Shown in pieces: positions 1 through 64,000 of a DNA stretch of 64,000 bases. The position numbers and the translations under genes were made by a program. The notes under the pieces were generated by a model. That model was not told the DNA's origin and did not search any database. It saw only the letters and a list, made by a program, of their open reading frames with translations. The DNA is from Eriocheir sinensis (Eukaryota > Arthropoda > Malacostraca > Decapoda > Varunidae): NCBI RefSeq assembly GCF_024679095.1, contig NC_066528.1:18186332-18250331 (forward strand), given 5' to 3'. Position 1 is the first letter of the stretch, and each line of letters begins with the position of its first letter.

Positions 1-20
1 CCGCTCCCAAGGTCACATAT

Positions 21-123
21 TTAACCCGGTAGCAGCGACGGGGCAAATTTGTGCCATGATATAAACCCCCCAAAATAGATGATACATAAACTGATCACAA
101 ATGCATTGATATGTATTATGCTA
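21..123. mobile_element. piggyBac-type MITE fragment (TTAA family A)
   Basis: TTAA at 21-24 is followed by CCCGGTAGCAGCG, the terminal sequence of a family also present at 3201, 11169, 13120 and 30058. The inner part (AAATTTGTGCCATGATATAA) is shared with those copies. The other end is missing and the fragment stops right at the 3' end of the FASTKD-like gene. Confidence 0.7.
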
Positions 124-328
124 TTATCTAATGGGAAATATCTGTTCCCTGAGGTACTGCACTTTGTCCTCATACGTCGCGTGTGCCATGGAGTACCAGA
201 GGAAGTGTGGGACCTCCACCACAGTGTAGCCCATCAGCTCGAGGTGGCGACACTCCACTTGGTGCCTCCCTAAGAGTTGGCGGTGGTTGGTGCAGTAGTG
301 GTTCTCCCGGCGAAGGACCACAGCCACC
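124..328 (-). CDS. FASTKD-like gene, terminal RAP-domain exon
   Basis: The exon follows the acceptor CTCTCTTCAG and codes for 67 residues ending FPIR and a TAA. It holds the RAP signature: a hydrophobic strand (VAVVLRREN), HYC, LLGRHQVECRHLELMGY and VVEVPHFLWYSM. RAP is an RNA-binding, endonuclease-like fold found at the C end of FASTKD proteins. A close second copy of this exon lies at 34463-34666 on the other strand. The exon end abuts a TTAA MITE fragment, so the 3' untranslated region must run through or into that repeat. Confidence 0.9.
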
Positions 329-3300
329 CTGAAGAGAGAAAGCATGTTACATTATGTCAACATTGTGGATCCTTACGGCATGGGGTTCTTCATCCACAAG
401 ACGGAAACTAAAGTACTGGAACCTATTGAATTATCCACTGGTACCCAAGAAACCCAACATTTCTCTCTGTGATATAGTTGTCAGCATGTCTATTTATGAA
501 CCTGCAGCCCAAACTTTATCAACATGTCTATCTATGAACCTGTGACCCTTTATCAACAAACCTTTTATGGCCAGGGTTGTTTTGAATGTCAACCTTGTTT
601 TTGCCTCTGAGTCTTCCCGGTGTGGAGTCCGTGTAATCCTTGACCGCCATGGGTTTGCTGTTCCCATCCAACACAAACTCAAAATCTGCATAAGAAAGCC
701 AATGTTAGGAGGCAGCCAAGCACATCACAATTAGGACATGTGTTTGCCAGTTTGTACACCATTTCGATCAGCACTTCAGGAAAATCTTTATATATTAACT
801 ACAGAGAAATGCTTTGTAAATATCCCTCACTACACAAACTCAAAATTTACATAAGCTGAAGTTAGGAGGCAGCCAAGCACATCACAATTAGGACATATAT
901 TTGCCAGTTGTAGACCATTTCAATCAGTACTTCAGGAAAATCTTTATATATTGACTACAGAGAAATGCTTTGTAAATATCCCTCACAACACAAACTCAAA
1001 ATTTACATAAGAAAGCCAATGTTAGGAGGCTGCCAAGCACATCACAATTAGGACGTGTGTTTGCCAGTTTGTACACAGTTTTGATCAGCACTTAAGGACA
1101 AACTTCATTATATATTTTGACTACAGAGAAATGCTTTGTAAATATCCCTCATGCTCCCCTCAAGAAAATAAGAAGAAGAACTAGAAGAAGACAGAAGGAG
1201 AAGAAGAAGACAAAGCAGAAGAAGTAGAAGAAGAAAAGAAGAAAAAGAAGAAGAAGCAGAAGAAGAAGAAAAAGAAACAGAAGAAGAAGAAGAAGAAGAA
1301 GAAGAAGGAGAAGAAAAAAAGGAAGAAGACAAAACAGAAGTAGAAGAAAAGAAGAAAAAGAAGAACCAGAAGAAAAACACAGAAGGAGAAGAAGAAAAAA
1401 ATGACAAAACAGCAGAAGAAGAGAAGAAAAAGATGACAAAACAGAAGAAGAAAAGAAGAAAAAGAAGACAAAACAGAATTAGAAAAAGAAAAGAAGAAAA
1501 AGAAGAACCAGAAGAAAAACACAGAAGAAGAAAAAGATGACAAAACAGAAGAAGAAAAGAAGAAAAAGATGACAAAACAGCAGAAGAAAAGAAGAAAAAA
1601 GAAGACAAAACAGAAGCAGAAGAAGAAAAGAAGAAAAAGAAGTTCTGTCATGCCGGAAATGCTCATCTCTTACCCAACAGATAATAGTAGGCTGTGTGAA
1701 CATTGGCCCTCAGCACATCTGGTCCTCCTATGAGCTGCGTGAGAGCCTGGTAGACCTCCGTGTGGAAGACAGACATCGGCACAGCAACTGAAACACAGCC
1801 ATCTATTAAAGCCATAAGCCCTTGACTGCAGCTGCGGCTTCGTGAAATAATCTAAAGACAACTTAAATGTACGTATATTTGTCTATCTATTCATTTATAT
1901 TTACAGTGGCATAGAAAGTAGGGAGCAATGGGGGGATGTGGTTGCCTCACTCTCAGTCAATATACCCTCTGGGCTCCATCATCTTGCTGAAAATATGAGT
2001 CTTTAACTAGACAAGAAGACATCAATAAGCTACAGGAAAAGAGCAAAAAGTAATTCAGAAGAAGAAACATAAAAGTCCTGCACCTTGGGAGGGGATAAGC
2101 ACACCAATACCAAGTACAGGAAGAACCAGAAAAAGAAGAGCCAGAGAAAGACACAGGGGAAACATCACAAAACACAGAGTCAGAGAAAGACAGGCAATAC
2201 CACATGGGAAACACTCCACTATCCACCACAGAGCCAGAGAAAGACCTGGGAGTATATGTTACCAGGCAATACCACATGGGAAACACTCCACTATCCACCA
2301 CAGAGGCAGAGAAAGACCTGGGAGTATATGTTACCAGGCAATACCACATGGGAAACACTCCACTATCCACCACAGAGGCAGAGAAAGACCTGGGACTATA
2401 TTACCAGGCTACCAGTGAAGGCCAAATCCATGCCAGTCGCAGAGGATGGAATAAGGAAAAACTGGGCAATCATAGATGAGATAGAATTGTAATATAAAAG
2501 CAAACTGTATGGGGTGAATCAACTGAAACATTAGCCTTCCATTAAAGCCATAAGCACGAGTACACTTGGCGGTGATGTCTGTGGCGATGTGAGTCTACTG
2601 AACTTCATAAGGACGGACTGAAAATGAAAAAAAAGGGTTAATGAAAAAACTCACCTGTCTCTAGAAATTCCTCACAATACTTTTCATGGAACCACGGAAT
2701 GTTTGCCTCGGGGTGATCAAGACACACGGCTCTGTTCAGCTCCATCAGCAGGTGACGGACGCGCATCGGGTAGGTCGCCTGGGGGAAGAGAGTGAGGAAC
2801 AGGTGAATGTTATACAGCCTCTTCAGAGTGAATAGCTGAAAAGAACACAAGACAAGGCAGAAGAAGTTGTGAGGGAGACAAAGAGAGTTGTGTCATGACC
2901 AGGTAATGCTTATTCCTCTGTACCATGAACCTAAAGAAACACATATTTGACAAGGCTTTCGTAGGAGTTGTGGGCATTTCAGGTAGCCTAGCACATCTGG
3001 TGGTAGACCCTTCCTCCCATGAACCTAAAGAAACACATATTGGACAAGGCTTTAGTAGGAGTTGTGTGCAGTTCCAGTAGCTTTATGACCCTGGTGGTAG
3101 TTTGACCCTTCCTCTGTACCATGAACCTGAAGAAACACTTATCAGAACTGAAACTCTTCTTTGACCTTTAGAAATTGTCCATAAGCCCTTGTCCGTCCAT
3201 ATTAAGAAGCAGCAGGGCCAAATTTGTGCCATGATATAACCCCAAAAAATAGATGATGCATAATCTGATCACAACATATATTGATATATTATGAAATGGT

Positions 3301-6300
3301 TTGTGTGAGGGGTGATTTTTTCTCATTTTTCTCGCTTGGAGGGACCATTAAGAAACTGGGTTAGTCCTCAGACAGCAGAAGTATTGGAAGAGTACCTCAC
3401 CCAAAAATGAATCTATATATAGTCACTGGTGATCTTAGGAGCATAGCATATATATAGTTACGCTGCATAAGAGATGTTTTAACCCCTTGACTGTGGATTT
3501 CCTACCAGAAGACATCACCAAGCTACAGGAATGGAACAAAAAGTGGCTGCTACAATTCAATGAAGAAAAATGTAAAGTCCTGCACCTTGGGAGGGGATAT
3601 CCAGCACACCAATACCACATGGGGAACACTCCACTATCCACCACAGAAGCAGAGAAAGACCTGGGAGTGTATGTTACCAGGCAATACCACATGGGAAACA
3701 CTCCACTATCCACCACAGAGCCAGAGAAAGACCTGGGAGTGTATGTTACCAGGCAATACCACATGGGAAACACTCCACTATCCACCACAGAGGCAGAGAA
3801 AGACCTGGGAGTGTATGTTACCAGGCAATACCACATGGGAAACACTCCACTATCCACCACAGAGCCAGAGAAAGACCTGGGAGTGTATGTTACCAGGCTA
3901 CCAGTGAAGGCGAAATCCATGCCAATCGCAGTGGATGGGTTAAACGAATATATCATAAAAGTGAAAAAATAAAAGAAATCCCACACCTTTGAGTAGCACT
4001 TCTTAATTTCTTCATCCAACTGGTCCATGAACTTGAGGTTGAAGACACTCTGAATGACCTCGGAGGGAAGGTGGCCGTACATGTTCATTGCCAGGCACAT
4101 CTGCAGGACACTCAGCCCCTTCAAGTTATGCCTCTCCCTGGAAAACATGTAAATATTAATAAAGAGAAAACACGGTACACCACAAAACCATAACATACCA
4201 AATAACTGTAAATAGAGGGTGCTGTGTGTGTGTGTGTGTGTGTGTGTTTACCTAGTTGTGAAATACAGGAAAAGAGTCATATTAGGCTCATGCTGTCCCG
4301 TCTCCATAACGCTTATTATCCAGTTTGGCTTTAAATTCATGAATCGTTTTTGCACACACAGTCTCCTCGTCAAGTCCGTTCCATGTTGTTACGCTTCTGT
4401 ATGGAAAACTGTATTTCTTGATGTCTCTCCTACAATCGCTCTTCTTCAATTTCTTACCGTTGCCTCTTGTCACACTTCTGTCACGTACCACTAGGTCTTC
4501 CCTGTGTGTGTGTGTGTTTGCGTAGGAGTTTTCCGTAATGCATTGGACACAAATTATTTTAAACCCTATCATTTACATTTTATTTAATTCTCATATTTTG
4601 CAAACACGTCAGGCTGATAGTTCATGTAGACCATTGACAGGTGAGTTGATATTCGCCACAAGCAGAAGAGCAACAATTTCCACTGAGTGCGTTAGACAAA
4701 AAGAGTGAGAGAAAAAGCTCTAGACAAAAAGAGTTAGAGAAAAGGAGTTAAGAGAAAAGGGTTAGACGAAAGAGTTAGACAAAAGTTAGACAATAGAGTT
4801 AGACAAAAGAGTTAGACAGTAGAGTTATGCAAAAGAGTTAGACAAAAAGAGTTAGACAATACAGTTAGACAAAAAGAGAATCCCAGCAAAAAACACGTAC
4901 TCCAGGAAGGCATTTGAGCAGGCGGCCAGGAGCTGATCTACATGGGGAGGAGTGTAGCCGAGACTGTAGAAGCACATCAGCACCAGGTCCATCGTATCAG
5001 CAAGGAGGAACTCTTGGTTGCTCACGACATACTGAGAAACAGCCTCAAGAATCTGGGAAAGCAGTTTGAAGGTCTTGTTCATTGTGGTGTCTGGAGAAGG
5101 GCGTAAGGGACGGAACCATTTTTTTTTAGTTTGTGTTGGGAATGGTACACAGGCAGGTGGGCTAAACATTCAGGAAGGTGCTGGGTATCGTGTGTTTAAA
5201 GATACCCTAAACTTAACCTAACCTAACCTAACCTAACAAAACCCCAAACAGTTACTCTAGGTCTTGGCTCAGAAAATTCATATATGTTTCCTTACTAATG
5301 AGATTTTCTATGCAACAAAGTGAGGTCATTCTTTGTTGATTTATACCATAAGGTGCTGGCTATCATGTGTTTAAAGATACCCTAAACTTAACCTAACCTA
5401 ACAAAACCCCAAACAGTTACTCTAGGTCTTGGCTCAGAAAATTCATATATGTTTCCTTACTAATGAGACTTTCTATGCAACAAAGTGAGGTCATTCTTTG
5501 TTGATTTATACCATAAGGGGCTGGCTATCATGTGTTTAAAGATACCCTAAACTTAACCTAACCTAAACTAACAAAACCCCAAACAGTTACTATAGGTCTT
5601 GGCTCAGAAAATTCATATATGTTTCCTTACTAATGAGACTCTCTATGCAACAAAGTGAGGTCATTCTTTGTTGATTTATACCATAAGGTGCTGGCTATCA
5701 TGTGTTTAAAGATACCCTAAACTTAACCTAACCTAACCTAACAAAACCCCAAACAGTTACTATAGGTCTTGGCTCAGAAAATTCATATATGTTTCCTTAC
5801 TAATGAGACTTTCTATGCAACAAAGTGAGGTCATTCTTTGTTGATTTATACCAAAAGGTGCTGGCTATCATGTGTTTAAAGATACCCTAAACTTAATCTA
5901 ACCTAACCTAACAAAACCCCAAACAGTTACTATAGGTCTTGGCTCAGAAAATTCATATATGTTTCCTTACTAATGAGACTTTCTATGCAACAAAGTGAGG
6001 TCATTCTTTGTTGATTTATACCATAAGGGGCTGGCTATCATGTGTTTAAAGATACCCTAAACTTAACCTAACCTAACCTAACAAAACCCCAAACAGTTAC
6101 TATAGGTCTTGGCTCAGAAAATTCATATATGTTTCCTTACTAATGAGACTCTCTATGCAACAAAGTGAGGTCATTCTTTGTTGATTTATACCATAAGGTG
6201 CTGGCTATCATGTGTTTAAAGATATCCTAAACTTAATCTAACCTAACCTAACAAAACCCCAAACAGTTACTCTAGGTCTTGGCTCAGAAAATTCATATAT

Positions 6301-9300
6301 GTTTCCTTACTAATGAGACTTTCTATGCAACAAAGTGAGGTCATTCTTTGTTGATTTATACCATAAGGTGCTGGCTATCATGTGTTTAAAGATACCCTAA
6401 ACTTAACCTAACCTAACCTAACAAAACCCCAAACAGTTACTAAAGGTCTTGACTCAGAAAATTCATATATGCTTCCTTACTAATGAGACTTTCTATGCAA
6501 CAAAGTGAGGTCATTCTTTGTTGATTTATACCATAAGGTGCTGGCTACCATGTGTTTGAAGATGCCCTAAACTTAACCTAACCTAACCTAACAAAACCCC
6601 AAACAGTTACTATAGGTCTTGACTCAGAAAATTCATATATGCTTCCTTACTAATGAGACTTTTCATACAACAAAGTGAGGTCATTCTTTGTTGATTTATA
6701 CCATAAGGTGCTGGCTGTCATGTGTTTGAAGATACCCTAACCTAACCTAACCTAACAAAACACCAAAAGTTATTATAGGTCTTAACTCAGAAAATTCATA
6801 TATGCTTCCTTACTAATGAGACTTTTCATACAACAAAGTGAGGTCATTCTTTGTTGATTTATACCATAAGGTGCTGGCTATCATGTGTTTGAAGATACCC
6901 TAACCTAACCTAACCTAACAAAACCCCAAAAGTTATTATGGGTCTTAACTCAGAAAATTCATACATGCTTCCTTACTAATGATACTCTCTACACAACAAA
7001 GTGAGGTCATTCTTTCTTGATTTATACCATAAGGTGCTGGCTGTCATGTGTTTGAAGATACTCTAACCTAACCTGACCTAACAAAACCCCAAAAGTTATT
7101 ATGGGTCTTAACTCAGAAAATTCATATATGCTTCCTTACTAATGAGACTTTTCATACAACAAAGTGAGGTCATTCTTTCTTGATTTATACCATAAGGTGC
7201 TGGCTGTCATGTGTTTGAAGATACCCTAACCTAACCTAACCTAACAAAACCCCAAAAGTTATTATGGGTCTTAACTCAGAAAATTCATATATGCTTCCTT
7301 ACTAATGAGACTTTTCATACAACAAAGTGAGGTCGTTCTTTGTTGATTTATACCATAAGGTGCTGGCTGTCATGTGTTTGAAGATACCCTAACCTAACCT
7401 AACCTAACAAAACCCCAAAAGTTATTATAGGTCTTAACTCAGAAAATTCATATATGCTTCCTTACTAATGAGACTTTTCATACAACAAAGTGAGGTCATT
7501 CTTTGTTGATTTATACCATAAGGTGCTGGCTGTCATGTGTTTGCAGATACCCTAACCTAACCTGACCTAACAAAACCCCAAGCACTAAAAAACAGAGCCA
7601 ACCTAAATATTGAATACGACTTACATCTGGCGCCAAATACAATGTGTTATTGAAACTCAGGCAGATGTCTCTTATGTGGCGGGCATTCAGCTCATGCAGG
7701 AGTGGAGGGTACGCAGCCATGATCCTGTCGAAGGTGAATGTCCTCGGTGACCCCTTACGGTTGAGGTAGGCTCGCGTAAGGTTGGTGACGTCAATCAGTG
7801 ACGAGGCAGACTGGAAGAGGCGAGAGGTGTGAGTAGGTATTGTTACGCCTGGGGTAATAATTGTTAGTTAAGATGAAATGTAAATAAAACTTGTATGAAA
7901 ATAATTAGAAGTGCTGGAGGAAACGAGTGAGGGTCAATTTAAGGAAAAACTGGACAAATATAGATAATGAGATAGAATTGTAATATAAAAACAAACTGTA
8001 TGGAGTGACTCAGATGTGGCAGAGGCAAAGAGTGTGTGGCAATTTAAGGATAAACTGAACAAATACAGGTAACTCTCAATTTACGTGAGTTTGGTTTGCG
8101 CGTTTTTTTAAATAACGCTGGGTCCAAAATCCAAATAAATGTTTAATTTACATGTTTTTTTTCACTTATACGTGATATTTTATGGAGTGGCCACCAGATG
8201 TCTCACGCAACTGGACTCACACGGCGCCGCGGCCACACAGCTGAGCTCAGTTCTCCCCGTGCGCCACTTGAACAACAGTACAGTACCCACGCTGCCACAC
8301 TACTCAACAACAACAACAACCTCGCTGCTGTGCTACCACGAGGGGAAGGGCAGCCAGAGGAGGAACCACGAGAGGGAGAGGAGTCAGAGTGATACAGTAC
8401 ACAATAAAGGTACAAACCTACCTCTTGTTTGATTTACATTGGTTTTGATTTACGCGACCTCTTCAAGAATACAATACTCGCGTAAATCGAGAGTTACCTG
8501 TGTAAATGAGACAGAGCTGCAAAGGCATAGCTCAGGCCCCGTATACCACAACTAGGTAAGTACACTAATACCAAATCTCTTGCTCAATGCTCTACTAACG
8601 CATCAACAGGTTCTGGCCTTGTTGTAATAAAACCAATTATTCCTTTCAATAAGCAACTGATTACGCTATGATATCTTTTAGCTCCACAAGGTTCTGCTGT
8701 CCACTCTATCATAAGCTTTTGAAATCTGAGCATATACTTGAAACTTTTCCTGTGTCTAAAGCATGAAGTGTTGAAGGATTATTAGCATTGCATCAAGTAA
8801 CACAAACCTTCAAAAATTCCTCCGTTCTGGCGTCCAGCACGCGACAAATGGTTGTGATCTGCTGCATCAGTTTCCTCTGCACGTTCTTGCGGTTGAGGGC
8901 CAGGGAAATCTGTATTCCTCGAGATAATATTAGCGTGTCAAATATTGAGAACTGTGGTCCGCAGAGTAAGACTTTTTCGTAAACATCTTCCGGTATTCCT
9001 TCACTTGAGGAGTAACTGATGATAAAGGAAGCCATGTTGGCAACCTTGTTTGGCAAGTGCCCCATGCAGGTTTTTAAGTCCTCCAGAAGCAGGTGTGTCA
9101 GGGCCTTCTCCAGGGCATAGTTCCTGTAGGTGCCGCCGAGGTTGTTGTTGAAGTACATGTAGCGCTGGTACACCTTCCTGCGGGCCATCTCCTGGAGGCC
9201 CAGCCGGTAGGGTCTGCTCTGCAGCTCCTCCTCCACGGAGGTCATCGACTTCATCCAGAAGGCATCGCAAAGCTTAGTGTTAGATGTTTTAATGTGCCTC

Positions 9301-10658
9301 AAAGCTTTGAAAATAACCATTATGTATTCATATAGGTCCTTCTGCTCAAGCTGCTCAGCTATGAGTACCTCAAAGAAGCGCTTACTCTTCAGGGGTGTGA
9401 AGGGAGCCATGCACAGTATGTCTGGCCTCCCACCTGTTATTTTGGCCTCCTCCATTGAATTGACGGAATACTGACGAATCTTGTGGAATATCCCGCTGGG
9501 CTCCAGGTAACTCTGGAAGTAGATGCTCAGATCCAAGACCTGCATGGCACTGAGGGCGTGGAAGTTCTCCTCAAGGCACTGCATCAGGTGGCGGACATGT
9601 CTGCGCACCGGGGGCCACTCTGGAAAGGTGAGCAGCTTTATCGCTTTCAGTGTTACTCTTGGGTCACAGGTCTTGAAAAATCCTTCATTTATTCTCTTCT
9701 CAATCAAAGCTATGTACTTTTCTATGAGGGACTTTGTAACAAGTCTCTTTGAGCTGCTGAGGCATATGGTTATCATGAGAAACTCATCAGCATCTAAATC
9801 ATCATCAAGCTTTCTTGCAATCATAGGAAGCAATCTTGACTGCAGAAAGTATCCCCTGATGCCTTGCTCACGTAGGTACACAGAAAGTCTTGATAGGGCA
9901 GTCAGGTTGAAGTCACTGATCCTCTCCAAACAAAGCAATGACAGCTTTTGCTGGATTGCTGAATCATTTCTTACTCCTAGTTTACTAAGATAGAGCATCA
10001 TGGAGGAAAGAGCATTATTATTCAAGTCTCCACAGACTGCCTCCAAGCATGACACAATCTTTTCAAAGGACGGATGAGTCAAAATCTTCTCCAAGAACTG
10101 ATTGATCTCACATTTGGTAATCATGGAACACTCAAAGCCATACTTTCCATACACCTTTTGGAGGTCCCAAAGAGTCACAATCGCCTGACTTATTTGTTCA
10201 GCCGTTGGAGGCTCCCTTGACCCCTCTATTTGGTCAAACACTTCCTGCATACTGTTGGCTTCATTAATCTTCTTGATGACAGGGTCACTTGAGCCAGGAT
10301 ACAAGTTCACGCGGAGACTGTCCAACTGATCTTTCTCCAGCAATTTTCTTCTAAAAAAAACATTACCATCAAATTCAGAATCACTCATCATGCCATCCTC
10401 GCTGTCACTCGCCGTGCTGACTGCATAGCACCTTTTAGGAAGGCTATGTCTGGCTTGAGTTAAGGAACATTCTGTGAGTAGTGGAACCCTTCTCTCGCTG
10501 AATGAACCGCAGCTTGCATGAGCAACAGGGCTGTAAAAATGTTGGTGAAGAAATCTGGTAATGTGTCGAGTCCCAGAGAGGCAGACAGAAAGCTGCCTTG
10601 GGCCACAGCCTGCCACCCACAGCACATTGACAGGAATGTTGAACCTCATGGCTCAGAT
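124..10658 (-). CDS. FAST kinase domain-containing protein (FASTKD1-like), nine exons
   Basis: Members of this family are mitochondrial RNA-binding proteins that act in mitochondrial mRNA processing and stability. Exons read on the minus strand: 10658-8808 (ATG at 10649), 7810-7625, 5090-4901, 4137-3987, 2835-2655, 1787-1674, 685-594, 462-377 (tentative) and 328-124 (stop). Almost every exon has an AG acceptor, a GT donor and matching phase. The exception is the junction 7625/5090, where phase does not match (0 against 1), so a small exon or another donor is missing. The long helical N-terminal part, FAST-type segments in the middle exons (residues such as LLSQILEAVSQYVV and LSVLQMCLAMNMYG), the DFEFVLDG segment and a final RAP domain identify the family. 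The product would be about 1010 aa, longer than vertebrate members. FASTKD1 is my best subtype from the long N-terminal helical region, but FASTKD5 or another member is possible. Introns are packed with satellites and LINE-derived arrays. Confidence 0.85.
664..1150. repeat. three tandem copies of about 160 bp that include the start of a FASTKD exon
   Basis: The segment ACACAAACTCAAAAT recurs near 670, 833 and 988, each followed by the same GTTAGGAGGC(A/T)GCCAAGCACATC block and ending in TTTGTAAATATCCCTCA. The first copy overlaps the 5' end of the coding exon 685-594 and its acceptor. The extra copies carry a TGTAA in place of the TGCAG acceptor, so they look like non-functional echoes of the exon start. 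Confidence 0.8.
1150..1650. repeat. purine-rich (AAG/GAA)n low-complexity tract
   Basis: About 500 bases are almost only A and G on the plus strand, with interspersed ACAAAACAG units. The long reading frames on either strand here are Ser/Phe or Lys/Glu low complexity and not genes. Confidence 0.9.
2183..2440 (+). repeat. LINE-derived in-frame tandem array A (72-bp units, about 3 copies)
   Basis: Units read YHMGNTPLSTTEAEKDLGVY, the end of a LINE reverse transcriptase (the usual context is FNEEKCKVLHLG before it and EKDLGV in it). Each unit is 72 bp, so the reading frame is kept through the array. It lies in an intron of the FASTKD-like gene, antisense to that gene. Confidence 0.85.
2880..3180. 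repeat. fragments of the dispersed GGGCCGTATT-type MITE
   Basis: Two partial copies of a repeat with GACAAGGCTTT(C/A)GTAGGAGTTGTG, a CCCTTCCTC block and TACCATGAACCTAAAGAAAC. Better-preserved copies lie at 42018-42237 and 57420-57643. Confidence 0.6.
3201..3360. mobile_element. TTAA family A MITE fragment
   Basis: Shares AAATTTGTGCCATGATATAA, ATAGATGATGCATAATCTGA and the segment ATTTTTCTCGCTTGGAGGGA with the complete copies at 13120 and 30058. The termini are degraded. Confidence 0.65.
3484..3960 (+). repeat. LINE-derived in-frame tandem array B (4 copies)
   Basis: Begins with a readable reverse-transcriptase segment (DITKLQEWNKKWLLQFNEEK, then CKVLHLGRGYPAHQ) and continues with four 72-bp units ending EKDLGVYVTR, then LPVKAKSMPIAVD. 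It is a fragment of a non-LTR retrotransposon in which one small block has been amplified. It lies in an intron of the FASTKD-like gene. Confidence 0.85.
4286..4500 (-). mobile_element. LINE reverse-transcriptase C-terminal fragment
   Basis: The minus strand reads DCRRDIKKYSFPYRSVTTWN followed by GLDEETVCAKTIHEFKAKLD and ending in the LINE-typical NKRYGDGTA. This is the usual end of CR1/Jockey-like reverse transcriptases (a ...FPYRSV..WN.L...... FK..LD pattern). No other part of the element is nearby. Confidence 0.75.
4680..4885. repeat. short tandem repeat, unit about GAGTTAGACAAAA
   Basis: About 15 degenerate copies of a 10 to 16-base unit. It runs to the donor side of the FASTKD-like exon 5090-4901. 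Confidence 0.85.
5176..7590. repeat. satellite of about 170-bp units carrying CCTAA (TTAGG) telomere-like runs
   Basis: About 14 to 15 copies. Each unit has GGTGCTGGCTATCATGTGTT, then GATACCCTAA, two to four CCTAA repeats, AACAAAACCCCAAA, TATAGGTCTTGGCTCAG and CAACAAAGTGAGGTCATTC. Units up to about 6500 share CCCTAAACTTAACC. Later units have CCCTAACCTAACC and AAAGTTATTATGGG, so two subfamilies follow each other. The array fills the intron between the FASTKD-like exons at 7625 and 5090. Confidence 0.95.
7880..8560 (+). mobile_element. LINE 3' tail fragment, split by a MITE
   Basis: Two overlapping LINE ends with AATTTAAGGA(T/A)AAACTG and ACAAATA are visible (reading QFKDKLNKY). The remainder, TAAATGAGACAGAGCTGCAA to AACTAGGTAAGTAC, resumes after the inserted element 8066-8500. 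Confidence 0.6.
8066..8500. mobile_element. TIR MITE, CAGGTAACTC family, copy 1
   Basis: Starts CAGGTAACTCTCAATTTACG and ends CGTAAATCGAGAGTTACCTG, a near-perfect inverted pair of about 22 bases. It is inserted inside a LINE tail. A second copy with the same interior lies at 30984-31408. The small frames inside (GLTRRRGHTAELSS) are shared but short, and I do not call them genes. The CAGG start with a TA-rich target resembles pogo/Tigger ends; this class is a guess. Confidence 0.8.
8808..10658 (-). CDS. FASTKD-like gene, first coding exon (614 codons)
   Basis: This single large exon carries the N-terminal 614 residues. The acceptor is a CTCTCTTCCAG immediately before 10658, so an untranslated exon lies further upstream. 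An in-frame TGA sits two codons before the ATG at 10649, which supports that start. The first 40 or so residues are rich in Arg, Ser and hydrophobics with few acids (MRFNIPVNVLWVAGCG), as expected of a mitochondrial presequence. The rest reads as Leu-rich helical repeats such as LTALSRLSVYLREQGI, typical of the helical array before the FAST domains. It ends in AAG followed by the donor gtttgt at 8807, phase 0. Confidence 0.9.
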
Positions 10659-10806
10659 CTGGAAGAGAGAAATGATTTTGTAGAAGTCTTGGTGACAAAA
10701 GTTATGGGTTTCATAGTTGGCATGATTTACAATAACAGGGATTGTACATAATCTACTCTTTCTGTCTATTCTAAGCAGAACAGTAAAGATTAAAAGTGCA
10801 TTAAAA

Positions 10807-11127
10807 ATGCACTACATTTTGAGGTGCGACCCAACTGTGAGAGACCTGATTCACAAGAATCATGGCAAGTTAAAATTAGAATGGGGAGTATACACAGTGA
10901 GAGACAGATACCATGCAATTATATACTATCATTGTCATAGATATGACTATCCTGAGGCCAACTGTACTGCTAAGACCAATGGAGAAGCCCCAAAATGTTT
11001 CAAATGCGCTGGTGATCATAAATCAAAGGACTGCGCCATGGATGAGAAGAAATGCATACATTGTGTGAGGTACAAGAAGCCTGAAATCAACCACTCAGCA
11101 AATGACCAGTGTTGTGTAGTTCTCTAG
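10807..11127 (+). pseudogene. retrotransposon ORF1/gag-like zinc-knuckle fragment
   Basis: The reading frame carries CFKCAGDHKSKDC followed by KKCIHCVRY and HSANDQCC. This is the CCHC zinc-knuckle series of LINE ORF1 (gag-like) proteins, where the second knuckle ends with a HxANDxxC motif. Upstream residues DRYHAIIYYHCHRYDY fit the approach to the first knuckle. No reverse transcriptase follows, so it is a remnant. It lies just upstream of the FASTKD-like first coding exon. Confidence 0.7.
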
Positions 11128-11168
11128 ACTGAAACTGAGAGAATTCGTAACATAACTGATCATGGCTA

Positions 11169-11356
11169 TCAACCCGATAGCAGCGATGGGCCAAATTTGT
11201 ACCATGATATAAACCCCAAAAAATAGATGATACATAATCTGATCAGAAATGCTTTGATAAACATTATGAAATGGTTTGTGCGAGGGGTGATTTTTTCTCA
11301 TTTTTCTCGCTTGGAGGGACCATTACGAAACATGATCCCCACTGCTACCAGGTTTA
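11169..11356. mobile_element. TTAA family A MITE
   Basis: Begins TCAACCCGATAGCAGCGATG and ends CCCCACTGCTACCAGG, with the same interior as the copies at 13120 and 30058. The left TTAA has mutated to TCAA. Confidence 0.75.
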
Positions 11357-12570
11357 TTAGTGTTTGTACTCGAAGATAAATTGTGTGTGATAAAATGTTC
11401 AGTGAGTTGGTAATAATAATTGGATATTTAATTGTGATACTGTAATGGAAATATTAGACATGAAAGCTGAACCAATGGATATTTGTGATAATATTTGTGA
11501 AAGCAATTAAGACACTCGCTCACAACGATGTTTGAGAATAAATGCATCGAGGATTATTACTGAGACTAACATTGTAATTGTTGACGGCCCTCGTAGAGCG
11601 CTGTACCAGCAGTGGAGCAGGACCTGAAACCTCATCAGGGTGACGGTTAATGTGTTTATTTGACTTTGAACTTACTATTTCGGCATATTTTTTGGAAGCT
11701 CTCAGTCTAATGAAGCAATGATGAGCTGGATGTGATTCTGTAAGGCGGCGTCACTATATCACTCCATAGTCTTCGCATTGTGTTCCTCGGCGGCAGCGGC
11801 GAAGGGTTTGTTTACATTTCGCCGCTCATCATCATCATCATCAGCAACCTGTCTTTACACCGATTTAACGGATCAACAAATACAGCTGCCTCTTCTTCTT
11901 CTGGAGTGTTTTAGGGGGCTATTTAGTCTGTGTAACTACTGCCTCTAAGGACCCGTCAGTATTAAATGCTAGCAGGTGTTGTTAGTTTGTCGTTGTCACC
12001 TGGATAGGGATTAGATAAGGGTTTGTTTACATTTCGCCGCTCATCATCATCAGCATCATCAGCATCATGTATTTACGTCAATTCAACGGGTCAACAAACT
12101 AGGCTCGACGCTCACCTCCTCCGCCTCAGAAGAAAAAAGAAAATTCACCAAAACTAAGACTCAACAACGCATTTCATTTTACCACCGCATTCCCCGAAGT
12201 CTCAATGGCCCCCTAGCCAATTTTGGTTGCGAGGGGTGAGTATGGGCAAACACTAGAATAATACCGTAGTGGGTATGTCCAAACCCAAGACCTGCTTTTC
12301 TTCTGGAGTGTCTTACCCACCAGTATTACTTGTAAGTTCTGGTGGAATTGTCATGCCCTGAGAGATGTATTTTCTCTTTTTCCATAATCCAACACGACCT
12401 CTGCATGTATCGAAACACACGAGAAATTAATCAAGACCAGGGGCCGGATTCATGTTGGTAAGTCTACTGGTAACTCCATCATCTAGGAACGCTCTTGATC
12501 TTAAGGCGACTCCAATGGTAATGAAAGAAGTGTCGACCAGGCCAGTACTTCATTCACTGTCATCGAAGCA
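11357..12570. other. intergenic region with a duplicated segment, no gene seen
   Basis: The segment GGGTTTGTTTACATTTCGCC followed by a (CAT)n run, TTTAC(A/G)..AATTCAACGG and ATCAACAAA appears twice, near 11795-11885 and 12018-12100. The stretch lies between the minus-strand FASTKD-like gene and the plus-strand Cys-rich gene, so promoters for either could be here, but I see no firm element. Confidence 0.5.
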
Positions 12571-12574
12571 CCCT

Positions 12575-12733
12575 AAACCCAATGCAAGATGGCGCCACTA
12601 TAAAACACTCGCCTGCGCCAGAACGGGCTAGGCCGACCATCAGGCCCCACCTGGAAGAAGCCTTGGGCCGACCATTAGGCCCCACCGGGAAGATGCCTAC
12701 CGGCTCAATAGGCAACAACGTTAAAAAAAAAAA
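12575..12733 (+). mobile_element. 5'-truncated tRNA-derived SINE
   Basis: Matches the 3' half of the full SINE at 30601-30975 (AATGCAAGATGGCGCCACTA, CGCCTGCGCCAGAACGGGCT, GGGAAGATGCCTACCGG) and ends in an A run. Confidence 0.85.
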
Positions 12734-12779
12734 AAGGATCATTCATAGAGGACAGATTAACTAAAAGACTTACCAACGA

Positions 12780-12912
12780 CCGGTCTTGTAGTGGGTTGAT
12801 GGATCCTGCCCCAGGAGAGGGTATTCGCCGGCTGCCTGGGATTGAACCCGCCACTCCTTACCGAGTCGGCCAAAGTGGTACCCTCCTGGCTAAGTGGGTT
12901 ATGGGAGGCTCG
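12780..12912 (-). mobile_element. tRNA-like SINE head
   Basis: The minus strand reads a box A-like segment (GGCCGACTCGGTAAGGAG) and a box B (GGGTTCAATCCC), spaced as in a tRNA promoter. It is not a clean cloverleaf, so I call a SINE head and not a tRNA gene. Confidence 0.55.
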
Positions 12913-13119
12913 TTCATCGGGCATAGTCGCAGCACTACAGAATCACTGCGGCCAACTTGAAAATCCACCGCCTCCATATTTTTTTTTCTTTCTTCTTGTA
13001 CTGTAGTTGTTCAGTGATACAATTGAACACTGCCCCTCATGGCCTGGGCTGTGTTGATAGGTTACTGTTTTAATGGTGATAAGTTATTATTTTAGCAGTG
13101 ATAGGTTACTGTCCATTAG

Positions 13120-13587
13120 TTAACCCAGTAGCAGCGGGGATCATGTTTCTTAATGGTCCCTCTAGGCGAGAAAAATGAGAAAAAATCATCACTCATACAA
13201 ACCATTTCATAATATATATCAAAGCATTTGTGATCAGTTTATGCATCATCTATTTTGGGGGGTTTATATCATGGCACAAATTTGACCCGTTGCTGCTACA
13301 CGGTAAAGCCACAAATTTGGCCTGTCGCTGCTACACGGTAAAGCCACAAATTTGGCCTGTCGCTGCTACACGGTAAAGCCACAAATTTGGCCCGTCGCTG
13401 CTACACGGGAAAGCCACAAATTTGGCCTGTCGCTGCTACACGGTAAAGCCACAAATTTGGCCTGTCGCTGCTACACGGTAAAGCCACAAATTTGGCCTGT
13501 CGCTGCTACACGGTAAAGCCACAAATTTGGCCTGTCGCTGCTACACGGTAAAACCACAAATTTGGCCCATCGCTGCTACCAGGTTAA
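13120..13587. mobile_element. TTAA family A MITE with an internal 35-bp expansion
   Basis: TTAA at both ends (13120-13123 and 13584-13587). Inverted termini are CCCAGTAGCAGCG on the left and CGCTGCTACCAGG on the right. The TTAA target with CCC termini is characteristic of piggyBac elements. Near the right end the unit CGGTAAAGCCACAAATTTGG plus CCTGTCGCTGCTACA (35 bp) is repeated about seven times, so the terminal block itself has been amplified. Confidence 0.85.
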
Positions 13588-13689
13588 GGTGGGGTTTTGT
13601 TAACTAAGGAGGCCTCTGTGTGGGCTGGGTGCTCGGTGGTTGCCTGCTCCACCGTACTGAACTGGGTGCCATTCTAGATATTTACCATA

Positions 13690-14110
13690 GTCATTATTGA
13701 AAGAGCCAAGTTCGTATTCAAATCGCTTTCTTTTCATCTTCCGTCACCTCGCTTACTCCATCTCCATTATTTGTATGTTTAAGGACTAATACATTTACTT
13801 ATTGCAACATTTATTTATGTTTATTGAAGCAGTAAAATATATATTGCAACATTTTTAATGGAGTTAAATATATATTGAAACATTTATTTATTTATTTTTA
13901 TTGAAGTAGAATATATATTGCAATATTTATTTGATTTCCATTGAAGGAGTAAAATATATATTGAAAAATTTATTTATTTTTATCAAGAGTAATACAATAT
14001 TGCAACATTTGTTTATTTATATCAAAGGAGTAAAATATATATTGCAACATTCATTTATTCTTCATCGTAGGAGTAAAACATATTGCAACATTCATTAAAT
14101 CATTGCCGTA
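13690..14110. repeat. AT-rich degenerate tandem repeat, unit about 55 bp
   Basis: Repeats of AAATATATATTGCAACATTT with TTTATT and GAAG(G/C)AGTA. It ends just before the first exon of the Cys-rich gene. Confidence 0.75.
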
Positions 14111-14156
14111 CAATCTGTGGATATAATATTGATTACAGTTATATATTTTTTTTTCA

Positions 14157-16181
14157 GGAACGAACAACAGCATCAGTAAGGATTCGGAATACCCCAGACC
14201 TTTAACCAGTGTGGGAGGTCTGCCTGCTGCCCTGACCCTCCGGCAATGTCTCACAGCACATCAGCTAACGCAGGAAGGGGCAGCTGCACCAGGCCACACT
14301 CCAAGACTACCGTTGTCGGCCCTTCCGTAAAGACAAGGCTGCAGTGTAACCATCTGAAGCCGAAATGCAAGTGCTCGAACATAGTCAATCAAAAGAGGTC
14401 CCATAAAACGAAGCACACGGTGACGGGAACAAGCGGCCAGCGGCAAGTGTTAAGCTCCAGCCGTGCCTTGCCGAGAGGGGAGACCAATGGCAGGAAAACG
14501 TATCACTGCACCGACGACTCAGTATCGGTCTGTGACGCTACGTGGCGACCAAACCTAACTAGCTACTCAGACGACAGACCGACGACTAACACTGAAAACC
14601 GTAAACACAGAGACAGGGACGGTAAAGTTATAAAAAAGAAACTACGCTTTGAAGATCAAGTTACCAAGTTTGAGAGGAGGCACAACCGTGATCAGGCTAC
14701 AGACTCTGGTAAAGATGCGAGTAAACGTCGGGATGGAGGACAGCATCTGCCTCCCTGTACAGCCCGATCTTCACCTAGAAGCAACACTGGTAGCGGTCCC
14801 GAGAGAAATATCAAGGAAATGTCCAGAGATTACTGCAGACTCTGTGAAGGAGCCGAGAAGGGATATTCCTATGATTCTTACAGGAAGAGAAGAAAAGATG
14901 AGGTGCTTCCTGATGCCACTAGAGAGACAACTGCCAAACTTTCCCCGGATTCTGACGATGTATCGTCGAAAGAAAATCATGAGATATGTTTCCTCTGCCA
15001 TCAAAATACACATCACTGCAGAGGTTGTGATAATTACTGCAGAGTTTGTGATAGATATTTGTACTCTCACGGCTCACGGGAACACCTGGCAGAAGATTGT
15101 CAGGCCGAGAATCGAAGACATCCACCCACAAGACACGTTTCTGGTGATGAGGTCGGGCAGTCGTCTTCATCAGGCATTCCGTACAGACCAAGGACGACGT
15201 TTGTCAAAGATCTGAAGCAAAAACTGGAGACTACGTACAGGAAAGAGGAGTCGGTGGTAAGTTTGAATGGTCTAAGTTATGTTTTTGCTTACAGTGAGGG
15301 AGGGAGGGAGGCAGCTCAAGGGCCAAGAAAGAAAGAAAGAGATGCTGCCCCGATGAAAGAAAAAAGAATGAAAGAGTGGAAGAGAGTATGAATGTGTATT
15401 ATATGAAGCTAAAAAAATAAGTCCTTGTCTTCTGGATTAAAAAGAGGATATTTTTTGTGTGTCTAAACTAAACCTTTATTTCAACTGTCACTTCATGTTC
15501 TCACTAAGTTATCTTATTAACTATGAAATTCTCAACATTTTCTTCAGCATAAAGAAATGGACGTAGGAACTCGTGAACCATCAGGAGGGACAGATAGCAA
15601 CAGGATCCCCCAAAGGCACCATTCTGGCCGGCACCACATGCACCCTGGCAAGAAATGTAATTCAGGTCTTCCTTCACTTTATATCTTAATTTGGGATAAA
15701 AAAATCAAAACTCGATCCTAAAAACCCTCAACACAATTTCTCCGTTCCAGGTCTGCATCGCTACCAACAGAACGATCGTTTATTCCTGGAACCGACACTC
15801 ACGGACAGGGAGGGACGAAGCCTGTGCAGCGAGTGTGGCGCGGCGCAACCCAAGAATCCCGAGAGAGACCCTTATGTCTACCACATCACCCTCGGAGACA
15901 TGAAACCATCCCACGAGAGGACACACGGTGCTTCAAGGGGGCATTCTTCACACAAGGGCAAGGAGAATGGTGCAGCCTCTCTTAGCAAGTCCAGGAAGAA
16001 GTCAAGCGATGCGTCAAAACACATATACGCCAAATTAAACGATAGCATTGATGATATTTTCTGGAACAAGGGCGTACACTCTACCTTCTCAACCTCCTCC
16101 CCTCAGACAAAGGTTCTCCGCTCTCTGCACAGCAAGCGACATCCCAGTAGATCCATGGCATTAGTTGACTACCTCGTTTAA
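14157..16181 (+). CDS. unrecognised Cys-rich basic protein, three exons, about 516 aa
   Basis: Exon 1 follows a TTTTTTTTTCAG acceptor near 14157. The ATG is at 14246 and an in-frame TAA lies upstream of it. It ends at 15256 before gtaagt (phase 0). Exon 2 is 15548-15656, before gtaatt (phase 1). Exon 3 starts at 15751 after TTCCAG and runs to the TAA at 16181. All phases match. The protein is Lys/Arg/Ser-rich in its first 190 residues. It then has several CxxC pairs: CRLC near residue 195, CFLC and HHCRGCDNYCRVC near residues 250-265 followed by H, H and C, and CSEC in exon 3. This looks like zinc-binding knuckles, but I do not recognise the family. The last residues (VDYLV and the stop) come from antisense LINE repeat sequence, so the natural 3' end may have been replaced. 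Upstream exons are likely but not seen. Confidence 0.7.
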
Positions 16182-16700
16182 CATGTCCACTGCGACTGGC
16201 ACGGATTTGGCCTTCACTGGTAGCCTGGTAGCATACACTCCCAGGTCTTTCTCTGCCTCTGTGGTGGATAGTGGAGTGTTTCCCATGTGGTATTGGTGTG
16301 CTGGATATCCCTCCACTGGTAGCATACACTCCCAGGTCTTTCTCTGCCTCTGTGGTGGATAGTGGAGTGTTTCCCATGTGGTATTGGTGTGCTGGATATC
16401 CCTCCACTGGTAGCCTGGTAGCATACACTCCCAGGTCTTTCTCTGCCTCTGTGGTGGATAGTGGAGTGTTTCCCATGTGGTATTGGTGTGCTGGATATCC
16501 CTTCACTGGTAGCCTGGTAGCATACACTCCCAGGTCTTTCTCTGCCTCTGTGGTGGATAGTGGAGTGTTTCCCATGTGGTATTGGTGTGCTGGATATCCC
16601 CTCCCAATGTGCAGGACTTTACATTTTTCTTCATTGAATTGTAGCAGCCACTTTTTGTTTAATTCCTGTAATTTGGTGATGTCTTCTTGTAATAAATCCA
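16182..16700 (-). repeat. LINE-derived in-frame tandem array C (99-bp units, 4 copies)
   Basis: The minus strand begins DITKLQELNKKWLLQFNEEK and then has four units, most of 99 bp, each GYPAHQYHMGNTPLSTTEAE to KDLGVYATRLPV. One unit is shortened. The same reverse-transcriptase block is amplified as at 2183, 3484 and 34930, but with a longer unit that includes GYPAHQ and TRLPV. Confidence 0.9.
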
Positions 16701-17300
16701 CACTCTAGGGGTTAACATCACTATTGTTTCTTCTTATTCCTCTTCTTATTTGTTTACAGTCAGTCATCTCACATTCTCGGGATCAAATTTGGGATGATCT
16801 TCCTCTATCTTGCTCAGTCCAGTGCTAATACTTCCTCTGTTTCTTACACTTCCAAGTCTTTGTTTTTCTTGATCTCCCAGTTGTTTTCCTTTCCCATTTC
16901 TAACACTTTAAAAAGGCGCAGGAAATATTAGGAAACCACACAGGAAATCTCTTTAATAGTGTCTGGAAATGAGTAGAAATAACGGATCATTGAGAAGAAT
17001 ATAGTTTGGACACTTACAATGATTCTGTGTAGGCATGGAGGCAATAAGGGTGTGTAAGTAGGACTGTCGAACTAGCCTGAAGAAGGGTTCAGAAATAGTA
17101 CTATCCTGCGTACTCTGTTATGTGCATCAGAAATATGGACGTGGAATAAAGCTATAAGGAGGTGCGTGTGTTGTCAGGATGGGATGACGGGATGACACAA
17201 TATGCATCAACACGACAATAAAATAAAATACAATAGGAGTAATTTTCCTTAGCTTATAGCCTTTGAGAATCAGTATCATCCTCCCCACTTTATCGTGTGC
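16701..17300. other. no gene or clear repeat seen
   Basis: Unique-looking sequence with pyrimidine-rich patches near 16720-16900. No supported reading frame. Confidence 0.5.
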
Positions 17301-17309
17301 ATCAGAAAC

Positions 17310-17745
17310 AAGGGCAGAAGTGCAGCACAGACATCATGAGTGCCCACAGTGGAAATGAGCCATAGAAGAGATGCATGTGCTGTGTTGCGATGGGATACAA
17401 GGACGTGAAGTGTAGCACAGATATCATGAGTGCCCACAGTGGAAATGAGCCATAGAAGAGATGCATGTGCTGTGTTGCGATGGGATACAAGGACGTGAAG
17501 TGTAGCACAGATATCATGGGTGCCCACAGTGGAAATGAGCCATAGAAGAGGTGCATGTGCTGTGTTGCGATGGGATACAAGGACGTGAAGTGCAGCACAG
17601 ATATCATGGGTGCCCACAGTGGAAATGAGCTGTGTTGCGATGGGATACATGGACGTGAAGTGTAGCACAGATATCATGAGTGCCCACAGTGGAAATGAGC
17701 CATATAAGAAGTGCATGTGCTGTGTCGGGATGGGATGACACAATA
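17310..17745. repeat. 90-bp tandem repeat, about 4.5 copies
   Basis: Units carry AGCACAGATATCATGAGTGC, CCACAGTGGAAATGAGCCAT and TGTGTTGCGATGGGATACAA. The 90-bp length keeps minus-strand frames open, which makes false long frames of the type SLYPIATQHM. Confidence 0.9.
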
Positions 17746-18059
17746 CTCATCAAAACACACACAAAAAAGATAATAATATTGAAACAAGAGTAATTTTCTT
17801 TAGATTTAAGAATATCAATGTATACATGTCTTGACCTCTCTTCAGGCTGAGGGGACATGATCCAGAGCTATACATTTTAACATGGCCAGGAAAATGTTGA
17901 TAAGGTACACCCATTTCTTCCGGGTGGGTCCCCGGAGGCAATATCACTACAAGGGGTCAGTGGGCCGTATTACAGGTCTAACCCGGGAAGTTTCAGGGCC
18001 CTAGAAAGGTCTGTTTAGGGGGCGTATTACAACATTTACAACTAAGTCTATATACACCT

Positions 18060-18420
18060 AGTAGACACACAGACAGACAGACAAACAGGCAGATAGATAG
18101 ACAGACAGACAGACAGGCAGATAGATAGATAGACAGGCAGACAGACAGACAGGCAGATAGATAGATAGACAGACACACACACAGACAGGGAGATAGATAG
18201 ACAGACAGACATACACAGACAAGCAGATAGATAGACAGACAGACAGATAGATAGACAGACAGACAGACAGGCAGATAGATAGACAGACAGACAGGCAGAT
18301 AGATAGACAGACAGACACACACAGACACACAGACAGACACACACAGACACACAGACAGATAGGCAGATAGATAGACACAGATAAAATAGAAAGACAGACA
18401 AACAGACAGACAGACAGGGT
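18060..18420. repeat. compound (GACA)n/(GATA)n microsatellite
   Basis: About 360 bases of CAGA, TAGA and ACAC units. The three long minus-strand frames over it (repeated SVCLSIYLP) are artefacts of the repeat. Confidence 0.95.
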
Positions 18421-18693
18421 GGAGAGGAAGAAATACAAGGAAAAAAAGTATTCGGGATGAAAACGTCTCGTAGGATTTAACTAGGAAAAATTGTGATGAG
18501 AGAGAGAGAGAGAGAGAGAGACGCCTTCCCGCTGCCCCGCCCCAAAACCGCCTCCTGCGAGTACCGGTTGACTTAATTAGTTATAGACTTAGATTTACAA
18601 GTCCAATCCAAGAAGTTTCGGGTCCTTACAGAGTTCGGGATGAATATATTCTGTAAGGACCGAAAACTTCAAGGATTGGACTTGTAATACGGC

Positions 18694-18894
18694 CAGCGTT
18701 GCCAAATTATCGTACTGAACATTGTATTTATCATTTTTAAGTCTCAAACTCTCGTACCTACCCAAATAACAAAAGAAAATTAAAGTTAGCGTTGAAACTG
18801 TTATGTATTGTTGATCTTCGTTCTTCTTTGCTATAGTTATTGGTCAGAAACTACGAAAATGCAATGCGGTGAGTACGATAATTTGGCTACGCTG
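18694..18894. mobile_element. hAT-type MITE with 8-bp target duplication
   Basis: Begins CAGCGTTGCCAAATTATCGT and ends ACGATAATTTGGCTACGCTG. Flanked by a perfect 8-base duplication AATACGGC (18686-18693 and 18895-18902). Same family as 25686, 50028, 54644 and 63248. Confidence 0.9.
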
Positions 18895-19079
18895 AATACG
18901 GCCCATTGTCTGAAGCTCCGAACACAGGCCTCGAACTCAAAGCAGAGGAAAGTTTTTCGACACAAGTGAAATAAACTACATAAAAGTGTCGTACGCAGCG
19001 GCAATCAGTTCTATAGCAGCCCCAAAGGTAAATTAAAACATGATTATTGTACTATATAGATATCTTAATTGTTATTCAC

Positions 19080-19540
19080 TGATAGGCCTATAACTAGACA
19101 AGACGAAGAGGAGGAAAAGGAAGAGAGAAAGAAGCAGGAATTAGAGAAAACGAAACAAGAAACAGAGGAGGTAGAAATGAGGCGAAACAAGAAACAAAGA
19201 AGAAAAAGGAAAAGAAGAGGCAGAAAACCAAGAACTAGAGAAAGAAGAAGCAAAACAAGAAAAGGAAGAAAAAGAAGAGAGGAAGCATAAAGAGGAGCAG
19301 AAATGAAGACAAAACAAGAATCAAAGAAGAAAAAGGAAAAGAAGAACTAGAGAAAGAAGCAGAAATACGAAACGAAAGAAGAAAAGGAAGACGAAACAAG
19401 AAAAAGAAGAAAAGAAGCAGAAAGTGAAGTAACAGAAATATATATATAGAAGAAGAAACATAAGACTCGCCTTGTGATATCCGGTTCTTGATAATGTTGA
19501 AGCTAGCACGAGGATTTATTTTAAAACGTTTAATCAACAT

Positions 19541-19575
<35 letters not shown>

Positions 19576-19916
19576 AGCACCAAATAATTTTAAGGTTGCT
19601 ATAATGCCATTGATTTCTGGGTTTATTTAATTGTTATATGTATTTTTTTATATACCTCGGGGCGATATATTTATTCTTATTTTCCTTTTCTTCTTTTTCT
19701 TTTTCCTTTACGTTTTTCTCTTCTTCCTCCTCTTCTTCGTTTTCTCCTTTTTTTCGTTCTTCTCCTCCTTCTTATTATTTTTTTTCTTCTTTTTCTTTTC
19801 CTTATTTTGTTTCTTCTCCGTTTCCATTTTCTTCTTCATCTTTGCCTTTGTCTCGGTGTCTCCGTGGGTGTCAGGGTGAGGAACGCCGGATATCCTTTTC
19901 CTGATATCTTAATGCC

Positions 19917-19960
<44 letters not shown>
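19080..19960. repeat. low-complexity block: purine tract, (CT)n, pyrimidine tract, (AC)n
   Basis: Purine-rich 19095-19460, (CT)n about 19544-19573, pyrimidine-rich 19675-19830 and (AC)n 19919-19958. Frames here are low complexity and not genes. Confidence 0.9.
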
Positions 19961-20680
19961 GATAATCTACGTGGTCGTGTCTGCTGGTATAATTATGCTT
20001 TTGACTTTTGACAAATAAAAAAAGAACAGAGACGGCCCCGGTGCACTATAGAGACTGCAGCCAACACGTTGCAAACCTCTTAAACAATTCCTTTTCCTCG
20101 GTGTTTAATACTAGTAGTCTACCCACCACTACCACCAACACCAGACGACAACAGTATTAACGTAAATCTTGATCATGCATTGCCTAACTTTGTAATAACT
20201 AATACCGATTCAGTCCTAAATGCTTAGAACATTACTTCTTATCCTGCTTTCCTCTTTTCTTCGAGTTCCCCGGCTCTCCCAAAAGCGGAAAGACAGTTTA
20301 TAAAAGGAGTAATATCACAGAACATTACTCCTTATCCTGTTTTCCTCTTCGAGTTCTGTCTATTTCCCTTTCTTTCGCTTCTCCCTTCCTGTTCTTCCTC
20401 TTTCCTCCCTTTCTCCATCTCTTTCTCCCCTCATCTTCTGTATTTCCTCATCCTGACCATATACCTCCATTCTCGTCTCCCTCTATATACCTCCGTAATT
20501 CCTTTATCTCTTCCCTTCCTTCTATACTTATGCTGTGTCCTTCTACCTCCTCACTTCCCCCCCAACATACACTTCCACCTGGGACTGCTCAGGCTGCAGG
20601 AATCGACCTCAAGATATTCCTCAGCTGATGTTTCACTCGTTTAAATTCGTCCTCCGCCTTGATCCAGATACCTTTAGAGT
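19961..20680. other. no gene seen
   Basis: AGAACATTACT(C/T)CTTATCCTG occurs twice (near 20228 and 20321), a small local duplication. Nothing else is supported. Confidence 0.5.
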
Positions 20681-21303
20681 CACCTCCCGGAGAAAATGGA
20701 GCAAGAGGAAGACGACAAGAATGATGAAGAGAGATAAATGAGTATAGTTACAGGAGGAAAATTAAGTAGAAGGACGAAAACGAGGAAGAAGAGATGGATA
20801 AGGATCAAAGGGAGAAGAAGAAAAGAGTAAGAGGAGGAGGGGGAGGACAGAGGTGAGGATGATGGGAAGAGTATAAAGAATAAAGGAAGAAAAAATGAGG
20901 AAGAGGAGAAGTTCATTGGGGGAGAAAATGGAAGAAAAAACAGTATACATAAGAACATAAGGAGCGCATTTTGCTATCTTAAAATGCCACGCCATACTCC
21001 CTGATAAGGCTTTCGCTGATATGTCTTGTGTGGAGTCTGGGTTGGAGGCGTGAAGGCTACACTGAATAAGACAACAAACTTAAATCATGAGTTTATTTCC
21101 TTCAAGCGTTATGGGCAGCACCATCCTTGCCGCTGAGCACTTCTTACTTTGGACAAACTCAAATGTAGCGTCTGAGAATGACTGACAACTATATGAACAC
21201 ATGTAGGTATCCGGCCGGCCATTGTGACACACAGGGCGATGAAGCGTGATTACCACAACGGCATCATCAGCATTAACAACAATAACAGCAACAACAAAAA
21301 CTT

Positions 21304-21334
<31 letters not shown>

Positions 21335-22260
21335 CACTGTTACTGCTGCTGCTACTATTACTGGACTAGAAGTAATAAATCAGTTACATATAATATTCAT
21401 TCCTAACTGCAGATTGATGATAATTTGTAAACATACGAGTACATACATCAAAATCATATGCAGGGATCTCATTGAGGGAAGATAAATACAAACTAACCAC
21501 ACGTGAACCACAACTATAGACTCAAAAACAATCAAAAGCGAAGGCGTGAATTCACCTTCTAATCTGCCCAGGTCCTGCCTCGCCGCCCAGCCTACGGTCC
21601 GGCCAGAAATAAGGACACTTGGCAGGAGTTACAGACACAGAGTAGCGTCCGGCGAGGTATTCTTGTTGGGGCTGCGACGTGATGAGGAGACAGCTATACA
21701 AATGATGGAGTTGGGACGGACGTGTTCCCTGCATCTTCCGCTCACGAGGCCTTGCTTTAGTTCACCTCACGCTGGGGAATAACAGTGGTAGGAGTTTAGT
21801 TCGGGGAGATCATTATCTACAGAGCGTTCCAGACACAAAGGGATCTCTGGCGCTACAGTTCCTGGGTGGCGGCGGGGGTCACAGCCTCACGCGGCCGGGC
21901 AGGGGTTCATAGAGGCTGTTCTCGATGACCTGCACCGTCCCTGGCTGTTCCTGGCGGGCGGCGGGGATCATGCGGCCGGGCAGGGGTTCATAGAGGCTGT
22001 TCTCGATGACCTGCACCGTCCCTGGCTGTTCATGGCGGGCGGCGGGGATCATGCGGCCGGGCAGGGGTTCATAGAGGCTGTTCTCGATGACCTGCACCGT
22101 CCCTGGCTGTTCCTGGCGGGCGGCGGGGGTCATGCGGCCGGGCAGGGGTTCATACAGGCTGTTCTCGATGACCAGATTGGAATCCCTTGTGCCTGCACCT
22201 TGGTGGCCGGTCGACTGAATGGACCTCGACTCTGTTTCTGTTGATCAATTTGTAATATAA
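20680..22260 (-). repeat. left arm of an inverted segmental duplication (partner 58300-60640)
   Basis: On the minus strand this stretch repeats the plus-strand order at 58320-60640: tail exon, then GTAACTCCTGCCAAGTGTCC, CTGGGCGGCGAGGCAG, the (TAG)n run, CACAATGGCCGGCCGGATAC, GCTCAGCGGCAAGGATGGTG, then AAGATAGCAAAATGCGCTCC. Similarity is very high by eye and differences are scattered single bases, so the duplication is recent. Confidence 0.85.
21092..21097 (-). promoter_or_regulatory. polyadenylation signal of receptor copy 1
   Basis: AATAAA on the minus strand in the conserved context CGCTTGAAGGAAATAAACTC. Confidence 0.65.
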
Positions 22261-22538
22261 TTTAAGTTTATTACCATTATCATTATTATCATCATCATCA
22301 TCATAGTCTCTCTCTCACTCTCTCTCTCTCTTATAAACACACACACACACACACACACACACAATAGAATACACTAACCTGGGGCCGAGGGTCTCCGCCG
22401 CAGCTTCCAAATGATCACACCTACCGTCACAGCCGCCACCACACCCCCCGCCACCCCCGCCACTATTATCACATATGTGGGCAGCGAGCCAGAGGAAGGA
22501 CTGTTCTCCGTGGTGGTGGTGTTAAGGCAGGGGTCTGG

Positions 22539-23661
22539 GGTGGGTTTCATCATAGTGCTCTCCCAGGCGTGGTGACGTCACGCGCAGTTGGGAGAATTTC
22601 TTGGGCGTGTTTCATCACCGCGCCACAAGCACTTCCAAGTAGGATTGGGGCGGTCTTGGGAGAAACCAGCGTTGCCAATCTTCCACGTCGCTTTGACGTC
22701 TAATATGTCTTCAATTAACCTAAATTACACTTCTTATGTATAATTATGGAATTATAAATATAATCAATTGATATTTAGTTGAAATACAGCGATAGTATCT
22801 TCATTGTAAGGAATATGTGCACGTATTTTTGTTCCGTCTGCATCTTCAACGGCACCACGGTGTAAACAAACATTTAGTGTGTCGTGAGTAGACCCTGGCC
22901 ACCTCGCCACCATGTCCCGCAGCTTGTACTGTGCATCAAATAACACTTGCACATTGATGCTGTGGTAGTTCTTGCGGTTGACGTACACTTCTTCGTGCTC
23001 ATGAGGGGCCACTATTCTTACGTAGGTGCCATCAACAGCACCCACCACACCAGGAAAACCAGCAATATCGGCAAACTCCGCCTTCATTCTCTGCTTCTTC
23101 CCCCGGTTTAAAAGGAAGCCCATGAACCGCCTCATATTCTCTTGTGTCACGAGAGCATCCACGGTCTGGGTGATGATTCTGCTGACTGTGGCCCGGGAAA
23201 CTCCAAAGTCATCTGCGCTGCACTGCTGCATTTTCCCGGTGGTGAGGTATAACAGAGTCAATGCCACTTTCAGCTCCGCTGTGACCGCACGGCTCCTCTC
23301 AGTCCTGTTGCCAGTCACGTGTCGCACCAAGTCAGTGACGAACAACAGGCCAGCACGATCCACCCTGTACCTCTTCTTGAACTCGGTGTCATCGTACTCA
23401 TTAAAGATGTCCCTTCTCGGGCGAAAATTCCTTGGTCGGTGCTGGCGGGGTTGTTCACGGGCTGCCATGTTTACAGTCTGACGCTTGGAACCTTCCTTGG
23501 GAGCGCTTGGGAGACCCCGCATGGCCTCCCAAGGCGGCGAGCGAGATAGGCAGAGTTCCAAGGCTTGGGAGCTTTCGTGAAACATGCCCAAGGTTTCTCG
23601 CACGCTTGGGACTCCTTGAGCACACTTCCATGGACTTGGGAACTTTGATGAAACCCACCCC
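22539..23661 (-). mobile_element. PIF/Harbinger transposon inserted in receptor copy 1
   Basis: Inverted termini GGTGGGTTTCATCA (22539) and TGATGAAACCCACC (near 23645-23660). A 3-base duplication TGG (22536-22538 and 23662-23664) flanks it. Three-base duplications and this transposase class both fit PIF/Harbinger. The host sequence without the insert is recovered by comparison with copy 4. Confidence 0.85.
22764..23468 (-). CDS. HARBI1-like DDE nuclease/transposase, C-terminally truncated
   Basis: The ATG at 23468 gives 234 aa. The N part is basic (RPRNFRPRRDIFNEYDDTEF), then a helix-turn-helix-like region (CSADDFGVSRATVSRIITQT). The catalytic domain shows GVVGAVDGTYVRIVAPHEHE (first Asp) and ARWPGSTHDTLN (second Asp). 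Family members are about 350 aa and continue to a third acidic residue in a GD-GY type motif. Here the frame ends at AVFQLNIN, so the third catalytic residue is missing and the enzyme is probably inactive. The Myb-like partner protein usual for autonomous Harbingers is not in the element. Confidence 0.85.
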   Translation of the reverse strand: MAAREQPRQHRPRNFRPRRDIFNEYDDTEFKKRYRVDRAGLLFVTDLVRHVTGNRTERSRAVTAELKVALTLLYLTTGKMQQCSADDFGVSRATVSRIITQTVDALVTQENMRRFMGFLLNRGKKQRMKAEFADIAGFPGVVGAVDGTYVRIVAPHEHEEVYVNRKNYHSINVQVLFDAQYKLRDMVARWPGSTHDTLNVCLHRGAVEDADGTKIRAHIPYNEDTIAVFQLNIN

Positions 23662-24749
23662 TGGTGGGCCGTTGAGTAGCCATTCGGAGGCACCAGTCAC
23701 AGAAACCGACAGGCGTGCAATGTTCTTCAATTTGTAAGAACCATTTTTTGTTTGGACACAACTGTCGAATGTCAGATTAGATTCGACCTTGGAGGTTGTG
23801 AGAGCATCCGGCACGACCTTTACTTCCACCGTCACCAGCGTCCAATTGGCACTGCTCAGGTTGCAGCTCTTGACATTAAAACAATGCTCAACTTTTCCTT
23901 CAAGTGTTTCGTCTTCCACTTTGACGCAGAAACCCTCAAAGTCATCTCCCGGCTTCACATACAACGATATCGACGTGGCGTTTTGTGGTTGCGTTTCATT
24001 CTCCTGATAGATTTTTTTTTCTTCTCCCTCCTTCACGACTACATCAGGCTCGACACAGTCCTTGGCGAAGGCGAGGCCGAGGCCAAGGGCGCCCACAAAG
24101 ACCACAACGAGCAGGACAACCACAGCCACGCGTCCCGCCATCACCAGCGCGTGGGTGTGAGTACTACATGAGAAAACACATATAGGCAGACCAATCGTGC
24201 TCGCTTTCCGGTGTGGTACGTGTCGTCTCACATCCTTTGTCGTGAAACATCCCATCCGGGCCTGATCTACTATCACAGAGCAGCTTATAAGTGAAGCACC
24301 TAAGTTTTAAGAAAGTACCAAGGAGGTCCTGAAAAGCGATGCAAAGCGAAACAGGTCACATGAAGAAGAAGAGTGACTTGATATCGGCCATTAAAGGGAA
24401 TGGGCTAAAGAGTAGCTTAGCCGGATATTTTGTTTTTATTTATCAATGATCCACGAGGCATCCTAGAGTTAGATCAAAGTATGTGCTTATCTTTGTATTC
24501 ATTCATACACACTCTGGTAATATTTCTGTGGGGTCTGATTCACTTATTAGAGTGAAATTCTATTGTGATAAAAAGTCACAAATTCGTGTCACTAGTAAAA
24601 ATGAAACTAGTAATTTAAGTTTTGCCACCATGAAATATATACAGATAGATAAATATGAAAGTTCACGAAGTCACAATAAGAGACATCACCCGCTTTGCGC
24701 AGTAAAAATATGCTATTTTAGGTATTTGATACCCGCAATATCGTATGAC

Positions 24750-24906
24750 AGCTAGGCTGGCCAGATTGTCGTACTCCCGACTTCCTGCCCCAAAACTGGG
24801 CTCCAATAACGAAACTAATCTACAGTTATCGTTAAGTTTCTTGGTGATAGTTAGGCGTCAAAAACCGTTAAATACTATGCTCTGAGTACGACAGTCTGGC
24901 AACGGC
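24750..24906. mobile_element. degraded hAT-type MITE
   Basis: TGGCCAGATTGTCGTACTCC on the left and GAGTACGACAGTCTGGCAAC on the right match the ends of the 194-bp copies at 25686 and 54644, but both outermost ends are worn and no target duplication can be read. Confidence 0.7.
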
Positions 24907-25329
24907 CATGCTATACGTATTGTTGTGCTGGAAGCTTCCCCCGGCGACCATAGGCCTCTAGAAGGCTCCCGGAGAAACGAGCAAGGGGGCGGGGAGCAAG
25001 GCGAGCCGTCCGCTCCCCGCGGGGCGCGGCCTGGCGCCAGGCGGGAAGTGTTGCCAACTCCCATATATTTTTGCTACATGTTCTTGTATGATCTAAAATA
25101 TACTGTAACATTCTAGACTGTACTGTTCTGGATATATATAGGAGAAGAGGGCGAGAGAGGGCCAGTCCCAGTCACAGTAAGCTAGTGTTAAGTGAAGAGT
25201 CAGAGTGAAGTGTACTACTAAGGAAGAATATTAAACTACAGAAGTTGTGCAAAGTGTTTATATATATCTCCCTCCCACGGAGTCTTGTGACGGCGACACG
25301 GAACCCAAGTAACACGTCCGGCATAACAG
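24907..25329 (+). mobile_element. solo LTR, copy 1 (Gypsy-like guess)
   Basis: Shares with 37418-37879 a TATATATAG promoter-like box, AGAGAAGTCAGTCCCAG-type text, GTGTACTACTA(A)GGAAGAA, a poly(A)-like AATATTAAA and the end CACGGAACCCAAGTAACACG followed by TCCGGCATAACAGTA. No coding part is attached. The 5' end abuts the degraded MITE. Confidence 0.7.
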
Positions 25330-25462
25330 TATTTTCATATTATTGTTCTGTTTTGAATGTTGTGTTCAAGAAAAAGAATACTCATAATTTTAGTTAATTT
25401 TTTGGTTATAAGGATTCTTTACGAAATACAATTATAACATTACCTGCTTTAGTTGTATAATG

Positions 25463-25602
25463 ATTGATTGATAGTTTATTGTTGCAGGTAAACAACAAGG
25501 GAGAAGGGAGCACACTCTGTCCTGCCTGGGGGTTGGGATGGCATGTTCCTCCCTTCTCCCTTGTTGTTTACCTGCAACAATAAGCTATCAATCAATCACC
25601 TT
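25463..25602. repeat. foldback made of two LINE 3' ends in opposite orientation
   Basis: ATTGATTGATAGTTTATTGT plus TGCAGGTAAACAACAAGG runs rightward at 25463. The same text in reverse complement ends at 25602. The two arms flank a short centre, so the DNA can form a long hairpin. The same LINE end is at 27726 and 37003. Confidence 0.85.
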
Positions 25603-25685
25603 CTTTTACTTAGGAAACGTCCTGAATTTGTGGGAAAAAAAGAGCGTTTGTGGGAGTTTTACTTTTGAGGTGGCAACACTGAGAG

Positions 25686-25879
25686 CAACGTTACGAGATT
25701 GTCGTACTCAGCTTCATATATTTACCAACTTCCGACCCAAAAACTGTCTCCTAGGCCCCAATAACTAGATTCATTTATATCTATCGTTAAAATAGTTGAT
25801 GCCTGATGTTTTTTGGCAATAGTTAGCCGTCAAAAGCCCTTAAATACAATGCCCTGAGTACGATAATCTGGTAAAGGTG
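25686..25879. mobile_element. hAT-type MITE, 194 bp, 8-bp target duplication
   Basis: Begins CAACGTTACGAGATTGTCGT and ends ACGATAATCTGGTAAAGGTG. Perfect flanking duplication ACTGAGAG (25678-25685 and 25880-25887). Confidence 0.9.
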
Positions 25880-26136
25880 ACTGAGAGAACTGTACAGCAA
25901 GAGCAAGAGCAAGAGGATACAGTTGCACTGACAGTGGGGTGAAAAGTGTGTAATAGTGGAAAATAGCAAAGCACACGGGCAAGTAAATCAGGGAAAGAAA
26001 AGGATGAAGTGCTTAAGAAAGTGATGTAAGACAGAAAAGAAAAGTGTGAATACGTGAAAAAGAAGAAGAGGAACGAAAGGAGGAGGACTTGATAAGCCAT
26101 ACAAAGGCGTCACAGGTCAAAAGAAGAAGAAGAAGA

Positions 26137-26712
26137 ATGGTGGGTGGGCGTGTATTCTTGGTCGTCCTGCTCGTTGTGGCCTATGTGTGCGCCAAGCCTC
26201 CTGATGTAGTCGTGAAGAAGGGAGAAGATAAAATAATCTATCAGAATGAAACACAAGCACAAAACGCCGCGTCGACATCGTTGTGTGTGAAGCCTGGAGG
26301 TTTGTTGAGTGTCTGCGTCAAGGTGGAAGACGAAACACTTGCAAAAAATGCTGAGGGATGTTTCGATACCAAGAGCTGCAGCCTGACCAGTGCCCCGTGG
26401 AAGCTGGTGACGGTGGAAGCAAAGGTCTTGCCGGGCATAGTTTCCACACGCTTCAGCGTCGAATATAATCTGACCTTCGACGGTTGTGTCCAAACGAAAA
26501 AGGAAGTTTACGAGTCGGAAAACATTGCACGCCTGACGGTTTCTGCAGGTGGTGCCTCTGAATGGCAACTCAACGGCTGCCCTGACCCCACCACGGAGGA
26601 CCCTTCCTCTGACTCGCTGCCCACATATGTCATTGTGATAATAGTGCTGGTGGCTTTGGCGGTGGCGGCGGTGGCGGCGGTGCTGGGTGTGGTCTTTTTG
26701 AAGCGGAAGTAG
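26137..26712 (+). CDS. receptor-like gene copy 2, tailless membrane protein (191 aa)
   Basis: ATG at 26137. Signal peptide MVGGRVFLVVLLVVAYVCAK, then PPDVVVKKGEDKIIYQNE and an ectodomain with the family marks CVKPG, VCVKVEDET, CFDTKSC, FDGC and IARLTV, an SEWQLNG end and a short stalk (DPTTEDPSSDS). The membrane helix is YVIVIIVLVALAVAAVAAVL and the frame stops right after FLKRK. The other copies continue through KRQRxxSxP to a phase-1 donor. The GTTAGTG donor text is still present downstream at about 26728, but behind the stop. The tail exon at 27196 is decayed. So this copy codes for a tailless surface protein with an otherwise intact frame. The leader differs from copies 1 and 4. Confidence 0.8.
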   Translation: MVGGRVFLVVLLVVAYVCAKPPDVVVKKGEDKIIYQNETQAQNAASTSLCVKPGGLLSVCVKVEDETLAKNAEGCFDTKSCSLTSAPWKLVTVEAKVLPGIVSTRFSVEYNLTFDGCVQTKKEVYESENIARLTVSAGGASEWQLNGCPDPTTEDPSSDSLPTYVIVIIVLVALAVAAVAAVLGVVFLKRK

Positions 26713-26744
26713 ACTCTTGGCCCCACGTTAGTGTAGGTATTCTG

Positions 26745-26793
26745 TTGTGTGTGTGTGTGTGTGTGTGTTTACGAGAGAGAGAGAGAGAGAGAT
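26745..26793. repeat. (GT)n and (GA)n microsatellite in receptor copy 2
   Basis: The same (GT)n-TTTACGAGAGAGAG arrangement follows the donor in copy 4, and similar (GA)n follows it in copy 3, so the microsatellite is an ancestral part of the intron. Confidence 0.9.
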
Positions 26794-26816
26794 GATAAAT
26801 GAAAAAAAATAGGCAT

Positions 26817-27160
26817 CTTAGGAATAGCAGCTCCTACTGGGTGCGCGTTTAGGGCATGGTGTGGTGGTAATTACAACATTTCTAGCACATATGAAGGGGT
26901 TTTGACAAGCGGACAGGCGTCTTTATGTCACAAGGGGTGTATTTTTCCTTTTGGGCTCTTCCCTTTCTTCACCCCGGAGCTCGCAGTCTCATCACCCATC
27001 GACTTGGAAGAAATTGTTAGGCCAGCGTGGAAAAATACACCCCTTGTGACATAAACACGCCTGTCTGCTTGTCAAAACCCCATCATACGTGCTAGAAATG
27101 TTGTAATTACCACCACACCGTGCCCTTAATGCGCACCCGGTAGGAGCCGCTATTCCTAAG
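26817..27160. mobile_element. foldback element with arms of about 135 bp
   Basis: CTTAGGAATAGCAGCTCCTA on the left matches the reverse complement of the right end (GAGCCGCTATTCCTAAG). The arms include GGTGGTAATTACAACATTTC and CACAAGGGGTGTATTTTTCC. The loop is only about 75 bases. It sits in the intron remnant of receptor copy 2. Confidence 0.85.
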
Positions 27161-27195
27161 ATTTACCTAAAAATACATTATAAATTGATCAACAG

Positions 27196-27412
27196 AAAGT
27201 CTTGAGGTGCATGCAGTCATCCGGCCGCCGAGTTACAGACACAGGATATTCTGGGCAGGTCATCAAGAACAGCTTGTATGAAACCCCTGCCCGGCCCCGT
27301 GACCCCAGCCGCCCACCAGTAACAGCCAGGGATGGTGCAGGTCATCGAGAACAGCCTGTATGAACCCCTGCCCGGCCCTGTGATCCTGCTTCCACCCAGA
27401 AATCGTAGTGCC
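27196..27412 (+). pseudogene. decayed tail exon of receptor copy 2
   Basis: The acceptor TTGATCAACAG is preserved, but a deletion after AAAG shifts the frame, an extra A lies in TATGAAACCCC of the first motif, and a stop (CAGTAACAG) replaces CAGGAACAG. Two repeats remain, with the second SLYEPL still readable in another frame. Confidence 0.85.
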
Positions 27413-27530
27413 ACAGTCCACCTTGTGTCTTGAGCCTAGGTTCAATTCCCGGCCAGGTTGTTGGGAAAAAAATATTCCCGAGTAGATTTGTTCCCCTTGT
27501 GCTTGGAGGAGCGGTGATCTCCCCCATGAG
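27413..27530 (+). mobile_element. tRNA-like SINE fragment
   Basis: Carries box B-like AGGTTCAATTCCCGG and GGTTGTTGGGAAAAAAATAT. The same piece follows the tail exon of copy 3 near 59110-59200 (GGTTCGATTCCCGGCCGGGT). Confidence 0.6.
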
Positions 27531-27547
27531 GGTGGCGGCTTAGAATA

Positions 27548-28612
27548 CAGGACGTTTCGACGGAAGTACAATTCGACGGTCTGTCTTGGACGAATCGACG
27601 GTGTGGATATTTTCCAGTCGAATAATCTTGAGCGATTCGACGGTCCATTCACGTTACATAATTATTCATATACTATTTATCATTATTCAGATAGCATGTG
27701 TTAAAATATTTTATTGTACAATAATAAAGATTGATTGATTGATTGATAGTTTATTGTTGCAGGTAAACAACAAGGGAGAAGGGAGGAACATGCCACCCAA
27801 CCCCCAGGCAGGACATTATACAACTATTAATACATGTGTAGGTAGCACCATGAAATTAAAAAGATACAATGGTAGGAAGGAAAGCACAACAAGGGAGGGG
27901 GCAGTACCTCCCCATGGACAATAAGACAATAAAATGTGGGGACGGAGAACATTGCCCAAGCACTAGATGGGAATGAATACAGAGATAGAGTAAATACTAG
28001 TCCTTAAAGTAAAATACTGCAGAGATCACAGCCTTGTATAGCACGGCAGTAGTTCAGGCTGCCACACACGGCATCACCACCTTGGTGCAAACTGAGGGTG
28101 CATGTTCTTTGAGGATAGCGGGGAGGACATCATGGGATAAACCAGACATGGCTAAATTAGGATAGCTAAAATAAAATAAACATTAGGATTAACGGTATAC
28201 AGGACTTTATTTGTCATTATTCAGGTAACACATGGATAAAATATTTATTGCACATTTATTAAAAGATAGCTTATATATAGCCTACACTTAAAAAATTCAT
28301 TACTTTTCCATATTTTCATCTGCTGACCTAATTTGAGGATGGTGATACTGGGAGACACGGCGCAGTAACTCTTGAGGCTGTAGCTGGCCATCTTTGTACG
28401 CTTCCCATATGTCAAAAATGTTCTTCTGGTAATTCTTGTATATTTTAAACATACGTTATATGTCATATTTTATTATGATAGTATTTTGTTTGGTGATTAT
28501 AATATTATGTTATGTGGACGATACGACGGGAAATTCCGGGGCGTTTCGACGGGGACGTGATTTTGGGCGGATCGACGATGTCGTCGAATTGCACCGCCGT
28601 CGAATCGTCCTG
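27548..28612 (-). mobile_element. DNA transposon with CGACGG-rich inverted termini
   Basis: Left end CAGGACGTTTCGACGG plus AAGTACAATTCGACGG; the right end in reverse complement reads CAGGACGATTCGACGGCGGT and GCAATTCGACG. Extra TCGACGG copies lie inside both ends (subterminal repeats). A minus-strand frame 28450-28304 reads FKIYKNYQKNIFDIWEAYKD and ends SADENMEK plus a stop, perhaps the end of a transposase. A LINE tail (27724-28140) is nested inside. I do not recognise the superfamily. Confidence 0.65.
27724..28140 (-). mobile_element. LINE 3' end with (ATCA)n tail
   Basis: The minus strand ends CTATCAATCAATCAATCAAT. The body matches 37003-37415 closely (AGATACAATGGTAGGAAGGA, AATGTGGGGACGGAGAACAT, GGCATCACCACCTTGGTGCA). 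The start of the shared part reads VLPAILKEHPQFAP in the 37-kb copy. Confidence 0.85.
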
Positions 28613-28639
28613 TTACCGGCGGCTTACATCCGGCATCCC

Positions 28640-29430
28640 TCCCTAGCCTGTGTTTCTCCACGACGGGGCAGGAACTGGATGGCTCGCTTCATCATTTATA
28701 TAGCTGTCTCCTCATCATGTCGCAGCCCCAACAAGAATACCTTGCCAGACTCTTCCCTGTGTCTGTAACTCCTGCCAAGTGTCCTTATTTCTGGCCGGAC
28801 CGTAGGCTGGGCGGCGAGGCAGAACCTGGGCAGATTAGAAGGTGAATTTACCCCTTCGGTTTTGATTTTTTTCGAGTCTAGTTGTGGTTCACGTGTGGTT
28901 AGTTTATATTAATCTTCCCATAATGAGATCCCTACATAAGATTTTGATGTATGTACTTGTATGTTTACATATTATCCAGACATGGGGTAGTAGTTAATTC
29001 AACCAATTAAATATTTAGTATGGCACATGTGTATGAAATTTGCAAGTTCACCTTTCAGTCCTTCATGTAATCACGATTGTAATCTCAATTAATACATCAT
29101 GTAATCATAATCTATTACACTTAACTTCATTGTATTCGTAATCGTGAAAATATGAAGTAATCGTAATCGACTACATAACATAAGTAATCGCCCCGTGTCT
29201 GATCTTATAATCAATCTACAGGTAGGCATGAATATTATATGTAACTAATTTATTACTTCTAGTCCAGTAACAGTAGCAGCAGCAACAGTGGTAGTGGCAG
29301 GAGTATAGTAGTAGTAGTAGTTGTAGTAGTAGTAATAGTAGTTGTAGTTGTAGTAGTAGTAATAATAGTTGTAGTTGTAGTAGTAGTAATAGTAGTTGTA
29401 GTAGTAGTAGTAGTATAGTAAGACTCACCA
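28640..29430 (+). repeat. receptor 3'-region homologue, copy 2 locus
   Basis: GTAACTCCTGCCAAGTGTCC, GGCTGGGCGGCGAGGCAGAA, the GGTTCACGTGTGGTTAGTTT segment and a (TAG)n run follow each other as in copies 1 and 3. The final segment with AATAAA is missing, which fits decay of this gene's 3' half. Confidence 0.75.
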
Positions 29431-29491
29431 TAGAGTGCGGCTGTGTCTGTGGCCTATGAGGAACAAGCGGAAGTACAGCAATGCCACGTTT

Positions 29492-29993
29492 TTAACCCCT
29501 TCAACACGAGGACGAGTATACTGTGTCCCTGTGTGCCCATTACCATATCCGTGAACGCGTATACTGTGTCCTGGCTATCTTTAGCCAATATACGAGTTAT
29601 TTTATCTATATTTATGCTTACATCTCAAAATTATCAATTAATTTATGTTTCTCTATGTGCACCATTTAATTCTGCATGTTTTCATATATAATACATGATG
29701 ATTGTGTTGAGTTTATGGCTGAAAACTTGTTATATTCAATAGCAACATTTGAAATTTGACGCACACGGCGATCTCGGATACGGCACAGGGCGCTGTTTTG
29801 GCCCAGCTGTAGTAAGTTTCTTTATGTGCACCATTTAATTCTGTATGTTTTCATATATGATACATGACGATTATGTAGAGCTTATGGCTGAAAACTTGTT
29901 ACATTCAATAGCGACATTTGAAATTAAGCGCGCGCGGCAATCTCGGATGCGGTGTGGGGCACTGTCTTGGCCCGATCGTAGTGAAGTGGTTAA
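29492..29993. mobile_element. TTAA MITE, family B, with internal duplication
   Basis: TTAACCCCTTCA at 29492 and TGAAGTGGTTAA at 29982-29993 give inverted ends and TTAA at both sides. Inside, about 170 bp are duplicated (GTGCACCATTTAATTCTG(C/T)A at about 29657 and 29826). Confidence 0.75.
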
Positions 29994-30057
29994 CCCCACA
30001 TTGATTGCCTCTCTGTCTCTTGTGCCGTTACCGCCACGAGGATTTGAATTTTTTTTC

Positions 30058-30279
30058 TTAACCCGGTAGCAGCGAGGATCCTGTTTCTTAATGATCCCTC
30101 TAAGTGAGAAAAATGAGAAAAAATCTCCCATCACACAAATTCAATATAATATATATTGAATCATTTGTGATCAGTTTATGCATCATCTATTTTGGGTGGT
30201 TTATATTGTGGCACAAAACTGGCCCGTTGCTGCTACACGGTAAAGCCACAAATTTGGCCCGTCGCTGCTACCGGGTTAA
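30058..30279. mobile_element. TTAA family A MITE, complete, 222 bp
   Basis: TTAA, CCCGGTAGCAGCG on the left and CGCTGCTACCGGG, TTAA on the right: perfect inverted termini. This is the cleanest copy of the family. Confidence 0.9.
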
Positions 30280-30600
30280 AGGATGTCGCCTTTTCATGTG
30301 GAGATGACTTTTTTTGGATGATGATAGTTAGTAGAAATACTAAACTACCAAACATTAATTTCATACCTTGATAATGTGTAATTACAATGTGTTTATATAT
30401 TTCTCACTTCTTTTTTAACTTTTTTTTTCAGCTAAGGAGACAGTTCAAGGGCATAAAAAAATTATTAAAAAAAGGCCCACTACTTACTGCTCCTGAATAG
30501 AAGTCAAAGGAGTGTCCAAAAAGAGAGGTCAATTTCGGGAGGAGAGGTGTCCTAATACCCTCCTCTTAGGTGTAATATGTAAGCTGTTACTATATCTAGG

Positions 30601-30977
30601 GTAGGCGGTGGCCGAAGTGATAGCGTACTGGACCCACATTTGCCGCGTGATGGACGACGCAGGTTCGAATCCTCACGCTACCACTCGGATTTTTCAGTCA
30701 CCGCCGAGTGGCTTAAAACTACCCACATGCTGTCCTGAAGACCACCCATCAACCCGGACTCTAGAGGAAGCCGTCCAAGCGAATCAAGTACGAGTTCCGG
30801 GGGGCAGCATGAGCCAATGCAAGATGGCGCCACTATAAACACTCGCCTGCGCCAGAACGGGCTGGGCCGACCATCAGGCCCCACCTGGAAGAAGCCTTGG
30901 GCCGACCATCAGGCCCCACCGGGAAGATGCCTACCGGCGCAATAGGCAACAACGTAAAAAAAAAAAAAAAAAAAATC
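30601..30977 (+). mobile_element. full tRNA-derived SINE
   Basis: Head with box A-like GGTGGCCGAAGTGATAGCG and box B GGTTCGAATCC, about 50 bases apart, then a body (AATGCAAGATGGCGCCACTA) and a poly-A end. The head reads like a tRNA with extra arm but lacks a good 3' acceptor stem. Confidence 0.85.
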
Positions 30978-30983
30978 ATAGTT

Positions 30984-31408
30984 CAGGTAACTCTCAATTT
31001 ACTTGAGTTTGGTTTACGAGTTTTTTAAATAACGCTGGGTCCAAAATCCAAATCAATGTTTAATTTACATGTTTTTTTCACTTATACGTGATATTTTATG
31101 GAGTGGCCACCAGATGTCTCACACAACTGGACTCACACGGCGCCGCGGCCACACAGCTGAGCTCAGTTCTTCCCGCGCACCACTTACATATAGTACCCAC
31201 GCTGCCATGCTATTCAACAACAACAACACCCTCGCTGCTGTGCTACCACGAGGGAAAGGGCAGCCAGAGGAGGAACCACGACAGGGAGAGGAGTCAGAGT
31301 GATACAGTAGGCAGTAAAGGTACAAACCTTCCTCTTGTTTGATTTACATTGTTTTTGATTTATGCGACCTCTTCAAGGACACAATACTCGCGTAAATCGA
31401 GTTACCTG
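30984..31408. mobile_element. TIR MITE, CAGGTAACTC family, copy 2
   Basis: Starts CAGGTAACTCTCAATTTACT and ends GCGTAAATCGAGTTACCTG. The interior matches 8066-8500 throughout, with small gaps. It sits right after the SINE poly-A. Confidence 0.85.
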
Positions 31409-33540
31409 TACTGTTATCTTTTCTCTAGTCTCCAAATAGGCATATTTTTTTTCCTATATCTACAAAGTATACTGGTATATAGTTTTGCTAAAAGATATGT
31501 CACCAATATGCTGATTTGTGATGGTCTAATGGAAATAGAAAATTATACTTTCGAGCAAACATTTATTTCAGTGTTCCTAGGTAGTTTTGTTATAAAAAAG
31601 TATATACTGTTTTATGCATTTTATGATAAATAGTAGAAGAAATAACAAGTAAAAAGAGCTGGCACACATTAAGGCAATGTTATATAATTCTGGGGAAATT
31701 GTGACCAAAATCTTGGGAAATTTTAACATGTATTTGGGGAAATCCTGGAATGGCAAAGTCTTTCACACTTCACTTGTCATCATATATGCTGCTGCTCCAT
31801 ATCACCTGTGACTTCTGGTAGGTATTAATTTCTAAACTCTTAAATTACAATTTTCTCACTCCTCCCCCCTTAAAACCCCTCTGGTCAATCTCTTACAGCC
31901 CTTTCTCACATAATTAATGTCTGTCCTAGAGTGTTCGCCGTGCACCCAAGTGGCCCAAGTTGGTGAGATTGGTAGCACCTCGTTATCCCTGGCAGAGCTA
32001 TAAGCCCTTAAATGATGCTTAGCTCGGGGGATTATTTAATCACCTTTTTTAATCAAACATAATATCCTTACTCTAGTAGCCACTGCATTGTCCTCACCCC
32101 ACATGATTGTTCCTAAGATTTTCATCTGTATCTTTTACTTCTAGACCAAACACCATATCAATAAAACAGGCATTAACCAATCATGAGCCCCCTCAAAATG
32201 GTTCATCCATAAGTGGGCACACATAACAATTATGAAGTTAATGTAATGTAGCAAATGTTTTGACCTGGTAGACTGGCCATTAATACATGAATAGAAAGGA
32301 AGAAAACATTACATGTACTTAAATCAGAGGTAATGATATATTCACAATATTCAACTTGCATCAGCTTAAATCCTTTTGTTACATAAACACTAATAAATGG
32401 AGGTTGATGATGCAGACATGGCATTTTTTATTGATTGTATTATCCCCTTCCATTTTTTCAGCATAATTACATACAAAATATATCCAAAGAAGTAATGATA
32501 CAAAGGAAGAACAAACGGGGCTGCCTGACAAAAGTTTTGGCCAGTGGAATGGGCCATGTATCAGACACATTCCAAAATTATGTACTACTAACAAGTAGAG
32601 CCATAATAAAGATCATAAAACTCTACAGATGGAGGAAATAAACAGAAAATCACAGATGCAGATGGTCAGTGGAAAATGAAAAATCACTCGGTTACATGAG
32701 CTTCAATACGTACCCACTCAATTATTTACTTGTTACTTGAGCACTGCTATTCACACCTCACAACATACCTTAATACCTCAGTTACTGTGTTCATAGTCAA
32801 TACCACCTTCTGAGAACAGAGGAACACTCACACCAGACACAGACTTTGCAAGACTTTCCCCAGTGGCTTGTCTTGCTTTTGAACTAGGCTTTTTTAGGGA
32901 TGTTCCTTCATTTTCTTACTTTCTCTTCTTTGTGGAACACAACCGGTCTTGTTTAGCAAACTTTTTTATTACTCGGCTCTGAAACAGCTGATTCATCCAC
33001 AGGCCACTTATTGTCATTTGGTAGATAGCTCCTGCCAGCATCGAATGGTGCAATTAATTTACATAACAAGCTGTTTGCAGTTTTCAAAACTTGAAGGTCT
33101 TTAACTTCATCGCACTTAAGCAAAAGCTGTGACAAAATCTTGTTCTTTATTTGTTCCTAGTATTTCTCAACTTGTACACCAGTGGTTTCCTCATTACTGA
33201 TAACATCACGGATCGTTTCAACTTCTTCTGTTGGCAACTTGGGTTCGTCTATTTGTGATTTGTTTCTTAAAAATCCTACAACTGCATGTATATGCTTACA
33301 TATGTTCTTCATGCCTTCAGCATTGTCATCACATGTGCATATATCCTACATGCATTTACAGACAAGACAATCTGGACACCTTTCTCTACACACTCCACAA
33401 GTAGGATTACTCGCCTCAATCTGATACTGCTTGTTCTCAAAGGATTCAGAGTACACAGTAAAAATACCATGATCCTCCTGAGTAACTTCAAGCTTCATGC
33501 CTTTTTCATGTCTCTGGAAGGTTTTCCAGTTCTCCTCTTC
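31409..33540. other. no gene seen
   Basis: AT-rich sequence. Minus-strand text at 32953-33135 (LLLKCDEVKDLQVLKTANSL) could belong to the LINE that follows, but it has no marker motif. Confidence 0.5.
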
Positions 33541-33960
33541 ATCAAATCAATCATTCTCTTAAAAAAAGTTTTTCCTTTACCATTGGTTAAAATTGTGAAC
33601 AGGAATGTCGAGGCATTGCATCCTTGCCTTATACCATTTGTTATATTTATTGTTGTCTGCTTAGTTCCATTTATAAATATATTAGTGAGGTCATCTGTAT
33701 ATGTTTGCTACAAGATTAATGATTTTGGGGTGGACTTCGTAATTCATCAGCGCTGTGATCAGTGTTTTTTTGTCTATTGAATCAAAGGCTTTTTTTTAAA
33801 TCAAGTGAGGTCACAATCGGCTCTTTTTTCATTTTGTAACTTTGATTAATGTTGTATTTTAGTGTGTATAAATTGTCTGTAATTCTTCTGTCTTCATTGA
33901 AGCCTGATTGCAGGTTGCTAATGTTGTCTGACTCTCATGTGATTTTCAATAATGCAGTAT
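33540..33960 (-). pseudogene. reverse-transcriptase fragment, frameshifted
   Basis: The minus strand reads NLYTLKYNINQSY, then SLDLKKAFDSIDKKTLITAL (the strand motif with the first catalytic Asp), NYEVHPKIINLVANIY and, after a frameshift, GIRQGCNAS. These are RT motifs in the expected order. The frame is broken, so it is dead. Confidence 0.8.
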
Positions 33961-34394
33961 TTTAGTGTGTATAATGTTTTTCATTAATGCAGTATTTTAG
34001 TGTATAAATTAGATGAGTTCTGGCCCTCGAAAAAAATGCCAAATTATCTGGAAAGCATAATTTGGTACAGAAAAGTGGGTCTACTATTAAGTTTTTTTTG
34101 CATATCCCAATGTAATTTAAAACAAAGTTATGAATATTGAGAACATTATTCTTCAATAATCTTTGACACAGATGCGGTATTATGATAAATGAAATTATGA
34201 AGCTTCAGTTGCACAGCAGCCTGAATCTACGACCTGTTATTCGTTGTATTTTGGTCTACAAAAACTTCTGTACTATCAGTTTTAGGCACTTGATACACTA
34301 AAGCAATTAATAAATCATGAACACAGATTTTACTTGTTCATTATGTATTTATACCTTGGAGATAGATTTATACAACTTGGCATTCCAAACTTTT

Positions 34395-34666
34395 GCATAA
34401 AGAACCCCATGCTGTAAGGATCCACAACAATGACATAATGTAACAGGCGTTCTCTCTTCAGGGTGGGTGTGGTCCTTCGCCAGGAGAACCACTACTGCAC
34501 CAACCACCGCCAGCTGTTAGGGCGGCACCAGGTGGAGTGTCGCCACCTTGAGCTGCTGGGCTACACCGTGGTGGAGGTGCCGCACTTCCTCTGGTACTCC
34601 ATGGCACACGCTACATATGAGGACAAAGCACAGTACCTCAGGGAACAGATATTTCCCATCAGATAA
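34395..34666 (+). pseudogene. second copy of the FASTKD RAP-domain exon with part of the preceding intron
   Basis: The exon 34463-34666 follows CTCTCTTCAG and codes for 67 residues ending FPIR and TAA, like 328-124. By eye 15 codons differ. Eleven changes are silent and four change the residue (A to G, R to Q, M to L, V to A). The upstream intron (AAGAACCCCATGCTGTAAGG) is also copied, including the donor of the tentative preceding exon. No other FASTKD exon is recognisable nearby, so this is a partial paralogue or a piece of one whose other exons lie outside the window. Confidence 0.8.
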
Positions 34667-34682
34667 TAGCACTTTTTTCACC

Positions 34683-35315
34683 TCTTAACCCCTTGACTGC
34701 AGATTTCCTACAAGAAGACATCACCAAGCTACAGGAATGGAACAAAAAGTGGCTGCTACAATGCAATGAAGAAAAATTACGTTGAGGGTTTTTAAGAATG
34801 AGTTTTGTTATTTTTTATTCCCACATCAGGACATAAAGAAAAGTACACCATGTGGTAATCATTTTCTCTCTCTCTTAACCCCTTGACTGCAGATTTCCTA
34901 CAAGAAGACATCACCAAGCTACAGGAATGGAACAAAACGTGACTGCTACAATGTAATGAAGAAAAACGTAAAGTCCTGCACCTTGGGAGGGGATATCCAG
35001 CATACCAATACCACATGGGAAACACTGCACTATCCACCACAGAAGCAGAGAAAGACCTGGGAGTATATGTTTCCAGGCTACCAGTGAAGGGATATCCAGC
35101 ATACCAATACCACATGGGAAACACCGCACTATCCACCACAGAGGCAGAGAAAGACCTGGGAGTATATGTTTCCAGGCTACGAGTGAAGGGATATCCAGCA
35201 TACCAGTACCACATGGGAAACACCGCACTACCCACCACAGAGGCAGAGAAAGACCTGGGAGTATATGCTTCCAGGCTACCAGTGAAAGCCAAATCCATGC
35301 AATCACAGCGGACGG
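34683..35315 (+). repeat. LINE-derived in-frame tandem array D (3 copies)
   Basis: A first partial start at 34686, then the full start at 34883 (EDITKLQEWN, with an inserted stop) and three units GYPAYQYHMGNTALSTTEAE to KDLGVYVSRLPV. Unit length is about 90 to 99 bp. The array follows directly after the duplicated RAP exon. Confidence 0.85.
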
Positions 35316-35377
35316 GCTAAGGAGTGGAGGTAGCCTGTTCCCTTGCAACCTAGATATAATGCTAATGCTGCATATAG

Positions 35378-35440
35378 AGACAAAGTGCAGTACCTCAGGG
35401 ATCAGATACTTCCCATTTGATAATAGCACTTTTTTCACTA
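35378..35440 (+). pseudogene. third fragment of the FASTKD RAP exon end
   Basis: GACAAAGTGCAGTACCTCAG with GATCAGATACTTCCCAT and TGATAATAGCACTTTTTTCA matches the last 15 codons and the sequence after the stop of the 34.5-kb copy (which continues AATAGCACTTTTTTCA). Confidence 0.75.
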
Positions 35441-35469
35441 TCAAGGAGTGAAGGTCGGTTGGGATGGTA

Positions 35470-36075
35470 TTCTCAAACAGCTCCGCCTCTCACATTAACA
35501 ACTTCCAGAGGTCAAAAGGGAGGGTAATCAGGTTTTCTGGAGTTTTCCCCAAGGCTCATGGCACGGAAGTAAGGTCAAGCTACCACTAGGGTCATAAGAG
35601 TACCCATGTAAGTAATCGGGTTTTCTGGAGTTTTCCCCAAGGCTCAGGGCACGGAAGTAAGGTCAAGCTACCACTAGGGTCATAAGAGTACCCATGTATA
35701 TACTCAAATATGTGAACTTGGACCCATGTAAGTATTCGGGTTTTCTGGAGTTTTCCCCAAGGCTCAGGGCACGGAAGCAAGGTCAAGCTACCACTAGGGT
35801 CATAAGAGTACCCATGTATATACCCAGAAATCCTGTGAAAGCCTTGTCAAATATGTGAACTTGGGAGCCGAGACGTTTGTGATACAGAACCAAGGTCAAG
35901 CTACCACTAAGGTCATAAGGGTACCCATGTAAGTAATTGGGTTTTCTGGAGTTTTCCCCAAGGCTCAGGGCACGGAAGCAAGGTCAAGCTACCACTAGGG
36001 TCATAAGGGTACCCATGTAGCCTAAATACCCAGAAATCCTGTGAAGGTGTGAACTTGGGAGCCGAGACGTTTGAG
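35470..36075. repeat. GGGCCGTATT-type MITE with tandem internal duplications
   Basis: GGTTTTCTGGAGTTTTCCCC plus AAGGCTCAGGGCACGGAAG(T/C)A recurs four times with CTACCACTAGGGTCATAAGA between. The ends (GGTATTCTCAAACAGCTCCG and GACGTTTGAGAATATGACCC) pair as inverted termini. Confidence 0.7.
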
Positions 36076-36399
36076 AATATGACCCGATGAAGCTGTTTCC
36101 TTGCATCCTGGATCTGTGTAATGCCGCTAAAGTGTGCTGAAGGAAGTTATTTGTAGCGGTATTGAAGAGGATGTCACTGATTTTTTTTTTTCCTTTTGTC
36201 ATAACTGCATGTAGATAACTCTGTAAAATTATACATATTTTCTATACAGTATAATTATTCCAAGAAGGAGATATGAAGCCCTGAGTTAGTATTCTTATTC
36301 CTCTTATTACTGGTATAGTGTAGAGTGTATTAGAAGAATTATGTACTGAAGAGAGTAGAGTGGAGTTCCCAAAGGCTCAGTTTTGGCACCAATAATGTC

Positions 36400-37003
36400 C
36401 ATAATATATACCTGAACAGAGTAGACTGTATAGATGGAGCCAGTTATGGGAGATGGAATTTAATGCAAACAAGTGCCATGTTATGGAAATGGGGAAAAGT
36501 AAAAATAATACCAAGGATAACATACAGAATGGGGGAAGAAAACTTAAAGGTGGTACATGAAGAAAAGGATTTGGGAGTAACGATGCAAGACACACTATTC
36601 CCAGAAAAAAACAAACAATTAAGCTGTTTGGAAAAACCTACAGGATGATGCAAAATAAAAGGATATCATTCCATTTTATGAACAAAGAGATGAAAATAAT
36701 AATATCAATGATAAGACCAAAGCTTGAATATGCTGCAGTTGTGTGGTCACCTCACAAAAAAGAAGGATATCAGAAAGTTGGAAAGGATACAGAGAATTGC
36801 AACTAAAATGGTCCCAGAACTCTCGAATATGACGTATGAAGACAGATTGAAGGAGATGGACTTGACGACACTGGAACAAAGAAGGGAGAGAGGAGATCTG
36901 ATCACGCTGTATAAGTTGGTAAATAAGTTTGATGAGGTGGATAGAGATGATCTTTTCTCTACTGCAAGAACGCGGGGGCTGAAAGGACATGGGAAGAACC
37001 TTG
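36400..37003 (+). pseudogene. LINE (CR1/Jockey-like) reverse-transcriptase C-terminal fragment
   Basis: Reads EEKDLGVTMQDTLFPEK, then, after a frame change, RPKLEYAAVVWSPHKKEDI, RKLERIQRIATKMVPELSN and LEQRRERGDLITLYKLVN. This is the standard order of the RT thumb/connector region in CR1-like LINEs. At least one frameshift; truncated where the next LINE tail begins. Confidence 0.85.
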
Positions 37004-38070
37004 ATTGATAGATTGATAGTTTATTGTTGGAGGTAAACAACAAGGGAGAAGGGAGGAACATGCCATTCCAACCCAAAGGCAGGACAGTGTGTGATTATAC
37101 AACTATTAATACATGTGTAGGGAGCACCATGAAACTAAAAAGATACAATGGTAGGAAGGAAAGCACTACAAGGGAGGGGGCGGTACCAGCCGGCCTCCCC
37201 CTGGACAATAAGACAATAAAATGTGGGGACGGAGAACATTGCCCAAGCACTAGATGGGAATGAATACAGAGCTAGAGTAAATGCTAGTCTTTAAAGTAAA
37301 ATACTGCAGAGATCACAGCCTTGTATAGCACGGCAGTAGTTCTGGCTGCCACACACGGCATCACCACCTTGGTGCAAACTGAGGGTGTTCTTTGAGGATG
37401 GCAGGGAGGACATCATGGTTCAGGAGCCAACAAATCGTAGTACCTATAGTCTGCCCTAAGGCGCATGCATAGCTAAGCGTATTGAAGCTTGCTGAGCTTT
37501 AGCACCATAGGCCCCCTCCTCTAGACCGGAGAAAGAAGAAAAAGGAGGGGAGAGCAAAAGCCGCCGTCCGCACTGGCCGGGCCAGGCCAGGAGCCAGGCG
37601 CAGCCAAGGAACATATTTTTTTTTTTTTCTTTTTTGCTACATTTTCTGCCTATACTATAATATTACTGTACTGTGACTGTTCTGTTATATATATAGAGAA
37701 GAGGAGAGAGAGAAGTCAGTCCCAGTGATATAGTAAGCTAGTGGTAAGTGAAGAAGTCAGAAGTGAGTGTACTACTAGGAAGAAATATTAAAGAAGCTGC
37801 AAGCAAGTGTTTACATATCTCCCTCCCACGGAGTCTCCTGACGGCGACACGGAACCCAAGTAACACGTCCGGCATAACAGTATAGTCAGTGCCAGGGTCC
37901 ACTGTGTGTCATCCTGAAGGGCACGTCGAGCAAGGCAGTCTGCATTCTCATTGAGCTGGATGCCCACATGGGAGGGGTGGACCGTGGTACCTGCGGCCTC
38001 AAGGGCACGGATCAGCAGTCACAGGCACAGTTACAAGATCACGGGTCGTAGGGGGAGGAGGACAGGTTCA
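37003..38070 (-). mobile_element. LINE with RNase H part, split by a solo LTR
   Basis: 37003-37415 is the 3' end, with the tail AAACTATCAATCTATCAATC on the minus strand. 37880-38060 on the minus strand reads PSHVGIQLNENADCLARRAL, a typical RNase H end (SHVGIxxNExAD). The LTR 37418-37879 lies between. Confidence 0.8.
37418..37879 (+). mobile_element. solo LTR, copy 2
   Basis: Same promoter-like TATATATAG, AATATTAAA and end TCCGGCATAACA as copy 1. It cleanly interrupts the LINE; the uninterrupted text (GGACATCATGGGA) is seen at 28127. Confidence 0.75.
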
Positions 38071-38099
38071 TGTAATGCAGCCTAAAGAAACTTAATAAA

Positions 38100-38290
38100 A
38101 GGACCTGTTTGAGTGTTGAAAAAAAAAAGCTTTCACCACATAGAAATACACATGGAACAGCTTGCGGGGAGAGGTGGTGGAGGCGAGCAGTGTCCACCAA
38201 ATGAAGGAAAGGCTGAATGAACGTAGATATGGATCGAGACGGGACTATTAGAGCTTAGTATGGGCCCAGTAGACTACAAATAGGTAAATA
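38100..38290 (+). mobile_element. LINE 3' terminal fragment
   Basis: Reads TWNSLRGEVVEASSVHQMKE then RLNERRYGSRRDY, the common end of LINE reverse transcriptases, followed by TAGGTAAATACAC running into the microsatellite. Confidence 0.7.
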
Positions 38291-38321
38291 CACACACACA
38301 CACAAGAGAGGGAGAGAGAGA

Positions 38322-38352
<31 letters not shown>

Positions 38353-38396
38353 AGAGAGAGAGAGAGAACACACACACACACACACAGAGAGAGAGA

Positions 38397-38440
<44 letters not shown>

Positions 38441-38508
38441 GGAGAGTGTATGTGTGTGTGAGGTTACAAATATAGAGTTATCGATTAGTTTAGTCATGCC
38501 TCCCCTCC

Positions 38509-38555
<47 letters not shown>

Positions 38556-38560
38556 TGTTT
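38285..38560. repeat. compound (AC)n, (GA)n, (CT)n microsatellite
   Basis: Alternating CACACA and GAGAGA blocks to 38450 and (CT)n 38506-38553. Confidence 0.95.
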
Positions 38561-39430
38561 TCTCCAGGTCTGATTCCCCCACAAAAATATAAATACATAA
38601 ATAAATGCAGATACGTATAGTAATTTAAACTATTTCGTGGGCGATTCAAATTACACTTTCTCAGTACTTTCCCAACACATATCGAGGCAGCCTTTAATTC
38701 ACTCTGACGTTTCACTACAAAAAGTTCATAAAGTCACATCAAACTGCATGAAAACGGATCTCTCTTGCAAGCTCTGACAGGTGCTGAGGGAGAGGAGGAG
38801 GAGGCAGGAAGAGGAGGAGAGAGGGATAGGACGATAGTTGCCATGCAGTGAAGAGTATAGTGGCAACTCGACATTACATAAGCAGATGTCAAAGATGAAA
38901 TTAGAAACGGAGATATGATGGGGTATAAAGAGAGATGGGAGGGAGGGAAACACTAGGGGAGCCGTATGTCCCTAAGTCCAGTAATAGGATAAATAGCGAA
39001 GTGTATGGTAGACCTAGCTTCTGGAAGAGGCTGCACACTAGGGAACTACTGATGGCAAGGGGTGAGGGCCTGAGAGGTTGCTGGTAGGCTGCCCACACCA
39101 TCACGCAACCCATTCATTGACAGTCCAGCGGTGGGAGATAACGGACGTGTAGTGTACGAGTCCGTTCCTGGTTGTCTTGTGTTCGTTTCGTGTTCAGGAC
39201 CTATCAGGACGCGTCTCTTTCCTGTTGCGTCTCCGTACCAGTCTAGTCTCGAAATCTAACTTGTAAAAGGCGGGTTATGACTGGTGCTGGCGGGCGTTTC
39301 CTGCATCTCTTTTGAATGTGCTGTGATGAGCTCAATGTGGTGACGGAAAAAAAATACCCCAAGCAGTTCTTTCTCTGGCGGTGTGGGTCAGTGAGTAGAA
39401 ATCAATGTATTAGCCCCGGAAACGTTGTGG
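38561..39430. other. no gene seen
   Basis: Short frames only. Nothing with a splice context or motif that I can support. Confidence 0.5.
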
Positions 39431-39439
39431 CTTTATCCT

Positions 39440-39745
39440 GGAGCTCTCATTGTAGAGTTAATACCAGGAACCATGAGATATCCTTGTAGTACGCCCAAGG
39501 AAATATATTTGTAGGTGTGAAGAAGCTTATCTGTAACTTGTGTCTTGGCCTCCTGTACGTGGTGTGGATAAGGATATAGAAATCAGACAATACTAGTAAC
39601 CATGAGATACCCTTGTAGTACGCCCATGCAGATGTCTTTGTGGGTGTGAAGAAGCTTGTAACTTGCATCCTTGGGTCCTGTGCATGGAGGTGTGGATAAG
39701 GATATAGGAGTTATAACCAGGAACCATGAGCTCTCCCTGCAGTAC
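39440..39745. repeat. degenerate tandem repeat, three copies of about 125 bp
   Basis: ACCA(G/T)GAACCATGAG, CTTGTAGTACGCCCA and GGTGTGAAGAAGCTT recur at about 39467, 39593 and 39716. Confidence 0.75.
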
Positions 39746-40019
39746 GCCCAAGGAAATGCGTGTGGGCGTGTCCTGGGATGGTTCTGCTGGTTGCCCCCTT
39801 TCCCTCCTCCCTTGGCAATGCCGTTATGGTTTGAATTCATCCCATAAGCACATCCTGTTCTGTGTGGCGTCCGTTGAAATATCTCATGACTCTCAAGAGG
39901 GAGGTATGAGAGCTGCCATGGTTTGCTAGGTGGAGACAGGGGAAGGATAGGTAGTGTTAGGTGACCATTGATTGTTCCTTCCTGTCAGTGTGTGGAAGGG
40001 AAGAAAAAGGAAAAACTGG

Positions 40020-40790
40020 CTGTTGACATCCACCTAGCATCATGTTAATGGGAGATGAGGAGTGACTGATGAAGATGTAGAGAAGATTGTATACCACGAA
40101 ATAGAGTATATAGGATGCCAGGGGTTATATATGCGTTGGTGAAGATGCCCGTTGCTTGTCCCTTCCTGTCAGTGTGTGGGAAGGGAAGAAAAAGGTAAAA
40201 CTGGCCGTTGACATCACCTAGCATCATGTCAGCTGTTACCAGTTATTGTTATTGTAAATGGATGATGGGAGTGACTGGTAGGGAAGCCGTGAATATTTTA
40301 CCACGAAATAGATGTAGGATGTCAAGGGTTATATATTGAGTTAGTGAATAGTAACTAGGATGAAATGCAGTGAAGATTATACCCCGAAATAGAAGATGCA
40401 GGATGTCAGGGATGGGTTGACATAGCTGGGTTGACATTGTGCAGGAGATGGAGGATGTCATTGGTTATATATTTAGTTGAATATAGTAACTGGGATGGAA
40501 TGCAGCGAAAACTATAACACGAAATAGACTATATAGGTTGTCAGGGGGCTATATTTTGACAGATATTAGCTGATTTGACATTGTGCAGTCAAGATCATCC
40601 CACTAAATAGGAGATGGAGGATGTCATTGGTTATATATTTAGTTGAGTATAGTAATTGGGATGGAGTGCAGTGAAAACTATGACACGAAATAGACTATAT
40701 AGGTTGTCAGGGGGCTATATGTTGACAGATATTAGCTGGTTTGACATTGTGCAGTATAGCTTATACCAGCAAATACATTACTACGATATC
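40020..40790. repeat. degenerate tandem repeat with ACACGAAATAGACTATATAG motif
   Basis: Units of roughly 150 to 170 bp with GAAATAG(A/G), GGATGTCA.GGGTTATATAT, AGTAACTGGGATG(G/A)A and GACATTGTGCAG. At least five partial copies; the last two (40440 and 40615) are closest. Confidence 0.75.
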
Positions 40791-40799
40791 AGGGGCTTA

Positions 40800-42000
40800 G
40801 AAAAAATGTTAAAAGCGAATACATAAAGAAAACTAGTAATTCTTGTGCGTTTTATACATATACGACATAATTTCTTTGAGCTGAAATTTGTGTTACCTGA
40901 ATCCCATGTTATCGATTTGTGAACTTTGGCCATTCCCGTGATGTCATAAAGTGGAGAGAAGTAGCCACTTAAATGTGTGAAGGAAGTGGTGTTTATAATA
41001 TTCAAGTGAAGGCTCTCGGAAAGAATTAAAAAAGGAAAGTGAATGATCTATTGCCATTGGTTTGTGAACTTAGCTAGGCCATTCCTGTGATGCCATAAAG
41101 TGGACAGGAGTAAAAGTGTGTGAAGGAAGTGGAGAATATATTAAATGAAGACAAAAAAAAAAAAAAATGGAATGAAACACCTGTGGCTGAGTTGAATACG
41201 CGTAGGTAACAAGTTTTATACATGTTTTACAGAATTTCTAAGTGCTGAAACTTGTACCGTACTTGAATTCAATCTCCGTCCATCCCTACAAGAGAAAATA
41301 AGGACGTTGAACAGTGAAAGTGAAGAGAATTTCATGTGCTATTGTTTAATTCTTGCCCAGAACTACTTTTGGAAGGCGAGTGTGTGAGGAAAGTGGATTG
41401 TAACAAGTGATAGATAGAAAAAGTAAAGAAAAACGTCAGAGATGAAGCAAGTGTGTCCTGGATGAATTGAATTTTTAAGACTTGAAAATGCTGTGTCTGT
41501 TGAAAGTATTGAAGTTGATCGTTAAGCCAAGTAAGTGAAGGAAAGTTAACTCTAGAAAAGAATAAAGAGGAGAAAACTAATTGGCTTGAGATGAGATGAG
41601 TTTTGAGACTTGTGTTGAAAGTAAATTATCAAAGTAAATCGTTGAAGTTAAGTATGTGAGGGAAGTGAACTCTGGGAAAGAAAAAGACTGAATAATCTGT
41701 CTAGAAACACCTGTGACCCTCTGAATGAGTTCTTGAGGCTTGTGTTGAAAGTGAATTAAAGTAAATCATTGAAGCCAAGTGTCTGAGGGAAGTGAACTGA
41801 ATCAAGTGAACTCTGGGAAAGAGAAAAAAAGGAATGTCTTGAAGCTCTTATGTCCATATGGATGAGTTGTGTTAGATAATTGAAGGTGTCTGTGTCTGTT
41901 CAAAGTAAATTATAATAGTAAATCTAACCCACGTAAGTGAACTGGGAAAGAGAGAGAGAGAGGAAAAAATATCTGGCTTCAACCACGTGTGACCCTCTGA
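40800..42000. repeat. degenerate direct repeats rich in GTGAGGGAAGTGAACTCTGG
   Basis: Several approximate copies of AAAGTAAAT(C/T)(A/G)TTGAAG, AAGTGTCTGAGGGAAGTGAA and GGGAAAGAGAAA. This leads up to the exon candidate at 42262 and may include its 5' untranslated region. Confidence 0.5.
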
Positions 42001-42017
42001 CTGAAATGAGGGCTTGA

Positions 42018-42237
42018 GGTATTTTAAGACACCATCGCTTCTCACATCAACTATTTCTAAAGGTCAAAGAGGAGATCAATCTGGTTTTCATGAGTGTTTT
42101 TTTAAGTTCATGGCACAGAAAAAGGGTCAAACTACCACCAGGGTCATAAAACTACCCCTGGAAAGGCCTACAGTTCCTTCGAAAGCCATGTCAAATATGT
42201 GAACTTGGGCGACGAAATGTTTTAAAATACAACCCTA
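42018..42237. mobile_element. GGGCCGTATT-type MITE, intact-looking copy
   Basis: Left TATTTTAAGACACCATCGC, right GACGAAATGTTTTAAAATAC: inverted ends of the family. The interior has GGTTTTCATGAGTGTTTTTT, ACTACCACCAGGGTCATAAA and CCTGGAAAGGC. Confidence 0.75.
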
Positions 42238-42261
42238 AAGGTGTCTGTGTCTGTGTCAGCC

Positions 42262-42455
42262 ATGGATACTTCAGGCTCAGACGAACCCAACACCTCGCTG
42301 GAGAGTAACTTCAGCGAGGAGGCAGACGAAGGGGCATTGAGGAGAGTTGACCGGCCCTCCCCCTTTACCCTGAGGTCAATGTGCAAGAACCCCAGGTGTC
42401 CCCAGGGTGCAGGGATCCAATTCCGGTCCAGAATCAGCCCTTCCCCCAGCAAACA
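42262..42455 (+). CDS. candidate first coding exon of an unrecognised gene (64 codons)
   Basis: ATG in a good context (CAGCCATGG), an acidic/Ser-rich start (MDTSGSDEPNTSLESNFSEE), then DRPSPFTLRSMCKNPRCP, QGAGIQFRSRISPSPSK, and a consensus donor CA|gtgagtg at 42456 (phase 2). Composition is even and unlike the surrounding repeats, and the donor is strong, so I think it is real. I find no following exon in the window; it would lie after 42.5 kb, perhaps beyond 64 kb. I do not recognise the protein; a short Cys pair (CKNPRC) is the only motif. Confidence 0.55.
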
Positions 42456-42467
42456 GTGAGTGCAGAC

Positions 42468-42640
42468 TATAATCAGTTTTATTTGTGTGATTCTGTGTTT
42501 CATTGGAGTTTTGCTAAGTGGAGGTATATCAGCCAGAGGGAGAGCAACAGCACCCTCTAATAAACGCTGGCAAGGATAGGGGATGTGGCTGCTGGTTTTT
42601 GCCCGCGGGGGAGGTGTGGCTTTAAAACTTGGGTCTGGCG
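42468..42640. repeat. dispersed direct duplicate (partner 44946-45105)
   Basis: ATAATCAGTTTTATTTGTGT, GAGCAACAGCACCCTCTAAT and GCTGGTTTTTGCCCGCGGGG are shared in the same order with 44946-45105. Confidence 0.85.
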
Positions 42641-44170
42641 ATTGGGGATACATGGGGAGGGAAAGGGGATGTGAGGGGATGTACGGGAATAGCCACCCCT
42701 GAAAGACTCACTGAGAGCCGGTTTCACAGTCCAGCACAGTCTTCGTAACAGCCCGAACCAAACTATTGAATCCCATACAATCCAAAACGGCGAGGTCTTC
42801 AATGCCACACTAAATACACAAGACTTTTCCTGTATAGGTTCGTCAAATTTGTGAACTTAAATATCAACACCAGACACTATACAAGGAAATTTCGAAGGCT
42901 CTGGTATTGGTTTGGGAGCTTACTAACCCGTCATGAGGAACTGTGAAACTGGCCGTGAAAGAAAAGAGTGACACAAATTCCACCGTAAAAGAAAATGAAA
43001 CAAAACTAACTTGTATGTATTCATGAGTCATGGTATTGGGTGTCATGCCTTGGTGGAGGAACATACCAGTTAGTCTAGAGGTTTTATTATGTAAGAAGAT
43101 CTAAGGTGACAAGATAGCTGCTGGGCTGGTGCTGGCAGTGTATATATTTAATAGGCCTGCATTTTCAAACGTATCTCTATTAGTATTAGTAGACGTATCT
43201 CACCATGAACATGAATCCTCAGTTATTGCTTTATATTTCCGTGAGGTCAGCTTTTCATGGTCAGAAATGTGGTGTGACTAAATGTGTTGAAGGAAAAGGG
43301 AATGAGAATATAGACGATAACCTTCAAGCACATGTCGAGCTGTTCTTCTCTTCTTGCTCCTCACATTAATTTCTGCATATTTGGTTACACGGGTCCTCCA
43401 GGGAATAGCCACCCCTGAAAAAAAAAAAAAGGAGGAAGAGGTACTAACACAGCGGGTGAGACACAAATTCCACCTTAAAATAAAATAAAACAAAACTAAC
43501 TTGTATTCATGAGTCATAGTATTGGGTGTCATGTCTTGGTCTGTAAGTATTAGCATGGTCACAAATCCTCAGTTTCTTATTGTTGTATTTTTCCGTGAGG
43601 TGAAGTTTTCGTGTATATGTAACTGAATGAGGTAAAGAAAAAGAAAAGTCCTGTTACCACATCAAGCTTCATGGTCACGTTATTTGCCTAGCTAGGTCGT
43701 TTTGTTACTTGTTATTCCATGTATTAGTAGATAGTGAAGGCTTAGTAATGCCTCCCACTCGAATATGGTTCTAGATTTTCAAACGCAGAAACAAGCATGG
43801 ATCTGCCTAGCTATCGTTTTTCATGTAATAGTAGATAGTGAAGGCTTTGTAATGGCTCCCCCTCGACTATGGTTCTAAATTTTAATAGATAGTCGTCAAG
43901 GGAAAAGAAAAACAAGGCTGCAAACAATATATACCGTACATTAGCAACATATGAAAATCCCTAAGTATTGTAGATATATGGCCTTTATTTTTCCTCGAGG
44001 TCAAGTTGTCAAGATTTCATAAACGTATACAAACCCACATAACATTATAAGCCTTGGGAGTTAGCTGTTGTATGTCTGGCAACGGGAAGAAGAGTATTAA
44101 GAGCACGGTTAATTGGTCCAGCGTGTCAGGTTACATGGAGTACATCTTGAGGCGGGGCTGGGTGGCAACG
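42641..44170. other. no gene seen; small dispersed repeats
   Basis: GGAATAGCCACCCCTGAAA occurs near 42688 and 43403, and ACACAAATTCCACC(G/T)TAAAA at 42972 and 43461. They are parts of one dispersed repeat. Confidence 0.5.
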
Positions 44171-44174
44171 GGTC

Positions 44175-44729
44175 AGGTTAGCCTTGATTATGGGGGTGAA
44201 TAAGAGGAGGAGGAGGAAGAGGAAAAGAGAAAGAGGACTTAGAGGAGGAAAAGGAGAGAAGCAACTGTCGAGGAAGGAGATACACATAGAAGAGGAGGAA
44301 GGGGAGAGTAAGGAACAGGAAGAGGAGGAGGAGGAGGATGGGAGAAAGGAAAACAGCATAAAAGATAGTAGACAGCATAAAAGAAGATAAAGGGAAGAGT
44401 AAGGAAAACATGTGTCAGGTGCAAGGTGTCCAGTTTAGTAAAAGGGACGAACCATAGTAACGGGAAACTCTTGCAATGTTCTCTTCCATATCGAACCTTC
44501 CCCTATAACATCATTTTGGGGTCTCTTCAAATGGCTGCTGTGATTCAATGCGTAATAATTCTAGGCGTTCCTCGTTCTTTATGTACCACGCCACCACAGG
44601 AAGAAGGGGAGGAGGAGGAGCAGGAGGAGAGGAAGAGGAGGAGGAGGGGACAGGGTTAATTGTGTGGTGGTTTTGCTTCTTGTCTGGACTCGTGACTCAG
44701 TTGTAGTAATAAAAAAAATTGTGACGTAG

Positions 44730-44785
<56 letters not shown>
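44175..44785. repeat. purine-rich tracts and (CT)n
   Basis: GAGGAG-rich 44195-44400 and 44598-44655, and (CT)n 44730-44783. Confidence 0.9.
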
Positions 44786-44945
44786 GCTTTAGTAGAGATT
44801 GTGGGTTTTGTTGTTCCATGGTGTAGTTTTATGACCCTGGTAATAGATTGAACCTTAAAAAAAAACACCCACTCCTGAGAACTCGACTCATCTGTGATCT
44901 TTGTAAATGAATACCGTACGGGCTTCATTATCTCTCAAGTGGACG

Positions 44946-45105
44946 TATAATAATCAGTTTTATTTGTGTGATTCTGTGTTTCAATGGAGTTTTGCCAGAG
45001 GGAGAGCAACAGCACCCTCTAATAAACGCTGGCAAGGATAGGGGATGTGGCTGCTGGTTTTTGCCCGCGGGGGAGGTGTGGCCTTGAAACTTGGGTCTGG
45101 CGAGG
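44946..45105. repeat. dispersed direct duplicate (partner 42468-42640)
   Basis: See partner. The two copies differ by a few bases and one small gap around GCTAAGTGG. Confidence 0.85.
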
Positions 45106-45109
45106 TTCA

Positions 45110-45935
45110 CCACACGGGTTGTTGGGTCCAAATACGTTACATTATTTGGAAGCTTGTAACCGGGAAGTATATGAAGGAATGTGTATTGTAAGGGTATTGA
45201 AATGAGTCTGCCATGTTTTGATGCTTCTAAAAGGGATATGATTTTTATTTATTTATTTATTTATTTTTTTTTTTTTGGTGGAGGTGGTGCTATACACGGG
45301 TTTAATTGCTTGGTCCAAATACGTTACTTTATATTTGGAAGCTTGTAACCGGGAAGTATATGAAGGAATGTGTATTGAAATGAGTCTGCCATATGTTTTG
45401 ATGCTTCTAAAAGGGATATGATTGTTTGTTTTTTTGTAGGTGGTGCTATACACGGGTTTAATTGCTTGGTCCAAATACGTTACATTATTTGGAAGCTTGG
45501 AACCGGGAAGTATATGAAGGAATGTGTATTGTAAGGGTATTGAAATGAGTCTGCCATGTTTTGATGCTTCTAAAAGGGATATGATTGTTTGTTTTTTTGT
45601 AGGTGGTGCTATACACGGGTTTAATTGCTTGGTCCAAATACGTTACTTTATATTTGGAAGCTTGTAACCGGGAAGTATATGAAGGAATGTGTATTGAAAT
45701 GAGTCTGCCATATGTTTTGATGCTTCTAAAAGGGATATGATTGTGTTTTTTGTTGTAGGTGGTGCCATACACGGGTTTAATTGCCTGGTCCAAATACGTT
45801 ACTTTATATTTGGAAGCTTGTAACCGGGAAGTATATGAAGGAATGTGTATTGTAAGGGTATTGGAATGAGTCTGCCATGTTTTGATGCCTCTAAAAGGAA
45901 TATAATTGCTTATTTTTTGTTGATGTGTCCTTAAA
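45110..45935. repeat. tandem repeat, five units of about 150 to 180 bp
   Basis: Each unit has GGTGGTGC(T/C)ATACACGGGTTT, CTTGGTCCAAATACGTTAC, GGAAGCTTGTAACCGGGAAG and TCTGCCAT(AT)GTTTTGATGC. A sixth degenerate unit follows to about 46060. Confidence 0.95.
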
Positions 45936-46060
45936 AGTTACATTATACTGTACTGGGATGCTGTATTGGGAAATATATGGGTTGGAGTGTGTATTGTAAA
46001 GGTATGAGAATGAACCTGCCATGTTTTGATGCCTCTGAAAAGGATATAATGTAATGTTGT

Positions 46061-47880
46061 TCTTGTGGTTGTGTCAAGGGAAGTAGAGATCCTATGAAGG
46101 GAAAGGGTATGTGAAGGGAACCATATCGGGACAGGTGCTTTTTTTTTATGTCTTTTGCGAGTTGTACAAAAGTTACACTCAAAACTAGCTTCGCACAGAG
46201 TAAAATAGACGTTGCCTCTTAAAGATAGGTAGGCAGGTATGTATTAGAAGCAATATCATTTGATTTCAACACGTATAATAGCCAATATTAACACCATACG
46301 TGATGTAAGAGCGGTTTTCCTAGCTTTTAAGAGTTGCTTTCGCGAGTTTATTTTAACGTAGCTGTTTGATGAATTCGTCAACATAGATATATCACTTTTT
46401 TTCACAAGGGTTGCTGAGGAAGACATAAGAAGAACCAAACTGATTTTATTTGATCGTACTAAAATAGAGAATAGTAACCAACGTCATCAGTTTCTGCAGC
46501 GTTGCCAGAGCCCTATTATTATGATCTGTGTGTCCCTGAATACCTGACATTTGGTTAGGATGACTTAAAAAGGGAGAGTACCGAGCTGGCACACCTGCGT
46601 AGCCTTGAGCAGTGGCCGTAAATGGTTAGGCAGTATAATTTGAAGGCACATGCTGGTTCTATGTATGGGCTACGCTGGGTGAATATAAAGCAATACCTCC
46701 ATCGTTTGAAGACTAATTTTAGACATGTTTTGTTTTTCCATGTCCCAGACGACTGCCGAGCTATTTCAAAGTATGTGTTCAATAGGTCGGTAATTATACA
46801 TGTTACGTTATTAATGATGGATGAATATGTCCTCTTTTTATCGTATTTTTCATTTAAATAATTTGAGGAAGCTCTCGTCTACACCATGATTCTTACTTCC
46901 TTTGTCTGTTTATTGCTCCCACATTCTCATCAAACATTTCGTGACTTGCACTTCCATATTGGATAAGGCTTTCGTAGAGGTTGTTGTGGGCATTTCCATG
47001 GGTAGCTTTATGAGTTTTGTGATAGTTTGACAAGGCTTCCGCACCATGAACGTGAAAACACTTATGAGAACCCGACTGATCTCCTAGTGGCCTTTGAAAA
47101 TAATTGTTGAGTTGAAAGCGTCTGATAATACGTGCCTTGAACCATAATGCTCACTTCTTATCTTTCTATATACCCAGCATTTTGGATTAACATGTAGGTA
47201 GATATACACGGATTACATCAAATAAGGGATATGTCTGGGGCTCTCATGCTAACGGGGCGAGATGGCGGTGCAGACAACAACGGGGTAGGATAATAGATGT
47301 GGGCGGGATGAGGGTTCAGACCAGAGCTAGAGACAACGGGATGGTATGAAGGTGTGGGAGGAGTCATGGGGTCGCGGGCGAAGCGGCATGCGGGTGGGGT
47401 GACCTTCCTGCCTGTGTGGGTGGTGGATCAGCCCCTGGCGGCATCCCTTTTCCCTCCCGAGTCTCTCCACTCCATAACGTGACCCCCCAGACCTCCCTTG
47501 CTCCCTTGCTTTTCTACCCTTGTTTCATGCATTCCACTCATCCTTTCACTCCTGTCATTACTATCTCTCTATCTTTCTACTCCTGTTTCATTCCTCTCGT
47601 CCTTCCTGCCTCAAATCCACCTCTCTATTCCTGTTTCTTGCATCCCACCCATTCTTCCACCCCTGTCTTGTTGGGTGAGGACGAGCCTTAAACGTGAAGT
47701 GAATACCATCAGGGCGTATTACTAATGTTGTTTGACCATGATTCGGCGATCTTAGCAGAGGCTTTGTTATCCGTCAGTAAGGACTGTTTAGTGTGCAAAT
47801 GTTTAAAGGCCCCTTGACGTCATCGCTGCTTACAGAGGAACATCACGGAATTATTTTTATGTATGTGTAGTGCTTCCCAT
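46061..47880. other. no gene seen
   Basis: Contains one fragment of the GGGCCGTATT-type MITE (46965-47125, AAGGCTTTCGTAGAGGTTGT). Frames at 46622 and 47416 have no support. Confidence 0.5.
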
Positions 47881-48175
47881 AGCGTCGGTAGGCACTCTTG
47901 GGGGGACCCAGTGGATGGCCCAGCCCGATAGTGGCGCAGACGAATTTTATTTTCAGTGGCTACCGTGACTTGCTTGGCCCATGCTGCTCCTCTTGACCGA
48001 AGTCGCTAAAATTAGGGTTGCTCGAGGATCTGGACACTGCATGTAGGTAATCTTCCGGCAGTCGCTGATAGTTGAAAATAATTGTTAGCGCCTTGTGGTG
48101 GAACTTGAACTGCTTGAACCCGGATCCTCGGGTCACCATGTCTGCGGGCTGACCACTCGGCCACCTCCTTCCGTT
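47880..48175 (-). mobile_element. tRNA-derived SINE (Leu/Ser-like head)
   Basis: The minus strand starts GGAGGTGGCCGAGTGGTCAG (box A as in class II tRNAs), then GGGTTCAAGCAGTTC (box B-like), a body, and CTGCGCCACTATCGGGCTGG shared with the other SINE. The tRNA-like part is not intact enough for a tRNA gene. Confidence 0.75.
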
Positions 48176-48619
48176 AACGCACGCATGTGTATGTATGTAT
48201 ATGTGAATGTATGTATGAATGATGTATATATGTATGTATATTTTGCTGTGTAAATATGTTGGGCTTCGGCAACACCAAAGGCTTAAAATACTGGTCTTAC
48301 TGATTTGATTTGTGTGTGTGTGTGGGGTGTGGGGGGGGGGGGCGGGGGGAGAGTCTAGGTCATTCACCATTCACTCAAGGTTCCACGTGCTTGGATAAAT
48401 GTATAAGTTATCCAATCATTCATTCCCTTGCGGCAAGGAATCTTCGTTGCTTCAGGAAAAGGAAGTGATTTGGTGAGAGGATGTGGCCGCCTATATATGG
48501 GGCACATTGTTCACACCTTCCAGCTAAGTCACCTTATATAATTAAAGTTCAACTGGTCTTCCATGACAAGGCTTGCCTACTGTACTTGTATTGAGATTAC
48601 CCACAGTCGAGGCTCATAA

Positions 48620-48623
48620 CGGC

Positions 48624-48660
<37 letters not shown>

Positions 48661-48662
48661 GT
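48620..48662. repeat. (CT)n(CA)n microsatellite
   Basis: GTCTCTCTCT run followed by CACACA. Confidence 0.9.
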
Positions 48663-49550
48663 AAGGGGGGCAGCAAGCAATGGGCCGCCTCACCAAGCAC
48701 CCTCCTCCGCACAGGCCCGTAGGAGTCAGCGGTCCGTGGCCAGGCTTCACCACCTCCGGCCCGCTGTCTAGCCTTGCAGGAGTCATGTTTCACAAAATGG
48801 ACTGCAGGGTGGGTGACAACAAACAAGACCTTGGCTATGCTCAAGGAAGCGACTCACACCCGGTTTTATCACCCTCATAGGCTCCACATGAAACCCGTGG
48901 ACACGTGTGTTTGGGAGTTCTTCAGTGTATAATTATTTTGTACGTATGTACGTAGATGCATGAGTCATGAGTCTGGGTGGACGGCGTGTACGTGGGGTTG
49001 TGGAGTCCAACGGCGGCGTCTGGCAACCTTGACATTGATTCGGGCAGCAGCAGACTTCATAATAGTGGCGGACGTCCCCTGCATGCAACGTATTCAGACT
49101 ATAAAATGCTCCTTAATTATACTTTACAAACATTTGGGTCCTTGCCGTGACCACCTGGCCCAATACGTGGCTGATGCGACTGCGGGCGATTATGTAGTAA
49201 ATGAGTAGCATAACATTCAGGATATTGTCAGCAAGGTGGGCTAGTGGTTGAAGTGTGCCCAGGCAGAGTGGAGTTTCACAGTTGTGTTGATACTGGTTAG
49301 CAGGACATCCTCTGACCAGGAAGAATGACTGGTTTGGTTGCAGTCCAGTTTTCCACTATTTTTAGGCAATAAAGGTCCGATGAATGGAAACAAAAAGGAC
49401 ATCGGTCTCATGGCACTGTTACGGTCATTAGGGAGGAGTTTAGGGGATTTACTAGACAGAGAATCCTTGGTCATTGCTTGCATGGTTATAATGATGAACG
49501 AAACGCTTGGGCTGGGTCTGCTTTGTATAGTAATGGTACTGCATTGTAGT

Positions 49551-49992
49551 TTGTATTGCATTTGTATTGGGAGTACGTTAGGTTAGGTACTATGTGCGTG
49601 TATACACATAACCTAACTTAACCATGTCTACCCTGACACTATTGATTCCAGAACTACAGCTTCAAAAAAGTGTGCTGTATATTTTCCATGGGTAAATTAT
49701 ATGAGCCTGGTGATAGTTTGACAAGGTTTATGCACCATGAAAGTGAAAAACACTTATGAGAACCCAACACATTTCCTTTGTAGCTTTTGTAATTTTTTTT
49801 TTGTGTGTGTGAAAGCCGGAAGCATCTGAGAATATGGGTTTCTACCCAGAAAATCAGTTAGCACAGCTGTCTATAACCGCTGGAAATGTGTGATATTATG
49901 TGTTCAGTCAGATCATGGTCATATAGTTAGGTTATGTGTATTCACGCATAAAGTACCTAACCTAACGTACTCCCAATACAAATGCAATACAC
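49551..49992. repeat. pair of inverted 67-bp arms with GTTAGG motif
   Basis: 49551-49617 and 49926-49992 are reverse complements apart from a few bases. They include GAGTACGTTAGGTTAGGTAC and TATACACATAACCTAAC. The 308 bases between carry a MITE-like fragment (GGTGATAGTTTGACAAGG). Confidence 0.8.
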
Positions 49993-50027
49993 TTTACAGA
50001 CTCACTCTGGCTTGGTGTAACTGTTTC

Positions 50028-50230
50028 CAGCGTTACCAAATTATCGTACTCAGCCACTCAGCACATCGTATTTTTCGGTTTTTGACTCACAGCTATAGGA
50101 AACAAACACCAACAAGTAACACTTTTAACAATAACTTCACCTAGAATCGCGTTATCTGTGTGGCTACGAAAGTTTTGGGCCCTGGAACTGATGAATGCGA
50201 TGTTTTGAGTACGATAATATGGTAACGCTG
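50028..50230. mobile_element. hAT-type MITE, about 203 bp
   Basis: CAGCGTTACCAAATTATCGT to ACGATAATATGGTAACGCTG. Closest to 63248-63448 in reverse orientation. No 8-bp duplication is readable here. Confidence 0.85.
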
Positions 50231-50274
50231 CTCTAAACTCCAAAGTGATAGGCGTTCTTCCTTTACCCGTATGC

Positions 50275-50455
50275 TCAGACGCTTTCGACTCCCAACAAAT
50301 ATTTCCAAAGGTCACAAAAGAAGAGTAGTCGGGTTTTCATGAGTGTTTTCACATGCATAGTACAGAAGCCTTGTCATACTATCACAAGCCTTATAAAACT
50401 ACCCATGGAAACACTCTCAACAACCTCTACGAAAGTCTTATCAAATGAGGGTGTG
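50275..50455. repeat. GGGCCGTATT-type MITE fragment
   Basis: CAGACGCTTTCGACTCCCAA, GGGTTTTCATGAGTGTTTTC and CTACGAAAGTCTTATCAAAT. Confidence 0.65.
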
Positions 50456-50606
50456 TAAGCCCAGTAATGTTGGAGCATGTAGGCATTTGTTATAATCTAC
50501 ATAAGCTAGGAATGTGCACAGCTATCATCTTTTGCGGGATAGTTAACGAATGAGTATTAACTGGAGGTGTGCATTTGTATGAGACTGATCCAACATAATT
50601 TGAAAG

Positions 50607-50641
<35 letters not shown>

Positions 50642-50739
50642 AAGTATGTGTTTACAATCTTGACCTTTAAGATAAAGGATATCCGTCTCCCAAACGTATT
50701 CTCTCTTTCTCTCCCTCTCTCTCTCTCGGTGATTCTGTG

Positions 50740-51427
50740 ATGGCAAGACGTGTGGTTGTGGTTGCCTTGCTCGCCCTAGGCTATGGAGGCGCCCTCTGCC
50801 TCGCCTCGGCCTGGGACTGTGCCAAGCCTGATCAAGTCGTGAATAACACCGTTGAAAGTGTTTATTACAAATATGCAGACCAACCGCAAAAAAGCATGTC
50901 GACATCGTTATACGTGAAGCCGGGAAGTGACTTTAAGGCTGTCTGCGTCAGGGCGAGGAACGAAACTGTAGAACCAATTGAAGTTTGTTTTCCTGGTGAA
51001 AGAATGGAGCTAAACAGTACCACGTGGAATCTGTTGAAGGTGAAAGTAGAGGTCGTGAGTTATGTTTTCAGTTATTCGATCAGATTTCGTCTGGAGGTCG
51101 GCAGTAATACCAAAACGGAAGAGAAAGCCTACAGTACATCGGCTATCACACGTTTGAGAGTTTTAGCTAATGGCACCTCGGAATGGCTACTCGAACCACC
51201 AGACCCCTGCCCTAACACCACCACTGAAAACCCTACCTCTACCCCTCCATCCACGTCTTCTTTCAACTCTCTGACCACTGAGGACCAAGAACACTACACT
51301 TCTACCGAGATCCCAGCAGAAGTTTCAAAACCTCAGTCGCTGATGGTGATTATAGTGCCTGTGGTGGCGGTGACATTGGCAATAGTGGTGGCCATTTGGA
51401 AGAGGCAACGGAGACCTTCGACCCAAC
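50740..51427 (+). CDS. receptor-like gene copy 3, signal peptide to membrane helix exon
   Basis: ATG at 50740. Signal peptide (MARRVVVVALLALGYGGALC), then WDCAKPDQVVNNTVES, an ectodomain with SLYVKPGSDF, VCVRARNET, VCFPG, LNSTTWNLLKV and ITRLRVLANGTSEW, and an expanded Thr/Ser/Pro stalk (NTTTENPTSTPPSTSS and more) that is longer than in the other copies. Helix VIIVPVVAVTLAIVVAIW, then KRQRRPSTQ and the donor AAC|gttagt at 51428 (phase 1). It lacks the FDGC cysteine region that copies 1, 2 and 4 have. Several N-glycosylation sites (NNT, NET, NST, NGT, NTT). The matching tail exon is at 58335, phase compatible. Full product would be 483 aa. Confidence 0.8.
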
Positions 51428-51436
51428 GTTAGTATA

Positions 51437-51442
51437 TTCTTA

Positions 51443-51499
<57 letters not shown>

Positions 51500-51673
51500 T
51501 CGTGTTATAGTGGACCCGCCCTTTTCTCTCTGCGTCCCTTTGTGTGGGGGGATGGAAGGCTCGGGTCCTCCTTGTATAGATGAGCCGACCATATCGTTGT
51601 CTTTTGTAGGCCTCGGTGTGGCGTGGCGTTGTCTGAGGCGACTCCAGGGGTTAATATTTTCTCTGCTTTCTCG

Positions 51674-51715
<42 letters not shown>

Positions 51716-51861
51716 AGGAGGATGCCATTGAAGATTATTATTATTATTATTATTATTATTATTGTAGGTAGTAGAAGTAGTAGTAGTAGTAGTAGTGGTG
51801 GTGGTGGTGGTGGTCGTAGTAATATGCTGTTCATAAAATTACGTATATAATATTAGCCGCT

Positions 51862-51898
<37 letters not shown>

Positions 51899-51905
51899 GG
51901 CAGCT
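51437..51905. repeat. microsatellites: (GA)n, (GT)n, (ATT)n, (TAG)n, (GT)n
   Basis: (GA)n 51449-51496, (GT)n 51678-51714, (ATT)n about 51735-51764, (TAG/TGG)n 51765-51815 and (GT)n 51863-51897. Confidence 0.95.
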
Positions 51906-52139
51906 GGTCACCATACTACTATATTGATCGGCGGGTGTGCGAGGGAGGGCCCACCACCACCACTACCAGCAGCAAATAGTTCTCCACGGTTGTCCAGCAC
52001 CACCAAGGACCATCCCTGCTTGACCGTGACCAGCCTCGCCTGTGTTGCGTCATCCACACACATATCACGTGACGCACAGCTACATGTTGACAGCGCGGCG
52101 CGGGAACTGAAAAAGATAGGGTCGTATAAGACATTTCGC

Positions 52140-52745
52140 CGCCCAAGAACACTAATTTGACACGGCTTTCGTAGGAGTTCTATGACCCTGGTAGTAGTTT
52201 GACCCTTCTTCTGTACCATGAACTTAAAGAAACACTCATTAGATCCCGATTGATCCCCTCTTTGACCTTTTGAAATAGTTGATGTGAAAAGCGAAAGGGT
52301 CTTGTATAATACTGATATATGTAGCTGAAATTATAAGACGCTTTGCTATCTCACATCACCTATTTCTAAAGGTCAAAGAGGGGTTAATTCAGGTTCTAAT
52401 GAGTGTTTTTTTAGGCTCAGGGTACAGAGGAAGGATGAAACTACCCCTGGAAATGCCCACAACTCCTACGAAAGCCTTGTCAAATATGTGTTCTTGGAAT
52501 GTCTCATAATACGACCCCATGGCGGCCTTACAAAACACTTTCGCTTCTCACATTATCTCTTTCTAAAGGTCAAAGATGGGGTGAATTGGGTTCTAATAAG
52601 TGTTTCTACAGGTTCATGATACAGAGGAAGGGTCACATTATCACCAGGGTCATAGAACTGCTCCTGGAAATGCCCACAACTCATACGAAAGCCTTGTCAA
52701 ATATGTGTTCTTGGGCGATGAAATGTCTTGTAATACGATCCTAAA
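52140..52745. repeat. three GGGCCGTATT-type MITE copies in alternating orientation
   Basis: About 52145-52320, 52325-52510 and 52515-52745. Shared text: GGCTTTCGTAGGAGTT, TACCATGAAC, CTTTCTAAAGGTCAAAGA and TTGTCAAATATGTGTTCTTGG. Confidence 0.7.
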
Positions 52746-52989
52746 TGCCTGCTGTGTAGACTGAAAAAAAATGTGTCTGCTGGTGTATAAACTGTATATT
52801 CATCTAGCTTACCAGCGTTTGAGGAATGTCTTCCCTTCATCGTCGGCTTGGAAACGCCTTTTGTTATATATTTTTTCAGCTCAAGGACGAAAATTAATGT
52901 GAAAAAAGCCCGCTAATCACTGCTCCTATATAAGAACGTTTAGATGAGTGACCATAAGGGACATGACATGGTTTATCAATATGCAACTA

Positions 52990-53610
52990 CTTTCTACGCC
53001 AGATAGATAAATTATGGGAGAATCTCATATAGCCTACTTGAATGGCTACTCGGAATGTACTGCAACTATGGTCCTCGCAAGACATTTATATACTAACTTT
53101 GCCAGATAGATAAATTATGGGTGAATCTTATATAGCCTACTTGAATGTCTACTCGGAATGTACTGTAACTGGTTCTCGCAAGACATTTATATACTAACTT
53201 TGCCAGATAGATAAATTATGGGTGAATTTTATATAGCCTACTTGAATGGGTACTCGGAATGTACTGTAACTGGTTCTCGCAAGACATTTATATACTAACT
53301 TTGCCAGATAGATAAATTATGGGTGAATCTTATATAGCCTACTTGAATGTCTACTCAGAATGTACTGTAACTATGGTTCTCGCAAGACATTTATATACTA
53401 ACTTTGCCAGATAGATAAATTATGGGTGAATCTTATATAGCCTACTTGAATGGCTACTCAGAATGTACTGTAACTATGGTTCTCGCAAGACATTTATATA
53501 CTAACTTTGCCATATAGATAAATGATGGCCAAATCTTACATACTCGCGTGGCTATATACTCAGAATGTAACTATGGTTCTCGCAACAGACATTTGATAAA
53601 CGAAAGGTTG
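52990..53610. repeat. tandem repeat of 101-103 bp, about six copies
   Basis: Unit: GCCAGATAGATAAATTATGG, TATAGCCTACTTGAATG, TACTCGGAATGTACTGTAAC and TCTCGCAAGACATTTATATA. Confidence 0.95.
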
Positions 53611-53639
53611 GTCCATATCCTCAGCCATATCAGGGCACA

Positions 53640-54035
53640 CACATCCACATTTGATAAGGCTTTCGTAAAGGTCGTTGTGTTAGTATTTCCATGGGTAGTT
53701 TTATGAGTATAGTATAGTAACAGTTTGACAAGGCTTCTACACCATGAACAGGAAAAACACTCATGGGAACCCGACTATTCTTTGCGGCCTTTGGAAAGAT
53801 TTACTGAGAGTCGAGAGCAAGGGCCATATTTTTAAACATTTCTGCGCCCAAGAACACGTAATTTACTAGTCTTTCGTGGGAGTTTAGGGCATTTCCAGGG
53901 GTACTTTTATGATCCTGGTGGTGGTCTGAGCCTTCTTCTGTACCGTGAACCTAAAAGAAGACTCATTAGAACTCAATTAACCTCCTTTTTGGACTTTGGA
54001 AATAGTTGGTGTGAAGGATGAGAGCATCTGACAAT
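53640..54035. repeat. two GGGCCGTATT-type MITE copies
   Basis: ACATTTGATAAGGCTTTCGT and CACGTAATTTACTAGTCTTTC mark the two starts; CACTCATGGGAACCCGACTA and GACTCATTAGAACTCAATTA the inner parts. Confidence 0.65.
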
Positions 54036-54284
54036 ACCAACCAAAGATGTTATGCAAATGATGACACATGGGTGAGCTGTGAAGGGTGGCGTGACGGGAG
54101 GTGTAGGTGTGGGTGTGGGTGTGCGGGCATGTGGCTGCTGCATCACTCCGCCAAACACTCCAAGCGACCTTCACGCTGGAAGAACATACGGAAGTGAAAG
54201 GATGGTGGACATAGGCGGAGAGAGTGAGTGGTGACCATGGACCATACCCACCTACGCTATCCTATGCTTTTTTTTCTTTTTGTT

Positions 54285-54530
54285 GTTGCTGTTGATGGGT
54301 GGCTTCCTAAGAACACCCGGTTTTGGTGGCCTCGTAGTATTTCCTTTGTCATGTTTTTCTTAATGCTGTATTCGTTAGCTAAGCATGGTCCAGTATTACC
54401 CGGCACGCTGTTGATGGGTGGCTGCCTAAGAACACCCGATTTTGGTGGCCTCGTAGTATTTCCTTTGTCATGTTTATCTTAATGCTGTATTCGTTAGCTA
54501 AGCATGGTCCAGTATAACCCGGCACGTAGT
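54285..54530. repeat. two tandem copies of about 118 bp
   Basis: CTGTTGATGGGTGGCT to CCAGTAT(T/A)ACCCGGCACG occurs twice with a handful of differences. Confidence 0.9.
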
Positions 54531-54643
54531 TTCTATTAGTTACGGGTATCACGAGCATTTGCTGACGATGATGTGGCTTATTCTGCATCGTAATGGGACC
54601 TTCAGCGCGTCTTTGCTCCCCCTGAACCAACAAACAACCCGAC

Positions 54644-54837
54644 CAACGTTGCCAGATTGTCGTACTCAGCCTCCCATGTTTGCCGATTTCCGACCCCAAA
54701 CACTGCCTCCTCGACCCCAATAACTGCCTTCTTATACAGTTATCATTAAAATGGTTAATTATTGGTGTTTATGGCAATAGCTATGGCTCGGAAACCGGTA
54801 AATACGAGGCTCTGAGTACGATAATCTGGCAACGGTG
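54644..54837. mobile_element. hAT-type MITE, 194 bp, perfect 8-bp target duplication
   Basis: CAACGTTGCCAGATTGTCGT to ACGATAATCTGGCAACGGTG, flanked by AACCCGAC at 54636-54643 and 54838-54845. Confidence 0.95.
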
Positions 54838-54999
54838 AACCCGACAGCTTTTTTTCTTCCTTTTCACCAGCCGTCCGTGTCTGTCTTTATTCTGCGTTCT
54901 CCGTCGACCTTCACACACCAAACAACAGGAGCCACAACCCATATAGGACAAGTTTTCTGCTATATAGTTGAAATGCGTTTATTTTCGAAGAATAAGATG

Positions 55000-55460
55000 T
55001 AAACAGCATATACCAGAGGGCAGAGAGATCTACCTATTGATGTGCTTGAAAAGAAAACGGATGGTATGCTAGAACTCAAGTGCAAGATCTTGTCTACCGA
55101 TCTTCCCAAAACGACGTGAACGCATAGGAAGGAGTAGATGGATGCTAAATAGTTGAAATGTGCTTATGGTTGAAGAATACTAGGCCCGTACCAAGAGTCG
55201 TAAAGGTTTAGCGACGAAGATCGAAGGGAAGGACGGTGCGTATCTATAGTCACTAGCATTTTTGGAACGAAGGTCTGCGGGAGAGACGAAGAGAGGGCAA
55301 GGTCTACCCCGTGTCTTCCCTCATACCTTCGCTAGTGTAAGCAGCATATACCAGAGAGGACTTTTGATACGCTAGAGAAGACAGCGAATAGTATGCTACA
55401 ACTCAAATGCAGGATCTTGTCTACCTATCTCCCCAAAGCGGCGTGAACGCATAGGAAGGA
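55000..55460. repeat. degenerate direct duplication
   Basis: AGCATATACCAGAG(G/A)G, GATGGTATGCTA/GAATAGTATGCTA, GATCTTGTCTACC and GGCGTGAACGCATAGGAAGG occur in the same order at about 54996-55135 and 55342-55465. Confidence 0.65.
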
Positions 55461-56254
55461 GTTAATGGCACTGTCGTTAATTTACATATTACAGGAGCGT
55501 TCCAAGGTTAGCTGCGTGGCTCTTCCCGAACAGGAGGATGATCTCACCTACAGGAAACACCCCCTCCTCCCCCTCCTTGCTCACACCATAGCCCCCTCTG
55601 CCACCCTCCCCCCTCCTGGCTCTCACCATATCCCCGTCTGCCAGCCTCACCCCTTCACCGCCCTGCACCCCCGTCCCTCGTCTGCACACATGGCCTCTGC
55701 AAGACTAATGTGCTTATCAGAGGTTTAAGTTGCGCCATTTTTAGCTGAGGCAGTGAAGGGTCTCCCATTCGCCCTCTGTCCCCAGTGGCTGTGTGAGGGT
55801 CCAGACACACGCAAAATAAAATAGAAAATAAATAAATGAATAAATAAGACAAAAAAAAAAAAACACTTACAAGACCCCTATGACAAAAAATGGACAAAAA
55901 AATCTGTTAAAGTGTAAAATAGAGCAAAACATCCACAGTCTTTTTGTTTTTGTTTGTTTTTGGACTTTCATGATTTTTTTTTGTCCTCCCAGCTATGTGA
56001 TGATGTAATTGGATAAAAACACACATTGGACCAGTGAATGAAATAAAACAGTAAAGAAAAGGAAAATACAGATTGGTCTAGAGTACAAAACAGTAAAAGA
56101 ACAACAACAACAAGTGGAGAAAAAAAAACACATTGAACCACTGAACACACACACACACACACACACCTCAAAACGCGTGGGATCTTCCTCAGGCGGGGTG
56201 GTAACGTTACCCTTTGCCCTCTAGCCTTTAACATATCGGCAGGACGTGAAGGAG

Positions 56255-56850
56255 ATTAAAGCCCGTATTCTTACACGTCTGAGGCTCCCATCACGACTCT
56301 TTCCTAAGGCCACAGAGAAGATTAACCGGGTTTTCATGGGTGATAGGACGGTATTCTCAGAGGCTTCCACCCCTCTCATCTACTATTTCCAAAGTCCAGA
56401 AAAGGAGATTAATCGGATTCTAATGAGTGTTTTTATATGTTCATGGTACAGAAGAAGGGTCAAACTACCACCAGGGCCATAAAGGTACCCCTGGAGATTC
56501 CTATAACTCCTAGGAAAGCCTTGTAAAATATGTGTGCTTGGCCGTCAAAATGTTTAAGAATACAACCCTTACACGTCTGAGGCTCCCATCACGACTCTTT
56601 CCTAAGGGTTTTCATGGGTGATAGGTCGGTATTGTCAGACGCCTCCGCCTCTCACATCAACCATTTCCAAAGGCCGAAAATGTGATCAGTCGAATTCTAA
56701 TGAGTGTTTTTTTAGGTTCATGGTATAGAAGAAGGGTCAAACTACCACCAGGGTCATAAAACTACTGGAAATGCCTCAAAACTCTTATGAAAGGGTTGTT
56801 AAATATGTGAGTTTGGGCTCAAAAATGTTTAAAACTATGGCCCATACTCT
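56255..56850. repeat. two GGGCCGTATT-type MITE copies and duplicated flank
   Basis: TCTTACACGTCTGAGGCTCC plus CATCACGACTCTTTCCTAAG occurs at 56270 and 56570; each is followed by a MITE with CAAACTACCACCAGGG(C/T)CATAA. Confidence 0.7.
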
Positions 56851-57204
56851 CGTTCAGGATGCAGACGTTGGGTAAAACTATCACTGGCAAGACGAAACTG
56901 CCCGTGAACATCCCAGGAACTTCCACGAGAGGCTTTTCAAACGGGCGAACTTACACTGGCCAAAGTTCACGAGCCTCCTCTGAAATAGCGAGGGTGGAGG
57001 TGAACTTGACGTCAGCACCGCACATAGCACACCTTAGCAGTTCCATCTTCGAGGAGGGCGTTATTAATAGCTCCTCGGCGCCGTAGGGACGAGGCATGCA
57101 GGGGGGGACACCGTGGCTTCGTGGGACGCTAAAGGGCATTACCATATGAGTGTGACGTGCGTGTGGTTGCGGCCTGGACGGGGCGGAAGGGAACTGAGCA
57201 TGTA

Positions 57205-57420
57205 TAGAGGGAGAGAGTGTAGGATGGGCGTGAGAAAAGTGTTCGTAGGAGAGAGAAAAGAGTGCTGGGTGAAGAAGAAAGGGATATAGGATGGGCGTGA
57301 GAAAAGTGTTCGTAGGAGAGAGAAAAGAGTGCTGGGTGAAGAAGAAAGGGATATAGGATGGGCGTGAGAAAAGTGTTCGTAGGAGAGAGAAAAAGAGAGC
57401 TAGGTGGAGAAGAAAAGGAA
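57205..57420. repeat. tandem repeat of about 70 bp, three copies
   Basis: ATAGGATGGGCGTGAGAAAA plus GTGTTCGTAGGAGAGAG and TGAAGAAGAAAGGG. Confidence 0.9.
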
Positions 57421-57421
57421 G

Positions 57422-57643
57422 GGTCGTATTTTAAAACATTTCGTCGCCCAAGTTCACATAGTTGACATGGGTTTCGTAGGAGCTGTAGGCCTTTCCAGGG
57501 GTAGTTTTATGACCCTGGTGGTAGTTTGACTCTTCTTCTGTGCCATGAACCTTAAAAAACACTCATGAAAACCCGATTGATCCCCTCTTTGACCTTTAGA
57601 AATAGTTGATGTGAGAAGCGATGGTGTCTTAAAATACGGCCCA
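57422..57643. mobile_element. GGGCCGTATT-type MITE, complete
   Basis: Starts GGTCGTATTTTAAAACATTT and ends GTGTCTTAAAATACGGCCC, an inverted pair. This copy best defines the family. Confidence 0.8.
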
Positions 57644-58217
57644 TAGGATGGGTGTAAGTGTTCGTAGGAGAGAGAAAGTGTTGGCTGAGGGACAAGAGAA
57701 AAGGAATGTAGAATGAACGTTGAGAAAGGAAGAGGCCGTAGGTGAGGGAGAAGAAAGGGGTATAGCAGTTGTAGTGCCTCGCAGTCTGATGAATATGAAG
57801 GCAAGATTATTAGTGTGTTATGAGAGTGGCAGAAGAAAAAGAGGACTAGGTGAGTTACAGGCCAGACTGAAGAAATGAAGGTGGAGGAAACGAGAAAGAA
57901 AATGGTGTGTTTAATGGGTCACTAGTCCACTATAGAGTGTTCGTACGAGAGGAGACTGTTGGACTTGGAAGAAAGGGATGTAAAAGAGGAGCATGTAGAA
58001 TAGGTATGATAAAAGAAGAGCCTGTAGAAAAGCTATAAAATGGGCGTTAGAATAGAAAACCTCGTAGGAAAGGAAAGAAAGAGACAATGAAAGAATGAGA
58101 GAGGGAGAAGAAGAAATAATGTGAAAAAAAGTATAGAGTAAGGAGAGAGAGAGAGAGAGAGGATGTTTAAGGGGATGGATGAGAGAGGAAAAAGTCTCAT
58201 GATAAGAAATACCAGCT

Positions 58218-58258
<41 letters not shown>

Positions 58259-58334
58259 GATGATGATAATAATAATAATAATAATAATGTTAATAGTGAT
58301 AAACGCAGAAAATATATTACAAATTGATCAACAG

Positions 58335-59098
58335 AAACAGTGTCGAGGTCCATTCAGTCGACCGGCCGCCGAGGTGCAGGTACAAGGGATTCCATGCAGG
58401 TCATCGAGAACAGCCTGTATGAACCCCTGCCCGGCCCCATGACCCCCGCCACCCGCCAGGAACAGCCAGGGACGGTGCAGGTCATCGAGAACAGCCTGTA
58501 TGAACCCCTGCCCGGCCCCGTGACCCCCGCCGCCCGCCAGGAACAGCCAGGGACGGTGCAGGTCATCGAGAACAGCCTGTATGAACCCCTGCCCGGCCCC
58601 ATGACCCCCGCCGCCCGCCAGGAACAGCCAGGGACAGTGCAGGTCATCGAGAACAGCCTCTATGAACCCCTGCCCGGCCCCATGACCCCCGCCGCCCGCC
58701 AGGAACAGCCAGGGACGGTGCAGGTCATCGAGAACAGCCTGTATGAACCCCTGCCCGGCCCCATGACCCCCGCCGCCCGCCAGGAACAGCCAGGGACAGT
58801 GCAGGTCATCGAGAACAGCCTGTATGAACCCCTGCCCGGCCCCGTGACCCCCGCCGCCCGCCAGGAACAGCCAGGGACAGTGCAGGTCATCGAGAACAGC
58901 CTGTATGAACCCCTGCCCGGCCCCGTGACCCCCGCCGCCCGCCAGGAACAGCCAGGGACAGTGCAGGTCATGGAGAACAGCCTGTATGAACCCCTGCCCA
59001 GCCCCATGACCCCCGCCGCCTACCAGGAACAGCCAGGGACAGTGCAGGTCATCGAGAACAGCCTGTATGAACCCCTGCCCGGCCGCGTGGGGCCGTGA
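58335..59098 (+). CDS. receptor copy 3 cytoplasmic tail exon: ten SLYEPL repeats
   Basis: The acceptor TTGATCAACAG ends at 58334. With the phase-1 donor of the upstream exon the frame opens as QTVSRSIQSTGRRGAGTRDS, then ten 27-residue (81-bp) units, VIENSLYEPLPG followed by PMTPAARQEQPGTVQ. It stops at 59096-59098 after GRVGP. Each unit holds SLYEPL, which fits the ITIM pattern (S/I/V/L)xYxx(L/V/I). It also fits a YxxL sorting signal, and N-S-L-Y is an NxxY. Units are nearly identical at the base level, so recent homogenisation is likely. An AATAAA at 60220-60225 may end the transcript. Confidence 0.75.
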
Positions 59099-60219
59099 CC
59101 TCCGCAGCCACCCAGGAACCGTAGCGCCAGAGATCACTTTGTGTCTTGTGTCTCGAGCGCCCTGGTTCGATTCCCGGCCGGGTTGTTGGAAAAAAATGAT
59201 GAGGCGTCGGTACACGGCTGTTGTCCCTGGCCCCAACAGTGGCTGGGTCGTGTTACAAGCAAAAGTTGATTCATCTTTTGACTAACTCACATGTTAGCTG
59301 TGCATATCATTCCAGCTTGATTTTGAATTAGTGTGAAGTATTGTTAATCACTGTGGATATGGGGATTGTTTAGATAAAGTACTGTTAATTAATGGTGCAG
59401 TATTTACTATTGAGAATTTATGCCCGTGGTCTCTCGGAGTTACGCGGCTGTGTGCGGAACAGTGACGGCATGACCAGCATCCTACCTGGCGATCACACAG
59501 AGGCGTCGCCATCGTTGATCTCCCCGAACTAAACTCCTACCACTGTTATTCCCCAGCGTGAGGTGAACTAAAGCAAGGCCTCGTGAGCGGAAGATGCAGG
59601 GAACACGTCCGTCCCAACTCCATCATTTGTATAGCTGTCTCCTCATCACGTCGCAGCCCCAACAAGAATACCTCGCCGGACGCTTCTCTGTGTCTGTAAC
59701 TCCTGCCAAGTGTCCTTATTCCTGGCCGGACCGTAGGCTGGGCGGCGAGGCAGAACCTGGGCAGATTAGAAGGTGAATTCACGCCTTCGCTTTTGATTGT
59801 TTTTGAGTCTATAGTTGTGGTTCACGTGTGGTTAGTTTGTATTTATCTTCCCTCAATGAGATCCCTGCATATGATTTTGATGTATGTACTCGTATGTTTA
59901 CAAATTATCATCAATCTGCAGTTAGGAATGAATATTATATGTAACTGATTCATTACTTTTAGTCCAGTAATAGTAGCAGCAGCAGTAACAGTGGTAGTAG
60001 TAGTAGTAGTAGTAGAAGTTTTTGTTGTTGCTGTTATTGTTGTTAATGCTGATGATGCCGTTGTGGTAATCACGCTTCATCGCCCTGTGTGTCACAATGG
60101 CCGGCCGGATACCTACATGTGTTCATAGTTGTCAGTCATTCTCAGACGCTACATTTGAGTTTGTCCAAAGTAAGAAGTGCTCAGCGGCAAGGATGGTGTT
60201 GCCCATAACGCTTGAAGGA

Positions 60220-60225
60220 AATAAA
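60220..60225 (+). promoter_or_regulatory. polyadenylation signal of receptor copy 3
   Basis: AATAAA in GCTTGAAGGAAATAAACTGA, followed by TTGTTGTCTTATTCAGTGT, which could be the downstream element. Confidence 0.65.
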
Positions 60226-60640
60226 CTGATGATTGAAATTTGTTGTCTTATTCAGTGTAGCCTTCACGCCTCCAACCCAGACTCCACACAAGACAAATCA
60301 GCAAAAGCCTTATCAGGGAGTATGGCGTGGCATTTTAAGATAGCAAAATGCGCTCCTTATGTTCTTATGTATATTGTTTTTTCTTCCATTTTCTCCCCCC
60401 ATGAACTTCTCTTCCTCATTTTTTCTTCCTTTATTCTTTATACTCTTCCCATCATCCTCACCTCTGTCCTCCCCCTCCTCCTCTTACTCTTTCTTCTTCT
60501 TCCTTTGATCCTTATCCATCTCTTCTTCCTCGTTTTCGTCCTTCTACTTAATTTTCCTCCTGTAACTATACTCATTTATCTCTCTTCATCATTCTTGTCG
60601 TCTTCCTCTTGCTCCATTTTTTCTCTTTTTTGACACTATT

Positions 60641-61250
60641 TCCTTTCTTCTTTTCTCCTTATTTTTTGTCTATATCCTCATACTTATTTTTTTCTTCTTT
60701 CCGACACGTACTCATTTCTCCCTTTCTTCCTCCTCCATTCTTTGGGGGGGATTCTGGGGCTGCCCTGTGTAGGCCACTCGGCCTCTTCCAGCCTCCCTGT
60801 GTTTCCATGTTCTTATGTTCTTATGTAATGAAGTCATTTTCCCCCACAGCTTAGGTTACCAGTAGTGTAAGTTAAGGGTAGTAATTTCCTCTTATTTCTC
60901 TCTTTACTGTAAAATTTCCATGTCCCATTCTTCCTTAAAGGTACATGGTGTTCTCTTCTAACTATTTCCTGCCGGCACGTTGGCGGAGGGAGAGGTGGGT
61001 GGGGAGGAGCCTTCATCTATTCTGTCCTGTTCTACCACACGTAGATTACTAGCAGTAGCGGTAGTAAACAGACACCCTCGCCATAGACCGATAGGTCTTC
61101 TGGTGTCTGTTCTTCCTATTTATTCCTATGTATTCCAACTCTAACTCCTTCTCGCTGCTCCTCCTCCTCCTTTTAATTTAACAAAACACAAAATCCTAAA
61201 ACCATGCGTAGCTGCTTCAACGAGTATGATATAATATGACAGTGGCACGC
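60641..61250. other. no gene seen
   Basis: Pyrimidine-rich to 60740, then unique-looking sequence up to the leader of receptor copy 4. Confidence 0.5.
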
Positions 61251-61371
61251 GCACCACCATATTCTTTTGTCACCAATAACCGGAAACCTCACCCTCTTTC
61301 TTATCCGGAAAGCGAGCACGATTGTCTCTCCGTATGTCTTTCCATGTAGTACTCACAGCCACGCACTGGTG

Positions 61372-62462
61372 ATGGCGGGACGCGTGGCTGTGGTTGTCCT
61401 GCTCGTTGTGGTCTTCGTGGGCGCCCTCTGCTTCTCCTCCGCCAAGGACTGCTTCGACCCTGACGTAGTCGTGAAGGAGGGAGAAGAAAAAATAATCTAT
61501 CAGAAGAATGAAACGCAACCACGAAACGCCACGTCGATATCGTTGTATGTGAAGCCGGGAGATGACTTTGAGCAAGTCTGCATCAAGGTAGAAGACGAAA
61601 CGCTTAAAGAAAAAGCTGAGGAATGTCTTTCTGTCGCAGAATGTAACTTGAACAGTACCACGTGGAATCTATTGGAAGTGGGAGCAGAAGTTGTAAAAGA
61701 TGATTGTTCCGGAAAACACTGCAGGGTCAAATTCAATCTGACAGGCGACGGTTGTAGCAAGATGGAAAAGACACTTTACAGGTCGGAGAACATTACACGC
61801 CTGACGGTTTTTGCTGATGACGCCTCCAAATGGCTACTCAACGGCCCACCAGACCCATGCCCTGACACCACCACGGAGAACCCTTCCTCTGGCTGGCCGT
61901 CCACATCTAACACCACCACGGGGAACCCTTCCTCTGGCTCGCCGTCCACAACTGTACTGACTGTGATAATTGTGGTGATACTGGCGGCGGCGGTGGTAGG
62001 TGTGATCATCTGGAAGCGGCAGCGGAAACTCTCGGGCCCACGTTAGTGTTTTCTGGTGTGTGTGTGTTTACGAGAGAGAGAGAGAGAGAGAGAGATGATG
62101 ATGATGATGATGATAATAATGATAATGGTGATAAACAAAAAAAAATATATATTATAAGTTGATCAACAGAAAGAGTGTTGAGGTCCATTCAGTTGACCAG
62201 CCGCCGAGATACAGACACAGGATATTCTGGGCAGGTCGTCGAGAACAGCCTGTATGAACCCCTGCCCGGCCCCGTGACCCCCGCCGCCCGCCAGGAACAG
62301 CCAGGGACGGTGCAGGTCATCGAGAACAGCCTGTATGAACCCCTGCCCGGCCGCGTGACCCCCGCCGCCCGCCAGGAACAGCCAGGGACGGTGCAGGTCA
62401 TCGAGAACAGCCTGTATGAACCCCTGCCCTGCCGCGTGACCCCCGCCGCCACCCAGCATTAA
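61372..62462 (+). CDS. receptor-like gene copy 4, two exons, 320 aa
   Basis: Exon 1 is 61372-62041, exon 2 is 62170-62462, with the donor CAC|gttagtg, an intron of 128 bases holding (GT)n, (GA)n and (GAT)n, and the acceptor CAACAG. Phase 1 joins exactly. Residues 1-20 are the signal peptide (MAGRVAVVVLLVVVFVGALC), then KDCFDPDVVVKEGEEK. The ectodomain has ISLYVKPGDDFEQVC, KVEDET, a C-V-A-E-C pair, LNSTTWNLLEV, RVKFNLTGDGC, ITRLTV and SKWLLNGPPDPC. The stalk repeats TTTENPSSGWPSTSN. The membrane helix is about residues 195-213 (VLTVIIVVILAAAVVGVII) with WKRQRK after it. The tail has three 27-residue units with ENSLYEPLP. I choose the ATG at 61372 because the signal peptide starts there. AATAAA lies at 62866-62871. 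This is the most complete family member in the window. Confidence 0.85.
62170..62462 (+). CDS. receptor copy 4 cytoplasmic tail exon: three SLYEPL repeats
   Basis: Opens VLRSIQLTSRRDTDTGYSGQ and has the motif at three places, 27 residues apart. The end differs from copies 1 and 3 (TPAATQH and stop), because the last unit runs on past the point where the others gain a stop. Confidence 0.85.
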
Positions 62463-62549
62463 CGAACAGAATTGGGGCTAATGAACTCCAAGCTATGGAG
62501 CCCTCCATGATTATGTGTCGGGAAAATAAACATGGGTGGAGGTATCATT

Positions 62550-62700
62550 TATGTAGTAGTAATAGTAGTAATAGAAGTAGTAGTAGTAGTAGTAGTAAAA
62601 GTAGTAGTAGTAGTAGTGGTAGTAGTAGTAGTAGTAGTAATAGTGATAGTAGTAGCTGTAGTAGTAGTAATAGTAGTAGTAGTAGTAGCATAAGTTGTTG
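62550..62700. repeat. (TAG)n microsatellite in the receptor 3' region
   Basis: A long imperfect AGTAGT run, present also in the 3' regions of copies 1, 2 and 3. Confidence 0.95.
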
Positions 62701-62865
62701 TTGTTAATGCTGATGATGTCGTTGTGGCAATCACGATTCATCGCCCTGTGTGTCACAATGGCCGGCCGGATACATCTGTTCATAGTTGTCAGTTCAGAGT
62801 TTGTCCAAAATAAACGTAAGAAGTGCTCAGCGGCAAGGATGGTGCTGCCCTTAACGCTTGAAGGA

Positions 62866-62871
62866 AATAAA
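62866..62871 (+). promoter_or_regulatory. polyadenylation signal of receptor copy 4
   Basis: AATAAA inside GCTTGAAGGAAATAAACTGA. The same context is kept in copies 1 and 3. Confidence 0.7.
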
Positions 62872-63247
62872 CTGATGATTTAAGTCTGTTGTCTTATTCA
62901 GTGTAGCCTTCTCGCCTCCAGCCCAGACTCCACGCACAGCCGCCCCTTCCCCCGCAGCAGACCCAGCCTTGACCCAGCCCAGGGGAGGGGACCAAGGCGC
63001 CTCTCCACCTGGAACTGACCTTTCCTCTGGCCTGTCGCTCTTGTTTCCTTCCTCGGAGCAGCGTCCAGCGGGCTTCTTTGTTACTTTTTTTTATTACAGC
63101 CCTTTGACCAGACTCCCTTGCTGTAAAAATCAAAATCTCATCAGTGCGGGGCGTTAGTGAACTCCCCTTGACGAGAGATCTCAAATACTCTTTAATCGTA
63201 TCTCTGGAACGGCCTCCTGAATCAGTATTCCTAAGTCACCCCTCCAC

Positions 63248-63448
63248 CAGCGTTACCATATTATCGTACTCAAAACATCGCATTCATCAGTTCCAGGGCC
63301 CAAAACTTTCGTAGCCACACACATAATTCTAGGTGAAGTTATCGTTAAAAGCGTTACTTGTTGGTGTTTTTTTTTTCCTATAGCTGCGAGTCAAAAACCT
63401 AAAAATACGATGTGCTGAGTGGCTGAGTACGATAATTTGGTAACGCTG
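63248..63448. mobile_element. hAT-type MITE, 201 bp
   Basis: CAGCGTTACCATATTATCGT to ACGATAATTTGGTAACGCTG. Flanks CCCTCCAC and CTCTCCAC agree at seven of eight bases, consistent with an aged 8-bp duplication. Confidence 0.9.
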
Positions 63449-63519
63449 CTCTCCACCCGAAATTGACCTCTCTTCTATGCTCTCGTTCTTGTTTCTTTCG
63501 TAGGAGCAGCGTCGAGCGA

Positions 63520-63520
63520 G

Positions 63521-63562
<42 letters not shown>

Positions 63563-63730
63563 GCTACGGAAGAAGGGTCAAACTACCACCAGTGTCATAA
63601 AACTACCCCTGGAAATGCTCGAAACTCCTATGAAAGCCTCTTCGAAATGCACAGAATGAGTGTTTTTTTTAGGTTCATGCTACAGAAGGGTCATAAAACT
63701 ACCCAATGCTCAAAACTCCAATGAAAGTTT
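63520..63730. repeat. (CT)n followed by GGGCCGTATT-type MITE fragments
   Basis: (CT)n 63523-63560, then GGAAGAAGGGTCAAACTACC and GTTCATGCTACAGAAGGGTC. Confidence 0.8.
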
Positions 63731-63909
63731 GAACATATATATATTCTCACAATATCACAAACATTATTACATTGACACCCTCCCGCCGCGGCCTGGCACC
63801 CTCGGCGTCCCTGCTATTGCGTCATTTGTTCCTCTCTTTGCTCTGAAGGAAATCTGGGACCATGTGGAAAACGTTCTTAATTGTTTTTGTTTTGATTCGT
63901 TTTTCCTCA

Positions 63910-64000
63910 TTTTCTTCTTCCTCGTCATTCTTCTTCTTCTTCTTCTTCTTCTTCTTCTTCTTCTTCTTCTTCTTCTTCTTCGAGAGAGAGAGAGAGAGAG
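63910..64000. repeat. (TTC)n and (GA)n microsatellite at the window edge
   Basis: TTCTTC from about 63916 to 63981, then GAGAGA to the end. Confidence 0.95.

Follow-up and report, generated by a model that had tools for sequence, protein, structure and literature searches.

A mitten crab family of receptor-like genes with arrays of tyrosine units in their predicted tails

Decapods lack antibodies and, to our knowledge, Dscam and a small number of other receptors aside, little has been described of the recognition repertoires in their germline. Dscam itself, the tail of which carries tyrosine motifs, is one Ig/FN3 gene diversified by splicing. In the part of the literature covered, it resembles the family reported here in being a diversified crab receptor, but the latter is made up of many small genes with another ectodomain, and no Ig/FN3 domains appear among the Pfam matches listed for exon 1 of gene A and for 14 members. 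VLR2, another diversified crab receptor, is LRR-based according to the excerpted account and distinct from the family with SLYEPL tails (PMC10045472).

The likeness to CED-1, Draper and MEGF10 lies in a single-pass layout and in a tail where YxxL or ITAM tyrosines stand beside a PTB site (NPxY), the CED-1 tail holding NPxY plus YxxL (PMC8092387, in excerpt). These receptors have EMI/EGF ectodomains and a few motifs, whereas the crab family has one modelled beta-sandwich and a tandem composite motif without NPxY; EMI/EGF domains are absent among the Pfam matches listed for 14 members (25 of 30 families) and from single rescans of 10 of these. In spacing, the APP tail and the Shc site of TrkA are similar to the crab unit, and APP and other NPxY tails share with it the arrangement E-N-x-x-Y-x-x-F-E, but crab units are repeated and have no Pro at -2, the likeness being at the level of the motif only. 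CD200R, the ectodomain of which is Ig, is a vertebrate receptor with one essential NPxY/NxxY site, in contrast to the repeated units of crab tails. The point of likeness, as given in excerpts of the CD200R paper, is the PTB-type NxxY of non-mammalian CD200R, which in birds overlaps the ITIM consensus; the same paper cites NxxY and Dok2 for VEGFR3 (PMC8007030). Finally, vertebrate paired receptors (KIR, LILR and others) are, from the part of the source available, also clustered multigene sets with similar ectodomains and with tailed and tail-less members (PMC3533184); in the crab family, a short-tail state is plain for gene C but only putative for most other members without a modelled tail. The crab family differs from them in its many more copies and in having no Ig-like or C-type lectin ectodomain among the Pfam matches listed for exon 1 and the 14 members. 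No description of such a family was found in the titles and abstract openings of the literature on crab and crustacean ITIMs, paired receptors, Eriocheir expansions and seven LOC numbers, a body of work with few subscription papers; within that same scope, an earlier sequence-only reading of this DNA was right to state that it knew of no described decapod family with this design.

Family genes of the window and their exon structure

The window, that is, the whole 64,000-nucleotide stretch of Eriocheir sinensis DNA analysed (18.19-18.25 Mb of contig C20), holds four family genes: A, D, B, which is interrupted by a transposon, and C, which has lost its tail through a stop (Table 1).

Table 1. 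Features of the four family genes, in positions of the window
Feature	Positions	Strand	Description
Gene A exon 1	61372..62041	+	ATG at 61372; predicted signal peptide, ectodomain, Thr/Ser/Pro stalk, membrane helix, basic stop-transfer
Gene A stalk tandem repeat, 45-bp	61865..61950	+	
Gene A phase-1 intron	62042..62169	+	GT donor at 62042, AG acceptor at 62168-62169; GA/GAT microsatellite inside
Gene A exon 2	62170..62462	+	cytoplasmic tail, 3 units V(V/I)ENSLYEPL at 27-residue spacing; stop at 62460
Candidate AATAAA, gene A 3' region	62866..62871	+	read from the sequence; second one at 62525
Gene D exon 1	50740..51427	+	ectodomain, stalk, membrane helix
Gene D exon 2	58335..59098	+	9-unit tail; putative intron of ~6.9 kb
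Gene B exon 1	22379..24141	-	1,123-bp Harbinger-like insertion separates the ectodomain part from the stalk part
Insertion in gene B, PIF/Harbinger-like	22538..23660	-	13-bp perfect inverted termini, CAG flanking both ends, transposase ORF with DDE_Tnp_4 + HTH_Tnp_4
Gene B exon 2	21879..22237	-	4-unit tail (RefSeq P0002: 3)
Gene C exon 1	26137..26712	+	ectodomain + membrane helix; stop directly after KRK
Gene C relic tail exon	27259..27370	+	VIKNSLYE + VIENSLYEPL units disrupted by frameshift and stop

In gene A, a hydrophobic N-terminus, from which the signal peptide is predicted, is followed by a Cys-bearing ectodomain, a stalk, a membrane helix, a basic stretch and the three-unit tail, and joining the two exons yields a product of 320 aa with three VxENSLYEPL units. 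The coordinates, the splice sites and this joined product agree with the design proposed from the letters alone, in which a phase-1 intron leads into 27-residue SLYEPL repeats, and the same layout in genes D and B bears out the further proposal of a receptor-like protein with a repeated-tyrosine tail that forms part of a family. Exon 1 of gene A, used as a genome-search query, found its sole 100% match at its own place. AlphaFold gives the gene A product a confident beta domain at 31-160 (pLDDT 85-96) and a helix at 193-218, the tail being of low confidence (pLDDT mostly <50). By eye, the intron ends of genes B and D and the 3' regions that follow the D and B tails resemble those of gene A, and the match of phase, intron ends and order suggests that the gene D tail exon at 58335 belongs with the exon 1 at 50740.

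Two RefSeq models and one paralogue support the joining of ectodomain and tail exons. P0001 (LOC127001312 isoform X27, named only 'uncharacterized') contains gene A exon 1 and is identical to the joined product over its first 273 residues, junction included; past unit 1 it exits gene A and enters a downstream SLCE-bearing array (L069), the last unit of which lies just outside the window. P0002 (LOC127001309) uses the equivalent junction in gene B and lacks one gene B unit. The paralogue L047 (C20:15202900-15203496, minus strand) is intronless and encodes ectodomain, helix and a one-unit tail in a single frame, its fusion point being the exon boundary, with GCAGCCAG directly followed by GAACAGTG, where the gene D tail exon starts AAACAGTG; this arrangement suggests cDNA-mediated intron loss or a retrocopy. 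The label 'isoform X27' tells only how many models the annotators built, and we take P0001 and P0002 to be models of the same assembly, not of another individual.

P0002 corresponds to the empty, insertion-free site of gene B; the transposon may be either polymorphic or bridged by the annotation pipeline. P0003 terminates at the same KRK as gene C, and the disrupted members of the family include B, C and L051, which speaks against a fully working set. The L069 array consists of Tyr-to-Cys units that isoform X27 joins to gene A and might provide it with a non-phosphorylatable alternative tail. Each 81-bp unit of genes A and D, and 3/4 units in gene B, starts with GTC and has CAG just before it; given these GT starts after CAG and the structure of the P0001 and P0002 models, splicing might leave out individual units or link one to an adjacent array. 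True splicing and misaligned reads are both possible sources of the unit differences in these two models.

Elsewhere in the window, tandem repeats of 72 to 99 bp occur at 2191-2409, 3610-3898, 16224-16600 and 34990-35286, the open frames of which read HQYHMGNTPLSTTEAEKDLGVYVT-like peptides; our guess is that they are an amplified piece of a retroelement. A 170-bp satellite (~14 copies, 95% identity) spans 5175-7571, and an uninterrupted open frame of 619 residues lies at 8793-10652 on the minus strand, with no Pfam match at E 0.01.

Size, spread and ectodomain of the family

Merged, three genome searches yield no fewer than 177 places that match the ectodomain exon, spread over 59 contigs, a figure that counts places rather than proven genes and is a lower bound for large families. 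Contig C20 accounts for 75 of them, 40 within 9.9-12.3 Mb. The P0009 query gave 122 scored matches (102 ectodomain-exon places), gene A exon 1 gave 61, and P0010 gave 102, of which 65 were classed as ectodomain, the class being assigned by the query range of the match. Most frames are open: in-frame stops occur in 4/102, 3/61 and 7/65 ectodomain rows for P0009, gene A exon 1 and P0010, respectively, leaving 98/102 P0009 matches without any stop. A first DNA pattern demanded TCN at a Ser codon that reads AGC in the window; it gave 89 genome hits, fewer than the 175 of its reversed-pattern control, and was dropped.

In protein searches that scored ~8,000 candidates each, the named hits are confined to Eriocheir sinensis and Chionoecetes opilio, which does not imply absence elsewhere. 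The E. sinensis matches P0001, P0002, P0005-P0010, P0013 and P0015-P0017 are all annotated as 'uncharacterized protein', and the C. opilio relatives, P0011 and P0012, are hypothetical proteins with consecutive locus tags. P0014 bears the name platelet glycoprotein Ib alpha chain-like, probably owing only to its stalk. P0014-P0017, which lie on other contigs, lack a modelled tail, and their mucin-like stalk is built from a TTPAPITRA repeat.

For the ectodomain, the model is a single beta-sandwich that has no clear PDB relative among the fold families listed; kinship with beta-sandwich lectins of the galectin, LG or SPRY type is possible. Of the 31 rows that a PDB sequence search returned (E up to 5), almost all fall on the stalk or membrane helix and one, at E 0.32, on the ectodomain, and the Pfam matches listed for gene A exon 1 and 14 members (10 rescanned singly) include no ectodomain family. 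The profile and structure search called for earlier supplied a beta-sandwich model, but neither a named family nor a clear PDB relative. Several matches were judged artefacts: the TMEM154, Psg1, SKG6, PRIMA1, DAP10 and similar Pfam hits, which fall on the stalk and membrane-helix region; Caenor_Her-1 in P0010 (lowest E 1.1e-5, above its cut-off), which falls at 369-386 in the tail repeats; and HTH_25, dbPDZ_assoc and AIM5 on the gene D tail, which are repeat matches. Viral fold matches, with TM-scores up to ~0.3, were given no weight, and a viral origin is unsupported, two peptide patterns having found no relative in IMG/VR.

Ectodomain dN/dS is near 1 (1.10 over 221 pairs, with dN > dS in 143), as obtained from a crude count over non-independent pairs that excluded those with <60% identity or <100 codons, identical pairs and pairs with dS outside 0.02-0.8 (8/229). 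Over the same 221 pairs, the 22 codons of the signal peptide show a dN of 0.065 and a dS of 0.045; since this ratio is no lower, the high dN/dS is not special to the ectodomain. The closest pairs (L065-L067) have a dN of 0. Among the window ectodomains, NG86 values are 0.62-0.96 and YN00 values 1.01-1.63, the latter being unstable, with two pairs without a value.

Conservation and candidate roles of the tail unit

Tails hold 1 to 9 units per gene. Across seven subfamilies (13, 5, 1, 2, 5, 8 and 5 units) the core V-[IV]-E-N-S-L-Y-E-x-[LF] is kept while the spacers differ, mean identity being 0.85 in the 10-residue core and 0.21 in the spacers, a contrast that is partly built in by a search pattern fixing N-3 and limiting -4, -2, -1, 0 and +1. 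V-6, which was free in that pattern, is identical in 7/7 subfamily consensuses, as are E-4, N-3, S-2, L-1, Y0 and E+1. Left out of this comparison are all P0001 units, the divergent unit that opens the P0007 array (INDNSRYQPS) and any end unit not long enough to fill the 27-residue frame. Because seven subfamilies share the core while their spacers vary, the repeat design of gene A is, to judge from the units themselves, not a product of chance.

When position -3 was ignored in the search, Asn was found there in 45/45 units from 12 sources and in 57/57 units from 18 tail exons, the latter making up the tail rows of the P0009 genome search (20 in total) save two, and including three that repeat sources of the motif set described below. 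The 57 units retain Tyr in 53 cases and carry at +3 F (38), L (15), C (2), I (1) or V (1). Most arrays have their units 27 residues apart; P0005 and P0006 have a spacing of 25, a spacing of 26 occurs once, and no unit is skipped. Among the 18 tail exons, 17 are spaced at 25, the exception being L088 with 30, 27 and 26. With the last unit of each array left out, pN/pS in the tail units of the window is 0.23 for the core versus 1.46 for the spacer (11 distinct units), and the contrast is weak in the 25-residue subfamily (0.51 versus 0.72; 19 distinct units).

Fit to docking consensuses was scored on a set of 77 units from 23 sources, 70 of them with Tyr and seven with C, N, F or L instead, found by a pattern that fixes N-3 and leaves -5 and +3 free; one of the four P0001 SLCE units (SLCESM) falls outside the slice. 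The PTB-type motif PhixNxxY (hydrophobic -5, Asn -3, Tyr 0) fits 64/70 Tyr units, its Asn being fixed by the pattern, and the remaining 6/70 have no hydrophobic residue at -5. NPxY occurs in 0/70 Tyr units. As excerpted, published cases indicate that Pro at -2 is dispensable for PTB binding, the Y759 of integrin beta3, in NxxY, interacting with Shc (PMC3281915), and a review assigns NPXpY to the Shc PTB domain and, to its SH2 domain, a motif of pY plus a hydrophobic residue (PMC5624076). The AIDA1 PTB consensus, YxNxPhiYxPsiFE in the part of the paper available, has N-3, hydrophobic -1 and F+3 in common with the YEPF and YESFE units of the crab (PMC3683042). No single known consensus accounts for the conservation of S-2, L-1 and E+1 together.

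We give an even chance to the reading that these are fast-evolving single-pass receptors in which the repeated units would be composite docking sites for PTB adaptors (E-N-x-x-Y) and AP-2 (Y-x-x-[LF]), with unit number setting avidity. From the features described we infer membrane topology, phosphorylation, PTB and AP-2 binding, ligand recognition and an immune or clearance role, which might be connected as follows. The variable beta-sandwich ectodomain would bind a ligand and the receptor would cluster; with the tail tyrosines exposed or phosphorylated, each unit could then dock PTB-domain adaptors and/or AP-2, and docking would lead to uptake, adaptor signalling or both, as with the CED-1/Draper, APP or CD200R tails, to a degree set by the number of units.

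The tail was earlier likened to an ITIM array, and it could indeed be one in which phosphorylated SLYEPL recruits an SH2 phosphatase (Corkscrew/SHP), its bearers being the inhibitory members of a paired-receptor-like set. The broad consensus (S/I/V/L)xYxx(I/V/L) fits 16/16 units of genes A, B and D, and there are members without a modelled tail (C, P0003, P0004 and P0014-P0017), gene C having lost its tail through a stop in the way of KIR2DS2, as the excerpted source describes it (PMC3533184); gene C has a real stop and a relic tail, and P0004 and P0014-P0017 may be incomplete models. Family-wide, however, the broad consensus fits just 29/70 Tyr units, the strict one ([ILV]xYxx[ILV]) fits 1/70, ITSM is found in none, and Phe takes +3 in 38/57. 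An ITIM also leaves the constant E-N at -4/-3 unexplained. Since a PTB site needs the constant E-N-x-L-Y and an ITIM does not require it, the ITIM interpretation is only partly right and is unlikely as the main one, an inhibitory ITIM role being possible for Leu+3 members.

We rate as similarly improbable that the array serves endocytic sorting alone, with YxxPhi binding AP-2 without phosphorylation in a scavenger or nutrient receptor that cycles fast. Of the Tyr units, 68/70 match YxxPhi, their +3 residue, a position unused in finding them, being L, F, V or I, and so the YxxL alternative entertained in the sequence-only reading suits the family well; but YxxPhi works with one copy and without an upstream E-N-S-L, whereas conservation here spans -6 to +1. 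It is very improbable that the repeat exon is no working tail but slippage-prone DNA beside ectodomain genes that a gene-prediction pipeline annotated as coding: unit number does differ between genome and RefSeq (4 in gene B, 3 in P0002), the A, B and D units are near-identical as DNA and AG/GT unit boundaries can misguide read alignment, but the core is kept at the protein level although the spacers change, both across several contigs and in Chionoecetes, L047 carries ectodomain, helix and tail in one frame, and core pN/pS is 0.23.

Taking up again the reading of the units as composite docking sites, a wider version of it, which we hold to be rather doubtful, is that the mitten crab possesses a diversifying repertoire of well over a hundred genes, exceeding the vertebrate paired-receptor clusters that it resembles, and that signal strength in it would be a digital count of PTB/endocytic Tyr units. 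In-frame slippage of 75-81 bp would alter that count, as would replacement of Tyr (decoy units with Cys, Asn, Leu, Phe or His), loss of the tail and, perhaps, splicing; the finding that signal peptide dN/dS is no lower than that of the ectodomain has lowered our estimate of it. Holding between 1 and 9 copies of a single docking motif, the tail would offer a natural titration series in which motif number can be set against receptor output. Found in a crab of aquaculture, with at least 177 ectodomain-exon places, frames that are mostly open and an ectodomain dN/dS near 1, the family would be a prime candidate for a germline recognition repertoire, and possibly represents an undescribed immune or clearance system of crabs.
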